From positions 875,001 through 939,000 of the forward strand of contig CAUJNA010000535.1 in the NCBI GenBank assembly GCA_963377175.1: a DNA stretch of 64,000 nt, read 5' to 3'. A program made the position numbers and the translations under genes. The notes under the pieces were generated by a model, which saw nothing but the letters and a program-made list of their open reading frames with translations, was not told the origin of the DNA and did not search any database. Below, one piece after another: positions 1-64,000 of the stretch; position 1 is the first letter of the stretch; every line of letters begins with the position of its first letter. This DNA is from Effrenium voratum. Its lineage: Eukaryota; Sar; Dinophyceae; Suessiales; Symbiodiniaceae.

Positions 1-797
1 TAAACCTCATGAACTTTGGTTGTGGGTCGGTACTGCAAACAGCCACACTGACCCTGGATGGTTGTACGTGAGGATTCCTGTGGTCATTGCAAGCTACTGG
101 CCATGGCGGAAAAATTAACAACGCCTTGATCGCCACAATGGTCCTTTGTTTCCTTGAAGGGAACCTTGATTGCCTTTCGCCCCACACTTGCAAGGCCGCA
201 GAATCTCAATGCAACACTCCACCTGCGGGTTCCTGAGGCCACCAGCGGAGGCGAGCAAGCAGAAGGCAGGGAAGTGAGTGGCAGCCGCACCGTGGGGCGG
301 TGGATCTAGCTGGCAACTCGTCTATGGATTGCAACAAGAAGGAATCCTCTAAGCACGGTGAACAACGAATTGTGGCATTCTAGGTATCTTCAAGCCTGTC
401 AAGGAGCTCATTGATTTGCGCTATGAACTGGAGTGGAGCTCGTGTGGCATTTGAGGTGGCATTTGTTCACGATTGGTAATCGTCTGTGAAAAGGTGACAA
501 TAATTTTTGACACGCGAACCAGTATCATTTTTGGCGTGACGAGTGATGGCGAAGGGCACAGACCCGCTGACAGCTCTATGAGAAAACGAAAGAAACCAAA
601 CAATGGCAGAACCTTGGACCGCTTGCGTTCCAGCTGAGTGCAGGAGTCTTCTCGTTATCCCCCTTTCAGTTTTTACAGGGGTCATGGCCAGACGAACTTG
701 ACCTGTTTGCCCTTTTGCCCTTCTGAGTTCCTTCATTTTCCATTTGACTTGCAAAACCTTGACTTTTTGGCGTATAAGTCTGGCTCCGTGTGGTCAG

Positions 798-2535
798 GCC
801 TCAGACGTGGACTGCCACCAGATCTTGGGCGCCAAGCGCGGGGCATCCCCAAAGGAGCTCAAGGCACTCGGGCAATCGGGACAAGGTGCGTCAAGGAGAA
901 AAAAAGTTGAGCTCCGGGCAAAACGAGCGAAGACCCACGAAGGTCCCTTCGAGATTCCCCAAACATGGCTCGTGACATAGCATGAGAGTTGTTTGAGCTC
1001 TCATTGAAGGCATTCGAGGAATGAAAGTGAGGGTGTGGGGGGGCCGTTTCCGAAATGCAAGCTTTTTCTTATATGCAATAGATGTGTTTAACGCCAATTT
1101 TTGAGCCTTGCGGTGCTCGTGACCCTTTTCCGCTGAGTTGACCCAGGAATACTTGGCGCATTGGGCTCACGTCAGCGTGTCCGTGTCTGGTTTCATTGGG
1201 GGATTTTGTGGGGGCTTGAGGCTGGGTTAGTCATCTTGCGTCCCCGGCACTGGATTCCATGTCGTTTGTTTGGGTATCCAAGAGTGTTGTCATGCGCAGT
1301 GGCGCTGTTATTTTGGCAAACAAATCACATCAATCTTGGGCTTCAGCTGAGGAACCTCAGTCACTGGTAAGGCAGCTTGAAGGATTCCCACGGAGGGAAC
1401 GCTTCAGAACCCAAGGATCTTTTCTTACATGGGTGGTCCAAGGATTGAAACCCTTGCGCATGGTTCTTTCATGAAAAATCCCCCTGTCTATCAGGCTCGT
1501 GTTTGGCAGCTTGAATATAACCAATTGATCCTGTTTTAAAGGGAAAGCAACAGGAAGCCACACATGTTGGCGGTTCCGCCATTTAGAGACAAGCCTACGC
1601 TGCGGGGTCGCCAAGTTTTCCATGAGATCACGGCTACGGTTTGAGCGCAAGAGTCTACACTTTGGGGAACGGCAGCAAATCTACTTGTGTATTTGTTTGG
1701 CCATTTTGTTTTCATGGTTAGCACACCTCTCAGATAAGGTTGAGGACCACAAATCCCATAATATGTGCGACATGAACAAAGCTATGCAGTGTTTTGCTAG
1801 CATTATTTGTTTGTCACAGATCAGAAAGGGTTGCTTGCTTTCTTCTTGTGGCTTGGAGGGCTGGCTAGGGAGCAGAACTGTTTTTTTAGAAGTTACACAA
1901 GTGCACGCGCATGTTCCTTTCGCCCTGCATGCCAGTTCCTACCGCACGCCACATCTTGGTTCGTTGTCAAGAGGCTTTGTTCGAGCATGGATCAAAGAAC
2001 TTAGGTGTCCTGCAGCAGGCGTTGCTCTATTCTCAGATAGTAATTGGCCCAGATCAAATGTATGGCACCCTTTCGAGGCTTGCACGGATTGCCGTAAACC
2101 TCTAGACTAGAATCCAGATTCTAGACAACCTTCTGGATTGTGGATAAAGGGAATCATGCCCATGACCCGCGATGCACGCGCGAGCAACCGACAACATTGG
2201 TAGTCAATTATTGTGTTTTGAGAGGACAGATAATCCAGCCTGGTTTGGGGAGGACGTTGCCCAAATTCCATAAAAAACAACCACCCGGAACCAGCCATCC
2301 ATTTCTCCCATCTCGTGAACATTTGAACATTGGCCAAAAGGCTGCTTCTTTTTCGGGGGGTCATGGACCTAGTGGATCCAGACCCAGTGGACACGAGTTG
2401 AGGAATCCATCAAGAACTTTTCAGATTGAAGTCATGGGACTGCCCCAAGTCCAGGAGGCGTTCCTGGCGAAGGCCCAGCAGCACCATCCACTGAGCCCGG
2501 CCATCCAAGACAATGGGAGCGCCTCGGGCGGGTTG
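798..2535 (+). CDS. J-domain (DnaJ-like) protein, two internal exons recognised, partial
   Basis: Exon 798-863 (66 nt, 22 codons, phase 0 at both ends) encodes ASDVDCHQILGAKRGASPKE then LK. It has a CAG acceptor before G and a GC donor after AAG. A second exon starts at 2455 after CCAG and reads EAFLAKAQQHHPLSPAIQDN. Joined, they give helix I, loop and helix II of a J domain, the Hsp70 co-chaperone module that stimulates the partner's ATPase. The usual HPD triad appears as HPL, so this may be a degenerate J-like domain or a decayed copy. The 3' end of the second exon is unclear, probably near 2530, just before a hairpin repeat. Upstream and downstream exons were not found. The match is to the family pattern only. 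Confidence 0.5.
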
Positions 2536-2563
2536 GCGCAGGGGGGAAGTCTAATCTCTGGAT

Positions 2564-2675
2564 GTGTCCAAATGAGCACCCGTTTTTTGGGGCCAGAAAT
2601 TTGGAAAGAAACCATTCTGCTGCAGAACGGTTTCCTTCAAAAAATGCCCCCCAAAAAAGGGCGTTCATTTGGACA
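2564..2675. repeat. 112-bp near-palindromic fold-back element
   Basis: The left arm, beginning TGTCCAAATGAGCACCCGTT, returns in reverse complement in the right half, ending with CATTTGGACA. The two arms meet at TTCTGCTGCAGAA, and mismatches are few and scattered. The shape fits a fold-back MITE or an RNA hairpin locus. It lies right after the second J-domain exon. Confidence 0.8.
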
Positions 2676-3081
2676 TGGGGAGATGGTAACGTCATAGCCT
2701 CAAGTCAATGTCAGACAATTTTTAGCAGCATGACAGCAGACAAGCCTAAGTAGCGTCTTGCAAAAAGAGTTGATCTTCGGGAACATAGTGCCTTCCATTT
2801 GCGCAATTTTTGCATGCCATCCACGCGTGTGCTTGATCATATCGGATTCAACCATTTTATGTTGATTTCTAACATGATTTGCGCTACCCTGCAACCACTG
2901 CCCAGGGAAAGCAGAGTGTATTCCTTTCGCATAGCTTGGAGATAGTGGTGGGTAGTGGAAACTATCTTAGCCCTCCCTTGACCTGTAGCCCCTGTTGTCT
3001 GACAACTTTACAGGAAAGTTAAGGGTGCCAGGATCCCTTTGTCTCCCTTTACGGAGCATGGAATCCGCGAGCACTGGGCAG

Positions 3082-3234
3082 GACGAATTTTGTGGTCGCC
3101 CGCATGTGCTACGAGTATTTGGCAGCGGCCTCGGATACAAAGGGGCAGCATTGGGCTTTGCTTTGCGGCAGCGGCGCCTTCGCCTTCGTCCTGCGACCTC
3201 AAAACTTCCCTGAATGCTTGAGAGTTGGGCTCAG
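3082..3234 (+). CDS. Candidate internal exon, protein not recognised
   Basis: Open frame of 153 nt with an AG acceptor before G (GGGCAG|GACG) and a GT donor after CTCAG. It encodes TNFVVARMCYEYLAAASDTK and then GQHWALLCGSGAFAFVLRPQ and about ten more residues. Residue composition and GC-rich third positions look like coding sequence rather than chance. It may belong to the J-domain gene or to a following plus-strand gene. I do not recognise the family. Confidence 0.35.
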
Positions 3235-3925
3235 GTTCAGGCCCAAACCCACATGCCAAACCCCCAAACGACGTGCTGCCTTCTTCCCAACAAGTCCACA
3301 CACTTCATGACACCTTCAGCTTCCGTTCCATAGCTGGTCTTGCTGGTGGGCAACAGGAATCGTAGCCTATAGGCGGGCGCTCAATTTGAGAGTTGCCTGA
3401 AACAGGAATGGGAAACCGTTACGATGTTGTTGCTTTCCACTTGCATTCCCTTCCAACATTTCCAACCAATGGAGGTGCAAGTTCTTGTTACTGTTGTGTG
3501 TCTCTGAAGGCTGGCCACGTGCCAGATAGCCTCTCAACCAGCTGCTTCCTGTTATTCTGACCCATCACATGTCAAATTGGTGGTCTGAGATTGCGTGCCA
3601 AGCGTTGCATTTGTTTTCGGCTTGCGTTGGACCCACGTGGTTTGCCAGAGATGGCCCTTAATTGTTTTGATTGAATTGATGCTTTGGGGGTGTGAGCGCC
3701 TGGTTCTTGTTTAGGCCAAATTGGAAGACAGACACCTGACCCTAACTTCTGAACCATCGCAATTGCAATAGGTGGAGGATGAGAATACTGGGTTGGAATG
3801 GACAGATGCTGGGTTTGGCGTTCCCAAATTTGGACTCCCTTTATCATCACGGACCCGATTTCTACTTGGACCCTAAAAGTACTTCAAAAGCCGGGTATGT
3901 TGCCCCAGCCCCTTTGTGTCGCCAG

Positions 3926-4036
3926 GGCACTTGGCTGTTTGGCGATCGGGCCTTTGGCACTGAAACCGAGGCTTCGCCACAGCGAGCGGAGGAGAGCACG
4001 GGAGCTGCGGCAGACGCTGCCTGGTTGAAATGGGGA
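3926..4036 (+). CDS. Candidate exon, protein not recognised
   Basis: After the acceptor-like CGCCAG the plus strand reads GTWLFGDRAFGTETEASPQR then AEESTGAAADAAWLKW, with a GT dinucleotide inside GCCTGGTTG as one possible donor. Composition is coding-like, Ala/Glu rich, with no domain I know. Boundaries are uncertain. Confidence 0.2.
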
Positions 4037-5054
4037 GCAACATCGGGGGTTTCCAGGTCTGGATTTTCAGGAGGATCGTGGATGGGGTTTCCAAGACCAG
4101 AAGGAGCATCTCAGTGGGTCATCAGAGGCCAACTAGTCCAATGTGGACACATTAAGAAAACCAAACCTACTCGCAAAACAAACCTTGAAACGAACCCATA
4201 GAGCAGCGGGGCATAGTGAATTGTCACAATGAGCATCCTTTTTTTCGTCGATGCGGAGTGCAAGGGGCCTGACTCCAGCGTGCCCAGACAAGCAACCCCC
4301 CTTGTTCTTCACCCTGTTTCCTGATTGGGGCAGAAGGGGAGCCAATGGGTCCATGTCGGATTTAAACCAAAAGAAAATCCTGGATTCCTGTCAGGTCGTG
4401 GACTCAATGGATGCCGACTCCTTCCGGTCCAGCTTGTCATGCGCCTAACGGGGACTCCGAGTCGTGTGTGTTGCATTCCAAAAATAGGCCACAAGAGCCA
4501 GAGTGGCAGATGTTGCCCTGTTTGGACATGGGTTGTTCCAGGAGTGAGTGGTTTTCAGTGGAGCCTTTGTTAACTATTACTCACTTCCAATGAAAAGTGT
4601 TTGTTCAAGCCTTTCGACAAGATATGATCTTGATTGTTTGCTTGGGGTAAATGGGGGAGGTCACCAACCCTTCAGCGGGAGGTATGCTTTTCAGTCAAGG
4701 CACCATCGTTGACCACTCACAGGAGTCATGACCCAGGTCCAGGTGCGCATTTGGGTGAGTGTGTGTTTTTTGCAAAGGGAACCGGAAACCAAAAGGGTAC
4801 CACTCGTCTTAAGCTTCCGCGGTCTATTGAAGAATGCACCCACATGCCAATCGCTTGCTTTGGTCTTTTCCCTTGTAAATTGGGATATGGAACATGTTTG
4901 CATATGGTTGCCTTTTGCCGAGCTGATATCGGACAACATCGGCTCAAAGTCTGCAGGCTTCCTCCTCATATGGCCCATTTCGGACTGTTCAACCAAAACA
5001 GCCGGATGGCTAGTCAAACGATGCGTTGTGAATCGAAAAGAAAAAGCTGTTTTG

Positions 5055-5056
<2 letters not shown>

Positions 5057-5085
<29 letters not shown>
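5057..5085. repeat. (AT)n microsatellite
   Basis: About 14 consecutive AT dinucleotides. Confidence 0.95.
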
Positions 5086-8000
5086 CGCGCCCCTTGCTTC
5101 CGGTGGGATTGGCCACCTGCCAGTCAGGTGCACTGGTTCAATTTAGTTTTCTGCCGAGTGACCCATTGGGACAGCCTAATTCGCAAGGTCTTTGGGGTCC
5201 TTCAGAGTTGCTTCGCACAGCCTTCGGATCGGTGAGGCACCCGGCGAAAGCATTCTTGCAGAGCTTCATGAAGGCCTGGAAGATGGAAGCGAAACTGAGA
5301 GGTCCTTGAAAACGTGTCCGAAAGTACCTGGAGTCTCCATGACCCTTTTAAATGGGTCCATGACTCAATGACCCCAGTCTCTTGGGTCATGACCCCATGT
5401 GTTAAGGGGGCATGGAGACTCCAGGTACCAAGTAAATTTGAACCCAGTGAATGCCGAGTTGCATAGGCCCCAGTTCGCAGAGGCAACCTTGTCTTGCGGT
5501 GCAACCCAAGAATTCATCAAGTCAAAGCCGAAAACCCCAGCCAAAGCCTTTAGTTGCCTTTGATGGAAATTTGCTGTTGAGTGTACTCGTTCTAACAGTC
5601 AAAGTTCCTTCGGTCATTAAGCAAATGACACGATAGAGTCATGGGGTTATGCTGCTTGACACCTCCTTGATGAAACACGCAGATGCCCGAATCCCTTTGC
5701 TGTAGGGGGCTCTTCCAAATGCGGGATGCAGAATGAGACAGTGACAAGGACAACATATTCTGAATGCTGGGTGAACTTGGGAAGGGGATGACTTGGATCT
5801 TCGCTATACCTATCCAACACATCAAACTATCAGGGGTACCCCAGCCCCCTCAACTGGTTTATCCAATGTGCAAAAAATCCAAGTACTGTCCAAAACGCAG
5901 TGGTTGGGGGCTACATATCGTTACCTGGGTTTTAAGTTTGTGGTACCCGAATCCCTTGAGCTGCCAACATGACCTCTCACTGGCCTGGATCGCTGGCGTC
6001 AGGTGACGGGACCAGCCCCACACTGCCCTACGGTGAGGTTGCGGTGGTCTCAGCTTTCGCAGGGGTCACCTTTCGACCCCCTTTGACAATCCGGGTGCAA
6101 CATAGCTCCATAGTTCTTCAACCGCGAGAAAACGACCACACAGTGATCGGTGGCTGGCCCAAGGAAGGTCTAGACCTGTTCCAAGGTCCATGGTATGAGG
6201 AACAACCGTGCCTGAGCCCGTAATTCGGATCTCCCGGAGATCCCGAAAGGGAAAACGCGGGACAGCTATGCTGCAGTCATGCGCCGGTCGCTGGGATGTT
6301 TTGCCGAAGGGCTTGCTGTGCGGCGATCAACTCTCGATGGATGGCGGAAAGACTTTTGATTGATGCCTTTTGGCTGGGACATCGCCTGACATTTTATATG
6401 TTGGTTCTTGGGGTTCACTAGTTCATGTCATTTTAGTTGGGCGAAAGCTGGGGTATTTTCATGCAGCTGCTTTTGTGTCTTTTTCGGAAGCTTGATAATT
6501 TTCAGGAAGCATGTGCAACGGGATTCCCTTGCTGGAACAAATATATTTGCCATTCCAGAACATGAAGTCTTGACCAAATTCGCTGCTCAAGAGCTTGTCG
6601 TTGATACCTTAATTAGTTTAATGGGATATATAATAAGCATATAGTATGCTGCCATGATCACGAGCATATGTCCAGTTTGCCAGTAACGACAACCCCCACA
6701 ATTTCACTTTTTGGTTCCAGTGTTTGCTGTAAGACTAGACTCTCCGAGCCCTCAGGAGATGAAGGTGTAGGGATGCGACAGGCATTTGCAACATCAAGTA
6801 TGTCTTAATTTGCAGTCTTTGTTGTTTTGTGCAAACATGGCGGTTGAACAGTTTATGAGCCGGAGAAAATGCAGCGTGTTCCAGCGATGTGCAGCGAAGG
6901 AGAGGACATAGACGCGGCACTGCAGCCAAACTCTAGCGATATGCCCTTCAACAACACGCAATCAAGCCAGACTGCAATGGAATTGAGCGTTTGTTTTACA
7001 CGAATGCTTTGACGAAATGGCTGAACACCGCGGTTATGATGGTATATGCAGCATAGTGTAGTTCTGTTCATTCTCCACTGACCACAAGAGAAATGCTGAT
7101 TCGCTTTCCGATGGCAGGCCTTTTGACTGCTCGGCTGCCCAGTTACTGGGCGCGCAGCATCTTTTGCATGTAAAGGCTCTGTCCACAAAGAGGACTTCGC
7201 GGTTTCAGGGATTTTCCGATCTGTGCAAAGTGCTAGCTATCAGCACCGCACAAGATCGCATTGCAAGCAGAATGTTTTCCACGTGAGCTGCTGGGGTCTG
7301 CAGACAAAAGCAGCTTTTCCATTTCCTGTTGAGTGATACGCTTTCTCTTAATTTCTGGGAATGTGTTTTTTTCTTTTTCTGTGGGAGACAACGCTACGAG
7401 TCCGGGACTTGAATGGACAGCTGACAAGCACTTTGTGGTTCATGATGACAGTGTGAGAAGAGACCTCATGTTGCCTTGCGAAACATAGGGCCTGTTACTC
7501 TCCCAAGCTGCTTGCACATTATCTGTCTGTTTCCTTGTTGTAAAACATGTCTGACACATGTTTGCACCTGTCTGATGTCCCACAAAGAAGACACGAGTGC
7601 GAATACGGTACAGAATCCTTCCTGACTCCTTCCAGCAGTTCGCTGTCCAGGATTCGCTCGAACCCTGTTTTCACTCTCAGAAGCGGTTCCGGCCATTGCT
7701 TTGCAGTGACAAGAAGCAGCTCGCCCACACAAATATGCTGAAGAAGAAGGCCTTTTGTTTTCTGTTTGGCTGCAGAACTATCCGACACTGGCAAATTACG
7801 TGATGCGGCCTCGCAAAGGTGTTTGTTTGTGTCTTCGTTGCTTGGATTTGGAAAAGCTGAGCAGCAAGTACTAGCTGCTCTTGCACGCTGCTTCTTGGCT
7901 ACCAAAGCCAGACTTGAAGAAGTCTGCGCTTGTCAGCGCTGGCCCAAATTGAGCATTCAGGGACCAATATTCAGAACTCTTTTTTTTGCAGAGGATGGGC

Positions 8001-8440
8001 ACAATTCGGGTTCAAAGACCAGTTTGCGCGCTGTACAACCCCCCCTTTTGTTTCGATGGTTGACAGTCGCTGACATTTCCACTGCTTCGGACCAATGGCC
8101 CAAGCCGATCAGACGGCAGTGAGATGGGTGTGGCCCTCGGGACGCGGGTTTCAGGATACGATTCCGAGCGGCGGTACTTCGCTGTTTGTCACACCGGATC
8201 TTTTGGGAAAGCAACAACTGTCCATGCAGACCTTGGCCGATGTGTTACACAGCTTGAACAAAAACAGAGTTTTCAAGAAAGTGGGCAATGCACAGCCGGA
8301 AGGTGGGGAGGCTGTTTCACAGTAGGGTACACTTTTTGGGCAGGTTTATATAAACGCGAGAAACAATCAAGAGAACCACCACTTTGAAGGTGTGAGACAT
8401 CCATGTTGACAGGTATACTGTTTCGGGAGAGTTTCAACAT

Positions 8441-8456
8441 GTTTAGGGTTTAGGGT
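8441..8456. repeat. Short telomere-like TTTAGGG pair
   Basis: Two adjacent TTTAGGG heptamers, the unit found at plant and dinoflagellate telomeres. Two copies are too few to claim a former chromosome end. Confidence 0.4.
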
Positions 8457-9017
8457 TCACACCCACTCCATGTCAGAGAGGTCAAGCCAGAGAGTAAATC
8501 CATATTGAGGGACCGGCTCATTCAACGGGAAGGATACCAGCGACGAGTGTGTAGTTGTATCCTAGGTTAGGGGGTCAGACTGGGTAGCCCGCAGTAAGGG
8601 AACCAGATTCACCCCAACTCACATTGCTCATCAGGTGTGTATGTGTGATGCCACACATAAACAAAGGCACATGTGCACAGAGGCGGCGTCGGAGAATCTG
8701 TCACGGACGGTAATGGCCGACACAGTGATGAATGATCGGACATCTCGACTTGCAGAGAGTGGATCCAATGTCAGAACTAAATTGTCAAAGAATTGAGTGC
8801 ATGGAATGCCCGGGCATGTATCATTTCACTACCACAATGCATTGTTTCCCTCCCCAAAACAGGAAGGGCACGGTACGTTCCCCATGTTCCCCGCAAGACG
8901 ATCTGAAGGCTGTCACCCGTGCCGGGTGAAGCAATGCGCCCGGGTACCTCCTGCCACGTTTTGCCGCCGTAATGCTGGTCCACAGCGCACAGGCGGCGAC
9001 AGAACATACCTTGCAAC

Positions 9018-9059
9018 AGAAGCACTTGCTTGTGCAGTCGTACCTGCACAAGTGCTTCT
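9018..9059. repeat. 42-nt perfect hairpin
   Basis: AGAAGCA, a 4-nt bulge, then CTTGTGCAG pair with CTGCACAAG followed by TGCTTCT around a six-base TCGTAC loop, giving 16 base pairs. It could be a small-RNA hairpin or a target-like palindrome; no function is implied. Confidence 0.7.
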
Positions 9060-12000
9060 GCTACTGTAGAGCCTTTTCGTGCCATGATCTAAGGGAACTG
9101 GTTGCATTCCCCAGCTGGCGTTCTGAATGGAAGGGATCAAAAGTTGGTATTTGTCTTTTGACAACTTTATTGGGATGACATTCCAGAAGTGCTCAGAAGG
9201 CATTCACATCATGTCACGCCGCTGCAATGGGGACTGCAGCTCAGCCAACTCAGCTATGTTCCCTTAGAGCGCATCCGGACCGCTGGAATGGTATGGGACC
9301 ATGTCGAGCGAAGGTTGCGCAGACTCATGAGTACCTGGTCTGGCGGAGATAAAATGAAGCTTCCCCGTCAGCAGTTCGAGGGGCTGGCCAAAATCCCAGC
9401 TTGACCCTCCTTTTCTTGGCACATGAAACTGGTCCCAGGGGCGCAAACTTGGTCATCAATTCTCCTGGCGGGCCGAGTGAACAGTTCAGCCGAGCCGTTG
9501 GGCACTGTTGAAGCATGATCGGAGGGAATGAGCCTGCATGAAAACTGAGTGACCTCACCTGTTGGAGAAAAGGGCTTGCCCTTGATTCGATTCTTTCCTT
9601 CGCGATCTCTCGTTTACTGTTGGTGAATGTAGCACGCCGCACAGACGAATGTTACATGTTCAAACGTACCAAGATCCGTGTTAGAGTCAGTACGGAGAAC
9701 ATAAGGTCGCATACTAAAAACATATTTTTCCCCTGGCAGTGGCTCTGGAAACCTGGTGGGAGTGTAGGCTGACCGTGAGGTTTGATTACAAGCGTATATT
9801 TGATTGTTGGGTCACCCGGAATATGATATGTCTAGTCGTTGTACGATCGCCCTTCAACCCCAAGTCACCTTTTTGCAGCAGATATTCCCTTGGTTGAAGA
9901 TCCATAGCCAATGTGCCACCAGTAGACCTACATGGAACTTGGATCTGCAGCGTTTGCCAGTCATCAGCTACAAGATGCATTGGGTTTGGGGAATCAAACT
10001 CCACACACACACGCGCTGGCACGCAGGGTGATCGATCCACGTTGACGTATTGGGGGCCCAACATCCACGAAGTGGACGGGACAGGCTTTGGCACCATGCC
10101 AGCATGAGCAAGCTGACACAAACCTTGCTCCGACCCCTTCCCGGGTTGGCAGTTGGTTCCTGAAATGTGGGCCTTAGAGAGTGTGCCGCCAAAGGCCAGG
10201 CTCGCGTGTTTTCTTTCGCTGAAAGCAGAAGTTTGGCACTGTCAAAGCGCAGTGGCCCCCAAAGATTTCGAGTTTGGCCGATTTTACCCAAATACGTGGA
10301 GTAAACGGAGTATCAAAAACATGGAGGATGGGAATCCTTTCCATTAATGTCCACCTGGGATTAGTAAACGGGCACCTGGAATAGTATCTTGAGATCCAGT
10401 TCAAGTGAGTTTCCATTTGATGTAGTATTGCTGGAGCTTTTTTTGGAGATTTGGAACAGAGTTTGCATTTGATTTAGTATTGCTGGAGCTTCCTTTTGTT
10501 TTTCTTGGGTGGGCCAGCCAACAAGACTTTATTTCGGGGGCCCCTGAAATAATGTCAAGTTGGGGGCTGAAGTACTACCCCCTTTGTGGGTTTGATTGCG
10601 GGCAGGTTTTCAACAAGAGACATGTAAGAAAACATGGGTTTGGTAAAGATGACAATTTTGGATTTGAGGAGCAGGCCCAAATCTCGCAACACAGCAAAGC
10701 ATTGCCAGCCTCACCTAGGCTGTCTAATTACTTGACTAGCTAACTGGCAATCGCACTGGGCAGGCTGTGTTTTTCAGGGGGCCAGGCAACAAGACTTTGT
10801 TTCGGGGGCCCCTGAAATAATGTCAAGTTGGGGGCTGAAGTACTACCCCCTTTGTGGGTTTGATTGTGGGCAGGTTTTCAACAAGAGACATGTAAGAAAA
10901 TATGGGTTTGGCAAAGCTGACAATTTTGGACTTAAGGAACAAGGCACCACAGATCCAAGAACCAGGTGTTTGCTTGGCTATCTCTCCTCTCTTTTCTCTC
11001 TTTCTTTCTGTTTTTTTTCTCCGGGGGGCGGGGGATTTTTTTTCTTTTTTCTTGGCGCGGGCGGCGGGCGCTTGTCTTTATTCCAGGTGCATTTATTAAT
11101 CTTTTTGGGCCACCCGTTTGTCTTTTTTCCGCGTGCATTTATTAATCCTATGTGGACATTAACACGCAATGCCGTGTGCCAGCATCACACTTGTTTCGGT
11201 ACAGTCATCAACCCTTCAATATGGCATCAACGTTCAATATGGCAGGAGGTGGAAAGGTTCGGAGATCCCCACCCCCGAAGTCAGTTTGGATGGTCGAAAC
11301 TCTGAAGGGGTGTTTCCTTTAAAAAGGCAACAGATGGCACTAGGTTTCATTTGGTGTGAGACTGACTTGTTTCAAAGCAAGTGACAACGGGACGCCCATA
11401 GCGAGTACCTTGCGCCGGGTCCTGCCATTGAGCCTCCATGAATTTTGCCGCTTCGCCACACACACGTTTAAGCCCACAATACGGAAAGAACACGAACCTG
11501 GAACCTCCTGTGCAAAATGGGGATGGCACGTGGGACCTCGTGCGTGCAGGCGCAGCTGGCCCCACACATTGCCGTGGCCTTGGCGCTGAAAGGAGTTGCA
11601 AGTGACGGGAATCCCGGCAACGCAGGATCAGCAACCTGAAATTAGGGAGCCAAGAAAGGACACCTTCATGAGGTTGCACGTCGGAGGAGTGCTGAAAACG
11701 GGCCTGTCTCTCAATCTGAGACCCCCATACTGGGGAGTTGCTTTTTGGTTTCCCTTGCAAGCCAAGCAAAGGGAGGGTTCGTCAAGGTTTTTTTAAACGG
11801 TCCAATTCCTTCAGATTGAAACAAAAGGAGGTCGATTCAACAATATATTGGTTGAAACATGGTGAATGAAGCAAGTGCCCAGACTGAGAATGGCCTCTGA
11901 ACGCTCAGCGGGTTTTGTAGCTTGGGCTTTTTGAGCATTTGACCGGGTGCCAATATGCGTGACTGGGTGCATCGCTAGAAACCAAGGAGTGGTTTGAAGC

Positions 12001-13615
12001 CATCCAAAATGAGGCGCCACGGGGGAGGGGAAGCTCAGGTGGTCCTCTCCACTCTTTTGGTGGCCGCCTGGCAGCTTTGGCGCCCCAAAGCCAGCTGCCC
12101 GCCGGTGCCCGGGCACTGGCTGTTCGGGACCGGAGGGGAGTTGGGGAGTTTTCGCCGAAAGCGCAGGGGAGACGTTTCTCAGAGTCTCAGAATCTGTTTG
12201 GCAGCCAGGAAGACTGTCTGAATGGCTACAGCTCCATGTTTCAGCAGACCTAGCCCAAGCTGAGCTCACGTGGTGGCAAATAAACAAATAAATAGCAAGT
12301 CGGTGAGGTTGCCATTCCTAGCCTCGCCACCTCATGTGCCCTGATTGGCATTGTCATGTACGCTGAAGGCTTCAAACCATTCAATCTCTAATTCACTCGA
12401 TGCTACGGTTGACGGGAAGGGTTTCCCAGCACGTTAAGAGCAACCCGAGACACCTTTGGGCAATCATGATGGAGTAGAGAATCATGTGCAGCTAAGAGCC
12501 ATTTTACCCCCAGTCCTTGCCAACTCATTTACGAAAAAAATAACCCTCCGTGATAGCAGCCCCAGGGTATTTAACATCCACACGGCATGCAAAACCATGA
12601 TTGGAATCCTGGAGGCCTGGAGGCACATCGATAGCTATTGCCAGATTTGATGTTCGGCCCTCTCTGGTCACAGGGCTGTCCCTCCTCATTTGGTGTTCTT
12701 GCCCTTGGGGTGGGCCTTTGGACCCAGAACTCCGTGGGAAGGACACTACAAAGTAAAGAGACTTGTTTTTGGCCCATGGCTTCGCAGTTTCCTCCGGTGC
12801 TCAGATAGCAATGGTGGTCTTTGACCTCAAGACCCGGGGTAAAATCTTGCGTAAGCTTCAAAAAATGCCCTTTACCATTCAGCACCTTCCCCCTTGTCAC
12901 AGGTGAAGGGATCCTTTCAAGGGCACTCACTCATACTTACCAAGCTCAGGGCATGTGGAACCTCAAAATGGGGATGTTCTCAATGTTCCCTCGGTTTTTG
13001 AGCAAACCCCAAAAAGTAGCAGCAATTCAAAAGACGACACCCAGCTCACAATGCAGGAACCTCCCCGTCTTCCTGCGCCATGCGTTTGCGTTCACGCGGG
13101 GGGCCCCGCTGCAGTTCTTGGGCACAGGGTGCCGCCCTCATGGGGAATGAGATCTCCGGTGAGCTTTCACATTTGTTAGATGCAGGTGGGGACCGAGCAA
13201 GATATATAACATATAGTTTTCTGACCCAGATGTAAGCAATGTGGAATCTAGTTGCCATCCCCAGCAACATCGTAATGCAAGGTATGCCGCATGCCATCAG
13301 TCCATCTCTTGGTCTTGCAGCAGTGATGCTAAAAAGGCCACTTTCTACTCTTTGATTGTCCAGCTGCGAGGTGGTTTGTGCCACGCCTGGACAGCAAATG
13401 TGACCTCAAGGTGACTCACCTCAGACCCGAAAGCCCACATGTGCACATGGCCATGACTTTTGATAGGGAGCATCCTCAAAAATGGTTGGTGGGCATATCC
13501 TATGTAAATGATGCCCACAACTGGTTTTCAACTAAAAGATTACCTACACCCACACATGACTCGTCATTTTTGACGTGGCGACTGGCATCGTGCTGAAGTT
13601 GACTGCTCAAGCCAG
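9060..13615. other. Stretch without an assigned gene
   Basis: Holds the 165-bp direct duplication (10511/10779), a pyrimidine-rich tract (10980-11060) with a repeated GTGCATTTATTAATC (about 11087 and 11133), and scattered open frames. A coding-like segment on plus near 9286-9400 reads MVWDHVERRLRRLMSTWSGG but has no clear splice sites. Confidence 0.5.
10511..10941 (+). repeat. Direct duplication, two ~165-bp copies
   Basis: Copies at 10511-10675 and 10779-10941 are about 93 percent identical by eye, both running from the GGCCAG..AACAAGACTTT region through AACAAGAGACATGTAAGAAA. They are offset by 268 bp. A shorter repeat, TTTGATNTAGTATTGCTGG, occurs twice just upstream (10415-10437 and 10458-10480). 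Confidence 0.85.
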
Positions 13616-13781
13616 GCACTTGGACATGATCACGGAGGACCATCGCAAGCTTGGCCGGGAACTGAGAGGTGACAGCCTGCAGACACTTGCGAAGTTCAGG
13701 GTTCTCGTGATGTCGCGGCTGCTTGAAAAGGAACCCGAAGGATACGGGGCGGCCATGTTGGGGGCCTTCCTGTTTGGAGAC
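13616..13781 (+). CDS. Candidate internal exon, protein not recognised
   Basis: 166 nt between an AG acceptor before G (AAGCCAG|G) and a GC donor after GAGAC. Exactly 55 full codons follow one leading base. It begins HLDMITEDHRKLGRELRGDS and ends EGYGAAMLGAFLFGD. The sequence is amphipathic, charged and strongly coding-like. It is followed directly by an AT-rich microsatellite (13786-13850). The family is not recognised; it probably belongs to a plus-strand gene sharing the exons noted at 14521, 16575 and 17657, but I could not join them. Confidence 0.45.
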
Positions 13782-14520
13782 GCACATTATATATATATAC
13801 ATACATATTAGATTGATTTCTGTATGTATGTCAATGTACGTATGTATTTAATACCCAATGGCTTGCTTCGTGAGCTTGAGACGACTAGCCAGCAATGTCA
13901 TCAATATTTTGCGCCTTGGAGTCTGGCTTTCCTATTGCTGTGATGCCGGCACCCCCTCATGCGGGAGCTTGGGAGAGATGCGCAGGGTCCTGCCTTGCTT
14001 AATTTACCCCCCCCCCCAAATGGCAGATTTGTCACAGACGGTGAATGATGTTGTTGGTGCGGTGTGAACTCAGGCAAGACGCTCCTGTATAGCTTTCCGT
14101 TCAAGCTGCCGGCTCAGCATTCGGCAACAACCCTGCTTGTGTTGCTGTTGCCTTTTGATGCGCTGAATTCGCCCGCATCAGGCCACCTATCATTTCAACT
14201 ACGGATCCTGAGCTCCTCGATTGCAATTGGATCTGTGTGGTTGCTTTTGAGTGGCACCCTGCCATGTGTAATCTACGGTTTTTCAGAAGCACACGCTCCC
14301 AGAATCCGCTGAAACCGGGGGAACACGCAACATGTGCCGACTACAGCTACTGCAGCTTATGGGGATAAATGCCAACTGTTGGTTTGTTTCAGGCTACAGA
14401 CTGGTTGTTGGATTTTGTTGGGCCAGTTTACACAAGCGCTTTTCAAAGCAATGGCCCTAAACGCGACCTGAAGAGGGCCTTGTTAGGGGCTTGCTTTGGG
14501 GCGCACACTGGCAGACTGAG

Positions 14521-14567
14521 GAATGTCGAGCACATGCTGAAGCGCAACTTCGACAACTTTGTCAAAG
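14521..14567 (+). CDS. Candidate internal exon, protein not recognised
   Basis: 47 nt with AG before G at the 5' end (ACTGAG|G) and AAAG|GC at the 3' end. It encodes NVEHMLKRNFDNFVK with one split base on each side, and both boundaries obey the rule seen in the GGH gene. No family recognised. Confidence 0.35.
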
Positions 14568-16574
14568 GCTAGGTACGTGTGAAGCGCACATCGCGGAACA
14601 GAAGGGCATCGTGCGACGGGCATCGTGCAAAGGCCACAGTTCCTTGTGGAGGTACGTGACATAATCCCTTGCTTGGCAATGGCAGGAGTGAACATAGTCC
14701 CGGTGAATATGTTCCCAGCACCCCAAAGAAGTCGCCGTATTCCTCACTTATCCAACAAGACAAATTCCGACAGTTCAGTTTGAAGTGGTGCAAAGTAACA
14801 AGCATAAGCGTTCTGTCAACCTAGCGCAGGGGGGTTCTGAGGCTTGTGAAATTCTTCCTGACAGGATGGTGGTTCCGCGGGCCGCTGACGCAACTGCGCC
14901 TGCCCCGGCTGGTCGTGCCGCTTGAAGCCGCTGACTAATCCTTCAGAGAAGGGGGCGACAGCAGAAGGAACACACGGGATGTCCGTGGCCACATGGGCAG
15001 GATGCGACGACTGGATTAGAGAAGTTGCGGTGGGGAGCAATGTCGGGTTTGAGATTCCCTGGGCAGGGAGACCCTAACTTAGCCCTAAGTTCCAATGTTC
15101 AACTTTGAAATGAGAAGACCATGTTAGTGTGAACGCAACGTTAAAACCATTTCCATCCAATCGGGAAATGAGCTGAGATACGCGTACTCGACCACGAATT
15201 TGTTGGGGTACTTGGCTTGTACCCACCCCGTGCCTTTGTTCAATGGTTTGCTTCTGATGCTTGCCACAAGTTACATGTGTCATGTCGGTTTCTGTTTAGG
15301 CACCTTGCACAGAGGATCCCTAGCTTTGACGCCTCTCTTCCCATTTGGACACCATTGCAAGCCCGCAAAGAACTTGCATGACAAATCGAGCAATAACAGC
15401 GGCTTCTTAAATCCATCCGGCAACAGAAGCAGTTGATGCACGCATATGCATTCATGTATGTGTGTGTGTTGGTTGTTCTGTGGCCATTGTGGGGCTGCTT
15501 TGAAATTTTCAGGAGATGGACGGGCCAACTTGTGTTGAAGCAGTGCCATACGCAGTGCCATTCGTCCAAATCTCCGTTTCCACAATTTGGCGTTTTTTGG
15601 TTCGCTGTGGGCCTGGCAAAGCAAATCCTTGCTTGGGGTGGGGCAAACTTACGGATGCATCGCCGGATTTGGGGACTCGGATCGACGCCAGGCTGGGGGA
15701 CGGGATTTTCAACGCGGACGGAGCGTCCGCGAGCTCAGAGGGGCTGTGTTTCAAGCGCTGCAGATACTTTGGGGCCAAAAGGCCTTGAGACACGAAGGCC
15801 TTTTGGGGTGTATGATGTATGGGGAACCCTGGGTGCTCCATACATAGTGTATGACCCAGCACCTTTAGGGAAGTAGGGGAACCCCCAATTTGCTTTTGGT
15901 TTTTTATCACAACCCTACGGTACCTCACAATGGGCGTTTGATTTGCGACCGAAATTACGATGAAGGCTTCCCTCATGCAGGGTCCCTGTTTTGTTTGTTG
16001 TGTGCGGATTGGCTGGTGAACAATTACTTTTCCACAAAAGACGCGACGTCAAGATGACCCGCGGCATAAGGTGACCTTGACTTAAGGAACTGTTGCCATT
16101 GACTGTTAAGCCACTTGCCAACAACGAGTGTTTCTGTTGGCAGAGTATCAAAGACAGGATTGTGTGAGTAGAATAGAAGAAAGACACATGATATTTGGCC
16201 TTTCTCAATTCTCATTGCAGTTGGTGGCATGCGGCAGGAGACATGTTGCAGCCACCTTGTTTCTCACGAGGGGCTGTCTCACTGCCGAACAGTCTCAGTT
16301 GATTTGGCAAATTCAAAGGAAACTTGGACGTCAATCATTTGGGTGTGGGTCAAAATTAAACCACCAGGGGACCGCAGATTTTAGTCCATGTTTGCTCTTA
16401 CCAGGGTTCCATTTTGGGGCTACCCTAGTTTTGACCCACAGCTTGGGTCTGCATCCTCGCCCATGCTCTTATTTTGGGTTGGCGAACGGACGACTGGTGG
16501 TGGCCCAAGCTGCTAGGTCTCCTAAAGTCAGGGGGCCATAGAGTCGGACATCTAGACATGAGCCTTTTTTTCAG
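14568..16574. other. Stretch without an assigned gene
   Basis: A GC-rich segment at 15640-15790 is open in several frames on both strands, one plus frame reading LGDGIFNADGASASSEGLCF. No family match or clear splice sites. Confidence 0.4.
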
Positions 16575-16610
16575 GCGAGCTGCCATCCTTGAACGCGAGG
16601 CGGTTGTCCG
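16575..16610 (+). CDS. Candidate small exon, protein not recognised
   Basis: Preceded by a strong polypyrimidine acceptor (CCTTTTTTTCAG|G) and reads RAAILEREAVV before a possible GC donor. The frame stays open beyond this (RHRKYLDP), so the end is uncertain. Confidence 0.3.
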
Positions 16611-17656
16611 GCACCGGAAATACCTAGACCCGTGCATTCCTTGCAGCGTTTCTCCGCCCAAACAAGCTCCGAGTACCAAACATGGCTGCTATAAGAGTTT
16701 TAGCTTCAAGCTGCATCTGGTGGCCGGATCGATCCGAGAGAGCCATGGCGTGATCTGATGGCGCATGTCACGAATCTCTTCTTGGACATCGAGCCTGTCA
16801 CACATGGCACATGGCGTCGAAGGCCAGTTGCCGGGTTGGTCAGTGGGAGAATGGAGAAGTGCCTTTTCGGATGTTCGTGGGATGCGGGTTGCGTAAAACG
16901 ACAGCGCTGGTGGTCGTCACCAACTTGCAATCGCAGTCTGGCGCACCTTGCGGTTTGTGCTGCATCCGCTCATTTCCGGCGCACATTTCAGAAATGCGTT
17001 GCGGATCGCTGGCACCTTTGTCTTGTAAAACTAGTTTGCCATCGTGGCTGATTGGGCAGGGAAGCGACCAAAGATTCTGCAACCGCTCCCTCGTGACTGA
17101 CCAGTTCGTTTTTACAGTGGATCCAGTGGGATGGCCACTGTAAGACCACAAGAAGCTGCGCAGCACGTGCCCAACTGACTATTTCTTGAGTTGTTCCACT
17201 CCATCATCATGATGATCAAGCAACGGTGGAAGGAGACGCCCCGTGTTGCACACCCAACAGCTTTACAGGTGTCAGTTGTTTGGGGCCAACTTTTTGCCTT
17301 TTGAGTCCCGTAGATTGCAGTGCAATCCGGTATCCCTGAAAAACTCAAACGCAGGAGGCGATCCAGTTGCTTGAAACGACCAACACGGCTGCGGCCCCTG
17401 TTTGTTTCCTCCTGGAAAATGGGCGAAGAACATATATGTCCATTTGCAACTCGACCTAGATGTTTATGTTTTATGTCCATAAACTCTATGGGTTTTTGCT
17501 CAAGTTGGGCTTTTTGTTGTGTGGTTGGCGCAAACAAAAAAGTGAAGGTTCACCACCTTTCAGTCTGCCCTTGGGATAGCCAAAGCATGGAATGGAGCTC
17601 TGCATTTGGACGGATGAAGGTTGACAGGGGGCAAGTCGCCCATTCTTCTTTGCCAG

Positions 17657-17719
17657 GATGCTGCATGGTTCGCCGGCCGCCTCTGCCATGGGCAGTGGGG
17701 GCCGCAAGGAGTGGTACAG
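17657..17719 (+). CDS. Candidate small exon, protein not recognised
   Basis: 63 nt with acceptor GCCAG before G and a GA donor after TACAG, encoding MLHGSPAASAMGSGGRKEWY. Both ends fit the AG|G rule with a noncanonical donor. Confidence 0.3.
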
Positions 17720-18299
17720 GACCCGCTTGCCAGGCTGGTTACGCACCCAGGGATCTCTGTCAAGCCAATTTTACACATCAAGATTCAGTAGGGTGCTGAA
17801 TAGCCAATTGCATTGTTGAATTGTCGCAAGAGGGAGAAACAATCGAGGATGGGTAGGTGGTTGAATTGCCCAGACTCCACTTGATCCCTTTTTTGGGATG
17901 GCTTTTATTTGAGCGCAAGCGCTGCATGAAACCACTGCTGTGTGGAGGGGTCGCTGTGTTTGACTTGTACTTTTTGGAATGACCTTGTTGAGCGGGTAGC
18001 TACTTGTAAGATCTAGTTGGCAGATGTTTATTAAACCATAGCACTGCTAGCCCAAATCAACATACCACAACTTGTGTGTGCTTTTTGTGACCCGACTGAT
18101 TGAAACTCTGCCACAACTCAGCAGCCCTTTTTGCTGGGTGGGTTCTCGCGACAAATGAAATCAACCAACCAAAGCGGATGCCATGGTGCTTCCTTGTTCC
18201 ACTCAGTACAAATGACAACCAAGAGACAGATATAGATGAGTATCCATTGCCAAATGGAGTGGACCTCAAAGAGGATTCCCTTGGCAGAGAACACAGGCA

Positions 18300-18519
18300 C
18301 GCACTCAGGAAAAGACACAGACACAGACACAGACGCAGACACACACACACACACAGACACACACACACACACACACAGACACACACACACAGACACACAC
18401 ACACACGCACACGCACACCAACACACACACACACACACCCACCCACACACACCCACACACACACACACCCACACACACACACACCCACACCCACACCCAC
18501 ACCCGCACGCGCACCCGCA
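18300..18519. repeat. (CA)n-rich microsatellite
   Basis: About 220 bp of CACACA with interspersed AGAC, CCAC and CGCAC variants. It abuts the 27-bp inverted end of the next element exactly. Long frames across it are repeat translations. Confidence 0.95.
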
Positions 18520-21481
18520 CCAAGACGGCCTAACCAGACGCTATTTAATGGCCGGTTAGCTATATGGCCGCAAACAATGGCCGGTTGGCGTTTGACACGT
18601 TTTTAGCTGCGCAGCCATCATGCGTGAAAGATGCCGCAAGATGCCGCAAGCCTTTGTTTTAGATCGCCGGGCGTCAACAACAACCCGGTCCACCGCGAAC
18701 TCCTGCAGAGAAACCCATGCGTCGCAAAACTTTTAGTGTCAGCGACGCTTGTGATGCCAATGATGATGCTGGGTGGTGATGCCAGGGGCGCTGGCTGGCG
18801 CTTGTTTTGCGGTTTCGCTTGCCAGGAAAGTCTTGCCTTGAGACGTTTCGTGTAGCTCTTTGCTTGCTCGCTTGTTGCTGCCTGCTTGTTCTGTCGGCGC
18901 TGCGTCCAAGTCCTTTCTGTTTGGCCGTTCTCGCCCACCGTCGCTCACAGCACGAAGTTTGCGGACAGTTGGTTGTAGGTCGCCGCTTTCCGTTCTTCCA
19001 AGCTTGTTGCGGAACCCGGCAGGCAAGGCCGCTTTTGGGATTAGGGTTCCCATTGACCTTGCTAGCTCCATGAGACAATCGCTTGCCGGCTTGCCCAACG
19101 AGATATCTTTGCAATGATGCGTTGCCCTGCGCAAAGCGCAGCGCCAGATACATCTTGGGCTGCGCGTGCGCCTCGTGTCAACTCTGCCTATCGTTGCCGT
19201 GGTCGGAGCGGACACGGCGTGACTGTTGTTTGTAGAGTCTCGCGCTGGCTTGGCTAAACTTCTGCGACTCAACTCTGTCACAGCCCTGCCGTCGTGCGGG
19301 GACGCCAGGTCATTCAACATCCCAGCCTCGTCCGAAAGTTACTCGCGCTGTGCAGACGCTTTGCGGCCGGAAAGACCGCCAAAAGGCTGAATTTGGGCAC
19401 CGCGAAAAAGGCTCTGCAAATTTCTTGCAGGAGCCCTTCTTTTTTTGGAGCTTCCAAAGTTGCAGCTTTAAGGGGAGGATCAGTGAGTCAAGGTCGCGCT
19501 CTGCCACAGGAAGTCTGCGACTCGATAGAGTACAGAAGGGCGAGCCACCCTGAGCATCAGCTATGGGTTTCCGTCGCTTTGGTCTCCCCTCTTGGTGTTT
19601 CCAATGAAGGTCAGGGGTGGCCAAGGTTTTCACAAACGTCTCCTTGTGCTGTTGATATGTTTGCCATTGAGTCGGAACTATTGATGTGACTGCTCCGGTC
19701 GGCCTGAAACTGTGTAGGTTCTTTGCCCAGAAGCAAATGTGAAAGCCTTGCGCTTATGCAAAGCCTTGCCATAAAGGGGGGGGGCTTCCAGCCTGAGCAT
19801 TGAACAAAGATATCCCATTCCAAGACAACACTTTCACAAAGTAAGCTGCCCCCCCCCCCAAGGCCACATCAATGTCCAAGCCGAGTTTCGGCCGTTTGTT
19901 CAAGGAGGCAGGCAAGCGAACGAGAAAACAATCAGACCAAGGAAGGAACCAACCAATAGGCCATCGAAGCAATCATGTAATTACAAACACCCGCAACCAA
20001 ACTAACCGACAAAGAAGCAGACGGACTCGCAAACTACTAAACATGCAAACAGTCAAAGCAGACGTAACACACGCATGCAGAACAGCACCCGCGCCAAAAA
20101 AAACAATTAGCATCTACGCAAAGAACACACAGGCAGCAGAAACTCAACACGCGCAGAACAACAAGAGCCTGTCAAGTGGAAACGTGCCGATTGTTTCAAA
20201 TTGTTTTTGCCTGGGGGCACCCCCAAGCAAACCATACTCTTGACTACTTCTACCGGGGCTCAAGGCGAAATTCAGAAACCCAGCTTACTTCAGATTACAC
20301 CTTCCCTAGTTTCTGAGTTGCCTGGGTTTGCTTGTTCTGCCGGTGGTGGGGGTGGCTTGCCGAGAGCTCGAAAATCCGGGCCACCAAGAAATAGGCCCCG
20401 CCCGTGGACAAGGCTGGCGAGACAATCTGAAAATGGCCGTCGATTCAAAAGTAGACCGCGCGCAGTGGCAAGATTCACTGAATATATTTGTCAGGGACCG
20501 CACGGTGGATCACCAACGAACAAACCCAGGTCGCTACTAAACCCAAGGCTCCAGTCTTTGAGTATCACAGATGCCTCTTCTGCCTGTTGGTAGGAGGGCA
20601 GCAGAATAAGAATTTTGCACAAGCCTTGTCCAATGAACCAGTTGTTGAACAGCTTGGACACTGCTTTGACGCCGCCAAGCGAAAGGGCAATTCCAAAGCA
20701 CTCACGAACGAAAATTTGCTGTTTAGCTTGGCTTGAGCCAGCAAGATCAACTGTGGAGTAATCTGATCAATGCATTGAGGTGATCAGTTTTGGTCAGGCT
20801 TGTCAGGGTCGATTTTGGTTGGTTTGGGCCTGGCCAGCCAACAGCTCATTGTCGATGCCGCGCAGGCAATGGCATTTTGACACTGGACAGGGTTTAGTGT
20901 TGAAGTGGCCTGCCCAGCTACCCCGCAATAAGCAGATAACCGGCTGGAACGCCAAACTTCTATTTTGCTCGACCCGCCCAGCGCGCGCTTAATCCTTATG
21001 ACCTTGCTCTTGGTTCTAGGCCCTTGTAGTCACCAATGTTTCAGGTGGCACACACGTAGAAGGAACATGTAGAAGGATCGAACCAAACCCGGGCCACTCA
21101 AACACTGCGAGGCCTTGCAAATGGACAGGGATTAGTTGTTCAACAACCTGGTTGTTTCATTTGTTTGGGGGGCCGCTTTCCAGCCACTTGCCGCGCGCCA
21201 CCTTCTAGCCTATCTATTCGCCGCGTGCTGCCAGACAAGTTCTTGTGTTTGAGTCAGCGGTCTGGGTTTTCCACGCCTACCCCAAACATGTGTTTGTTTC
21301 TCCCCGCCTAGAAATGAACCCCCAACCAGTACTGAAGAAACATTTTCCAAAACTGGAGCCTTGCCAATGGACAGGTTTGGGTATTCAAAGGATCGTTTGG
21401 CCCTGCAGCGCCCCGCCGCCAAGAAGCTATCAACTGTAAATGCTGAACGCGCTGGAACGAGCAGCGTGCAGCGCCAATTTG

Positions 21482-23862
21482 CCAGGCAAAAGCCTGGTCC
21501 AGGCGACTTAGAGTAGCAACCGTGCGCGTTTGCAAGGCCCCAGTGTTTTGAATGGCTTGAGCTTGGTGTTTGCCCGCACGTGGCAGAAAGAAAATTCAAA
21601 ACCCAATCCTTGTAAAGACAATCTGAAAACACGAGCCGCTTGAAGACTAGACCCTGTCTGTTGGCAAGCTACCTGTTTTTGAGCGGCTGGTGAGAATCAG
21701 AAACACGCAGCCTCGAAAAGCTTTTGGTTTTGTAATTGTTTGCACATGTTGAAGCCGCCTGCTTTTAGTTAGTTGTCATAATTGATTCTGCTATTTAAGG
21801 AGGACCCTAATCAACGAAACATACAAACCAAGTTAATTACCGATGCTCAGGGCACATAGCTTGCGGTACTGGCTTTTGCGTTGGCGAGCAATCGTTTTGG
21901 CACGGATGCAAGGGGGAACACTCAACTTGCCGACCGACTTGCCGACCTCACGGCTTGACACGGTTTGACGCACTTTTGCCAGGGGCATGTCGGCTCCCTC
22001 CCCAGAACGGTCTGGCGCGGATTTTCATGGAATATAGGGTCCAGTGACACGGTTTGACACGGTTTTGCGCAGAAGAACAAACTCAATTTGCCAACCCGCT
22101 CCCCGACACGGTTTGACACGGTTTTTCCCGCAAATAAGGTCCGGTTACACGGTTTGACACGGTTTGACACGCTTTTGCCAAGGCGCGGATTGGAGTAGCA
22201 AGCGGGCTTGTCGACTCCCTCCCCGACACGGTTTGACACGGTTTTTCCTGTAAATAAGGTCCGGTGACACGGTTTGACACGGTTTGACACGCTTGTGCCA
22301 AGGCGCGGATCGGAGAAGGAAGGAGAAAAGCTCAACTTGAGAAGCGGTGACACGGTTTGACACGCTTTCCAAAGCGCGTGCCAGATGCGGAAGCGGGGAA
22401 GCCCAACCTGCCGACCTTCTCGCGGCCACGTCTGTAAATAGCATCCCGTGACACGGTTTAACACGGTTTAACTTATCCGGGTTCGCGAGTTGATTCATGG
22501 TGGTTGGCAAAAACGTGTCAAGCCGTGTCAAACCGTGTCACCGGATCTTATTTACAGGAAAACCGTGTCAAACCGTGTCGGGGAGGGAGTCGACAAGTCC
22601 GCCTGCTACTCCAATCCGCGCCTTGGCAAAAGCGTGTCAAACCGTGTCAAACCGTGTAACCGGACCTTGCTTGCAGGAAAAACCGTGTCAAACCGTGTCG
22701 GGGAGCGGGTTGGCAAATTGAGTTTTTCTTCTGCGCAAAACCGTGTCAAACCGTGTCACCGGACCCTATATCACACAAGAAGTCCGAGCCACTCCTTGCA
22801 AAAGTGTGTCAAGCCGTGTCAATCCGCGAGGTCGGCAAATTGAGGCCTTGCGCTAGTTCGACCGGCGCTGTGGCAAAACCATGTCAAACCGAATGCTATT
22901 ACATGAAAACACATGTCAGACCGTGTTGGGGCGGGGTCGGGGTCTGCAAGGCAACAGCAAGTGCTGCGAACTATATGCCCTGAGCGTCGGGCATTGGTTG
23001 CATCAACAGGAGGTTGTGTTTTATTGAGGGAGCCCTGGATTGAATGTTTTTGTTAAGTTCTTAGGGTCCTTAAATGGCAAATTCAACTGTCGCAATTCTG
23101 ACTTAAAACAAAGGCTTCAACAAGCGCAGGCGCTCCGATAGCGTTTCTTGTCAATGCCAGCTGGGCCAAGTGGGAGCATTAGGTGCTACGAGCCCCCTTT
23201 CTGCCAAGGGCTGCGTGTTTCTGATTCTCCACCAACACACACTCAATCCTTTAGACAAAGAGCTAATCCTTTTTTACAGTTTGCTTTTGTCATGGGCCCT
23301 TTTAGTCACCGGCTTGTCGAGTGGCATAGGAAATTCTGCCTGGACAGCGGTGCCCCAAACAAACCAATGAAACACCCAGGCTACTCGAAAACTAGGCCCT
23401 GTCACGGTTGGGAGTTCATTTCGACCTGCGAGGGAGGCGGGGGCGACAAGTAGAAATGCGCTAGCGAGGGCCATTCAAGCATGATTTTTGTCTCGTGGCA
23501 AGGCGCCAGGTTTTGAAATGTTGAACAAGGGGGGAGACAAAAGCATTTTCGGGCAGGCGTGCAAAAACCAAAACAGCTCTCTTCCTAAAACACAAGAACT
23601 TGTCTGGCAGCCAAGCGCCGATTCCATCTCAAGCAACACATGAAAAACAAGACCCAGGCGACTTGGAATAACAACCCTGCGCGTTTGCAAGGCTCCAGTT
23701 TTCTTGAATGGCTTGAGCTTCGCTTTTGCCCGCACGTACGCTCCCAGGCAGGAGGATTTCTATTAAAAAACAAGCCGTTTAAAGACAATTTGAAAACCCA
23801 AGCCGCTTAAAGACTGGAAACTGTTTGTTGGCAAGCTGCCAGTTTTTGAACGGCTGGGCGGG
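21482..23862 (+). repeat. Diverged ~215-bp direct duplication within the element
   Basis: 21482-21692 and 23638-23862 share the order CCAGGCGACTT, GCGCGTTTGCAAGGC, TTGAATGGCTTGAGCTT, TTGCCCGCACG, AAGACAAT.TGAAAAC, GTTGGCAAGCT and CGGCTGG with substitutions and small indels. Shorter relatives occur near 20370-20480, 23380-23420 and 24590-24640, so this is a dispersed internal family. Confidence 0.7.
21921..22850. repeat. Large fold-back array of GACACGGTTTGACAC repeats
   Basis: The left arm (about 21921-22300) carries GACACGGTTTGACACGG motifs in roughly 120-bp composite units that also contain CTCCCTCCCCGACACGG and AAATAAGGTCCGGT. The right arm (about 22504-22850) is the reverse complement of these units in reverse order, with GTGTCAAACCGTGTC motifs. 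The spacer of about 200 bp (22301-22503) has further single copies. A transcript would form a very long double-stranded RNA. Confidence 0.9.
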
Positions 23863-25877
23863 TCGAGCAAGAATGGGCATTTGTGTTCCAGCCATGGCAG
23901 GGTAGTTGGGAAGGCCACCACCACTACACCCTGTCCAGTTGCAAGTTGCCATTGTTTGGCTTTGGCTTCGGCGCCCTACACAGGTCTCTAGTCCTTTAGC
24001 GATTTGGATTTGGAAAAGAAGCTCCAGGCCTCTACGCAACTTCAAGCCAACGCTTGAGTTTTGGATTGGCTTGTCGTTCCTTGCAAGGCAACCGCAAGCA
24101 AAGTGAACAGTGGCTAGTTGTTTAAGCTTCAAGGTTCAAGGATCGAGTGTAGCAAGTTCGTTGGTACAACGAACAAACTGTTTGCTGGTCAGGCCCCAGC
24201 CAACCAAAATGAAACCTGGTCACACCTGAGCAAATCTGATCACCTGACCGCTTCTGACCCATCCGTGGTGTAAATTTGATTTGATCAGGATGCATTGGGT
24301 TTTGCTTGCAGGGCAGTGCGACAAAGAGATTGACTCGAGCTTTGCAATGCCCGGGCTTTGGGATTGCTCTTTTGTCTTCTTGCAATTTTTTGCTAAGCAG
24401 ACCAATTTCGAAGCTATTCAACAACTGCCACCTGTTTTCCATTCGTATTTCCCTGCTCTCCCGCCAACAGGCAGAAGAAGCATCTATGATGTTCAAAAAC
24501 TGGAGCCTTGCCTTTGGACAGGGCGCAGTTTCATATTCATTTTGCTTGGCGGCGCCCCCCCTCTCTTGCAAATGAGGCCAGGCAAAATTGAAAGCGCCGT
24601 CTGCTTGGAAACTAGACCGCGCGGGCGGCAGCGGGGGGCCGACGACACAACAATCTGACAATCCATGCTACTTGAAAGGCCAGTTGCTGAATTGCTTCGA
24701 AAAGGGTGAGGCAAAGCGAAAGGTCAAAAAGCAGAACACTCAATGCCAGTGGCCGTGCCCCGGCCACTCAGAGCCTTGCCCACGGACAGGTTCCAATTTC
24801 CAGCTTGCCACCCCGCCCAGGGGAACAAACCAACCGCTGGAGCGTTGAGAGGGTCTACTGTTAACGCGTGCTAGATCTCTGAGAGAGGATGCCCCGGTGG
24901 CAGAAGCAAGTTCCAAACCAACCAGAAACAGGTGCTTTCGCCCATGCTTCTGAACTTTGTAACTACAGTTTGTGCCTTCTGGCAAAGCACTCTGAAACAA
25001 CCGGCGCATTGTGGCGCATCTTTTGTGTGTGTTTGCGCGCGCGCGTTGGATGTGTTTCTTTGATGGTTTGGTAAGATTCTTTGTGTGTTGGGTAGTTTGT
25101 GCGTCTGTCTGTTTGTTTGGTTGCAGGTGTGTTTGCATCTTCTCTTCTTGCTTGTCGCCTCCTTAATAATGAGCTAGAACTGGGTCTGGACCAGCTTGGA
25201 TATTCGTGCGGCCTTGGGGGGAAAGCTTACTTTGCGACAGTGTTTTGTAGAAGTGGCGCCCCTCCCTTTCTCAAGTGCTCGGGCTGGACGGTCGCCCTTT
25301 ACTGCAAGGCTTACGCAGTTTCAGGCAAAAATGCGCAGTGAATTCAATAGCCGAAGTCATAAATGCAAAGGAATCGCCGAATCAAAATTCTAAACACAAG
25401 GGTCACTAGAAAACTTGCCGGCGCTCAAGGGTAACTCAGGAACACCCATGTTATTCAGGAGTGTTGAAAGGGAAAGCCAGTCCAAAGTTTGGTGTGTTCG
25501 GAAGAAACGGGGGTGGCAACGCCGTGGTAGCAACCCCCCGTCTCGGCAAAGTTTACAAATGCGTCGCCAGCCGCTTGCATATACAACAGTAAATACGTTT
25601 GCAAAAACCAGGCCTTGAAGTGGTTGCAAATCTTGTCAAAGCTTGCCACAAGCGCGCACTTGGCGCTGCAGCAAGCCGACTGAAACATCAAAAGCGCTGC
25701 CTGCGCAAGCATCCCTTGCCTGGGAAAGTCAACAGAAACATGTTTGCGAAACAAATGCCTCAGAGCGGCTTCAGAAACGTTTTCGGTTAAGTAAACAATG
25801 GCCGGTTCAACGGTAAACAGTGGCTGGTCGAGTAAACAATGGCCGGTTGTAAATAGCGTCTGGTTAGGCCGTCTTGG

Positions 25878-26037
25878 GATGGACACTTCTGATCAAGACT
25901 TCTAATCGACACTTCTGAACGACACTTCTGAACGGCACTTCTGAACGACACTTCTGATCGACACTTCTAATCGACACTTCTGAACGACACTTCCAATGGA
26001 CACTCCTGATCAACACTTCTAAACGACACTTCTGTCT
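25878..26037 (+). repeat. 15-bp tandem array (GACACTTCTGATC type)
   Basis: About ten units alternate GACACTTCTGAAC, GACACTTCTAATC and similar, starting right at the 27-bp inverted end of the neighbouring element. Confidence 0.85.
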
Positions 26038-26041
26038 CCAA

Positions 26042-26590
26042 ATGCGCGCCACGCCACAGCGAGAGCGATTCGACCGACCCAAAGCGCGCAGAGGGTTCGC
26101 ATCGCATGCTCAAAATGCGCAGCACCACAGCGAGAGCGATTCGACCCACCCAAAGTGCGCAGAGGGTTCACTTCGCGTTCTCAAAACGCGCACCGCGCCA
26201 CAGCGAGAGCGATTCGACCCACCCAAAGCGCGCAGAGGGTTCACTTTGTATTTTCAAAGTGTGCACCGCGCCACAGCGAGAGCGATGCGACCCACTCAAA
26301 GTGCGCAGAGGGTTCACTGTGCATTTTCAAAATGCGCAGCACCACAGCGAGAGCGATTCGACCCACCCAAAGTGCGCAGAGGGTTCACTTCGCGTTCTCA
26401 AAACGCGCACCGCGCCACAGCGAGAGCGATTCGACCCGCCCAAAGCACGCAGAGGGTTCACTTTGTATTTTCAAAGTGTGCACCGCGCCACAGCGAGAGC
26501 GATGCGACCCACCCAAAGTGCGCAGAGGGTTCACTGTGCATTTTCAAAATATGCACCGCGCCACAGCGAGAGCAAGTCGACCCACCCAAA
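26042..26590 (+). repeat. 72-bp minisatellite with 215-bp higher-order unit
   Basis: About 7.5 units contain CCACAGCGAGAGCGATTCGA and CGCAGAGGGTTCAC. Units two, three and four repeat as units five, six and seven with very few differences, giving a three-unit higher-order period of about 215 bp. The 428-codon plus frame here is a translation of the repeats. Confidence 0.92.
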
Positions 26591-26592
26591 TT

Positions 26593-26790
26593 GCTGCGCC
26601 TGCCACGACATGGGCGCGCAAGCTCGAAAGTGCTGCGCCTGCCACGAAATCTGCACGAAAAGCTCCAAAGTGCTGCGCCTGCCACGAAATCTGCACAAAA
26701 AGCTCTAAAGTGCTGCACCTGTCACAAAAAATCACGCTGCAGCAACATGCAAAGCGCGCAAAATGCTGCGCCTGCCACGAAATCAGACAC
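26593..26790 (+). repeat. ~39-bp tandem repeat (GCTGCGCCTGCCACGAAATC)
   Basis: Four to five units of GCTGCGCCTGCCACGA and ATCTGCACGAAAAGCTC with variants, continuing directly from the 72-bp array. Confidence 0.85.
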
Positions 26791-27154
26791 TGCGCGCGGA
26801 AAACTAGCGCGGGACTGTAGCGCCAAAGTGATTTCGACCGATTTCTTGCAAATCTGCAGTCGTGAAAACGAGCCGATTGCACGACAGGGCCGACGAAAAC
26901 GGCGCCGGCGCAAACACTATCACGCGCCTGCCAAGCAGGACACCTCAAAACAACCACCCCTGGATCGCAAATCCCACTGGCACGGCAACGAGAACACGCA
27001 GCCTTCCAAAACACTGCGCCTGCGCAACGAAATAACACGCAACGCTGCAACAGACACGATTCACGCACGGGCACAACGAATTCAGCGCTCCAAGACTCAT
27101 CGACAAGTCACTTTTTGCGACAATCCCAATGGCACGGCGACTTTTTCCACATGC

Positions 27155-27231
27155 GAACGCTCGCGAACGCTTTCGGACGCTTTCGAACGCTCGCGAACGC
27201 TTGCGGACACTTTCGGCCACACGCGAGCCGA
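27155..27231 (+). repeat. 12-bp tandem repeat (CGAACGCTTTCG/CGCGAACGCT)
   Basis: Six to seven units of alternating CGAACGCTCG, CGAACGCTTTCGGACGC and similar. Confidence 0.8.
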
Positions 27232-27298
27232 CCAGCGAACACGACCTTACCCCCAGACCCCACTTAATAACGGGAACCCTTCGCTACGCATTCGGGAA

Positions 27299-28140
27299 AA
27301 AAGGTCAGCCCGCTTTGCTCTCAGGTAATCTTGCGACAGTTGGGCGCAACTTCTTTCTCAGGGGATGGGGGTGTTTTAGGAGCCCTTCATCCTAATCTGC
27401 ACTGACAGGAGGTTGTCACAAACGGCCTTCCTGCGCACCTTTCCGGCTACATTTCCCCGTAGAATGGCTTCCAGGTTCTGAACCCCAGCGTCAGTGAGAG
27501 AATCCTCTCGGAAGGCCCCGACCCTTTTGATTTTTGACTTTCGCTCTTTTGGGTGCACTGTAGCAAGAGCCCTACTAGCCACGCTACGGGGAAATGTCGC
27601 CGGAAAGGTGCGATTACAAAAAGTTAGGACGCAGAGCTCCTAAACCTTACCTGCGATATATGGCGCGCCTTTAAGCAGGCCTGTCTACACAAGCTCTCTG
27701 ATTATTTGCTACGCCCTATCCTTTCCTTCGGCCGCGGCTTGAGGGCACACGCCGAATTCGTTATGTGCTTTTTGGTTTCTGGGCATTGTAGGCCATAAGA
27801 ATTTGTTGCTGGAAGCCGCCAGGGCCGAAGAGATTTATCATCATGAGGCAAACCCTGCTTCGGCGTCACACCTGGACCAAGAAAGGAACCTGGGAAACAA
27901 AAAACAAAGGTCAGCCCGCTTTGCTCTCATGCGACAGTTGGGCGCGACCAGAACTTCTTTCTCAGGGGAGGGGGTTTGTCTTAGGAGCCCTTCGTCCTAA
28001 TCTGCACACAAAGGCCCTCAGCTCCTGCGCACCTTTCCGGCGACATTTCCCCGTAGAATGGCTTCCAGGTTCTGAACCGCAGCGTCAATGAGGGAATCCT
28101 CTCAGAAGGCCTTTTGATTATTGATTTTCGCTCTTTTGGA
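27299..28140 (+). repeat. Direct duplication, two ~240-bp copies
   Basis: 27299-27555 and 27905-28140 share AAAGGTCAGCCCGCTTTGCT, TTAGGAGCCCTTC.TCCTAA, CGCACCTTTCCGG, ACATTTCCCCGTAGAATGGC and TTTTCGCTCTTTTGG. Between them, 27584-27612 is a reverse complement of the 29-bp core at 27434-27462 (28 of 29 bases), so the unit is itself partly fold-back. Confidence 0.88.
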
Positions 28141-28590
28141 CATGTGGGGAAAGGTGGGATTAGGACACCCAAGCGCCGCAAACTGCCATAGGGCGGAATA
28201 AAGTCAAACCCTCAGGGTCAAGGCTTTTGCGGCTAGCACAAAGCCGTCGGAAAACACAAGACCCCCGTGCTCCCCCAAACAAAAAGAACAGCACCTTCCC
28301 GGCGTACATGGCCCCTACATAAATTGCTTTAGAGGTCACTAGCCTCAAATGCTGAACGGCCGCCGCCTGCTATGCCCTGCCTCCACGCGTCTCCCAAACG
28401 CAAGGCTCCGACAGGGGGCTGCGGGGGCGATGAAAAAAAAACAGCAGGAATTGCTGAGCGACCCCTTGTTAGGACGCAGGGCTCCTAAACGTCTTCCCCC
28501 AGCGCAATGGCAGGCCCTCTTTCGCAGGGAGTCGGTCGCGAAACAGCACCCAACAGCGTCTGAAAATAAAAGAAAAACACACAAATTGAA

Positions 28591-28806
28591 GCTAAAACCA
28601 CGGCTTTTGTCCAGAATAGTATCCGAGAAACTAAAGCCGGAAAAACACTTGTCAAAACCAAGTGCAGGCCAATACGAACGCCCTCTTGGAAGGACCCAAT
28701 TCCTTTTCATTCTGTCTTTGGCTCCATGGGATGCTCTTGGTTTTGATCAGACTTCTTGCCCGTTCTTCTCTCGGAAAGAGTTCTAGACAAAAGCCGTGGT
28801 TGTAAG
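28591..28806. mobile_element. 216-bp MITE-like element
   Basis: Imperfect terminal inverted repeats of about 40 bp: the left end contains ACCACGGCTTTTGTC and TCCGAGA, the right end TCTCGGA and GACAAAAGCCGTGGT. The interior has no coding sequence of note. Size and structure fit a miniature inverted-repeat element; no clear target-site duplication was seen. Confidence 0.65.
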
Positions 28807-28811
28807 CTCCG

Positions 28812-29960
<1,149 letters not shown>

Positions 29961-30190
29961 TGTGTGCGTTTGCGATTTTATTGGGCAAAAGGTCGCCTCA
30001 GCGAAAACAACTTTACAGCAATACTACAAACGCGCGCTCGCACTCGGGTGCACTTGTAGTATGTTGCAACAATGTTCCAAACAATGCTTCAAGGGAACAA
30101 CTGCAAATAACCAATTCCCTTGGAAATACTACAGGCGCTGTGTAAACTAATTCCACACTACACAGAACTCAAGTAGCTCTTTAGCTCCCT

Positions 30191-30534
30191 CTAGATAGAA
30201 GGGTAGATGTACTCGTGGAAGAACTCGGCCTGCCCCGGCAGTTGAGATTGTTCTTAATAGTGAGGTTGTATATTCGTTGTTAATTGTTTTTGACTTAAAT
30301 GCACTGCTTGCATTCACGCTAACAATCTACAAAGCACAAGGCCGCACTGTAGACACAAAACAGGTGCCGGGGACGGTAGTTGAGCGAATGGCTTTGAGCC
30401 AAAACTGGAATTCTAGCAAAACAGACCCCTTGGTTGTTGATAGAGGGACTAGGGAAACTTGACATCTTCATTCACACCGAACATGACCTGCACGCCACCC
30501 AACTTGAAGGTCTTCATTTTGTTTGAGAAGCATC
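30191..30534 (-). CDS. Last two exons of an unrecognised minus-strand gene
   Basis: Exon 30534-30488 (47 nt, after GGCTCAG) encodes CFSNKMKTFKLGGVQ and ends at CAG|GT in phase 0. Exon 30229-30191 (39 nt, after GGGGCAG) encodes AEFFHEYIYPSI and a TAG stop, also phase 0. Acceptors are AG before G, as in GGH. Joined, the tail reads KTFKLGGVQAEFFHEYIYPS and one more residue. I do not recognise the protein. The upstream exon must end with one split base. Confidence 0.45.
30277..30462 (+). pseudogene. Fragment resembling a Pif1/Helitron-type helicase motif
   Basis: The plus-strand frame contains LLAFTLTIYKAQGRTVDTKQ, which resembles the C-terminal helicase motif (A.T.HKSQG.T.D) of Pif1-like helicases, including those carried by Helitron transposons. 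The rest of the helicase is absent, so this would be a truncated relic. It overlaps the neighbourhood of minus-strand exons but not their bases before 30462. A chance match cannot be excluded. Confidence 0.35.
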
Positions 30535-30950
30535 CTGAGCCACTCGGGGGCTCCTGGCCCGTGGCACGCGCGTTTTGGCTAATAAATATCTACAGGCAGC
30601 CTCGAGCCGGTACTGAGCCCCCAGGCCAAATCAATTGCTATCTTTGATTCATGTTACTAAACAACCGACTTACGTACACACAAGCAAGTGCGTATATACA
30701 TACGAAACTGTATGTGTTAACGCTATACTATAAGTAGAAGCAATTGTACCTATGCCTGCGCCTGTTTAACACTTGCGATTGATGTTCGTCTGAATATGCT
30801 GATTCGCGTGGACCAAACATGAGGGGATGCACATTGGAAGCGTGTGTGTGTGTTGTTTGTGGAAGCCACGTTGCTCATATGTTTGTATGTTTCATGTCAA
30901 TTGACCCATTGCCGAAACCTCTTGCAAGGAAGCCGCGTCCCTCCCTCCGC

Positions 30951-31007
30951 CTGCTCGCTGAGCTCGCGGGTGGGCACCAGCACCACCGCTTGTGGTGTGG
31001 CCGGGCC
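30951..31007 (-). CDS. Exon with DEAD-box helicase motif Ia
   Basis: 57 nt between acceptor GGCAG before G and a GC donor after GAGCAG, encoding GPATPQAVVLVPTRELSEQ. PTRELSEQ is the motif Ia signature (PTRELA.Q) of DEAD-box ATP-dependent RNA helicases, preceded by the usual beta strand AVVLVP. No motif I (GSGKT) exon or DEAD exon was found nearby. The gene may be split by very long introns, or this may be an orphaned fragment. Its phase does not join directly to the terminal exons at 30191-30534. Confidence 0.5.
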
Positions 31008-31745
31008 CTGCCAGCGCCTCCAACGAAAAGCCGCAGATGCTGGCAGAAGCTCCAATCGACTGATATGCTGCCCTGGGAGTGTTTGCGCATTTCTACGTGC
31101 AGGAATCAAATGTTGACCATGAGGCTTCATGCCAAGTTGAAGATCGCCGGAAGTGCTGCGGGTACATAAATTATTGTATGCGACAACCCCATTCATCCTT
31201 CTGCCAACCAAGATGTCCAAGAAACCCAAGGAACTCTGAAACCCCTGGAGAGGCAGGAAGTAGGATTTCCCACACCTCTCATCTTCCAGCCTTCGGGGCG
31301 GCAGCTCCGGCCTCAAACTCAAAAAACACGTCGAAAGGCCACGCGGATCAGAGGTTGGGGGTTGGTTCACGCAGAGAGCGTGGCTGCCAAGTTGGCAGAA
31401 CAACAAGAAGTGGCTGTCATCCAAAACTCAAAACCTCTTCAAATGGTTTGTTCCATGTCGGTGCCTTTCCGAAAGGGATGTTTAGGTTTGATACATCCCC
31501 AAGTCATCACGGCTGACGCAAAGAATTTCCCTGCAGCTTGGCAGATTTCACCTCAGCAACTGTGGAGTTGTTGCTGAGCATCGTCCCTTATCACGAGAGC
31601 AGCGTGCCAAGTCTCATTGACTTTTTCTTATAATGTTGGCACTTGATTAATAAAGGGCCCCCCCCCCCCCCCGAACAATGGAGGCGCCAAAATAATGGGG
31701 GTGCACTTTTGGGACGTCCAAACAATGGAGGGTTTTGGGGCCCAA

Positions 31746-32050
31746 TTCTACTTTAGTATTGCAGCCACTTCCTTTTTGCAGTTCTACTTTAGTATTGCAG
31801 CCACTTCCTTTTTGCAATTCTACTTTAGTATTGCAGCCACTTCCTTTAGTATTGCAGCCACTTCTTTTTTGCAATTCTACTTTAGTATTGCAGCCACTTC
31901 CGTTTTGCAATTCTACTTTAGTATTGCAACCACTTCTTCCTGAGCAGACTTTTTGGAATACTACTTTAGTATTGCAACCACTTCTTCCTGAGCATACTTT
32001 TTGGAATACTACTTTAGTATTGCAACCACTTCCCTTTCAGTTCTTTCTGT
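31746..32050 (+). repeat. 36-bp minisatellite
   Basis: Eight to nine units of TTCTACTTTAGTATTGCAGC plus CACTTCCTTTTTGCAA, one of them cut to about 19 bp near 31842. The last two units carry a CTTCCTGAGCA..CTTTTTGGAA variant. It lies immediately left of the TTCAG-rich segment. A poly-C run (31660-31673) precedes it. Confidence 0.95.
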
Positions 32051-32096
32051 AGTTCTGTAGCCATTCAAAGGGGTGTGCCTTTCAGCCAGGGAGGGC

Positions 32097-32444
32097 TTGA
32101 GCTAGAATGAAACCAGGTTTGGCCAGCTTGAGCCACCTTGAGCCAGATGCATGGTTTGCCATTTCAGCTCAAGTTCAGTTTTTGGGCAGCAGTTTCAGCC
32201 TCCTGTGCAGCCATGAGTTCAGGAAACAGGCAACCTGTACATGATCAGGCTAAGGTTAAGTACCAGCAAATTGAGCTAGAATGAAACCAGGTTTGGCCAG
32301 CTTGAGCCACCTTGAGCCAGATGCATGGTTTGCCATTTCAGCTCAAGTTCAGTTTTTGGGCAGCAGTTTCAGCCTCCTGTGCAGCCATGAGTTCAGGAAA
32401 CAGGCAACCTGTACATGATCAGGCTAAGGTTAAGTACCAGCAAA
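32097..32444 (+). repeat. Perfect 174-bp tandem duplication
   Basis: Copies 32097-32270 and 32271-32444 read identically from TTGAGCTAGAATGAAACC to GGTTAAGTACCAGCAAA. No difference over 174 bp indicates a recent event. Confidence 0.97.
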
Positions 32445-32827
32445 TTGAGCCTGAACCATACACAGTTTGCCAGTGCCCAGGCTGTGACTGATTTGCACTT
32501 GGCATTGAGTATTTTGCTTTCCTTGCTAATTGTTTGTTTTAGTGCTGAGGGGTGACATGTTTAGTTGATCAGTTTGGGCCAACCAGCTTCAGGTGATGCT
32601 TGGATTCACACTTCCAGGCTGCCTTTTCAGTCCCGGTGCTACAGGTGCATGAGCCCCTTGGTGCCAATCCCTACATCTTGGGCTTCAGGTGTCTCAGGTT
32701 GCTTCAGCACCTCCACCACCTCCAGCATCTTCAGCCACCTCTTCAGGCCCTCCAGAAGGCACCAGCGCCTCGCTTTTGCCTTTTTTGGTTTTGACTTTGG
32801 TGCCAGTCAACTCTGAGTTGACCCTGA

Positions 32828-33157
32828 GAGGCCATTGAGAGGGAGATTCAGCTTGGGGAGGCTGCCAACATTGGCTGGCTGAGATGGCATTTGCAGTGCC
32901 TGAAGGCAGGACTTGAGAATTGCATTCAGGAGGCCACTTTAGAGGGCAAGGAGCTGTCAGAGAAGTTGAGGAAGACTGACAGCAAGATTGCAGACCTTGA
33001 GGGAGCTCAGGAATGTGTTGAAGGCCTTTCAGAGAAATTTGTGCTGCTTGAGGCTGAGCACAAGAGGAGGGGCCTTCAGAAGCAACTTGAGAAGCTTCAC
33101 AAGGAAGGTGTCTCCAAAGAACAAATTGAGAGCATGGTTCAGCAGCTTGAGTGAGAT
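32828..33157 (+). CDS. Exon-like open frame, coiled-coil protein
   Basis: After a stop at 32825 the frame is open for 109 codons to a TGA at 33155-33157. It begins EAIEREIQLGEAANIGWLRW and continues with heptad-like Leu/Glu/Lys sequence (LEAEHKRRGLQKQLEKLHKE), strongly predictive of a coiled coil. There is no ATG near the start, so it is likely a 3' exon beginning after CCTGAG or a truncated gene. Function unknown. Confidence 0.4.
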
Positions 33158-34075
33158 TTAGATGGACATAATTAATCAATCAGTTGACCAGTCCTCATTG
33201 GTTAGTGCACCTTAAGCTGCTTGAGCTTCAGCTCTTCGTTGGAATAGGTGCTTAGGCACTACAGCCTTTGGCCGGCTTTTCAGCATTAGCTTCAGTTTGG
33301 CAACTGTTGAGTAACACAGCAAAGTTCAGGCTAATTATGTATTTTTGTGTTTTTGGTGAGTTCAGCTCTTCAGGGCCAAGCTTCTTGAACCGTTGGAGCA
33401 CAAGAAAAGTGCACCAGCAGCTTTAGGATTGTGTGAGGTCAGATTGGAGGTTGAAGATTGGGTGTGGGGGAACTGGAGTAATTACTTGTGTTTGGGAGTT
33501 GAGCCTTGCAGCTGAGCATGTGTTTTGGGCATGTGGGAACTTGAGCATGCTTGGGTGTTGAGCTTTGGCTTGGAAGTTGAGCTTGACAGGTGGGCATGTT
33601 CAGATTGTGCTGCATGTTTGCCAGAGCTTTTGAAGACTTCAAGCTTCAGATTCTGATTCAGTTGTGCGCCGTTCTGAGCTGCTCAACCCAACTGGACAGC
33701 AACCTGTTCTTTTTTTAATCTAGTTGTTTTTTTAGGTGTTGCTTTTGTAATCAAACAGTGCCAGCCAGCCCCCTGCTAAGGATGGCTCTTAAGATGATCT
33801 TCATTGTGGCATTGATGATCTCTTCAGGGATGGCTTCCGGTGCCTTTGCTTAAGCTGTGTTGGCTCTTTGCTTTCTGTTTGGCTGATTAAGTAAGCCCTG
33901 GGCAGGCATCAACCCCATCAGCCCTGTGGTCATTCAGCTGGAGGAGATCTTGGGGGCGAGCCTTTTTCAGATTGACTCTTGGCTTTCATGATTGGTGTTA
34001 GTAGTTTTTTGTATATGGCATTAAAGGTTTTTCTGGAACAGCCACATTTTGTTTCATTTCCAGCACAGGCTTTCA

Positions 34076-35410
34076 GCATCCTGGTTGTGGTCACCATGGT
34101 TCAAGTGAAGAAGCTGGTCAGCCTTGTGGATGCTGCATCAACTTTAGTGTGGCAGCTGGTTGAGAAAGCTTCAGTCATTGAGCGCCGCCACTTAGCTGAA
34201 TGGTTATGCTTATCTCTGCTCCTTTTTTGCTGATGGGGTATGTTTAGTAAGGAAAGTTTTCTTGTTTTTTCTGTTGCTGAGCAATTAAAGTTTGAGGCAT
34301 TGCCTTGCAGCCAACTCAGGAATGGACACCAAGACTGGCTCGCCCAGAGATGTCTGCAGGCACCTCAGCCAGATCTTCAGTGACTTCAGCCCACGTGCCT
34401 CGGTATGCCTTTTAATGTGGTCATCTATTTCAGTTCTGTTAATGACTAAATTGTTATGCATATGACTTAATTACTAATGTTTTGCATGTTTAGTCTTGTT
34501 GCTCAGCCATGTGAGGCCATTCAGGGCCAGCCGCTTTCCAAGAGTTCCTGGCAATTGAGAGATTCAGCTTCCTTCAGGGTTCACTCCATCTTCAGGTGCA
34601 AGAGCTTTGCCTAATTGGCATAAAATAGCTTTAGTTTTGTGAAATTTGTTTTAGGCCTGGGTCCTTTCATGATTGAGCACTTCATGAGCTCTGCTTCAAT
34701 GCTGAGGACAAGCTGGTTGAGTGGGATCTCATCTTGAGGACTGCTCAGTGGGAGACACTGAATTCAGTTCAGTATGATCTGCTGGTTTCAGAGCCTTGGC
34801 TGTGACCATTGTGCTTTAATTACCTATGTTGTTGGGCTGGGGGCTGATAATTAAACTAATTAAAACTATTTAATCATTAATTAGTTGGCACTGTGTGGCT
34901 AAGGAGTACCTTGGGGAGCAGCCTTCCATTGAGTGGGACCACAACCTCATGATGGCGAACTGCTTGAGGCCTGAGGTTGAGGACTTTAAGTTCAATGCTG
35001 ACACTTGCCATCATTTCAGCAACTCGGGTGTTGTTGCATCATGTTTTTTGTGCTTTTGGAAGAAGTTCAAATAACTTGCAATGATTTGAACCCAACAACT
35101 TGACTCAGGATTTGACAGATCAGGCATTGCTTGCAGCAGCCCCTGCTTTCAGCTCAGCAGCCTTTGCCTTGAGGTCAGCCTTAGGAAGGCGACAGGACCA
35201 TGTTGGAAAACATATATTTACTTTAGCAAGCTTTGAGCTTATGTTTCAGCTGCTTTTGGTTGGTAATTAAAGTTATCTTCAAGCATGTTGCTGGCTGAGC
35301 CCTGTTCAGGATCTCATCATCAAGGCCCAGCAGCTGCTTCACAGATAATTTCCTGTTCCAGCTGCGCCTCGGAGGATGCCTGAGCACCTCACTCAGGCTG
35401 AAGCCACTTA
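34076..35410 (+). CDS. Split gene of unknown function, candidate exons
   Basis: Successive coding-like blocks on plus: 34076-34231 (VKKLVSLVDAASTLVWQLVE and onward), 34311-34402 after TTGCAG (NSGMDTKTGSPRDVCRHLSQ, ending TCG|GTATGC), about 34509-34594 (ending TTCAG|GTGCAAG), 34692-34804 (CFNAEDKLVEWDLILRTAQW), 34889-35074 (VAKEYLGEQPSIEWDHNLMM) and about 35110-35272 (LTDQALLAAAPAFSSAAFAL). The intervening 90-110 bp pieces are AT-rich and begin with ordinary GT where an edge is visible. I could not fix a complete model or name a family. These introns look more conventional than those of the GGH gene. Confidence 0.35.
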
Positions 35411-36262
35411 ACTGGCTTAATTAGGCTGCTTTCTTTTTTGCTTTTGTTTTGTTTTTTCAACTTGTGCATTTAATTACTTGCTGATATGATTCATTAACTT
35501 TCATTCATGTTGGTGGGATTTGGTTAGCCAAGCCGCTAATTATTTTGTTAGCTACAAACAGCCAGCAGCTAAGGTTGATCACCTCAGGTACAGGCGAGAT
35601 GGTTAGCTTGAGGGCGCCTTCAGAGCTGCAAAGCAGTTGGAAGCTTCAACAAGCTGCTCGTTTTGAGCAAAGGCAGACGCTTCAGCTAGGCTTTGACACT
35701 CCTTGAGCCAGTGTCAAGGGGCATTCAGGTTCATTTCAGGCATGCATTGCAGGCCTCGACTTCAGGCTAAGACACCAACATGTTCAATTAATTATGGTGC
35801 TGCTGTTTCAAGTTCAGCTTGAGTTGTTTGATGGAATTGCCTGATGAACACTTCAGTGCCTCTTCAGCACAATGCAGTGTTTTTAGAGCATGATTGAGCT
35901 GGGCGGACCTGCTGCTCACTGGAACACTTGAGTAATTGCCTAATGAAGTATTTGAGGAAATCATTTCAGTGTTAATCTTTCAGCTCATGTGAAATTGTTC
36001 ATAATTAGGTGTGGTTCTGAAGCAGTGAGCTTTTCTTCAGCCCAGCTTGAGCTCAAAGACAGACCATGTGCTTTGCAAAAATAGTTCAGCATGTGCAGCC
36101 AATTTCATACATGTGCAGGTGAAAGGTTCAGGTGCAAGCTTCAGATTCATGCAGCATTGGAATTCAGTGACTTTTCTATGAGTGGCTCAGATACTTTTCT
36201 GTTTGAGTGGCTTCAGCCAGCAATGGCACAAGAAGCAAATGCAGCTTATCAACTAGGGGTTT

Positions 36263-37173
36263 GGCTTTGGGTTCTGTGGTTGAGCAACCAATTGAAAGGG
36301 GAATGCTTTTAAGCAAGTGGGCCACCAATTGAAAGGGGATGCTTTTAAGCAAGTGGGCCACCAATTGAAAGGGGAATGCTTTTGAGCAAAGCAAGTGATA
36401 GTTTATTTTCTGGGAGGGGGGGCTGGGGGCTTGCCACTATTGTGGTCCCCTAAAACAATCACATTATTGTGGTTCAGTGGGGTCTGTGAGGGGTACCCTT
36501 GTCCTGATTGTTTTTTGGCAATTTTTTAGCACGGTTTAATAAAGAGTTTGCAGTTTCAGGGCTGGGGATGGTTTTCAAATTTCAGAGTTTCAGCTGGCTT
36601 TGGGTTCTGTGGTTGAGCAACCAAATGAAAGGGGAATGCTGTTAAGCAAGTGGGCCACCAATTGAAAGGGGATGTTTTTAAGCAAGTGGGCCACCAATTG
36701 AAAGGGGAATGCTTTTGAGCAAAGCAAGTGATAGTTTATTTTCTGGGATGGGGGGCTGGGGGCTTGCCACTATTGTGGTCCCCTAAAACAATCACATTGT
36801 GGTTCAGTGGGGTCTGTGAGGGGTACCCTTGTCCTGATTGTTTTTTGGCAATTTTTTAGCACGGTTTAATAACGAGTCAGGACAAGGGTACCCCTCACAG
36901 ACCCCACTGAACCACAATAATGTGATTGTTTTAGGGGACCATAATAGTGGCAAGCCCCCAGCCCCCCCTCCCAGAAAATACACTATCACTTGCTTTGCTC
37001 AAAAGCATTCCCCTTTCAATTGGTGGCCCACTTGCTTAAAAGCATCCCCTTTCAATTGGTGGCCCACTTGCTTAACAGCATTCCCCTTTCAATTGGTTGC
37101 TCAACCACAGAACCCAAAGCCAGCTGAAACTCTGAAATTTGAAAACCATCCCCGGCCCTGAAACTGCAAACCC
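36263..37173. repeat. Three-copy repeat, two direct and one inverted
   Basis: Copy 1 is 36263-36595, copy 2 is 36596-36876, and copy 3 is a reverse complement at 36877-37173. Each holds three ATTGAAAGGGG..TGCTTTTAAGCAAGTGGGCCACCA subunits, then GGGCTGGGGGCTTGCCACTA, TGTGGTCCCCTAAAACAATC and GGGTACCCTTGTCCTGATTG. Copies 2 and 3 face each other at about 36876, forming a ~290-bp palindrome. The inverted copy runs into the open frame of the next gene. Confidence 0.93.
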
Positions 37174-40100
37174 TGAGAAGAAAGCAAAGCTTCAGTTTGG
37201 ACTTTCCAAGTTTTGGGGTTCACCTGAAGCTAAGAAGGAGGCCCAGCCAGTGCTTAAGCATGTTCAATTGCCCTACTTCAGGGCCAACAAGAGCAAACCA
37301 CAGCTTGAGGCTGAGGCAATGAAAGAAGAGTTTCAGAGGCATCTTGAGGAGATCCAGCAATTGGCTTTAGAGAAAGGCATTGACTTGAAGTCAAAAGTTA
37401 AGAAGCAGCAGCAGAGACACCCAGGAGGCAGGAAAAAGGCTTTGATTTTAGCACCAGTTGAGAGCTCCAACAGAAAGTTGCCTCAGAAGACAGCAAAGAG
37501 GCATGAGTTTCCTGCAAAGTTCAAGCTTAAGATGAGCCAAGACATGAGGAAAGCTATGGAGACCTTCAGTAGCAAGTCTGAGTTCTGGAAGTGCCAAGTT
37601 CAGAAGTATGCTTTGGCCAAAACGGCACTTCAGAACATCTTGATCAAAGAGCAGCACTGGAGCAACCTTGTTGAGCAGCAAAAGCAGAAGACACCTTCAG
37701 GAAAGAAAGCAAAGTCAGCAAGGGTGAGATCCTCAGGTGCAGGCAGGAAGGACGCCTTTAAGTCTCTGATCCCTGTGGTCAAGCAATGGATTCAAGTTGA
37801 GAGGACTTCAGGACACACACTGAGCAAGTCAGACTTGTTTCAGGAATACTTGCTTCTCTTGGATCAGAAGGCTGAGGAGCTCATACTTCAGGCCTCAAAG
37901 GCCAGGACACAGTTTGACAAGATCAAACTTGAGGCTCAGGCAAACCTTGCAAGGCAAAGGAAGCAGAAACTTCTTGAGTCCAAAGGTTATGCAAAGTCCT
38001 TCACTAAGAGGCTTTTAGACAACACAGGCTCGAAGTGGAAGACAGCTGAGGTTGTCAGCAACATAAGCGAGCTTGAGTCCAGAGTCAGGTGTCAATTGAC
38101 ATGGCAAGCCTTTGATTCAGCACTTTACATGGCAACACTGGCTTCAGCACAAGAGCTCAAAGCTTCAGGCTTGGTTGCAGCACCTGAGCAGTATGTTCAG
38201 GCAAGATCTGAGCATTTCATGGTTGGTTTTTCAGACCAAGTGCCCCTTTGGGCAAAGTCTCAGGGCAAGAAGGCACTGTTTGCAGAGCATGAGATGCATT
38301 CAGAGCAGAGCACCAAAGACTTTTCAGGGGTCAGGGATGCCATTGCAGAAGCTTTGAGCAACAAGCATGAGCCTGGCCTTGTGGTGGGCACTTTGCCTAG
38401 GCATCAGGGGCAAGCATTGAGCACACCTGACTTCAGGAAGCAGGGGAGTCACACCAGCTTCACTTCAGCAGCACCATCCTCTTTTGAGAGGAAGCCCAGC
38501 CTTGACACAGACATCTCTTCACCAGGGAGCATCAAGAAGAAGCTTTCATTTGGGGAAAGTGACAATGATGAGGCTGTCACTTCAGCAGCCAAGGATTCAG
38601 CAACAGCTTCACAGGAGCCCAAAGCTTCAGCTAAGGAGCAGCCAGCCACAGCAGCTTCAGATGAGCCCAAAGCTTCAGCTAAGGAGCAGCCAGCCACAGC
38701 AGCTTCAGATGAGCCCAAAGCTTCAGCTAAGAAGCCTTCAGCCACAGCAGCTTCAGATGAGCCCAAAGCTTCAGCTAAGAAGCCTTCAGCCAACACTTCA
38801 GCACCTGGCTCTCTCACAGTTGTAGGCCACAGCACTGATGAGAGATTCAGGATCACTTATGAAGCAAGACAGCTGATTTCAGGGCTGGATGGTTCAGGCA
38901 GCAAGCCTGAGGGCCACGTTGGCAAGGGCCTTTTAGTTGTGCCTGGTACTTGGGCAAGGCTTTCCAACATTTCAGATGATGGAAGATGGATTAAGCACGA
39001 AGAGTTTCAGGTTGGCTCCAAGACTTTTGTTCATGGCCAAGGAAGGTCAGTTGGCAGAATTCTTGAGAGCTGGAGGCAGTTGAGGAAGGACAGGCCTGAA
39101 CTCTTTGAGAGGATTGAGGTAATGTCTCAGCCAGCTGCAAATGTAGACTCACTGATCTTGAGCTGGGTCATTGAGTCTCAGGCTGAGCAGTATCCAGCCT
39201 CTTTGTGGCAGAGAGACTGCTTTGCTTCTGTTTTTTCAACAACAGCAACTGAGGCCATGCATTTAGCCAACCAGATCAGCACTCTAGTGGCTGCTAAGTG
39301 CACCAGCAAGCTGCAGATTACAGACAGTGACTTCAGCAAACAATTCAAGTCACTTGTCAAAGGAAAGCTTCAGCAACTCAGGCATGACTTTCAGCAGAAG
39401 TATCAGCAAGATGCTGCCTGGAAGGTTGGCAGTTTAGAGATACTTGAGTCTGTGGTCTTTGCCCACGAGGAGATGAGCAAGAAGAACCTTGAGGATGAAT
39501 GGGTTCTTAAGGCAGCCATCAGAAATGGCATCTTGGGCTACATCCCTTCAGGAGGCAAGCTTCAGAAGGTCACTGAGTGCAGCTGGGCTCAAGCAGAAGG
39601 CTTTCAGATGGGAACAAAGATAATCCCATCAGATTGGTTCAAGGACAGATTCAGTTGGCTCAGTCCTGATGGCAAGCCCATTGAGCCAGACTGGTCTCTT
39701 TCAGACAGCGCCTCAGAGATTGCAGACCTTCAGAGATGGCACTACTACAGCAAAGAAGATGAGCAAAATGATTCAGCAGATGAGGGCCAACACCTTGAGC
39801 TGGTTGAGATTGAAGGTGAACTTGAAGAGCAGCTTGAGCTCAGTCTTGAGAACTCGCTGAACCTGAGGCTTCACCCATCCTTGAGGAGAGCTCTGCACAA
39901 GAGACTTGCAGACCCTTCTTTTGAGGAGCAGTTGAAGAAGAAGAAGGAGAAAAAGGTTCAGAGAAGGCACAGGCTGAAGTTGAGGCAACTTGCCAGAGAT
40001 GAGCTCAGGAAGGTCACACAGCAGAAGCTTCAGAACCATAGCAGGAGAGAGGTTTTGGAGACCTTGAGGAAAGAAGTCAAAGGTCAAGCTAAGGCCAAGG

Positions 40101-41680
40101 CCAAGGCCAAGGCTAAGCTGAAGCTTTCAGCAATGGTCAAGACGTCCAAGGCCCACAAGCCTTCAGCAAAGTCAAAGCCTTCAGTGCTTGCCAAGAAGAA
40201 GAGTTCATCCAAGAGCAGCAAGATTGCTGAGAAGATCACTGACGTGAAGAAGGCTGAGAAGGCTGAGAAGGCCAAGAAGCCAGCACTTGAGGAGCCACTT
40301 CCACTTGAGGAGCAGGTTGAGGAGCAGGATGAGGAGCAGGTGGACTCAGCTCGTGGCTTCCTTAAGAAGGAGGTGATAGTCACTTCAGAGGCAGCAGGCA
40401 AGTTAGCCTTTGGGCAAGATGGCACAGCTCATTTCTGGAGCCCTTCTTCAGGCAGGTACAACATTTTGACAATTTCAGGCATTTTGATGGTTTTACCTGA
40501 AGAGGTGGAGCTTAAGGTGCCTCAGAAGGTCAAGACCTTTCAGTGGCCTGCCTTCAGGCAGCTCAGTAGGGAGGAGATGAGGCTCATGCTTCAGCAGCTG
40601 TATTGCCTTCCTGAGGATGGCTTAGGTGAGGTTGACCTCTTAGCTGGGGTGCACAAGGACACAGTTCTGCTTGAGGATCAGCACATTCAGATGGGCTGGT
40701 CCCTGTTGAGCTGGGCACTTCAGAAGTCAGGTGCAGCCATACCTTCAGACCAGTTTGGAATTGTGGATTCAGCTTTGACCCGCAACATTGCACTTCAGGT
40801 GCATGTTGAGTACAAGCAGTTTTTGATTCAGAAGCTGAAGAACCACCTTGAGCGCCATTCAGTTCTTTGTGTGCCAATCTTCAGTGAGAATCCAAGCCAT
40901 TGGACTCTGCTGGTTGTGGACCAAAGATTCAGCCCAGCCCAGTTGAGGTGGTATGACAGCCTTCAGCATCAGTCCCAGGATGCAATTCAGGCTGCAACCC
41001 TTGTGGCAGAGTGGCTTCAGCTGGCTGGGTTTGAGCCCTTGAGAGTGAATTCAGCCTTCCAGGACAATTCAGACTGTGGCTGGTGGGTCCTGAATTACAT
41101 TGAGGTGGAGGCCAGGAAGTTGAGAGGTGAGACCATAACCTTGTGGCCTGGCTCAAGGGTTCAGTACTGGAAGAGTCGCCTTATCCAGGTTTCAGCAAGC
41201 CTTGCAAAGGAGCTTAGCAAGGTTCAGACCCAGCTGGGGAATGACATTAAGAAGAGGCAGGATAAGGAGAAGAAGGCTCAGGCTGCTAAGGCAGCTGCTG
41301 AGGAGAAGCTGAGCAGCATGAAGAACAAGGAGTCAGCAGCTGCAGCCAAAGCCAAGGAGCTCATTGAGACCAATTCCTTAAGGGTCACATGGAAGGATCT
41401 CACCCTTGAGGAGAAGCACCAAATCAAGAGCCTTCTGGGGGCCCCTGAGGTATGTTCAAGATGCAGATGGCAGAGCGGCTGCCAGTCATGCAGTGCATTT
41501 AAGGCACTCAGGTACCTTGTTCAGAGGAAGGCAAACCTTGAGCACAAGCTTGCTTTTGTTGGAGGACAGGTGCAGGTGACTGTGCTGTTTTTGAGTTGCA
41601 GTGTCATTGAGCATTTGGTAGCACACATTGGCCTCCCTGGAGGACAGCAAGATGTTGAGCAGCTCTTCAAGTCCATGTGA
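37139..41680 (+). CDS. Large protein with C-terminal Ulp1/C48-like cysteine protease domain
   Basis: Intronless frame of 1,513 codons, open from 37136. The first ATG is codon 61 (37319), but the preceding codons look coding, so the true start may lie in an upstream exon. Numbering from 37139: basic N-terminal region; four 16-residue repeats EPKASAK[E/K]QPATAASD at about 493-556; Lys/Ala tract near 985 and a Lys/Glu acidic tract; then a Ulp1-type catalytic region with His1254 (SHWTLLVVD), Asp1273 (RWYDSLQ), Gln1308 and Cys1313 (FQDNSDCGWW). Gln-Cys spacing is one residue shorter than in typical Ulp1. A coiled coil follows, and Cys1439, 1442, 1448 and 1451 (CSRCRWQSGCQSC) suggest zinc binding. 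Ulp1/C48 enzymes cleave ubiquitin-like tails or, in viruses and large transposons, structural precursors. Which applies here is unknown. Confidence 0.75.
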   Translation: MKTIPGPETANPEKKAKLQFGLSKFWGSPEAKKEAQPVLKHVQLPYFRANKSKPQLEAEAMKEEFQRHLEEIQQLALEKGIDLKSKVKKQQQRHPGGRKKALILAPVESSNRKLPQKTAKRHEFPAKFKLKMSQDMRKAMETFSSKSEFWKCQVQKYALAKTALQNILIKEQHWSNLVEQQKQKTPSGKKAKSARVRSSGAGRKDAFKSLIPVVKQWIQVERTSGHTLSKSDLFQEYLLLLDQKAEELILQASKARTQFDKIKLEAQANLARQRKQKLLESKGYAKSFTKRLLDNTGSKWKTAEVVSNISELESRVRCQLTWQAFDSALYMATLASAQELKASGLVAAPEQYVQARSEHFMVGFSDQVPLWAKSQGKKALFAEHEMHSEQSTKDFSGVRDAIAEALSNKHEPGLVVGTLPRHQGQALSTPDFRKQGSHTSFTSAAPSSFERKPSLDTDISSPGSIKKKLSFGESDNDEAVTSAAKDSATASQEPKASAKEQPATAASDEPKASAKEQPATAASDEPKASAKKPSATAASDEPKASAKKPSANTSAPGSLTVVGHSTDERFRITYEARQLISGLDGSGSKPEGHVGKGLLVVPGTWARLSNISDDGRWIKHEEFQVGSKTFVHGQGRSVGRILESWRQLRKDRPELFERIEVMSQPAANVDSLILSWVIESQAEQYPASLWQRDCFASVFSTTATEAMHLANQISTLVAAKCTSKLQITDSDFSKQFKSLVKGKLQQLRHDFQQKYQQDAAWKVGSLEILESVVFAHEEMSKKNLEDEWVLKAAIRNGILGYIPSGGKLQKVTECSWAQAEGFQMGTKIIPSDWFKDRFSWLSPDGKPIEPDWSLSDSASEIADLQRWHYYSKEDEQNDSADEGQHLELVEIEGELEEQLELSLENSLNLRLHPSLRRALHKRLADPSFEEQLKKKKEKKVQRRHRLKLRQLARDELRKVTQQKLQNHSRREVLETLRKEVKGQAKAKAKAKAKLKLSAMVKTSKAHKPSAKSKPSVLAKKKSSSKSSKIAEKITDVKKAEKAEKAKKPALEEPLPLEEQVEEQDEEQVDSARGFLKKEVIVTSEAAGKLAFGQDGTAHFWSPSSGRYNILTISGILMVLPEEVELKVPQKVKTFQWPAFRQLSREEMRLMLQQLYCLPEDGLGEVDLLAGVHKDTVLLEDQHIQMGWSLLSWALQKSGAAIPSDQFGIVDSALTRNIALQVHVEYKQFLIQKLKNHLERHSVLCVPIFSENPSHWTLLVVDQRFSPAQLRWYDSLQHQSQDAIQAATLVAEWLQLAGFEPLRVNSAFQDNSDCGWWVLNYIEVEARKLRGETITLWPGSRVQYWKSRLIQVSASLAKELSKVQTQLGNDIKKRQDKEKKAQAAKAAAEEKLSSMKNKESAAAAKAKELIETNSLRVTWKDLTLEEKHQIKSLLGAPEVCSRCRWQSGCQSCSAFKALRYLVQRKANLEHKLAFVGGQVQVTVLFLSCSVIEHLVAHIGLPGGQQDVEQLFKSM
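38615..38806 (+). repeat. 48-bp in-frame tandem repeat
   Basis: Four units beginning GAGCCCAAAGCTTCAGCTAA encode the 16-residue repeat of the large protease-domain protein. The first two units are nearly identical. Confidence 0.93.
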
Positions 41681-41848
41681 GCTGCCTTTGAGCTGGATTT
41701 TTGGCTGGAAAACAGTGTGAGCACCTGATGCCTTCAGGTTAAGGTTCATGCCAGGTTGCCTCATGAGCTGCTTTGCAGAAGTTCACCAAGTGACCAGCAG
41801 GCCCAAGCAAGTTTAGAACCTTTTCTGCTAGGTAGTGTGCTTTCAGCA

Positions 41849-42232
41849 ATGTCAATGGATGAGGTTCAGGAGACCCAGCTTCAGGCAGACATTGGTCGAG
41901 CTCCTTCAGAAGAGTCTTCTGGCAAGAGGAGGAAGCTTGAGAACAAGGAAGTTGAGAATCAGGAGCAGGCCATTTTGAGCCATGCTGAGAGCTTTCAGAT
42001 GACCATTGACAGCTACACTGAGGAGAAGGTTCAGCAGGAGAAGGAGTTGAAGGAAGTTCAGCAAGCCACATTTCAGCAATTGAGTAGGACTCAAGCTACA
42101 ATTGAGTTCTACAGTGGCTTGCTTAAGGCTTTCAATGCTCTTAAGGGAATTCCTTTTGAGCAAAGAGGCATGCACATTCAGCAGGCTCGGCATGCCCTTT
42201 TCCTTGAGACTGTTGAGGAGCTTGAGGGCTGA
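41849..42232 (+). CDS. Small protein (127 aa), basic patch and coiled coil, function unknown
   Basis: Starts MSMDEVQETQLQADIGRAPS and stops at 42230-42232. SGKRRKLENKE resembles a nuclear localisation signal; the rest (VQQEKELKEVQQATFQQLSR and onward) is a predicted amphipathic coiled coil. The frame is open upstream to 41756 without ATG, and TGCTTTCAG just before the ATG could be a splice acceptor, so it may be a terminal exon of a longer product. Lies 168 bp after the protease gene on the same strand with the same TTCAG bias. Confidence 0.5.
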   Translation: MSMDEVQETQLQADIGRAPSEESSGKRRKLENKEVENQEQAILSHAESFQMTIDSYTEEKVQQEKELKEVQQATFQQLSRTQATIEFYSGLLKAFNALKGIPFEQRGMHIQQARHALFLETVEELEG

Positions 42233-45200
42233 AGGGGCCTTCAGACCTGCATTTTGGCATTGGCTTGAGACAAAAATGAGCTGCTGCAGGGCTGAGTTCA
42301 GGAGCCACACGTGGTTGAGGCCAGTTTTTGATGGAGATTCAGGTGTGATTGTTTGGGCATGTTTGTGAATTTGTTGGCATTTGGTATGGGTCAACATGGA
42401 TTTTGGGTGATTTGTTTGGGGGGGATGGTGTTTTTTAATTAAATTTGCTTTGCGGAGGTTTTTTTTTGGAATTTTCCCCCTGGCCAAAAAAACTTTCTAT
42501 TATTCTGGTCCCCTTAAACAATGGGTGTGAACCAGAATAAGGAAAAATACTTTCTATTATTCCGGTACCCTTTACTACTCGAATGCCAACATTACCAAAA
42601 TGAATATCAAGGTTTGTGTAGGCCCTCACCATCACTAGAATAGTTCGTGATCAACCGGCCCTGCCCTGACGCTGAGGAGCGAGCGCACCGACCACCCAGT
42701 CCACAGGGACTAACTGGCGATGCGCCTCACCCGAGCTAGCAAGCTCGCAGGGAAGCAGGCAAGGCAATTCATGAAAGGTTGGAGGCAAAGAAAAGGAATC
42801 AGCAAGACACTAAATGTGTCCCTTGGAGTAAGCCCCTGAGGGTGCGTGGGTTCGTATTGGTTTCCCTTTGAACACCATGCCAATTCTAAAGGAAGCTGTC
42901 CACAAGACTTGTCACTCACCGGGGGTTCCTGTTGCTGCTGTGGCTGGTTACTCTAAACGGCGTGAGGTGTAGCAAGGACCACCAACATGCAACCTCTGAG
43001 GGTGTACCCCTTTGTGCCTCCAAGCTGGAAGCTATGCATAGCCAAATATAGTTGGCATATGGCCAACAGAGGGATGTCTTGCCAAGAATTGGGGTGCCGT
43101 CGTATACACCCTCAAAGGTACGTGACATTAGCCACTGAGTTTAGGTATGCTGAGGTGCAAGTGCTGGTTGTGCAAACGAGGAATAAATGCATCATGGGAT
43201 CACGGAACCCAGCCCCGCTGCACCGTGCTGCATCTTTGTTCCCTCCCCCACCAAAAGGAGATCCACAGCGATATCAATTCACATGTCAAGCAAACCCTGG
43301 ATGAAGGGGTTACAGCTAATGGCCTAGGTGGGATCCAAAACAAATATCAAACACTGTGGCCTTAGAGTGTCCAGGGTCAACCCGTCCTCTGCTTGTGCCA
43401 CTGGGTGCATCTCAAAAAAGTTTCCTCAATACTGGCTAGTGCTCCTTATGCTGCCCTTGAAGCCGCCCCAAAAAGGGTACCCTCGAAAAGATACGCCAGC
43501 GTAGACCCCAAATAGCATTCGAGATTTGACCCGCGTGTGCTACAGTCTCCCAGACTCTGGCACGTACAGCCCACACAAGTTCCCTCGCGCGCCGCTTCGT
43601 GCGTACCTCCTGCGCGGATTTCTGCGCGCTACTCCTCTGTGTGTTCCTGCCAGTGCCCCTCCTGCATGCCGTGCCTCCTGCGCCAAGGAATCCGTGCGCA
43701 CCTCCCACATTGCACTCCTTCGAGTTTCCGCGCGTTCTTCCCACGCGTTTTGGCACACCGTTGTGCCACCTGTGTGCGGATTGCGCCGGCCGCCTGGGTG
43801 CTGCTGCGTTGGACGCCCACCCAAAGGTACCCTGGCAATTGGTAGTTGTCAGATCCTAAGGCGAATCACTTGCGACTGCCCAAGTGATTTGGTTTCTAGA
43901 TCTTCAGTCCTTTGACCTGAGACCTTGCATGAATAATTTCAACACAGCTCAGCTTTGTGGAAAAAAACACTGAGTCAGCAAACTCTGGAATTAGAATGAT
44001 CTACCCAGAACACGCATTTGAAACTTATGGTTGGGACTATCCCTTGCTAACCTCATTTACCCAAGATTTGTTTGTGGCTCACATGTTTGTTCCGTTTTGC
44101 ACACAAAACTGGCTCTCTCCCAAGCCGCCCAACAAGAAAACACATTGGAGCCGGAGACTTCCTGCAGAACCACGACCACCTTTGGTGAGCCGTTGTTAAC
44201 CTAAGCTGAATTTTCCCTGCAGGCTTCTTTTGGTTCCTGAAGCGAGGAGCATCTCAAATGCTGGCATGCGGCTCCCTGACAAACTCTCCAAATCTCAAAT
44301 AGGGCTCTTGGCCTGCCCTCCCGACCAAAGACCCCCCTACAATTTGCAAACTCAAATCTTCCCAAACTTAGGCCTCAAAGGCCCTGGCCTTGCCGGTGGC
44401 CAGCTCAAATTCCAGAGCTGCCTGGCCCTGCTTCATGCCTGGGCCGCATTCGAGCAAAACACAAAAAGAAAACATTGGCTCCAGACAAAGAAAAAACATG
44501 TCTGACTTCAGGCTAAATGAATTGATTGGCCTGGACTACCCCCGATGAGGAAGCCTGAGCAGTTGCGCTTTGCGCCCTGGGGAAAACATGAAAAACTGGA
44601 CGGCCCCAGCATGTCGAACGCTCGCTGTGTCCATGCGCTTCAAGTCACTGCCCCTGCCGATGCTTTTCAAGGGGCCTTTCAGCCTCAGTTTGCCATAGTT
44701 CTTGCCGCCAAGCTTGCCTCACCCCAGGTCCTGGTAATTCAGTTTTCCCTCGAGCTTGCCCTTGGGGCACGTGCTCGTGTGTTGCGTTTTCCGTTGCTGC
44801 GCGGCTGCTTGTCCACGCTCCTGCGCTGCCCTTACCGCTGCAGTCTTCCCTCTGCGAGGTTCCTCCTCGCTTCGGCTGCCAGGCATCTTGTTTCGGACGA
44901 AAGCAGATCTACGGCGATGGCTATGGAAGTGGAGCCTGCCGGGCATGGTGGTTGAGAATGGCGTGGTGAGGAGGGCCGCTGGCCAGTCGAGGCGTGGCCA
45001 AGCAAAAGCCCTGAGAACCCTCTCTCAGACATCAACCTTGTGATGGGGTGCGCCGGCAAAGGCATCAGCACTGCTGGCCCTTGGCGGCGCAGTCAACACG
45101 GGTGCAAACTCCGAAAGGCTCCTCCACGTTAAAGGTGAGCTCCTTCCTGTCTCTGTAGCTTGCTCTTCTCTGTAGCTTACCCTCCATTAAAAGGCATGCC

Positions 45201-46714
45201 GGCGCACTCTCCTGAGGCCGTCAATAGTAGCTGCCAATCTCGCTGCCAGTGTCGCAGAGGCTTTCCCACGCCCAGATCCGATTTGACCTCCCCTGAATCC
45301 AACTGGTCCAACGAGTTGAACTGTGGGGAGCCCGCTCCGCAAGGCAAGGTTCATTTATCTTTGCGTGATGCGCTCGGCGTCCATGGGCTGAAACCTTCTG
45401 GCTTTCCGTTCGAAGCCGAAGTGGAGGCCAGCGCAGCCTCCATGAACTCTTCTTTTGCTAAGCTACCTCGTCGCGCTGGTGCCCTCGCCAAGCGATCTCG
45501 GCAAGGTTGGTGTCTCCCGGACCGCCGTGCTCCGCTACCAATCCAGCGGTCCACTTCAACCCTCAGCGCCGCGTTTTTGTGGCAAAGCCCGACTGACCTG
45601 GCTCAAGCTGGGCCAACTGTAGGACTCGATAACTTTGGCACACAAAAACCCTCCACCTGACAGCATGGTCCGAGGCCACTGCGGCGCTCTACCCGTCTGG
45701 CCCAGGCCCCAGTTGATGCGCCGCTTGCGAAGCACGGCTTCGTTTGGGGGCGCCGTAGGAAGGATGTCCCAGCAGGAGCCAAACACGTGGCGTGGCCAAC
45801 CCCGCCCCCAAACCTCCCAAATCCCCCCCCTCCCAACTCCCCACCCAAACCCAAACATATGATTCCAAGCCAACCCGAACCCCTCTGTACCCAGCGTTTT
45901 GCTACTCCCCTCGCAGCCCCAGGCTTGCGCTCAAGTCTAACTTCTGTAAAGAAACATCCAACAGTGTCCCAACCCGGCAGATAACATCGACCTCCCAGAA
46001 GTACGATTGACAGCCTCAACCAAAAATGTGAGCCTGTTCATGGCTTTCAGAGGCCACCAAACTGATTGCGGATGCTCGATTCTGCCAAGGTCTGATGCAA
46101 GGGTTGGCTCATATCCCAAGGTGGGATTCCACCCCATTCTTGGTTACTGCAGATAAAAACCTTCTGCCGCAATCCACGGTGAAATACACACATCCTTGGA
46201 CTGTTGCACCGCAAGCTGCCAAAAGTAGCCTGTCCCGACTCGCCTTGTCACTGAATCTCTTTTGGCAACAAGTGGAAACAAACCTGTGCTGCATGCATGA
46301 TGAATCATGAGGATGCTTGGGGTTAATGAGGCTGCTCATCCACCCTTGAGTATGGTGGTGCTTTGGACAACCAAAGACTCATGTTGAGGAAACGATAACC
46401 ATAACCCTTGTGAAGAGCTTTGACAATGGCAGAGCCGAGCCGAGCGCAGCGACCTCCGCCCAAAATCTCTCCGTGGCGAGCCCAGCTTTTTCCCGGCCCG
46501 CAAGTCAGACCAGCATCGTCTCGCTGGCCTTCGCTGTGGCAAGTCATTTAGCTTAAGAACCAAGGACCCCTTCTCCCCGGGTCCTTGAAGCTTCTTAAGA
46601 AGGTCCTGAAACTGGATGTAGGGGGTCGGGGGCTCCGAATGTCCCCTGACCATCGATCTTGGGTACCGCTCCATGACCTAACCAGTTGTACTCTTCCAGT
46701 AGTTCTGGCAGATG

Positions 46715-46906
46715 TTAACAGCTGCACTCGCTTGAGTAAGATGTGAGCATGCTTCTTGTAGCAAAAGGTCCCGGGATCTCAAAGATGCTCAGTTGGGCTG
46801 TGATGGATTCTCGGCTGATTTGTCTCTCAAAGATGCGGCGCATGATTACAAAATGCGAAGCAAAGCATGTCTGAAGGCGCACACCTAGGCCAACAAACGC
46901 GGCCAC
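46715..46906 (-). CDS. Hypothetical open frame, 63 codons
   Basis: Minus-strand frame from ATG to TGA containing FVIMRRIFERQISRESITAQ and LSIFEIPGPFATR. It reads like coding sequence and may be a terminal exon. Not recognised; a chance frame remains possible. Confidence 0.2.
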   Translation of the reverse strand: MAAFVGLGVRLQTCFASHFVIMRRIFERQISRESITAQLSIFEIPGPFATRSMLTSYSSECSC

Positions 46907-47555
46907 ATGTCAGTTGGTTTGTGATCCCTCTCCCATACCAAGGTGAAGTCAAAATGCACAAAAGCAGAAGGTGCACTGTTCAAAAGCCATCATCGATAGT
47001 TACCGACGCTTGGAACACACGCAGCGAGGGTTCTGAGACGAATGTTGAAGTGGCAACAAGCTATGTTACCCGGCCTATCCAACAATCGGCAGCTGTCCAA
47101 AAAAGAAAGTGCTCCTTAGATTCCACCTCAAGCTCAAACATGGCTAAGCGATGCTGCTCCGCACTTGCACCCTAAACGGAGTGGGTCGGAGCTCAAACAA
47201 AATGTCGCACCAAAACTGGCTTTGCTTTGGATGCCCTTTGTGCAAAACGCGTATGTTTGTTTGGTATGTTGAAAGACACAGTGTTACTTGCGGTTTGATG
47301 TCTCCGACAGCACAATCTGGGGTTGCTGTTAAGGCGCGTCTCGTGGCCAGCTGGTTCTCCAATCCATCTCGGAGGCCGCAGGGAAGACGTAGGACTGCGA
47401 GCTCAAAAGCACTTCTTCAAGCCTTCCACGGTTCTTTGATAGCACTTAAAAATCCAATAAGCAAACCCTGGCAATTGTCTACCTAAACCAATAGACTCAC
47501 ATTGGCTTGATTCACATGGTATGGTTAAACTTATGTGTAGACAACCCATGAAAGG

Positions 47556-47936
47556 AACCGACCAACCAACCAACCAACCAACCAACCAACCAGCCAGCCA
47601 GCCAACCAACCACCCAACCACCCAACCAACCAACCAACCAACCAAACCCGCCACGCCACACCACGCCACGCCACACCACACTACGCTGCGCCACGCCACG
47701 CCACGCCACGCCACGCCACGCCACGCCACGCCACGCCACGCCACGCCACAACCGCACCAACCCCAACCCCAACCCCAACCCCAACCCCAACCCCAACCCC
47801 AACCCCAACCCCAACCCCAACCCCAACCCCAGCCCCAACCAAACACAAACCAACCAACCAACCAAACAAACAAACAAACAAGAAAACAAACAAACAAGCA
47901 AGCAAACAAACAAACAAGCAAGCAAGCAAGCATGTC
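47556..47936. repeat. Compound microsatellite: (AACC)n, (CCACG)n, (CCCCAA)n, (AAAC)n
   Basis: (CCAA)n from about 47560 to 47646, (CCACG)n and variants to 47750, about twelve CCCCAA units at 47755-47832, then AACC/AAAC/AAGC to 47930. Frames over it are repeat translations. Confidence 0.97.
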
Positions 47937-48770
47937 CAGGATTGAGATTGAAGAACCTGTCATGAAATGAGCCTTTTTCATTGGGCAGCTTGTTTTACTT
48001 GCGGGTGAGCACCAGTGAGATGACCTGTGGGGGAGGCAGTTGGAGGAACATGGAAAGCAGGCCTCTTGCAGGGGATCACAACCAGGGGATCGATCCTGTC
48101 AGAGTAAGGCTTAGGGGATGGTTCCCTGGGATCTAGAAACGGTTTGGATGTGGCTTTTGTGGATCCACCCCTGTGGATATTAAAAGAGTACTACCAGACC
48201 ACTAACGACAGACCAACAAAAGGAAAACCGGGTAAAATCCAGGAAAAACGCATCCAAACTGCTTTCTGGATGGGAGGGGGGGTTGGCCTGAAGGGGGCTT
48301 GGGTTGACAAAAAGACTACTAATAGACAGCAAGCGCTGCCTCGAAACCCAAACCAGGGTTCTTGGGCCCTTGTCCCCCGGAAGATATATACTGGGCGGCC
48401 GCGTCTCCTGCCTACTTTTCCAATGTCGAGTTTGGCTTCCCCCATAAGGCAACCCCTTTGGGACCCGCCCGACGCGCGCCTGGTAGCTGCTGCGCCCAAG
48501 TGGCGCATAGTTGTAGATCAACGCCTGGGGTCGGGCCAGGATGGCAAGCCCTACCTGGAGGCACTGATTCGGCCTTTCAGTTGTGAAAAACGGGCAGCCC
48601 TTGCATTTTCAGAGGTCTTTGGCCTGCAACAATGTGGCTTCTTGTTCTGGAAAACCGTCATTCTCCACAAAGTCTGAAGGTTTACCTATAGCCCAAGCCA
48701 CAGAGCAACCAAATTTTGATTCGACATCCTGAAGAAGTTAAATTCTCCGGAAAGATTACCGCGGTTCCCT

Positions 48771-51700
48771 TCAGAGGGCCGCAGGCATTTTCGGCCGCGC
48801 CTTGCGCTCCGCCGCCTTGGAAGTGAAGCGGTGCGAGTTCTTCCGGGCCTCGGAGATGAAGAAGTCGGCGAAGTAGCGCATCACCTGCCAAGGGCCATTG
48901 GTCAGATACCAGCAATAAAACTATCCCGCTGTATATATTTGCATATATACATGTGTATGCATGCATGCTATATATGTATAGGTAGGCAGGTATGTATGTG
49001 TGTGTGTGTATGCAAAGTGATGCAATGTAATGAAATGCAATGTGGTAATGTAATGTAGTGTAAGGTAATGTAGTGTAATGTAATGTAATGCAAAAAAAAC
49101 ATGATATAACGCAACGTAAAGTAAGGTAAGGTAAGGTAATGTATGTAATGTATGCAACGCATGCAACATATGCAATGTAGCGTAATGCAATGCAATGCAT
49201 TGTATGTACGATTCTTTAGGCGGGTTGTGTTGTAAATGGCAACATGAAGTTGCAATGGTTCGCTTCCCGAAACATGCATGGCGTCCTAGTGGTGTCTCTT
49301 TGAAGCAACCGCACAGAGGAACAGCGACACACGCATCTGTGGTCAACCCCATAGAGGATCCAGAACGAATCTTTCTCACACATGCGCCCAATTCTGCAAG
49401 TGCAGTATTTTGGGGCAGGTTGACTGGCAGCATGAGGAAATCCACATGTTGTCACACCCAAAACTCCGCATATTTAGTCACAATCCATCTCCCACTCACA
49501 GTTTTCCAGTTTTTTGGGGGAAAGGCATGATCCAACAAAGCCGGAAATGAGTCTTCTCAAACGATTCTCAGCTGGCTCGTCGAGAAGAGGGCGGTTGCAA
49601 TCATTTGAAAGTGGCTGTTGACGTCTACAGCAAAGCTGAACAACAAATTTAAACTGCAAGTGCATGCGCACTGCAAGAAACATACTATGCACAAACACGT
49701 ATACGTGTGGACATACGTATATATATATATATATATAAATATATATATATATGCTGCTAGTGGGGCCAAGAAGCTATCATTCACAGGGTGACACAATACC
49801 TGTACCTATGTTGAAGTCACACAAAGGCTATGCTACTTTGGACGTTGGCGGAAGACAGCAGCATCGCTTTGAGCTTTCCTTGTGGCAAGAGGTCCGCGCA
49901 CGTCCACGAAAAAGGGGTATGAACGAGCACAGCTTGATGGATGGTAGTCATTTAGCCTGCCACCATGAATCCCTTGTTTAGAATATACATCCCTTGGGGG
50001 GGCCTAGTGACACTTACAGTATACATTGTGGCAGGTTGCTCGCTCCAATTTCCACTGGCCGGAATCGTTTGATTCCAAGACAACAAACAAAACTAGACCA
50101 CGGTTGGCCCGAAAGCATCACAGCCCCGTGACCATTCTGCGCAAGTTGCTCTGGGCAAGGTGCTTTGCGCAAACTGGTCTGTACAAGTTGCTCTGCGCAA
50201 GTTGCTCCGGGCAAGTTGCTCCGTGCAAATGTCTCTGTACAAGTTGCTCTGTGCAAGTTGTTCTGTGCAAGTTGCGCTGCGCAAGTTGCTCTGCGCAAGC
50301 TGCTGTGCGCAAGTTGCTCTGTGCAAGTTGCTTTGCGCAAGCTGCTCTGTGCAAGAAGCTCTGTGCAAGTTGCTCTGCGCAAGCTGCTCTGTGCAAGTTG
50401 CTCTGTGCAAGTTGCTTTGTGCAAGCTGCTCTGTGCAAGAAGCTCTGTGCAAGTTGTTCTGTGCAAATGTCTTTGCGCAAGTTGCTCTGTGCAAGCTGCT
50501 CTGTGCAAGTTGCTCTGTGCAAGTTGCTCTGCGTAAGTTGCTCTGCACAAGTTGCTCTAGGCAAGGCGCTCTGCGCAAACTGGTCTGTGCAAGTTGCTCT
50601 GCGCAAGCTGGTCTGTGCAACTTGCTCTGCGCAAGTTGCTCTGCGCAAGTTGCTTTATGCAAGTTGCTCCGTGCAGCTTGCGAAGCCCGCCCGCGAACCA
50701 GGGGGGAATCGAACGCGCGACCCGCCGGGAGCAGGCGCGCGAACCACGAGACAACTCCCGAGGACCAGCTCGAACAACAAAAGTCGCAAAAGACCTCGAG
50801 ATTGTGCACCTCGACCACGACGATCCCGCAGAGTCGCGCGAGCCAAAACAAAATTGCAAAAAACCTCGAGCTTTTGCACCTCCGATCCCCGCAGAGGCTC
50901 GCGCGAGCCAAAACAAAATCGCAAAAAACCTCGAGTTTTTGCAAGTCGACCACGCCGATCCCCGCACAGATTCGCGCGGGCCCAAACAAAATCGCAAAAA
51001 ACCTCGAGTTGTTGCACCTCGACCATGCCGATCCCCGCAGAGGGTCGCGCTGGCCAAAACAAAATCGCACAAACCTCGAGTTTTTGTACCTCGACCGCGC
51101 CGATTCTCGCAAAGGGTCGCGCGAGCCAAAACAAAATCGCAAAAAACCTTGAGTTTTTGCACCAATCCCCGCAGAGGGTCGATTTTCGTAGAGTGTCGTC
51201 GGCACTACCCCGCCGCCCTAAGAAGAGATTTTAACTCCTCGCAAGTCACTTGACTCCTTGCACTTGCAACTTGCACTTGACTCCTTGCACTTGCAACTTG
51301 CACTTGACTCCATGCACTTGCAAGTTGCACTTGACTCCACGCACTTGCACTTGACTCCTTGCACTTGCAACTTGCACTTAACTCCGTGCACTTGCAACTT
51401 GCACTTGACTCCATGCGCTTGGCTCCTTGCAAATTGTAATGACTCTCATGACTCCTTGCAATGACTCCTTGCAATGACTCCTTGCAATGACTCCTTGCAA
51501 TGACTTTCATGATGATGATTCCTTGCAATGATGACACCTTGCAATGACTTTCGTGATGATGATTCCTTGCAATGACTCCTTGCAATGACTCTCATGAGAA
51601 CAACTCAAGTGAACCCAGCGGAAGAACCCTTCGCCATGCTTTCGGGAATATAATTAATTAAACCAATCGAACACAAACAAAAATCCAGCAAATCGCATCA

Positions 51701-54382
51701 GGCCCTGGGGCACAAAACCAACCCTCCCACCTCGACGGCGTGCTGAGAATGGTTGATCCCCTGCTCGTCGGCGTCCCAGTAGTACCTTCACTTTGACTGT
51801 ATCCTGGACTTCCTTTGCAATCTGTTTGAAACTACTGCTTGGGCGGTGCCCCAAATTGGTGAGTTGGAACAACTTTCGTTCCTTTTTGATGGCCACTTTA
51901 ATGGTCCACAGTATGCTTGGCAACCCGATCTTGCAACCTTTGAAGGATGTCCACAATTGTTGCAAGATACGCCTGCCTACAAACGCTAGAGAAGTGTGGG
52001 ACAGGAGCGGATGGTGCTTGTTCCGGCTGAACCCTGGGAATTCTTTTTTGTGCAGAAGCCTCTGACACTAGCTGGTACTGGACGGCTATACTTCTAGGTT
52101 CCCCATCATGTGGAAATAGCTGGATTTTGAAAAGAACGATAGTTGAACAAAATGGGGAATCAAACCAAAATAACGGAAAATAATTGGCCCTTCTTGAGCT
52201 GGATTTACTGAACGAAGTCTTGACAGTTGTTTGCTCATCAAGAAGGACTCTCATTAGGATAGCAGGTTCGAGGTGGGGAAGTGAAACTGAAAATTTTAAG
52301 CTGCGTGTGACTGTGGATGAATCCGAACCATAACTGCAATAATGCACTAAGAAAGGAAGCGTTATCATGCGGAAAACCACCAACCAAAGTCGTGCGGAGG
52401 TGGCTGTAATTTACCCAAGTAATGTGCAAAAGTGTTCACAGTCTCTTGTGAGTATTTGTTTCGTCACAAGAGATTGTGAGTATAGTTGTTTCATCTAGAC
52501 CAAGGCATACGATGGCAGAAGCAGGGCTCTCCTCTTTCCAGAACCCTTAGAGGCTTCACATCCAGTCTCAGAGCATCTTGCCGAGTAGCAGCGAACGCTC
52601 CGGGTGAAACTGCACCGCGTAAATGGGATGATGTCGGCCCTCGATGGCAGACACGAAGCGGCTGCCATGTCCTTATCCAAGTCGGCGAATGGACCCTACA
52701 GGAAAAGCGTATGGGACAAAACTGAAGGCTCCAGACAGGGATCCTTACATTATACACCTGAACATTGCCTTGTAAACGGTGGTGTCCCTGTATTTTGGTG
52801 GAAAAGGCCATGTTTCAAATGGGCAAAATGTATCTTTTAAGGAGCCCTGCTCCATGCACGTAACATGTTCAGGTTGCTTCAACGTAAATGCAAATGTGTG
52901 CTGTTGGAATCGTTCAGGTAGGTGTTAGCGAGTTCAATGGCGCGCGAGCCGCCCGCACAACATCATTTACGCATGTGCCGTCTTCGTTCGAAACGTGGAG
53001 TTGACAAGAAAGCAAACACGCTCAAACACGTTTAGCAGACAATCAACATAAGGTGAATCGAATAGCAGGTTTTCTGGCTGCTATGCCATCCTGGGTTCCA
53101 TGAGCGCCTGCACTCCTCTCGGAATATATGTTCTGCTTCTGCCGCCGGCTGGAATTCAATGGCTCCAAACTTTTTTGTTTTTTCTTCGCATAGGTGGCAT
53201 AAAATTCAGAAGGGGGGTATGGTTTCAACCCTGGAGGTGGACCCTCTGGGTACACGACCTTCGCCCTAGAGGGGTGTCTGCAACAAACAACGTGCCTCCC
53301 AACGTTCGGAACCAAGTCGTTGCACGCATACTTGTTGTGACGCATGACAAAGCCAGAAACCAAGCGTTTGAAGACTGCTGCCTGCACCACTAAGACTGCT
53401 GCCTGCACCACTACATGTGCTGCATCCTTCCTACTGCGCTCACAAACCATTGTTTAACGCCAGACCCTACCATGATGTCAAACATCTGCAACTCGGAAGC
53501 TACACACAAACATGTTGTCACCATTGTCACTAGTATAGTATAGCTAGAGGCCGGTGTCAAATAAACGCGAAGGAATGACAGCCCTGTGAACTGGAAATTT
53601 CACCGACATGCCTCGCCTATGCAAGTCCAACTGTCCTGCAACTCTAATAACACCCATGTGGATTGTGAGGCTTGTGGGTTTTGCCTTGTCTGTGCACATT
53701 TCTGTCGCCTGTTGTTGCACGGTCTCTGTTTGGCTCGGCTGAGAAACACAAGCAAGGCGAATCTATAGAAATATAGCCAAGGTCAAGGCACCACACTGCG
53801 ACACCCAGCGCACTTTTCTTGTTGGTGTCTTATGCAAAGGCAGGGAAATCCAGGGAAGCGGCATGAGGAATCCCTCCACCAAGTACGCACAGCGGGTCCT
53901 AACATGAGCCACTGTTCCCTAATCACGTTACATGGGTTTTGGGCAGTGCTCTGGCTTTGCTTCCAAGCGTCTGTCCTTGTTGGTCGCCAGCACTGAAAAC
54001 ATCTCTGCCAGCCGCTGGTTCTTCTGGAAGGCTTCTGGGGACACCCCGTCGTGGTGGTAGTTATAGGTGATGTTTTCCTCAGGAGGCGCAAACGCCGCAA
54101 CATTTCGAGTTGGGAGCCGGACCTCCTGACGGATTTGTGTGGTCAGTGTGGCCAGATATGACCTCGCTAAAAAGTACCACGACTTTCTTGGCAGGGCCTC
54201 CTGAACTGTTCAAGGAACCACGAGCGCTGGCAAACCATAGACAAACCCTTTGTGTCATCTTGTCATCCCCTCTCAGCCTCCCTTGCCACAAAAAACCGCT
54301 AGGGATTGTGCTCTAAACGGTCAAAAGGAGTGGACATATGGCCAACACGCAATCCGTCTACGGCAATTCTGGTTTGTGTTTC

Positions 54383-54420
<38 letters not shown>

Positions 54421-57400
54421 AGTTGCGGACGAAATCTCTTGATAACTTGAATGCCATTGATAATTTGGGTGGGCCCCTATCGGTTATGCAGCGTTTGAAG
54501 GTCCAGCTCGAAAATCGCAACTTGGTAGTACAAGTCTAGTACGCGAAGTACACTTCCGCAGCTCCAGCTCGAAAATCGCAACTTTGTAGTACAAGTCTAG
54601 TACGCGAAGTACACTTCCGCAGCTCCAGCTCGAAAATCGCAACTTTGTAGTACAAGTCTAGTACGCGAAGTACACTTCCGCATCTCCAGCTCGAAAATCG
54701 CAACTTTGTAGTACAAGTCTAGTACGCGAAGTACACTTCCGCAGCTCCAGCTCGAAAATCGCAACTTTGTAGTACAAGTCTAGTACGCGAAGTACACTTC
54801 CGCAGCTCCAGCTCGAAAATCGCAACTTTGTAGTACAAGTCTAGTACGCGAAGTACACTTCCGCAGCTCCAGCTCGAAAATCGCAACTTTGTAGTACAAG
54901 TCTAGTACGCGAAGTACACTTCCGCATCTCCAGCTCGAAAATCGCAACTTTGTAGTACAAGTCTAGTACGCGAAGTACACTTCCGGAGTACGCGAAGTAC
55001 ACTTCCGCAGCTCCAGCTCGAAAATCGCAACTTTGTAGTACAAGTCTAGTACGCGAAGTACACTTCCGCATCTCCAGCTCGAAAATCGCAACTTTGTAGT
55101 ACAAGTCTAGTACGCGAAGTACACTTCCGCATCTCCAGCTCGAAAATCGCAACTTTGTAGTACAAGTCTAGTACGCGAAGTACACTTCCGCAGCTCCAGC
55201 TCGAAAATCGCAACTTTGTAGTACAAGTCTAGTACGCGAAGTACACTTCCGCAGCTCCAGCTCGAAAATCGCAACTTTGTAGTACAAGTCTAGTACAAGC
55301 TCCATCTTCGAGTACACGCCCATGGCTCGAAAGGGCTGCTTCTCACGCAGCGCAGGTTTCGTAAAGAAAGGTGTATCGGTCGGCGTATCGGGCGGGGGTA
55401 TCGGTCGGGCGGGCAGACGTTTGCGGGTTTAAGAGAAGTCTTTGTTGAGAGTTCACAAACATGAGGGGCTGCTAGCACAAAGGAAACGCAATGGGAACCT
55501 ATGTTCAATGCAATGTACTTCAACTCGAGCCAGCTGCTGCAAAGTACAAATCTCGGGCCAGCTGCTGCAAAGTCACTGCAGCCTCAAAATTTATCGTCCT
55601 TCAACATTATGTGTATTATGTGTATGTTAACCCTTTCAAACAATCAGGGGTATCGGTTTTGGGTGGGCCCCTATCGGTTTTGCAGTCCTTGGCTGCTTTG
55701 GGTGACCCCACGGCGGCCCGCATACTACTGAATACTACCGAAGATTTTGTCGGATGCTCATATATATATATAGTATTGCTCACCCCGCTTCCATGGAGTT
55801 TACCAAAATGGAGAACCAACGGCTTGCACTGATCACCAAGCCCGGTCTGACAGCTTGGCGGACATTTTTCCAGGCACAAGCAAGTCAAAAATTGCCCCTT
55901 GTGGAAGCTGATGTCATTTCGTGTTGCCTAGGAAGGAGTCCTATGAAGAGTCGCCAATTTTGGGTGGACCGGATTGGGCAACAGGATTGGGCTGCATTGC
56001 TCCCCCCAAATGCCTCTTTATGGAGAAATCCCCACAATGCTGGTGAGCTCAAATTGCCTTCTCAAGTCTTTCGGAAGCAATCCTGTGCTTCCTTGGACGG
56101 AACACCAAAGAAAAGAGAGGTGTCGCGAGAGAGCCATGCTCTCACGATTGGCCAGTGGGCGTGTTCATGCGCCCGTGCCAATAATGCCAGGGCTTTATCC
56201 CAGGTACCAACAACCCAGCGAGTCATGGTGTGTTCTGCTTGGACAAGCGGTTTGGTTGACTGCTTTGGTACACATTCCCGTTCAGCCAAGAAAACTACCC
56301 CGATCAGATCCAAAAAACAATTCATCTGAATCTGCTTCAGGAAAAATAGGCGATGTTCCCCCGTGGATGAAACCTGCCGCGGATCCTTTCAAGATTGTTT
56401 TTTTTTCAAAGACCTTGGGATCTGGCGAGTTCCATAGATAACGTGGATGCGAAGCCAGGCTCCCCGCCGAGGAGCTTGGATCAGCGCCCTGCGCAGGTCT
56501 GCGGGCAGTTGGCGCAGCAGGCGCGAGGTCCAAGCGGCCGCGGCGGGCTCAACAGGCAGCGAGTAGTCCTGAACAGGGCGCGGTGAGACGAGTCCCATGA
56601 AACGAACCTCTTTGGTACTGAAACAGTACCCTTATGGCTAAGACCCAACGATGAAGACCCACGGATGACTGTTTAAGGGATATGACAAAACACAAAACGA
56701 AATCTTGCTGCGAAAAGCTGTGTGAGACAGAGAGAGAAGGAAAGGGGTAGGTAGCCCGTAAGCTTTGACCCGGTGGCACTGTATTTGAGATAAGCCCAGG
56801 TCCAGGGATGTCATCGCATGTTCCCTGAGCGAAGGGGGGCCACTTGCCCCCTCTTCCCGATTCCTGCAAATGAATCACCGAAGCTTTTGCAGGCTTCGAA
56901 TCAAGGTCGTGCAGTTTAGCAGTGTGTTGCAGCTGCTCACTTACATGTGTCGGGAGATCTTTGTCAATGGGAGGGAGGACCAGACATGAAATTCCAGGGG
57001 TCACACCCAATTGCCCCTGCTCCCATGTCAAACGGAGGAGGGGTCATGAGCACCGCGCAACGCTGACCATGTCATGATGTGGGCTCTTTCTAAGGTGACC
57101 GCTCGCTTTCTGCAGTGAACCATTCCGAGGTGTTTGAGGGCAAAGCAACAACCCCGCGACTTTTCAACAGGTGGCTCGAAATCATCTCAAATTTGAGGTG
57201 GGAAAACAACATGCTTGGGGGAAGAGCCTTGGTGGAAATTGCTGGGTGGAAGCAACATCTGCTAAGTCTGGACCCAAGTCGGTTGATATTAGGGTCTCTG
57301 GAAGCAGAATGAAGCAGAACCCCACGACACTTCCCCTAAGTTCTGCCCTATTCCAAATTTGAGCCGCCGATCTCGGGCCTTGGTGTCGAACTTGAAGGTC

Positions 57401-60400
57401 TCCAGGACGGAGCTGTTGCCTGACGGCCGAGCGAGTGGCAGGCCACCCAATGGGTCCAAGTACTCTATGTATGTGTATATATATATATATATGTTTTTTT
57501 TGGGGGGGGGGTTAGCTAGAAGGGGCTTTGTTTTATCCTAGATGTTCAGATTTGAGATTTTGGGATTGTCAAAGGAAGTTTGTCGAATGGAAAGTCCCGA
57601 GAAGTTTCATCGGAGTAAAACAAAAAAAAGGAAAAGGATATTGCAGGCTCCGGGTTCCTCTGTTTGCAAGGAAGCCTTCGGAGCTTACATCCTTTTGGTG
57701 CTGTCCATCTGAACGAAGTTCCAGCAGGGCTTGACTTCTATCCTTTCATCAACAAACTGAAGGCATCTGCAAGAAATGGCATTGACCAAGAAGGACTCTT
57801 TTCCACTTCCAGGTCCGTAGGTGGCAGCATCTTATTTTTACCGACAGGAGCCATCCGGTTTTCCGCCAAAAGATGGAGGGAGCCAGAAAGGTGCAAGTGA
57901 GGTCCTAGACCGACCTCTTGGATTGGAAGATACCAACAAGGGATGCATACAGGCCCCGTATGATGCTTAGGTTTGGACCATGACCGACGCGGCAAGTCTG
58001 GCGCATCTCAGGCGATTCGGATCCCTGCTCCACGCATCCCAGTCCAAGTCAATTGGTCCGCCGGGGGAAGTTGAGTCATCAAATCCAGACTGGAACAGCA
58101 AGTGAGTGTCCACGTTGAACAAAACAACTGACTCGCTGTTTTCTCAACTGCTCTAAGCTTGATGGTGCCTGAACATTTCGTGGTTGCTTCCCCGATACAT
58201 GCTATCAAGGGCCATAAAGGTTCATTTAAGCGGTATGATTTCGTCAAGGCTCCCGCCTACATCCTTATAAAACGCCTGTATACAAAGCAACACAAACTAA
58301 GCCCATGTGGCTCCACCATCCAAGTAATAGACACCCCCTGGAGGTTTGGACTTGCTCAAAAAATGACATTCCTCGGCTTGCAGCTCCGCTTCCATGGAAA
58401 CCCCTGCCAGGGTCCCCACCTGTAGACCTCTCGGTCATCAGTGCAGGTTGGCTCAGGTGGCGCCGACGGTCACTGCTGGCCAGAAAATGCAATGCTTGCT
58501 GGTGTGAATTGCGAACCACAATCAAAACCTGGTATCACAGGGGTCTGCCCAAAACTAGGCCTTGCTCTGCCCAGGTTTTGATTCTGGCTTGGGAGTAAGC
58601 AAAAAATCGATCGCCCAATGGGCCCAATGACTGGGAATGGGGCTTCCAAACTTGGCACACCCCCATCCAAGCGCACCTGACTCACCTCTCCAATCCCGGC
58701 CCCGATTCCGGCCTGCTTGCGCCACAGCCAGGGTCTGCAAGCCCAAGCAGGTGCCCCATAGCGGCACAAGATCCCCGGCCTGGCTGCTGTTCACCGTCAG
58801 CTGCAGCAGCAGAGAGGCTGCGTGCATGTACCTAGCCAACCGCATCGTGCGCTTGGAAGTCACCGCGTTCCTTTGAGGTGGAATGGTAGCGCATCTCGGA
58901 AAAAACCGCGGGGACGGCGCTTTTCTTGTGAAGTTGCCATGGATGAAATGAAACCCACGGTTTTGCCATCGGCTCACCGGTGGCTGACTGAAGGCTGCTG
59001 CATCTGCCCACAAGCCCCTGCAAGTGCCAAGGACAGAAAGTGCTTGGCCCCCCCCCTTGGGTGTCCTGATTTTTCCTCTCGCCTTTTGAAACTTTGTTCC
59101 CGGGAGCCCCGGCTGGGCAGCTTCAGGGGAGGCATCAGCAATGTCCAGATCCCCGCCAGTCAAGAGCACGCCGTTCACCGAGTGGAAGGCCTCCGGCCAT
59201 TGGAGAAGTGGGCCATAGCCAAAGCCAAGGTCCTTGAGAGGAAACATTTGGGGACTCAGCCTCAGCCAGGCGAGCAAAGAGCCTTGGGAAGGGGGTTCAT
59301 GACGGTTCATGGCCTTGGCCCCTAAGCCTGCGCCATGGCCGTATCCGCCAGGCTAGCCTTATCCGAGGGCCCATGAAACAAGGGCCAACAGAAGAGCGAC
59401 CCGAAAAGACTGCACTTGTTAGGCCCATTCTTCCCAAGGCCTACAAAGGCACCCCAAGCCAATGAAGCTTCTGAAAATGCGGCAGCAAATTAAAAATCCC
59501 ACAAATGGGCGAAGTTCTAGCTGTCCAAGAACAGAAATGGGCTCCGCTTGCATTGTCTTGCATTTGGAGCGGTGGTTTCTCAAACTTGACTCACCGAATC
59601 TCTCACGAGAAGCCTAGCTGAGGTTGCAAGATTCCCGGAATGAAACATTAAACATTCCAAATTCGTCTGCTGCAAAGGTGATCCTCTACGTCTACTCGTA
59701 GTTGGGTGACTTTCAAAGTGGCCCCGTCAACAATCAGGCTCGTTCAGGAACCCGTCTTGACTGGACCATAGACTGCTGGACGGTTTTGACCATATGCAAC
59801 CCCTCAAACCCCACGGCGAATGTCGGTGAAAACCAACAGCTTGCTGGTGCCTGCCACGCTGCGCACCTCTCGCGTGCAAACAAACAAATGTGCGGGTGGT
59901 TTCAGAGCAGATTTGGGTTCTTGGCCACTGGGATCTTGCAAGAGGTTGTTGCCTAGCGGAGTCTTGTTGGTCTTCTCTGCATCCATGTTGCTTCCTTGCT
60001 TAATTCCTTCGAACTGAACAAACGCGTCACTGGCACCTGTAGGTTCCATTTTTTTGGCAAGCCTGGGTCAGCTCTTGGTCGCTCCAGTCGTAGAGAATGG
60101 GCACCGCCTGTGCCCCGCTCTCCACGTATTTCACCTGGGCCCGGGAAAGTGGCCCAAAAGAACAATTTTCCGCAGCCATGCACAGCGGACCAAGCCCTCT
60201 GTGAAGCGTACCGCGTGGGAATAGCCTTGTTGGGGACGCATCTTCGTGAGCTCGAATTGTGAAGCATAAGGGAAACCTTCAAGGGGACCCTACAAATGAC
60301 CCACACGTTTAAAACAACGCGTTCCCCGCATGAGTCGCAACCACAACCTGGTATCAAAGGAATCTATCCAGAACCATGTAAGAAATCCAAAGAGCGGCCG

Positions 60401-61490
60401 CCTCTACTTGGGAAGGTGCCCTGCACCAACCTTTCCTGGTGTTGATTTGGGCTCTCCTTCGAGTGCACTTCGATACGAGAGCATCCAGAGTCACATAGAT
60501 GGAGCCGAAGCAAGAGCTTCGTCCCAGCTCCGAGAGGTCGGAGTCGGTGATGCAGGATCGGCCGGTGGGCAGCGTTAGAATTCCTGGCGATCGGATGCAT
60601 GAGTTCGGTCTGAAGGTCACTATGATTTGCCAAGTCAGATTGACCCCTGCAAAAAGGGCAAACATTGTACGTTCACAATCGAGTGGTTGTAGTTCCATGA
60701 TTGAACAGTCTCGTTCACCCTCGGTTAGCCTGGGCAGAAACAAGCTGGCTGCTCTTGATCGTCCCAACCCGCCGAAACACCCAATTGCACTGGATGAGGC
60801 TCTTGCCACTACAAACTCGTCTCTCTCTCTCTCTCTCTCTCAAAAAGTCCGGATCTGTCCATGCCATCTCTGATTATATGATGGCCCAGGGTCGCAAGTC
60901 TCGCCAAAGAACGAAACTCAAGCTGGGCTCGCATGATATTGTTCCCGGCACCATAAAATCCTGACCCCCAACTAACAACATATCATGGCAAACTGCTGAG
61001 AACTGAGCTGAAGCTCAAGCAACGTTTACGCGTGGCCACTTGGTGATGAACCATTAAGCACCCAACAAAAGTTGGTGTCTTCACTTTCTTTCCCTCAAAT
61101 CCCCGGTGATCTCTCTGAGCCCCACAATTCCTTGAGACTGATGGTCTTGCGGGATGATTCTGCACCGAGAGTTCGGTGTTGTTGGCTGAATGGCGTGCCT
61201 TTTGACTCCCGTGTCAAAAACCTAAATGGATCCTGGAGCCATCAAACGCAATGTCAGGGTGGCGCGTTCTGTTTTTGAGGCTCGGCACCCCTTTTTTGGT
61301 GGTAGAGGGAAACCAAAAGAAAAGTAAACCCGACGCCATTTGGACCCCCTAAAAACGACCCATCAGAAGACATCAGGCCTGGCTTTCTGACTCCAGATTT
61401 AGTGTCCCTTTAAGGCAAGCATCCAATGACCGGCTCATCCGTTGCGCAGCAAAGGCAGAGGAGCCGCGCCAGAAACACCGAGAAACGCAT
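48771..61490 (-). CDS. GGH: Gamma-glutamyl hydrolase (folate gamma-glutamyl hydrolase, peptidase C26), 11 exons, 307 aa
   Basis: Removes gamma-linked glutamates from folate and antifolate polyglutamates in lysosome/vacuole or secreted fluid. Exons, 5' to 3' on minus: 61490-61424, 60583-60483, 60134-60063, 59190-59114, 58831-58713, 57419-57379, 56568-56476, 54077-53972, 52671-52593, 51785-51731, 48884-48771 (stop 48773-48771). Lengths sum to 924 nt and all phases agree. Residues 1-16 (MRFSVFLARLLCLCCA) look like a signal peptide, followed by PVIGILTLP. The nucleophile is Cys134 in PLWGTCLG and the catalytic His is His248 in VQFHPE; the tail FADFFISEARKNSHRF matches the animal enzyme closely. 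Length is close to the roughly 318 aa of the human protein. Possible N-glycosylation sites are NSS (twice), NIT and NHS. Donors are GA, GC x6, GA, GC, GT; every acceptor is AG before G. An in-frame ATG 60 nt upstream (61550) would add 20 residues ahead of the signal; I prefer 61490. The boundaries at 59114 and 53972 are the least certain. The family assignment is very secure. Confidence 0.93.
48905..49205. repeat. TATA-rich and (TAATG)n microsatellite in GGH intron 10
   Basis: An ATAT/GTATGTGT block is followed from 49013 by pentamers TAATG, TAGTG, CAATG and AAGG variants in about 190 bp. Confidence 0.9.
49717..49752. repeat. (AT)n microsatellite
   Basis: Two AT runs, 49718-49735 and 49741-49752, separated by AA. 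Confidence 0.9.
50147..50690 (+). repeat. 14-bp minisatellite (GTGCAAGTTGCTCT)
   Basis: About 38 units of GTGCAAGTTGCTCT with single-base variants (GCGCAAG, AAGCTGC, AATGTCT). Three units make 42 bases, so all six frames stay open and give long Cys/Leu-rich false proteins. Confidence 0.95.
50770..51190 (+). repeat. ~73-bp minisatellite (AACAAAATCGCAAAAAACCT)
   Basis: About six units with CAAAACAAAATCGCAAAAAA, CCTCGAGTTTTTGCACCTCG and CCGATCCCCGCAGAGGGTCG, of variable length because one unit lacks about 9 bp. Follows the 14-bp array after a 75-bp gap. Confidence 0.92.
51245..51595 (+). repeat. CTTGCACTTGCAACTTGCACT / TCCTTGCAATGAC tandem repeats
   Basis: 51245-51425 repeats GACTCCTTGCACTTGCAACT with variants. 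51430-51595 continues as CTCCTTGCAATGA units. Confidence 0.92.
52440..52482. repeat. Short hairpin in GGH intron 9-side flank
   Basis: TCTCTTGTG and CACAAGAGA form a 9-bp perfect stem separated by about 14 bases. Function unknown. Confidence 0.5.
54386..54417. repeat. (AT)n microsatellite
   Basis: About 16 AT dinucleotides within GGH intron 7. Confidence 0.95.
54502..55301 (+). repeat. 61-bp satellite, 13 units
   Basis: Units begin TCCAGCTCGAAAATCGCAAC at 54502, 54563, 54624, 54685, 54746, 54807, 54868, 54929, 55012, 55073, 55134, 55195 and 55256. The 83-bp gap at the eighth unit is a 22-bp partial duplication of GTACGCGAAGTACACTTCCG. Units differ at only one or two positions (CAGCTCC versus CATCTCC), so the array is young or homogenised. 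Confidence 0.98.
57473..57492. repeat. (AT)n microsatellite
   Basis: Short TATATATATATAT run followed by a T8/G9 homopolymer block, in GGH intron 5. Confidence 0.85.
60820..60842. repeat. (TC)n microsatellite
   Basis: About eleven TC dinucleotides in GGH intron 1. Confidence 0.95.
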
Positions 61491-61550
61491 CGTTCCAAAG
61501 TCCCAAAGCGTGTCCCACGAGTTGATCTGGGGCAAGTTTAGCTGTTCCAT

Positions 61551-64000
61551 GCTAAGTTGCTTGCGTCCATCATCCAAATGCTGTTGACGATCCTTGTGTT
61601 GTTATTTGCCGAGGTGATTCTGAATGGATCTGGCATTGTATTCTAAGGCTGTGACTCAAGCTGTGCGCCTGCAAGCTAGCTCAAGGCCGAGAGAGGCTTC
61701 TGCCATCCGCCGGCTTGGTTTTGAGTGCTGCGGGCAAGTCAAGAAAACACCAGATCGAAAACGATACTTTTGTCCATGACTGTTTTTGACAGACCCCTGC
61801 GTCGAAGGCTCTCTGAGACTCTTGACCCATGGAAAGTTAAAAAAAAAAAAAACATGGGCGCCCCAACCAATGCTCCGTGGGCAAGGCATTCTGTGACTAG
61901 CGCGTAGCAAGCAGTGGACAAATGAGCGCATGACCTTAGGGCTTGGGATGGCGGGCCCGCCTTGCCGAACAACTTCGCGGCGAGCTTCAGGTTCCAATAC
62001 CCCAGGGAGCAGCATGACATGTACAAATGCATCAACAGAACAAACATCGGAGGCGCTTCAATGCCTTGGATGCCTTGGTCTTTCTTGCGGCACAAGTATC
62101 AAGGCAGGCGTATTGAAGCACGGATTTATCACTTTCAAAGCTAAAGCACTACCAAGTATCCGGACCTCAGCTGCCTCGACGCCCTGACTGACCCACCCAA
62201 ACTCAAGGCTCCGGCCCTTGACACGCGCGATGCTTGGCTTCGCCTCGCAAGAAGTACGAAGGCAGAGCTAGGCACTTGCCCTGGCCCTCCCCCGCGCACA
62301 ACGTCCTTCTATATTCTCTTTTGTTTGGGAGCCCACTTGAGTAGGTCTCTTGCTGTCAAAGTCTGTAAGCCGTGCCGGGATGGCCGTCGCCTTCAAATGT
62401 AATTGATTGAAAGCCCAATCCTTCCTGAAAAGGAACGGATCCAACTCCAACAAGGAATACACCCATCACCACATCACCACAAAAGCATTGAAGGAACGTA
62501 TATCACCTGGCGATACTCGGGAACAGGTCATCAGGAAGTACAGCTGTATTTGCAGCCCAGACTACTTTCAATCTAAGAAGAAAGTGGCGCTCTGTGAATC
62601 CACATCAAGTCATGTGCAGTTCATTCTTTCCTCAACTTTTCAGTTGGGATGCTCACATTCTGAACCATGGCGTTGCAGACTCATTCTTGCGCCTGTCCCA
62701 CTAGCAACTATCTGGGTTACTCGGATCTGCCACTTCCAGAATCCTGACAGGGATCAAATGAATTTACTAGCCCTGTGGCCATCTGCCCCGTCTTAGTTGG
62801 TTGACTTTGCAAGCCCCTTAAAACTCAAAGGCGCCAGGCAGCTGAGTAGGCTTCTGCGAAAGCAAACAGGAAAGGTCAAGGAACATGAGGTCAAGGAAGG
62901 GAAAACCCCCCCTGGAAAATGCGTTCGCAGGATTCCCACTGAATAAAGCTAACGGCAAGGGGCAACCCCGCACGGATCTTGGGACTTGCTCTGAGCCCTG
63001 TGCGCTGCGTGACCCGTCCTGCAGCAAAGGGCTGTGGCCAGAATGCGGACAAATTCTTGCTCCATCAGGTGTCACTACAAAGGCAAGACATAACTTTTGT
63101 GGCTACTCCTTGGCTCCTTGGTTCACAAGCAAATGGACATTTCTGGAGAATGACTTCCTTCAACTAGTGGCAAAGGTGCCGGTTTTGATATGGGTGCAAC
63201 CGTTGGAGACTTTTTCAGTCCTTCAAGTGGGCCCATTGTTTCACCACAAAGGTTTAAGAAAACTCGCCTACTGTCAAAAAAAATGGACCTAGTTGAGTGG
63301 GAATGGATCAAAAGACTCTTGATGGGATCTTCAAAAGAAGGCTGACCCCAAAGAAACCAGCAAAGAGCAAATCCCAATCTTCAAAAGTCGGCCAAATGCC
63401 AGGAATAAGTTGCTCGGAGCTGGTCATCAGTGTTTGTATGCAATAGCCAGCACTCACCCACCAAGCAGCAATCCTCATCAGGATCATCAAGCTTATGGAG
63501 AAACAGGATTGCCACAAAAAAAAAGAGGAAAACAAGTCGCCTTGTCTGTTGCGAAGCCGGACCATGGGAATGCAAGGTGATCCGTTGATTGAGGGCTTTC
63601 TCCATCCGCAGACTGTTGCAATCCTGCCCTTGTCACATTGCATCGCCTGAACAGCGCTTCTTAAACTACGCCATCTTGTTCAAGCTGAACCAGGCAGAAA
63701 CTAAGGCTCAGCCTTGACGCACACTGGCATTCGGCACGCGTCTCAATCTTGTTAGAAAAGGGGCACAGGATCCTCATCATTGCGTCATACATACTGCAGG
63801 GTACAAGGCCAGTATCAGAAGCAAGGCCAAACTCGAGACACGGGCTAAGTCAGAGTGGCATGCAGCATGAAAGGATGTTGTGCAATAATTCCTTATCACT
63901 TGGGGGATGTCTGAAACCTAGGGGCCCTTGAAACGGTGAGTCTCACACTATATGCCCTGTAAAAGCTGTCCCCCAAAACGTCTCGCGCTCGTTCTTGCAC
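61551..64000. other. Region upstream of the GGH gene, no gene assigned
   Basis: Should contain the GGH 5' region and perhaps the 3' end of a neighbour. Coding-like frames without family: plus 61960-62150 (LPNNFAASFRFQYPREQHDM) and minus 63308-63500 (EQLIPGIWPTFEDWDLLFAG, partly hydrophobic). I saw no TATA-type or spliced-leader sequence I could defend. Confidence 0.4.

Follow-up and report, generated by a model that had tools for sequence, protein, structure and literature searches.

A one-stranded pentamer fills an 11-kb transposon of Effrenium voratum, and its sister subfamilies carry words of their own

Within a 64,000-nucleotide stretch of the Effrenium voratum genome (contig CAUJNA010000535.1; the whole stretch is here called the window), some 10 kb are crowded with the pentamer TTCAG on one strand only. 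The locus thus raises the question of what kind of DNA this is, and of what could hold a five-letter word at such density through coding and noncoding sequence alike. An earlier, sequence-only reading had offered two ideas: a splice-acceptor end that would allow the segment to be removed from host transcripts, or a recognition or packaging motif.

The element and its ends

The TTCAG segment makes up the body of a terminal inverted repeat (TIR) transposon of 11 kb, 31633-42592, flanked by TA on either side. It is one copy among others of a DNA transposon that has been active recently. Its parts are the following:

31631..31632, no strand: TA, putative target-site duplication, left flank (from sequence)
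31633..31657, plus strand: left terminal inverted repeat, ATGTTGGCACTTGATTAATAAAGGG (inverted match to the right end)
31743..32040, plus strand: subterminal tandem array of 36/48-bp units, CTTTAGTATTGCAGCCACTTC..., without TTSAG before 32036
32036..42342, plus strand: TTSAG-saturated, CpG-poor domain, sense strand only
32097..32450, plus strand: perfect 174-bp tandem duplication within the motif domain
36262..37174, no strand: rearranged block in which a 255-261-nt unit recurs in direct and inverted orientation
42568..42592, minus strand: right terminal inverted repeat (terminal-repeat alignment and the ends of other copies)
42593..42594, no strand: TA, right flank (sequence and other copies)

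The terminal inverted repeats are identical at 23 of 27 positions in inverted orientation, TA counted in, and their ungapped score of 19 compares with a maximum of 13 among 143 random pairs of 300-bp stretches. The right end is common to copies that have different flanks. Similarity to the window ends at 42594-42596 in seven of nine other copies; the remaining two diverge earlier, yet reach the ACATTA end. The right-hand TA is seen by alignment in seven of the nine, and both copies that were read at both ends (the window and that on contig C3537, where TA also precedes ATGTTGG) have TA at each end. The CpG observed/expected ratio is 0.00-0.27 in 500-bp windows from 32001 to 42500, and 0.61-0.97 in 4-kb windows wholly outside the TTSAG interval. 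DNA relatives of the element were found neither among public viral contigs nor among bacterial and archaeal genomes.

Distribution of the word

Between 32090 and 42420, TTCAG occurs 156 times where base composition predicts 10.5 (about 15-fold), and first-order Markov simulations of this interval gave a mean of 38.8 and a maximum of 55 (n = 200). The reverse complement CTGAA occurs 19 times, which bears out the one-strand saturation over about 10 kb that had been described. The description by a single pentamer was correct for TTCAG, but overlooked TTGAG, which is present 105 times (its reverse complement CTCAA 11 times). As TTGAG is also enriched on one strand, the word is written here as TTSAG. 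The density first given (15-18 per 600 bases, 25-30 times chance) overstated the case; on average 600 bases hold about 9 TTCAG, and the richest 500-bp window, at 38501, has 16.

In the whole transposon TTSAG is counted 263 times and its reverse complement 30 times. The inverted copy in the rearranged block is the carrier of reverse-complement motifs, and five CTSAA sites fall in a single 250-bp tile of the inverted repeat (37001-37250). The edges are sharp, with the first start at 32036 and the last within the transposon at 42338, and the termini (31633-32035 and 42361-42592) hold no TTSAG. The left flank has 2.85 TTSAG and 3.00 reverse complements per kb, the right flank 2.06 and 3.60, so the surrounding DNA lacks the bias, as had been stated. 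The outcome that the earlier reading had named as its refutation was not seen: the sliding-window rise is sharp, and eight host HSP70 open reading frames (ORFs) carry no such word.

Within the element, TTSAG reaches 26.6 per kb in the main ORF and 25.6 per kb in the left half, and falls to 10.3 per kb in the inverted-repeat block (36262-37138). The three codon phases of the ORF (0, 1 and 2) hold 9, 27 and 39 TTCAG; the claim that coding and noncoding DNA and all codon phases are covered therefore stands. In the left half, the most AT-rich quartile, made up of intron-like tiles, holds 1.39 TTSAG per 100 bp versus 2.65-3.24 elsewhere.

Coding content

The coding and coding-like parts of the element all lie on the sense strand, with patches scored by a codon-usage measure trained on the main ORF:

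37139..41680, plus strand: ORF of 1513 aa, its first 36 nt within the inverted-repeat block
40835..41116, plus strand: Ulp1/C48-like protease region, ORF residues 1233-1326 (PF02902 and family profile)
32828..33151, plus strand: putative coding patch, 108 aa, coiled-coil-like (codon-usage score)
33893..35261, plus strand: several short coding-like patches with AT-rich, intron-like spacers between them (codon-usage score; exon-intron reading by eye)
41837..42229, plus strand: downstream coding patch, 131 aa (codon-usage score and gene model)

Sequence homology points to an Ulp1/peptidase C48 catalytic domain in the ORF. The match to Pfam PF02902 (E=0.0096) lies under the curated cut-off, the family profile reaches 2.2e-8 against Ulp1-like proteases in the PDB, and PF02902 is found in 7 of 18 family members at E<=1 (best 0.001). 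A DDE transposase is matched only weakly (DDE_1, PF03184, E=0.21), and DDE_1 matched none of seven homologue fragments in Pfam. A putative N-terminal DNA-binding region and a putative central transposase region of the element protein were read by eye; an N-terminus present in homologues is absent from the 1513-aa ORF of the window. The E. voratum gene model P0002 runs on from the main ORF into sequence related to the patch at 41837..42229. The patches at 33893..35261 are tentatively read as what is probably a second, multi-exon gene. The AT-rich tiles of the left half hold fewer TTSAG. For the patch at 32828..33151, every Pfam match lies under the curated cut-offs, and a search of the smaller coding patches for an RNA-binding or reader domain returned only sub-threshold Pfam matches and nothing useful from NCBIfam.

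Codon choice in the main ORF

Synonymous shuffling of the window ORF, with protein and codon usage preserved, left 23.9 ± 3.6 TTCAG against the 75 observed, and in a k-mer scan of the ORF TTCAG had the highest z of all pentamers (12.6). Codon usage as the cause of the TTSAG excess is rejected for this ORF by these shuffles, in agreement with the earlier view that codon choice alone could not explain it. TTSAG is present at 121 of 167 permissive sites, where 43.6 would be expected.

Synonymous choice is near-deterministic wherever TTSAG can be made. Serine is written TCA in 39 of 40 T_G contexts, where TCA yields TTCAG, versus 23 of 109 elsewhere, and leucine is CTT in 30 of 34 cases before Gln or Glu versus 35 of 122 otherwise. 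The same holds in word-permitting contexts for phenylalanine as TTT (10/11 versus 20/39 otherwise), valine as GTT (14/17 versus 21/66) and isoleucine as ATT (11/13 versus 17/41).

Sister subfamilies and their words

The element belongs to an Ulp1-protease-bearing family with 102 matches in the E. voratum genome, of which 16 loci were taken for DNA word counts. The family divides into subfamilies, and every one of these has a private word that fills the coding and noncoding parts of its sense strand. The words across the family are TTSAG, CTSAG, CTCAG, ATGAG, ATSAG, TGVAG and TGAGG. CTSAG and ATGAG were predicted for two other clades from dipeptide excess in homologous proteins, and the subfamily DNA, examined after this prediction, was enriched in exactly these two words. 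For homologues in other Symbiodiniaceae (Durusdinium trenchii, Fugacium kawagutii and Symbiodinium CCMP2592), the protein sequences likewise predict a sense strand with ATGAG or CTSAG. The inference from proteins scored all 53 proteins found, and a masked run took 23 of 30. At the protein level the TTCAG of the window ranks sixth (z 3.4 versus a threshold of 3.6), and in the second protein clade ATGAG fails to exceed the permutation threshold in 9 of the 25 members.

The private words occupy most permissive sites of their ORFs: CTSAG 52/74, 36/53 and 34/50 in three ORFs, ATGAG 25/27 and 30/34 in two, CTCAG 14/24, ATSAG 72/96, TGVAG 165/256 and TGAGG 43/69. When ORFs and words are crossed in a matrix, each ORF realises its own word most. 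Strand bias is seen for ATGAG (57 v 10 and 53 v 8 at two loci), ATCAG (44 v 5), CTCAG (46 v 9) and TGAGG (64 v 5); CTSAG, being its own reverse complement, has no strand bias to measure. At locus L056, TGCAG is high on both strands (80 v 48), and two of the sampled family loci (L051 and L052) have no clear word of this kind. Locus L054 contains N stretches and its expected values were not used. The CpG observed/expected ratio is 0.05-0.10 in L012-L014, L021, L024, L028, L052, L053 and L057.

The word labels track the protein tree with two changes, the minimum possible, where shuffled labels need 12.2 on average. This tree was built from 44 of the 63 candidate rows; 17 proteins and three loci that lack the core pattern were left out, and 15 of the 44 rows are without a word label, some of them inside labelled clades. 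As a host control, HSP70 gave 34 matches in the E. voratum genome, from which 10 loci were taken, eight entering the synonymous scan and three the permissive-site and cross-matrix comparisons. No such word was present in these eight ORFs, the largest synonymous z being 4.1.

Turnover of word sites

When the TTSAG sites of the window are aligned to CTSAG relatives, 16 of 66 have TTSAG or CTSAG at the same place in L024 and 12 of 40 in L013. Word sites are thus mostly private to each subfamily and not common between them. When each event was counted once, in ungapped blocks from ten copies, there were 7 gains where 5.4 ± 2.3 would be expected and 55 losses where 67.0 ± 6.9 would be, and resident copies lose the word at about the neutral rate. 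As sites are mostly unshared and loss in resident copies is near-neutral, it was probably selection on active lineages that built the saturation. A cruder per-copy count had found 18 gains where 8.3 were expected and 51 losses where 86.3 were; the active gain of words that it suggested was rejected, as shared variants were counted repeatedly on a gappy alignment and the stricter count gives it no support.

The word as a putative identity mark

The splice-acceptor idea finds no support in these results. TTGAG, no usual acceptor end, is equally one-stranded; the word continues across an intact ORF of 1513 aa; the sister elements use CTSAG, ATGAG, TGVAG or TGAGG; and the ends that excision would need are inverted repeats flanked by TA, not splice sites. 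The idea of a recognition or packaging motif fared better, as several subfamilies each keep a private word at most permissive sites, although no reader was identified. As judged from sequence, TTSAG is most likely a recognition motif with a putative reader.

The proposal that TTSAG is the identity mark of the element, with each subfamily encoding a reader of its own word, falls a little short of an even chance. Each subfamily would encode a putative nucleic-acid-binding factor that picks out its own transcript, or else DNA in a given orientation, through many weak contacts with the word. Such recognition would favour its own kind, whether by helping export, by shielding against silencing or decay, or by loading the transposition machinery. 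Copies would compete for the shared factor, each added word being a small gain, and selection on still-jumping copies would thereby bring the word close to saturation. A change in what the reader recognises would start off another subfamily, with another word. The favoured form is an element-encoded reader that would act on the sense transcript. RNA is preferred over DNA because the words are oriented, placed where genes lie and missing from both termini. Against this, the termini may be free of the word because transposase sites occupy them. The AT-rich, intron-like tiles are still at about half the word density, so mature RNA alone is an imperfect fit. The wider notion is that private pentamers serve a dinoflagellate transposon family as an identity code for its subfamilies, in which word and reader change together at splits; competition between copies would fill nearly the whole sense strand with the word, coding sequence included, even where this costs some amino-acid choices. 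It is put forward tentatively, as a possibility somewhat below even.

An element-encoded protein might instead coat dense short sites on the DNA, for anti-silencing or transposase loading, and so leave the element free of methylation or able to move, as in the VANDAL/VANC system of Arabidopsis; this is an unlikely alternative, but one of some weight. According to PMC5735166 and PMC10398659, VANC targets are likewise short, family-specific and density-dependent, and they change along with the element-encoded protein between related elements. Here too the words are private to subfamilies and the element encodes its own proteins, and CpG is nearly absent from several subfamily loci, matching a history of CpG methylation or avoidance. 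However, ordinary DNA sites act in either orientation and the words here are one-stranded. The VANC21 motif, as described in PMC5735166, is 9 bp long, sits in noncoding tandem repeats and is absent from the coding probes tested, whereas the present pentamers stand at about 25 per kb, mostly dispersed, in coding and noncoding DNA; a confinement to noncoding repeats is not seen here, the ORF itself holding 26.6 TTSAG per kb.

Host RNA processing, whereby host factors would read the words as exon-definition or splicing-enhancer, mRNA export or translation signals, would suit oriented words that thin out in AT-rich, intron-like tiles and are missing from the termini. It is improbable, as the eight host HSP70 ORFs hold no such word and a single host reader fails to explain different words in sister elements of one host. 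That biased mutation, editing or gene conversion writes the words is quite improbable: the loss of CpG does show mutation shaping these elements and the crude per-copy count pointed this way, but the signal vanishes with unique events in ungapped blocks, the word gets completed at any free position, and its one-mismatch neighbours are undepleted, CpG-bearing ones excepted. A word-writing process tied to transposition itself is possible. The low CpG and TpA, and the fact that TCA, CAG, GAG and CTT are common codons, would speak for a word that simply follows from amino-acid composition, from codon usage and from avoidance of CpG and TpA; set against the synonymous shuffles, the k-mer score and the different words of relatives with similar proteins, this is extremely improbable.

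To our knowledge, no element has been described whose whole transcribed body, with the coding sequence, is written around one private, one-stranded word that differs per sister subfamily, and a search of open PMC papers returned nothing describing such word-saturated elements. If the reader exists, this would be a new way for selfish DNA to discriminate self from non-self. The evolutionary record is strong, with hundreds of sites per element and several word switches in one genome, and the family would offer a ready matched set of readers and targets. The code, if true, would be readable from protein sequence alone, giving a sequence-only test for new family members. It would also be a clean case of synonymous-site selection unrelated to translation.

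Comparison with other systems

DNA uptake sequences, Chi and KOPS are likewise short words in excess, in many cases oriented, which selection maintains via a reader. Their densities are far lower and they are genome-wide in bacteria, whereas here, in a eukaryote, a word stays within a single transposon subfamily. Elements of the Tc1/mariner/pogo type have TIRs, a TA target and a DDE transposase. The element shares the TIRs and the TA on both sides, but differs in its length of about 11 kb, its fused Ulp1-like protease domain and its weak DDE_1 match (E=0.21). Ulp1/C48-bearing DNA transposons include KDZ, some MULEs and Ginger; the element resembles them in having an Ulp1-type cysteine protease in a DNA transposon, but none of the family models for those transposases gave a match. 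Introners are, as described in PMC11453091, mobile elements of dinoflagellates that make introns; unlike these, the present element is bounded by TIRs and TA, not by splice sites, and carries a 1513-aa ORF.

The Element and Its Word

The pentamer that saturates this part of the window is TTSAG (S = C or G), since both TTCAG and TTGAG are in excess. Between 32090 and 42420 there are 156 TTCAG, where base composition predicts 10.5, and 105 TTGAG, where it predicts 13.3; the reverse complements number 19 and 11, respectively. First-order Markov simulations (200 runs) yield a mean of 38.8 TTCAG and a maximum of 55. The one-strand excess described in the sequence-only reading is thus real, but its density was overstated: the mean is about 9 TTCAG per 600 bases, and the densest 500-bp window holds 16. 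The CpG o/e of the motif interval is 0.00–0.27 versus 0.61–0.97 in 4-kb windows entirely outside it, and one-base neighbours of the motif in 32090–42420 are not depleted, except for those bearing CpG.

The word is carried by a transposon copy whose ends are read as TA plus a terminal inverted repeat (TIR):

31633–42592, putative TIR element, about 11 kb
32036–42342, sense strand, TTSAG-saturated, CpG-poor motif domain
32097–32450, perfect 174-bp tandem duplication within the motif domain
36262–37174, 255–261-nt unit in nested direct and inverted copies, 97–99% alike, intruding on the ORF start
37139–41680, ORF of 1513 aa

The inverted match (31631–31657 with 42568–42594) is identical at 23 of 27 bp. 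Its ungapped score is 19, whereas 143 random pairs average 9.8 and reach at most 13. Neither terminus (31633–32035 and 42361–42592) contains any TTSAG, and the motif is thinner, yet present, in the AT-rich, intron-like tiles of the element. Because its copies are perfect, the 174-bp duplication must be very recent. Part of the 255–261-nt unit resembles the right element end (30 bp, 83%). Shortly after the motif domain begins, CTGTAGCCATT (32052–32066) is similar to the dinoflagellate spliced leader, CCGTAGCCATT, apart from one CpG change; the likeness may be chance. The flanks bear large tandem arrays at 54502–55296 (61-bp units) and 26035–26594 (73-bp units).

A 601-bp piece of the element has 21 matches in the window's own genome (1.156 Gb, 3699 contigs), 12 of which, the window included, are full-length at 90–100% identity. 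Similarity to the window ends at 42594–42596 in 7 of 9 other copies and the sequence further on differs, except that contigs C3613 and C1854 have a common flank. The remaining two (C557 and C3296) diverge earlier, yet they too arrive at an ACATTA end, and their flanks beyond it differ. The left end is present in one of nine left stretches examined (C3537), with TA again preceding ATGTTGG. Contig C956 also bears a copy.

Codon Usage

Synonymous shuffles and context-dependent codon choice rule out codon usage as the source of TTSAG. The window ORF contains 75 TTCAG and 46 TTGAG, against 23.9 ± 3.6 and 20.0 after synonymous-codon shuffling, which bears out the earlier statement that codon choice alone is insufficient; TTCAG is the most enriched of all pentamers in this test. 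Serine is TCA in 39/40 T_G contexts completing TTCAG versus 23/109 elsewhere, and leucine is CTT in 30/34 cases preceding Gln/Glu versus 35/122 otherwise. The same holds for Phe TTT (10/11 in motif context versus 20/39), Val GTT (14/17 versus 21/66) and Ile ATT (11/13 versus 17/41). With all phases pooled, TTSAG occupies 121 of 167 permissive sites, where the encoded protein allows the word (43.6 expected). The protein sequence itself is bent a little toward the word: [FLIV][QE] dipeptides number 75 versus 53.7 by permutation (z 3.7). This excess is similar in the window's two nearest relatives and absent in the other members tested.

Words of the Sister Subfamilies

The homologous proteins have no TTSAG dipeptide excess, but they do have others. 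All 1024 pentamers were scored by each protein's capacity to encode them, against permuted proteins; the counts are not independent, as clade members are related. Ten of 30 proteins place CTGAG top, with a score over the 95% permutation maximum, and two more do the same for CTCAG; ATGAG is top in homologue P0024 (z 8.1, unmasked). The window protein's TTCAG ranks sixth (z 3.4, below the threshold of 3.6). With low-complexity and repeated peptides masked (23 proteins), CTGAG is top in five and CTCAG in three; in P0024, ATGAG stays top (z 5.8 versus a permutation maximum of 4.8). In the second clade, ATGAG is top and above threshold in 16/25, top but below it in 1/25 and not top in 8/25. Seven 1400-residue E. 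coli control stretches give z of −0.6 to 1.0 for CTGAG and −1.4 to 1.7 for ATGAG, the highest for any pentamer being 4.6. Three Symbiodinium CCMP2592 proteins (P0021–P0023) have a marked Ser-Gly and Ser-Glu excess, with no word readable from the protein.

The words predicted from protein were found in the subfamily DNA read subsequently. A 92-residue query has 102 family matches in the E. voratum genome, and words were counted at 16 loci. Five CTSAG-clade loci of ~3.3 kb each contain 40–43 CTGAG and 29–36 CTCAG (~3 expected of either), with weaker enrichment in a sixth, L015; L022 has 46 CTCAG and 9 CTGAG. ATGAG occurs 57 times in L053 and 53 times in L055 (8 expected; complements 10 and 8). 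Further words are ATCAG (44) with ATGAG (34) in L057, TGCAG (80) with TGAAG (59) in L056, and TGAGG (64) in L050. L051 has no clear word of this kind. L052 (G000:C19:41700-46699; open frames ~1450 aa, CpG o/e 0.07) lacks an NTSAG word and contains 39 AGCTT (3.6 expected) and 39 AGTTG (complement 1).

Synonymous-shuffle z in the subfamily ORFs is 13.0 for TTCAG (L021), up to 8.6 for CTCAG, 9.6 for TGCAG, 7.7 for ATCAG, 6.4 for TGAGG and 4.3–4.6 for ATGAG. CATTG outscores ATGAG in L053 (6.8) and L055 (7.7) because amino acids fix most ATGAG there. The ratio of realised to permissive sites peaks for the own word in each word-bearing ORF, and word density is comparable within and beyond the longest ORF of the loci. 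Eight host HSP70 ORFs reach a synonymous z of at most 4.1 (CpG o/e 0.67–1.25).

Origin and Possible Reading of the Words

On the conserved-core tree (44 rows, 29 with word labels), the TTSAG, CTSAG and ATGAG labels require two changes, the minimum possible, against a shuffled mean of 12.2. Few window sites are matched in CTSAG relatives (TTSAG/CTSAG kept in 16/66 for L024 and 12/40 for L013), so they are not simply inherited. Ten close copies yield 499 unique substitutions, of which 7 create the motif (5.4 ± 2.3 expected) and 55 destroy it (67.0 ± 6.9 expected); an excess of gains in a cruder count is unsound. Resident copies lose words about as chance predicts. This near-chance decay makes it probable that the words arose through selection on lineages still moving, rather than by mutation in place, although a bias coupled to transposition may also have written them.

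The word would be recognised on the element's transcript or, less surely, on pre-mRNA or oriented DNA. The transcript is favoured because the word is oriented, lies over genes, is absent from both termini and thins in AT-rich tiles. Since different words coexist within one host, the simplest reading is that each subfamily would encode its own reader. The nearest known case is Arabidopsis VANDAL/VANC, in which a short motif of the element's own is paired with a reader that the element itself encodes; the motif is the likeness, the reader here being presumed. It differs in that its motif sits in noncoding tandem repeats (PMC5735166, PMC10398659).

Coding Content

Homologues of the 1513-aa ORF, 53 proteins in total, come from Effrenium, Symbiodinium, Fugacium kawagutii and Durusdinium. 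The C-terminal part of the ORF is Ulp1-like by profile similarity: solved proteases of this type are matched by the family profile at 2.2e-8, and Pfam C48 reaches E=0.0096, short of cut-off. By eye the middle looks like a pogo-type DDE domain; Pfam DDE_1 gives only E=0.21 on the window fragment and no match among seven homologue fragments. The left half of the element consists of coding-like patches and AT-rich, intron-like spacers.

Many homologues (P0003–P0006, P0008, P0011–P0013, P0024, P0032 and P0045) start with, or soon reach, R-x-R/K-G-G-G (e.g., MRLRGGG). This resembles the ubiquitin tail and the GG cleavage sites of Ulp1/adenain proteases, and is possibly a self-cleavage site. In P0002, an annotated Effrenium voratum protein, element sequence is fused to a Tpt1/KptA 2'-phosphotransferase domain, probably as a chimeric gene model.
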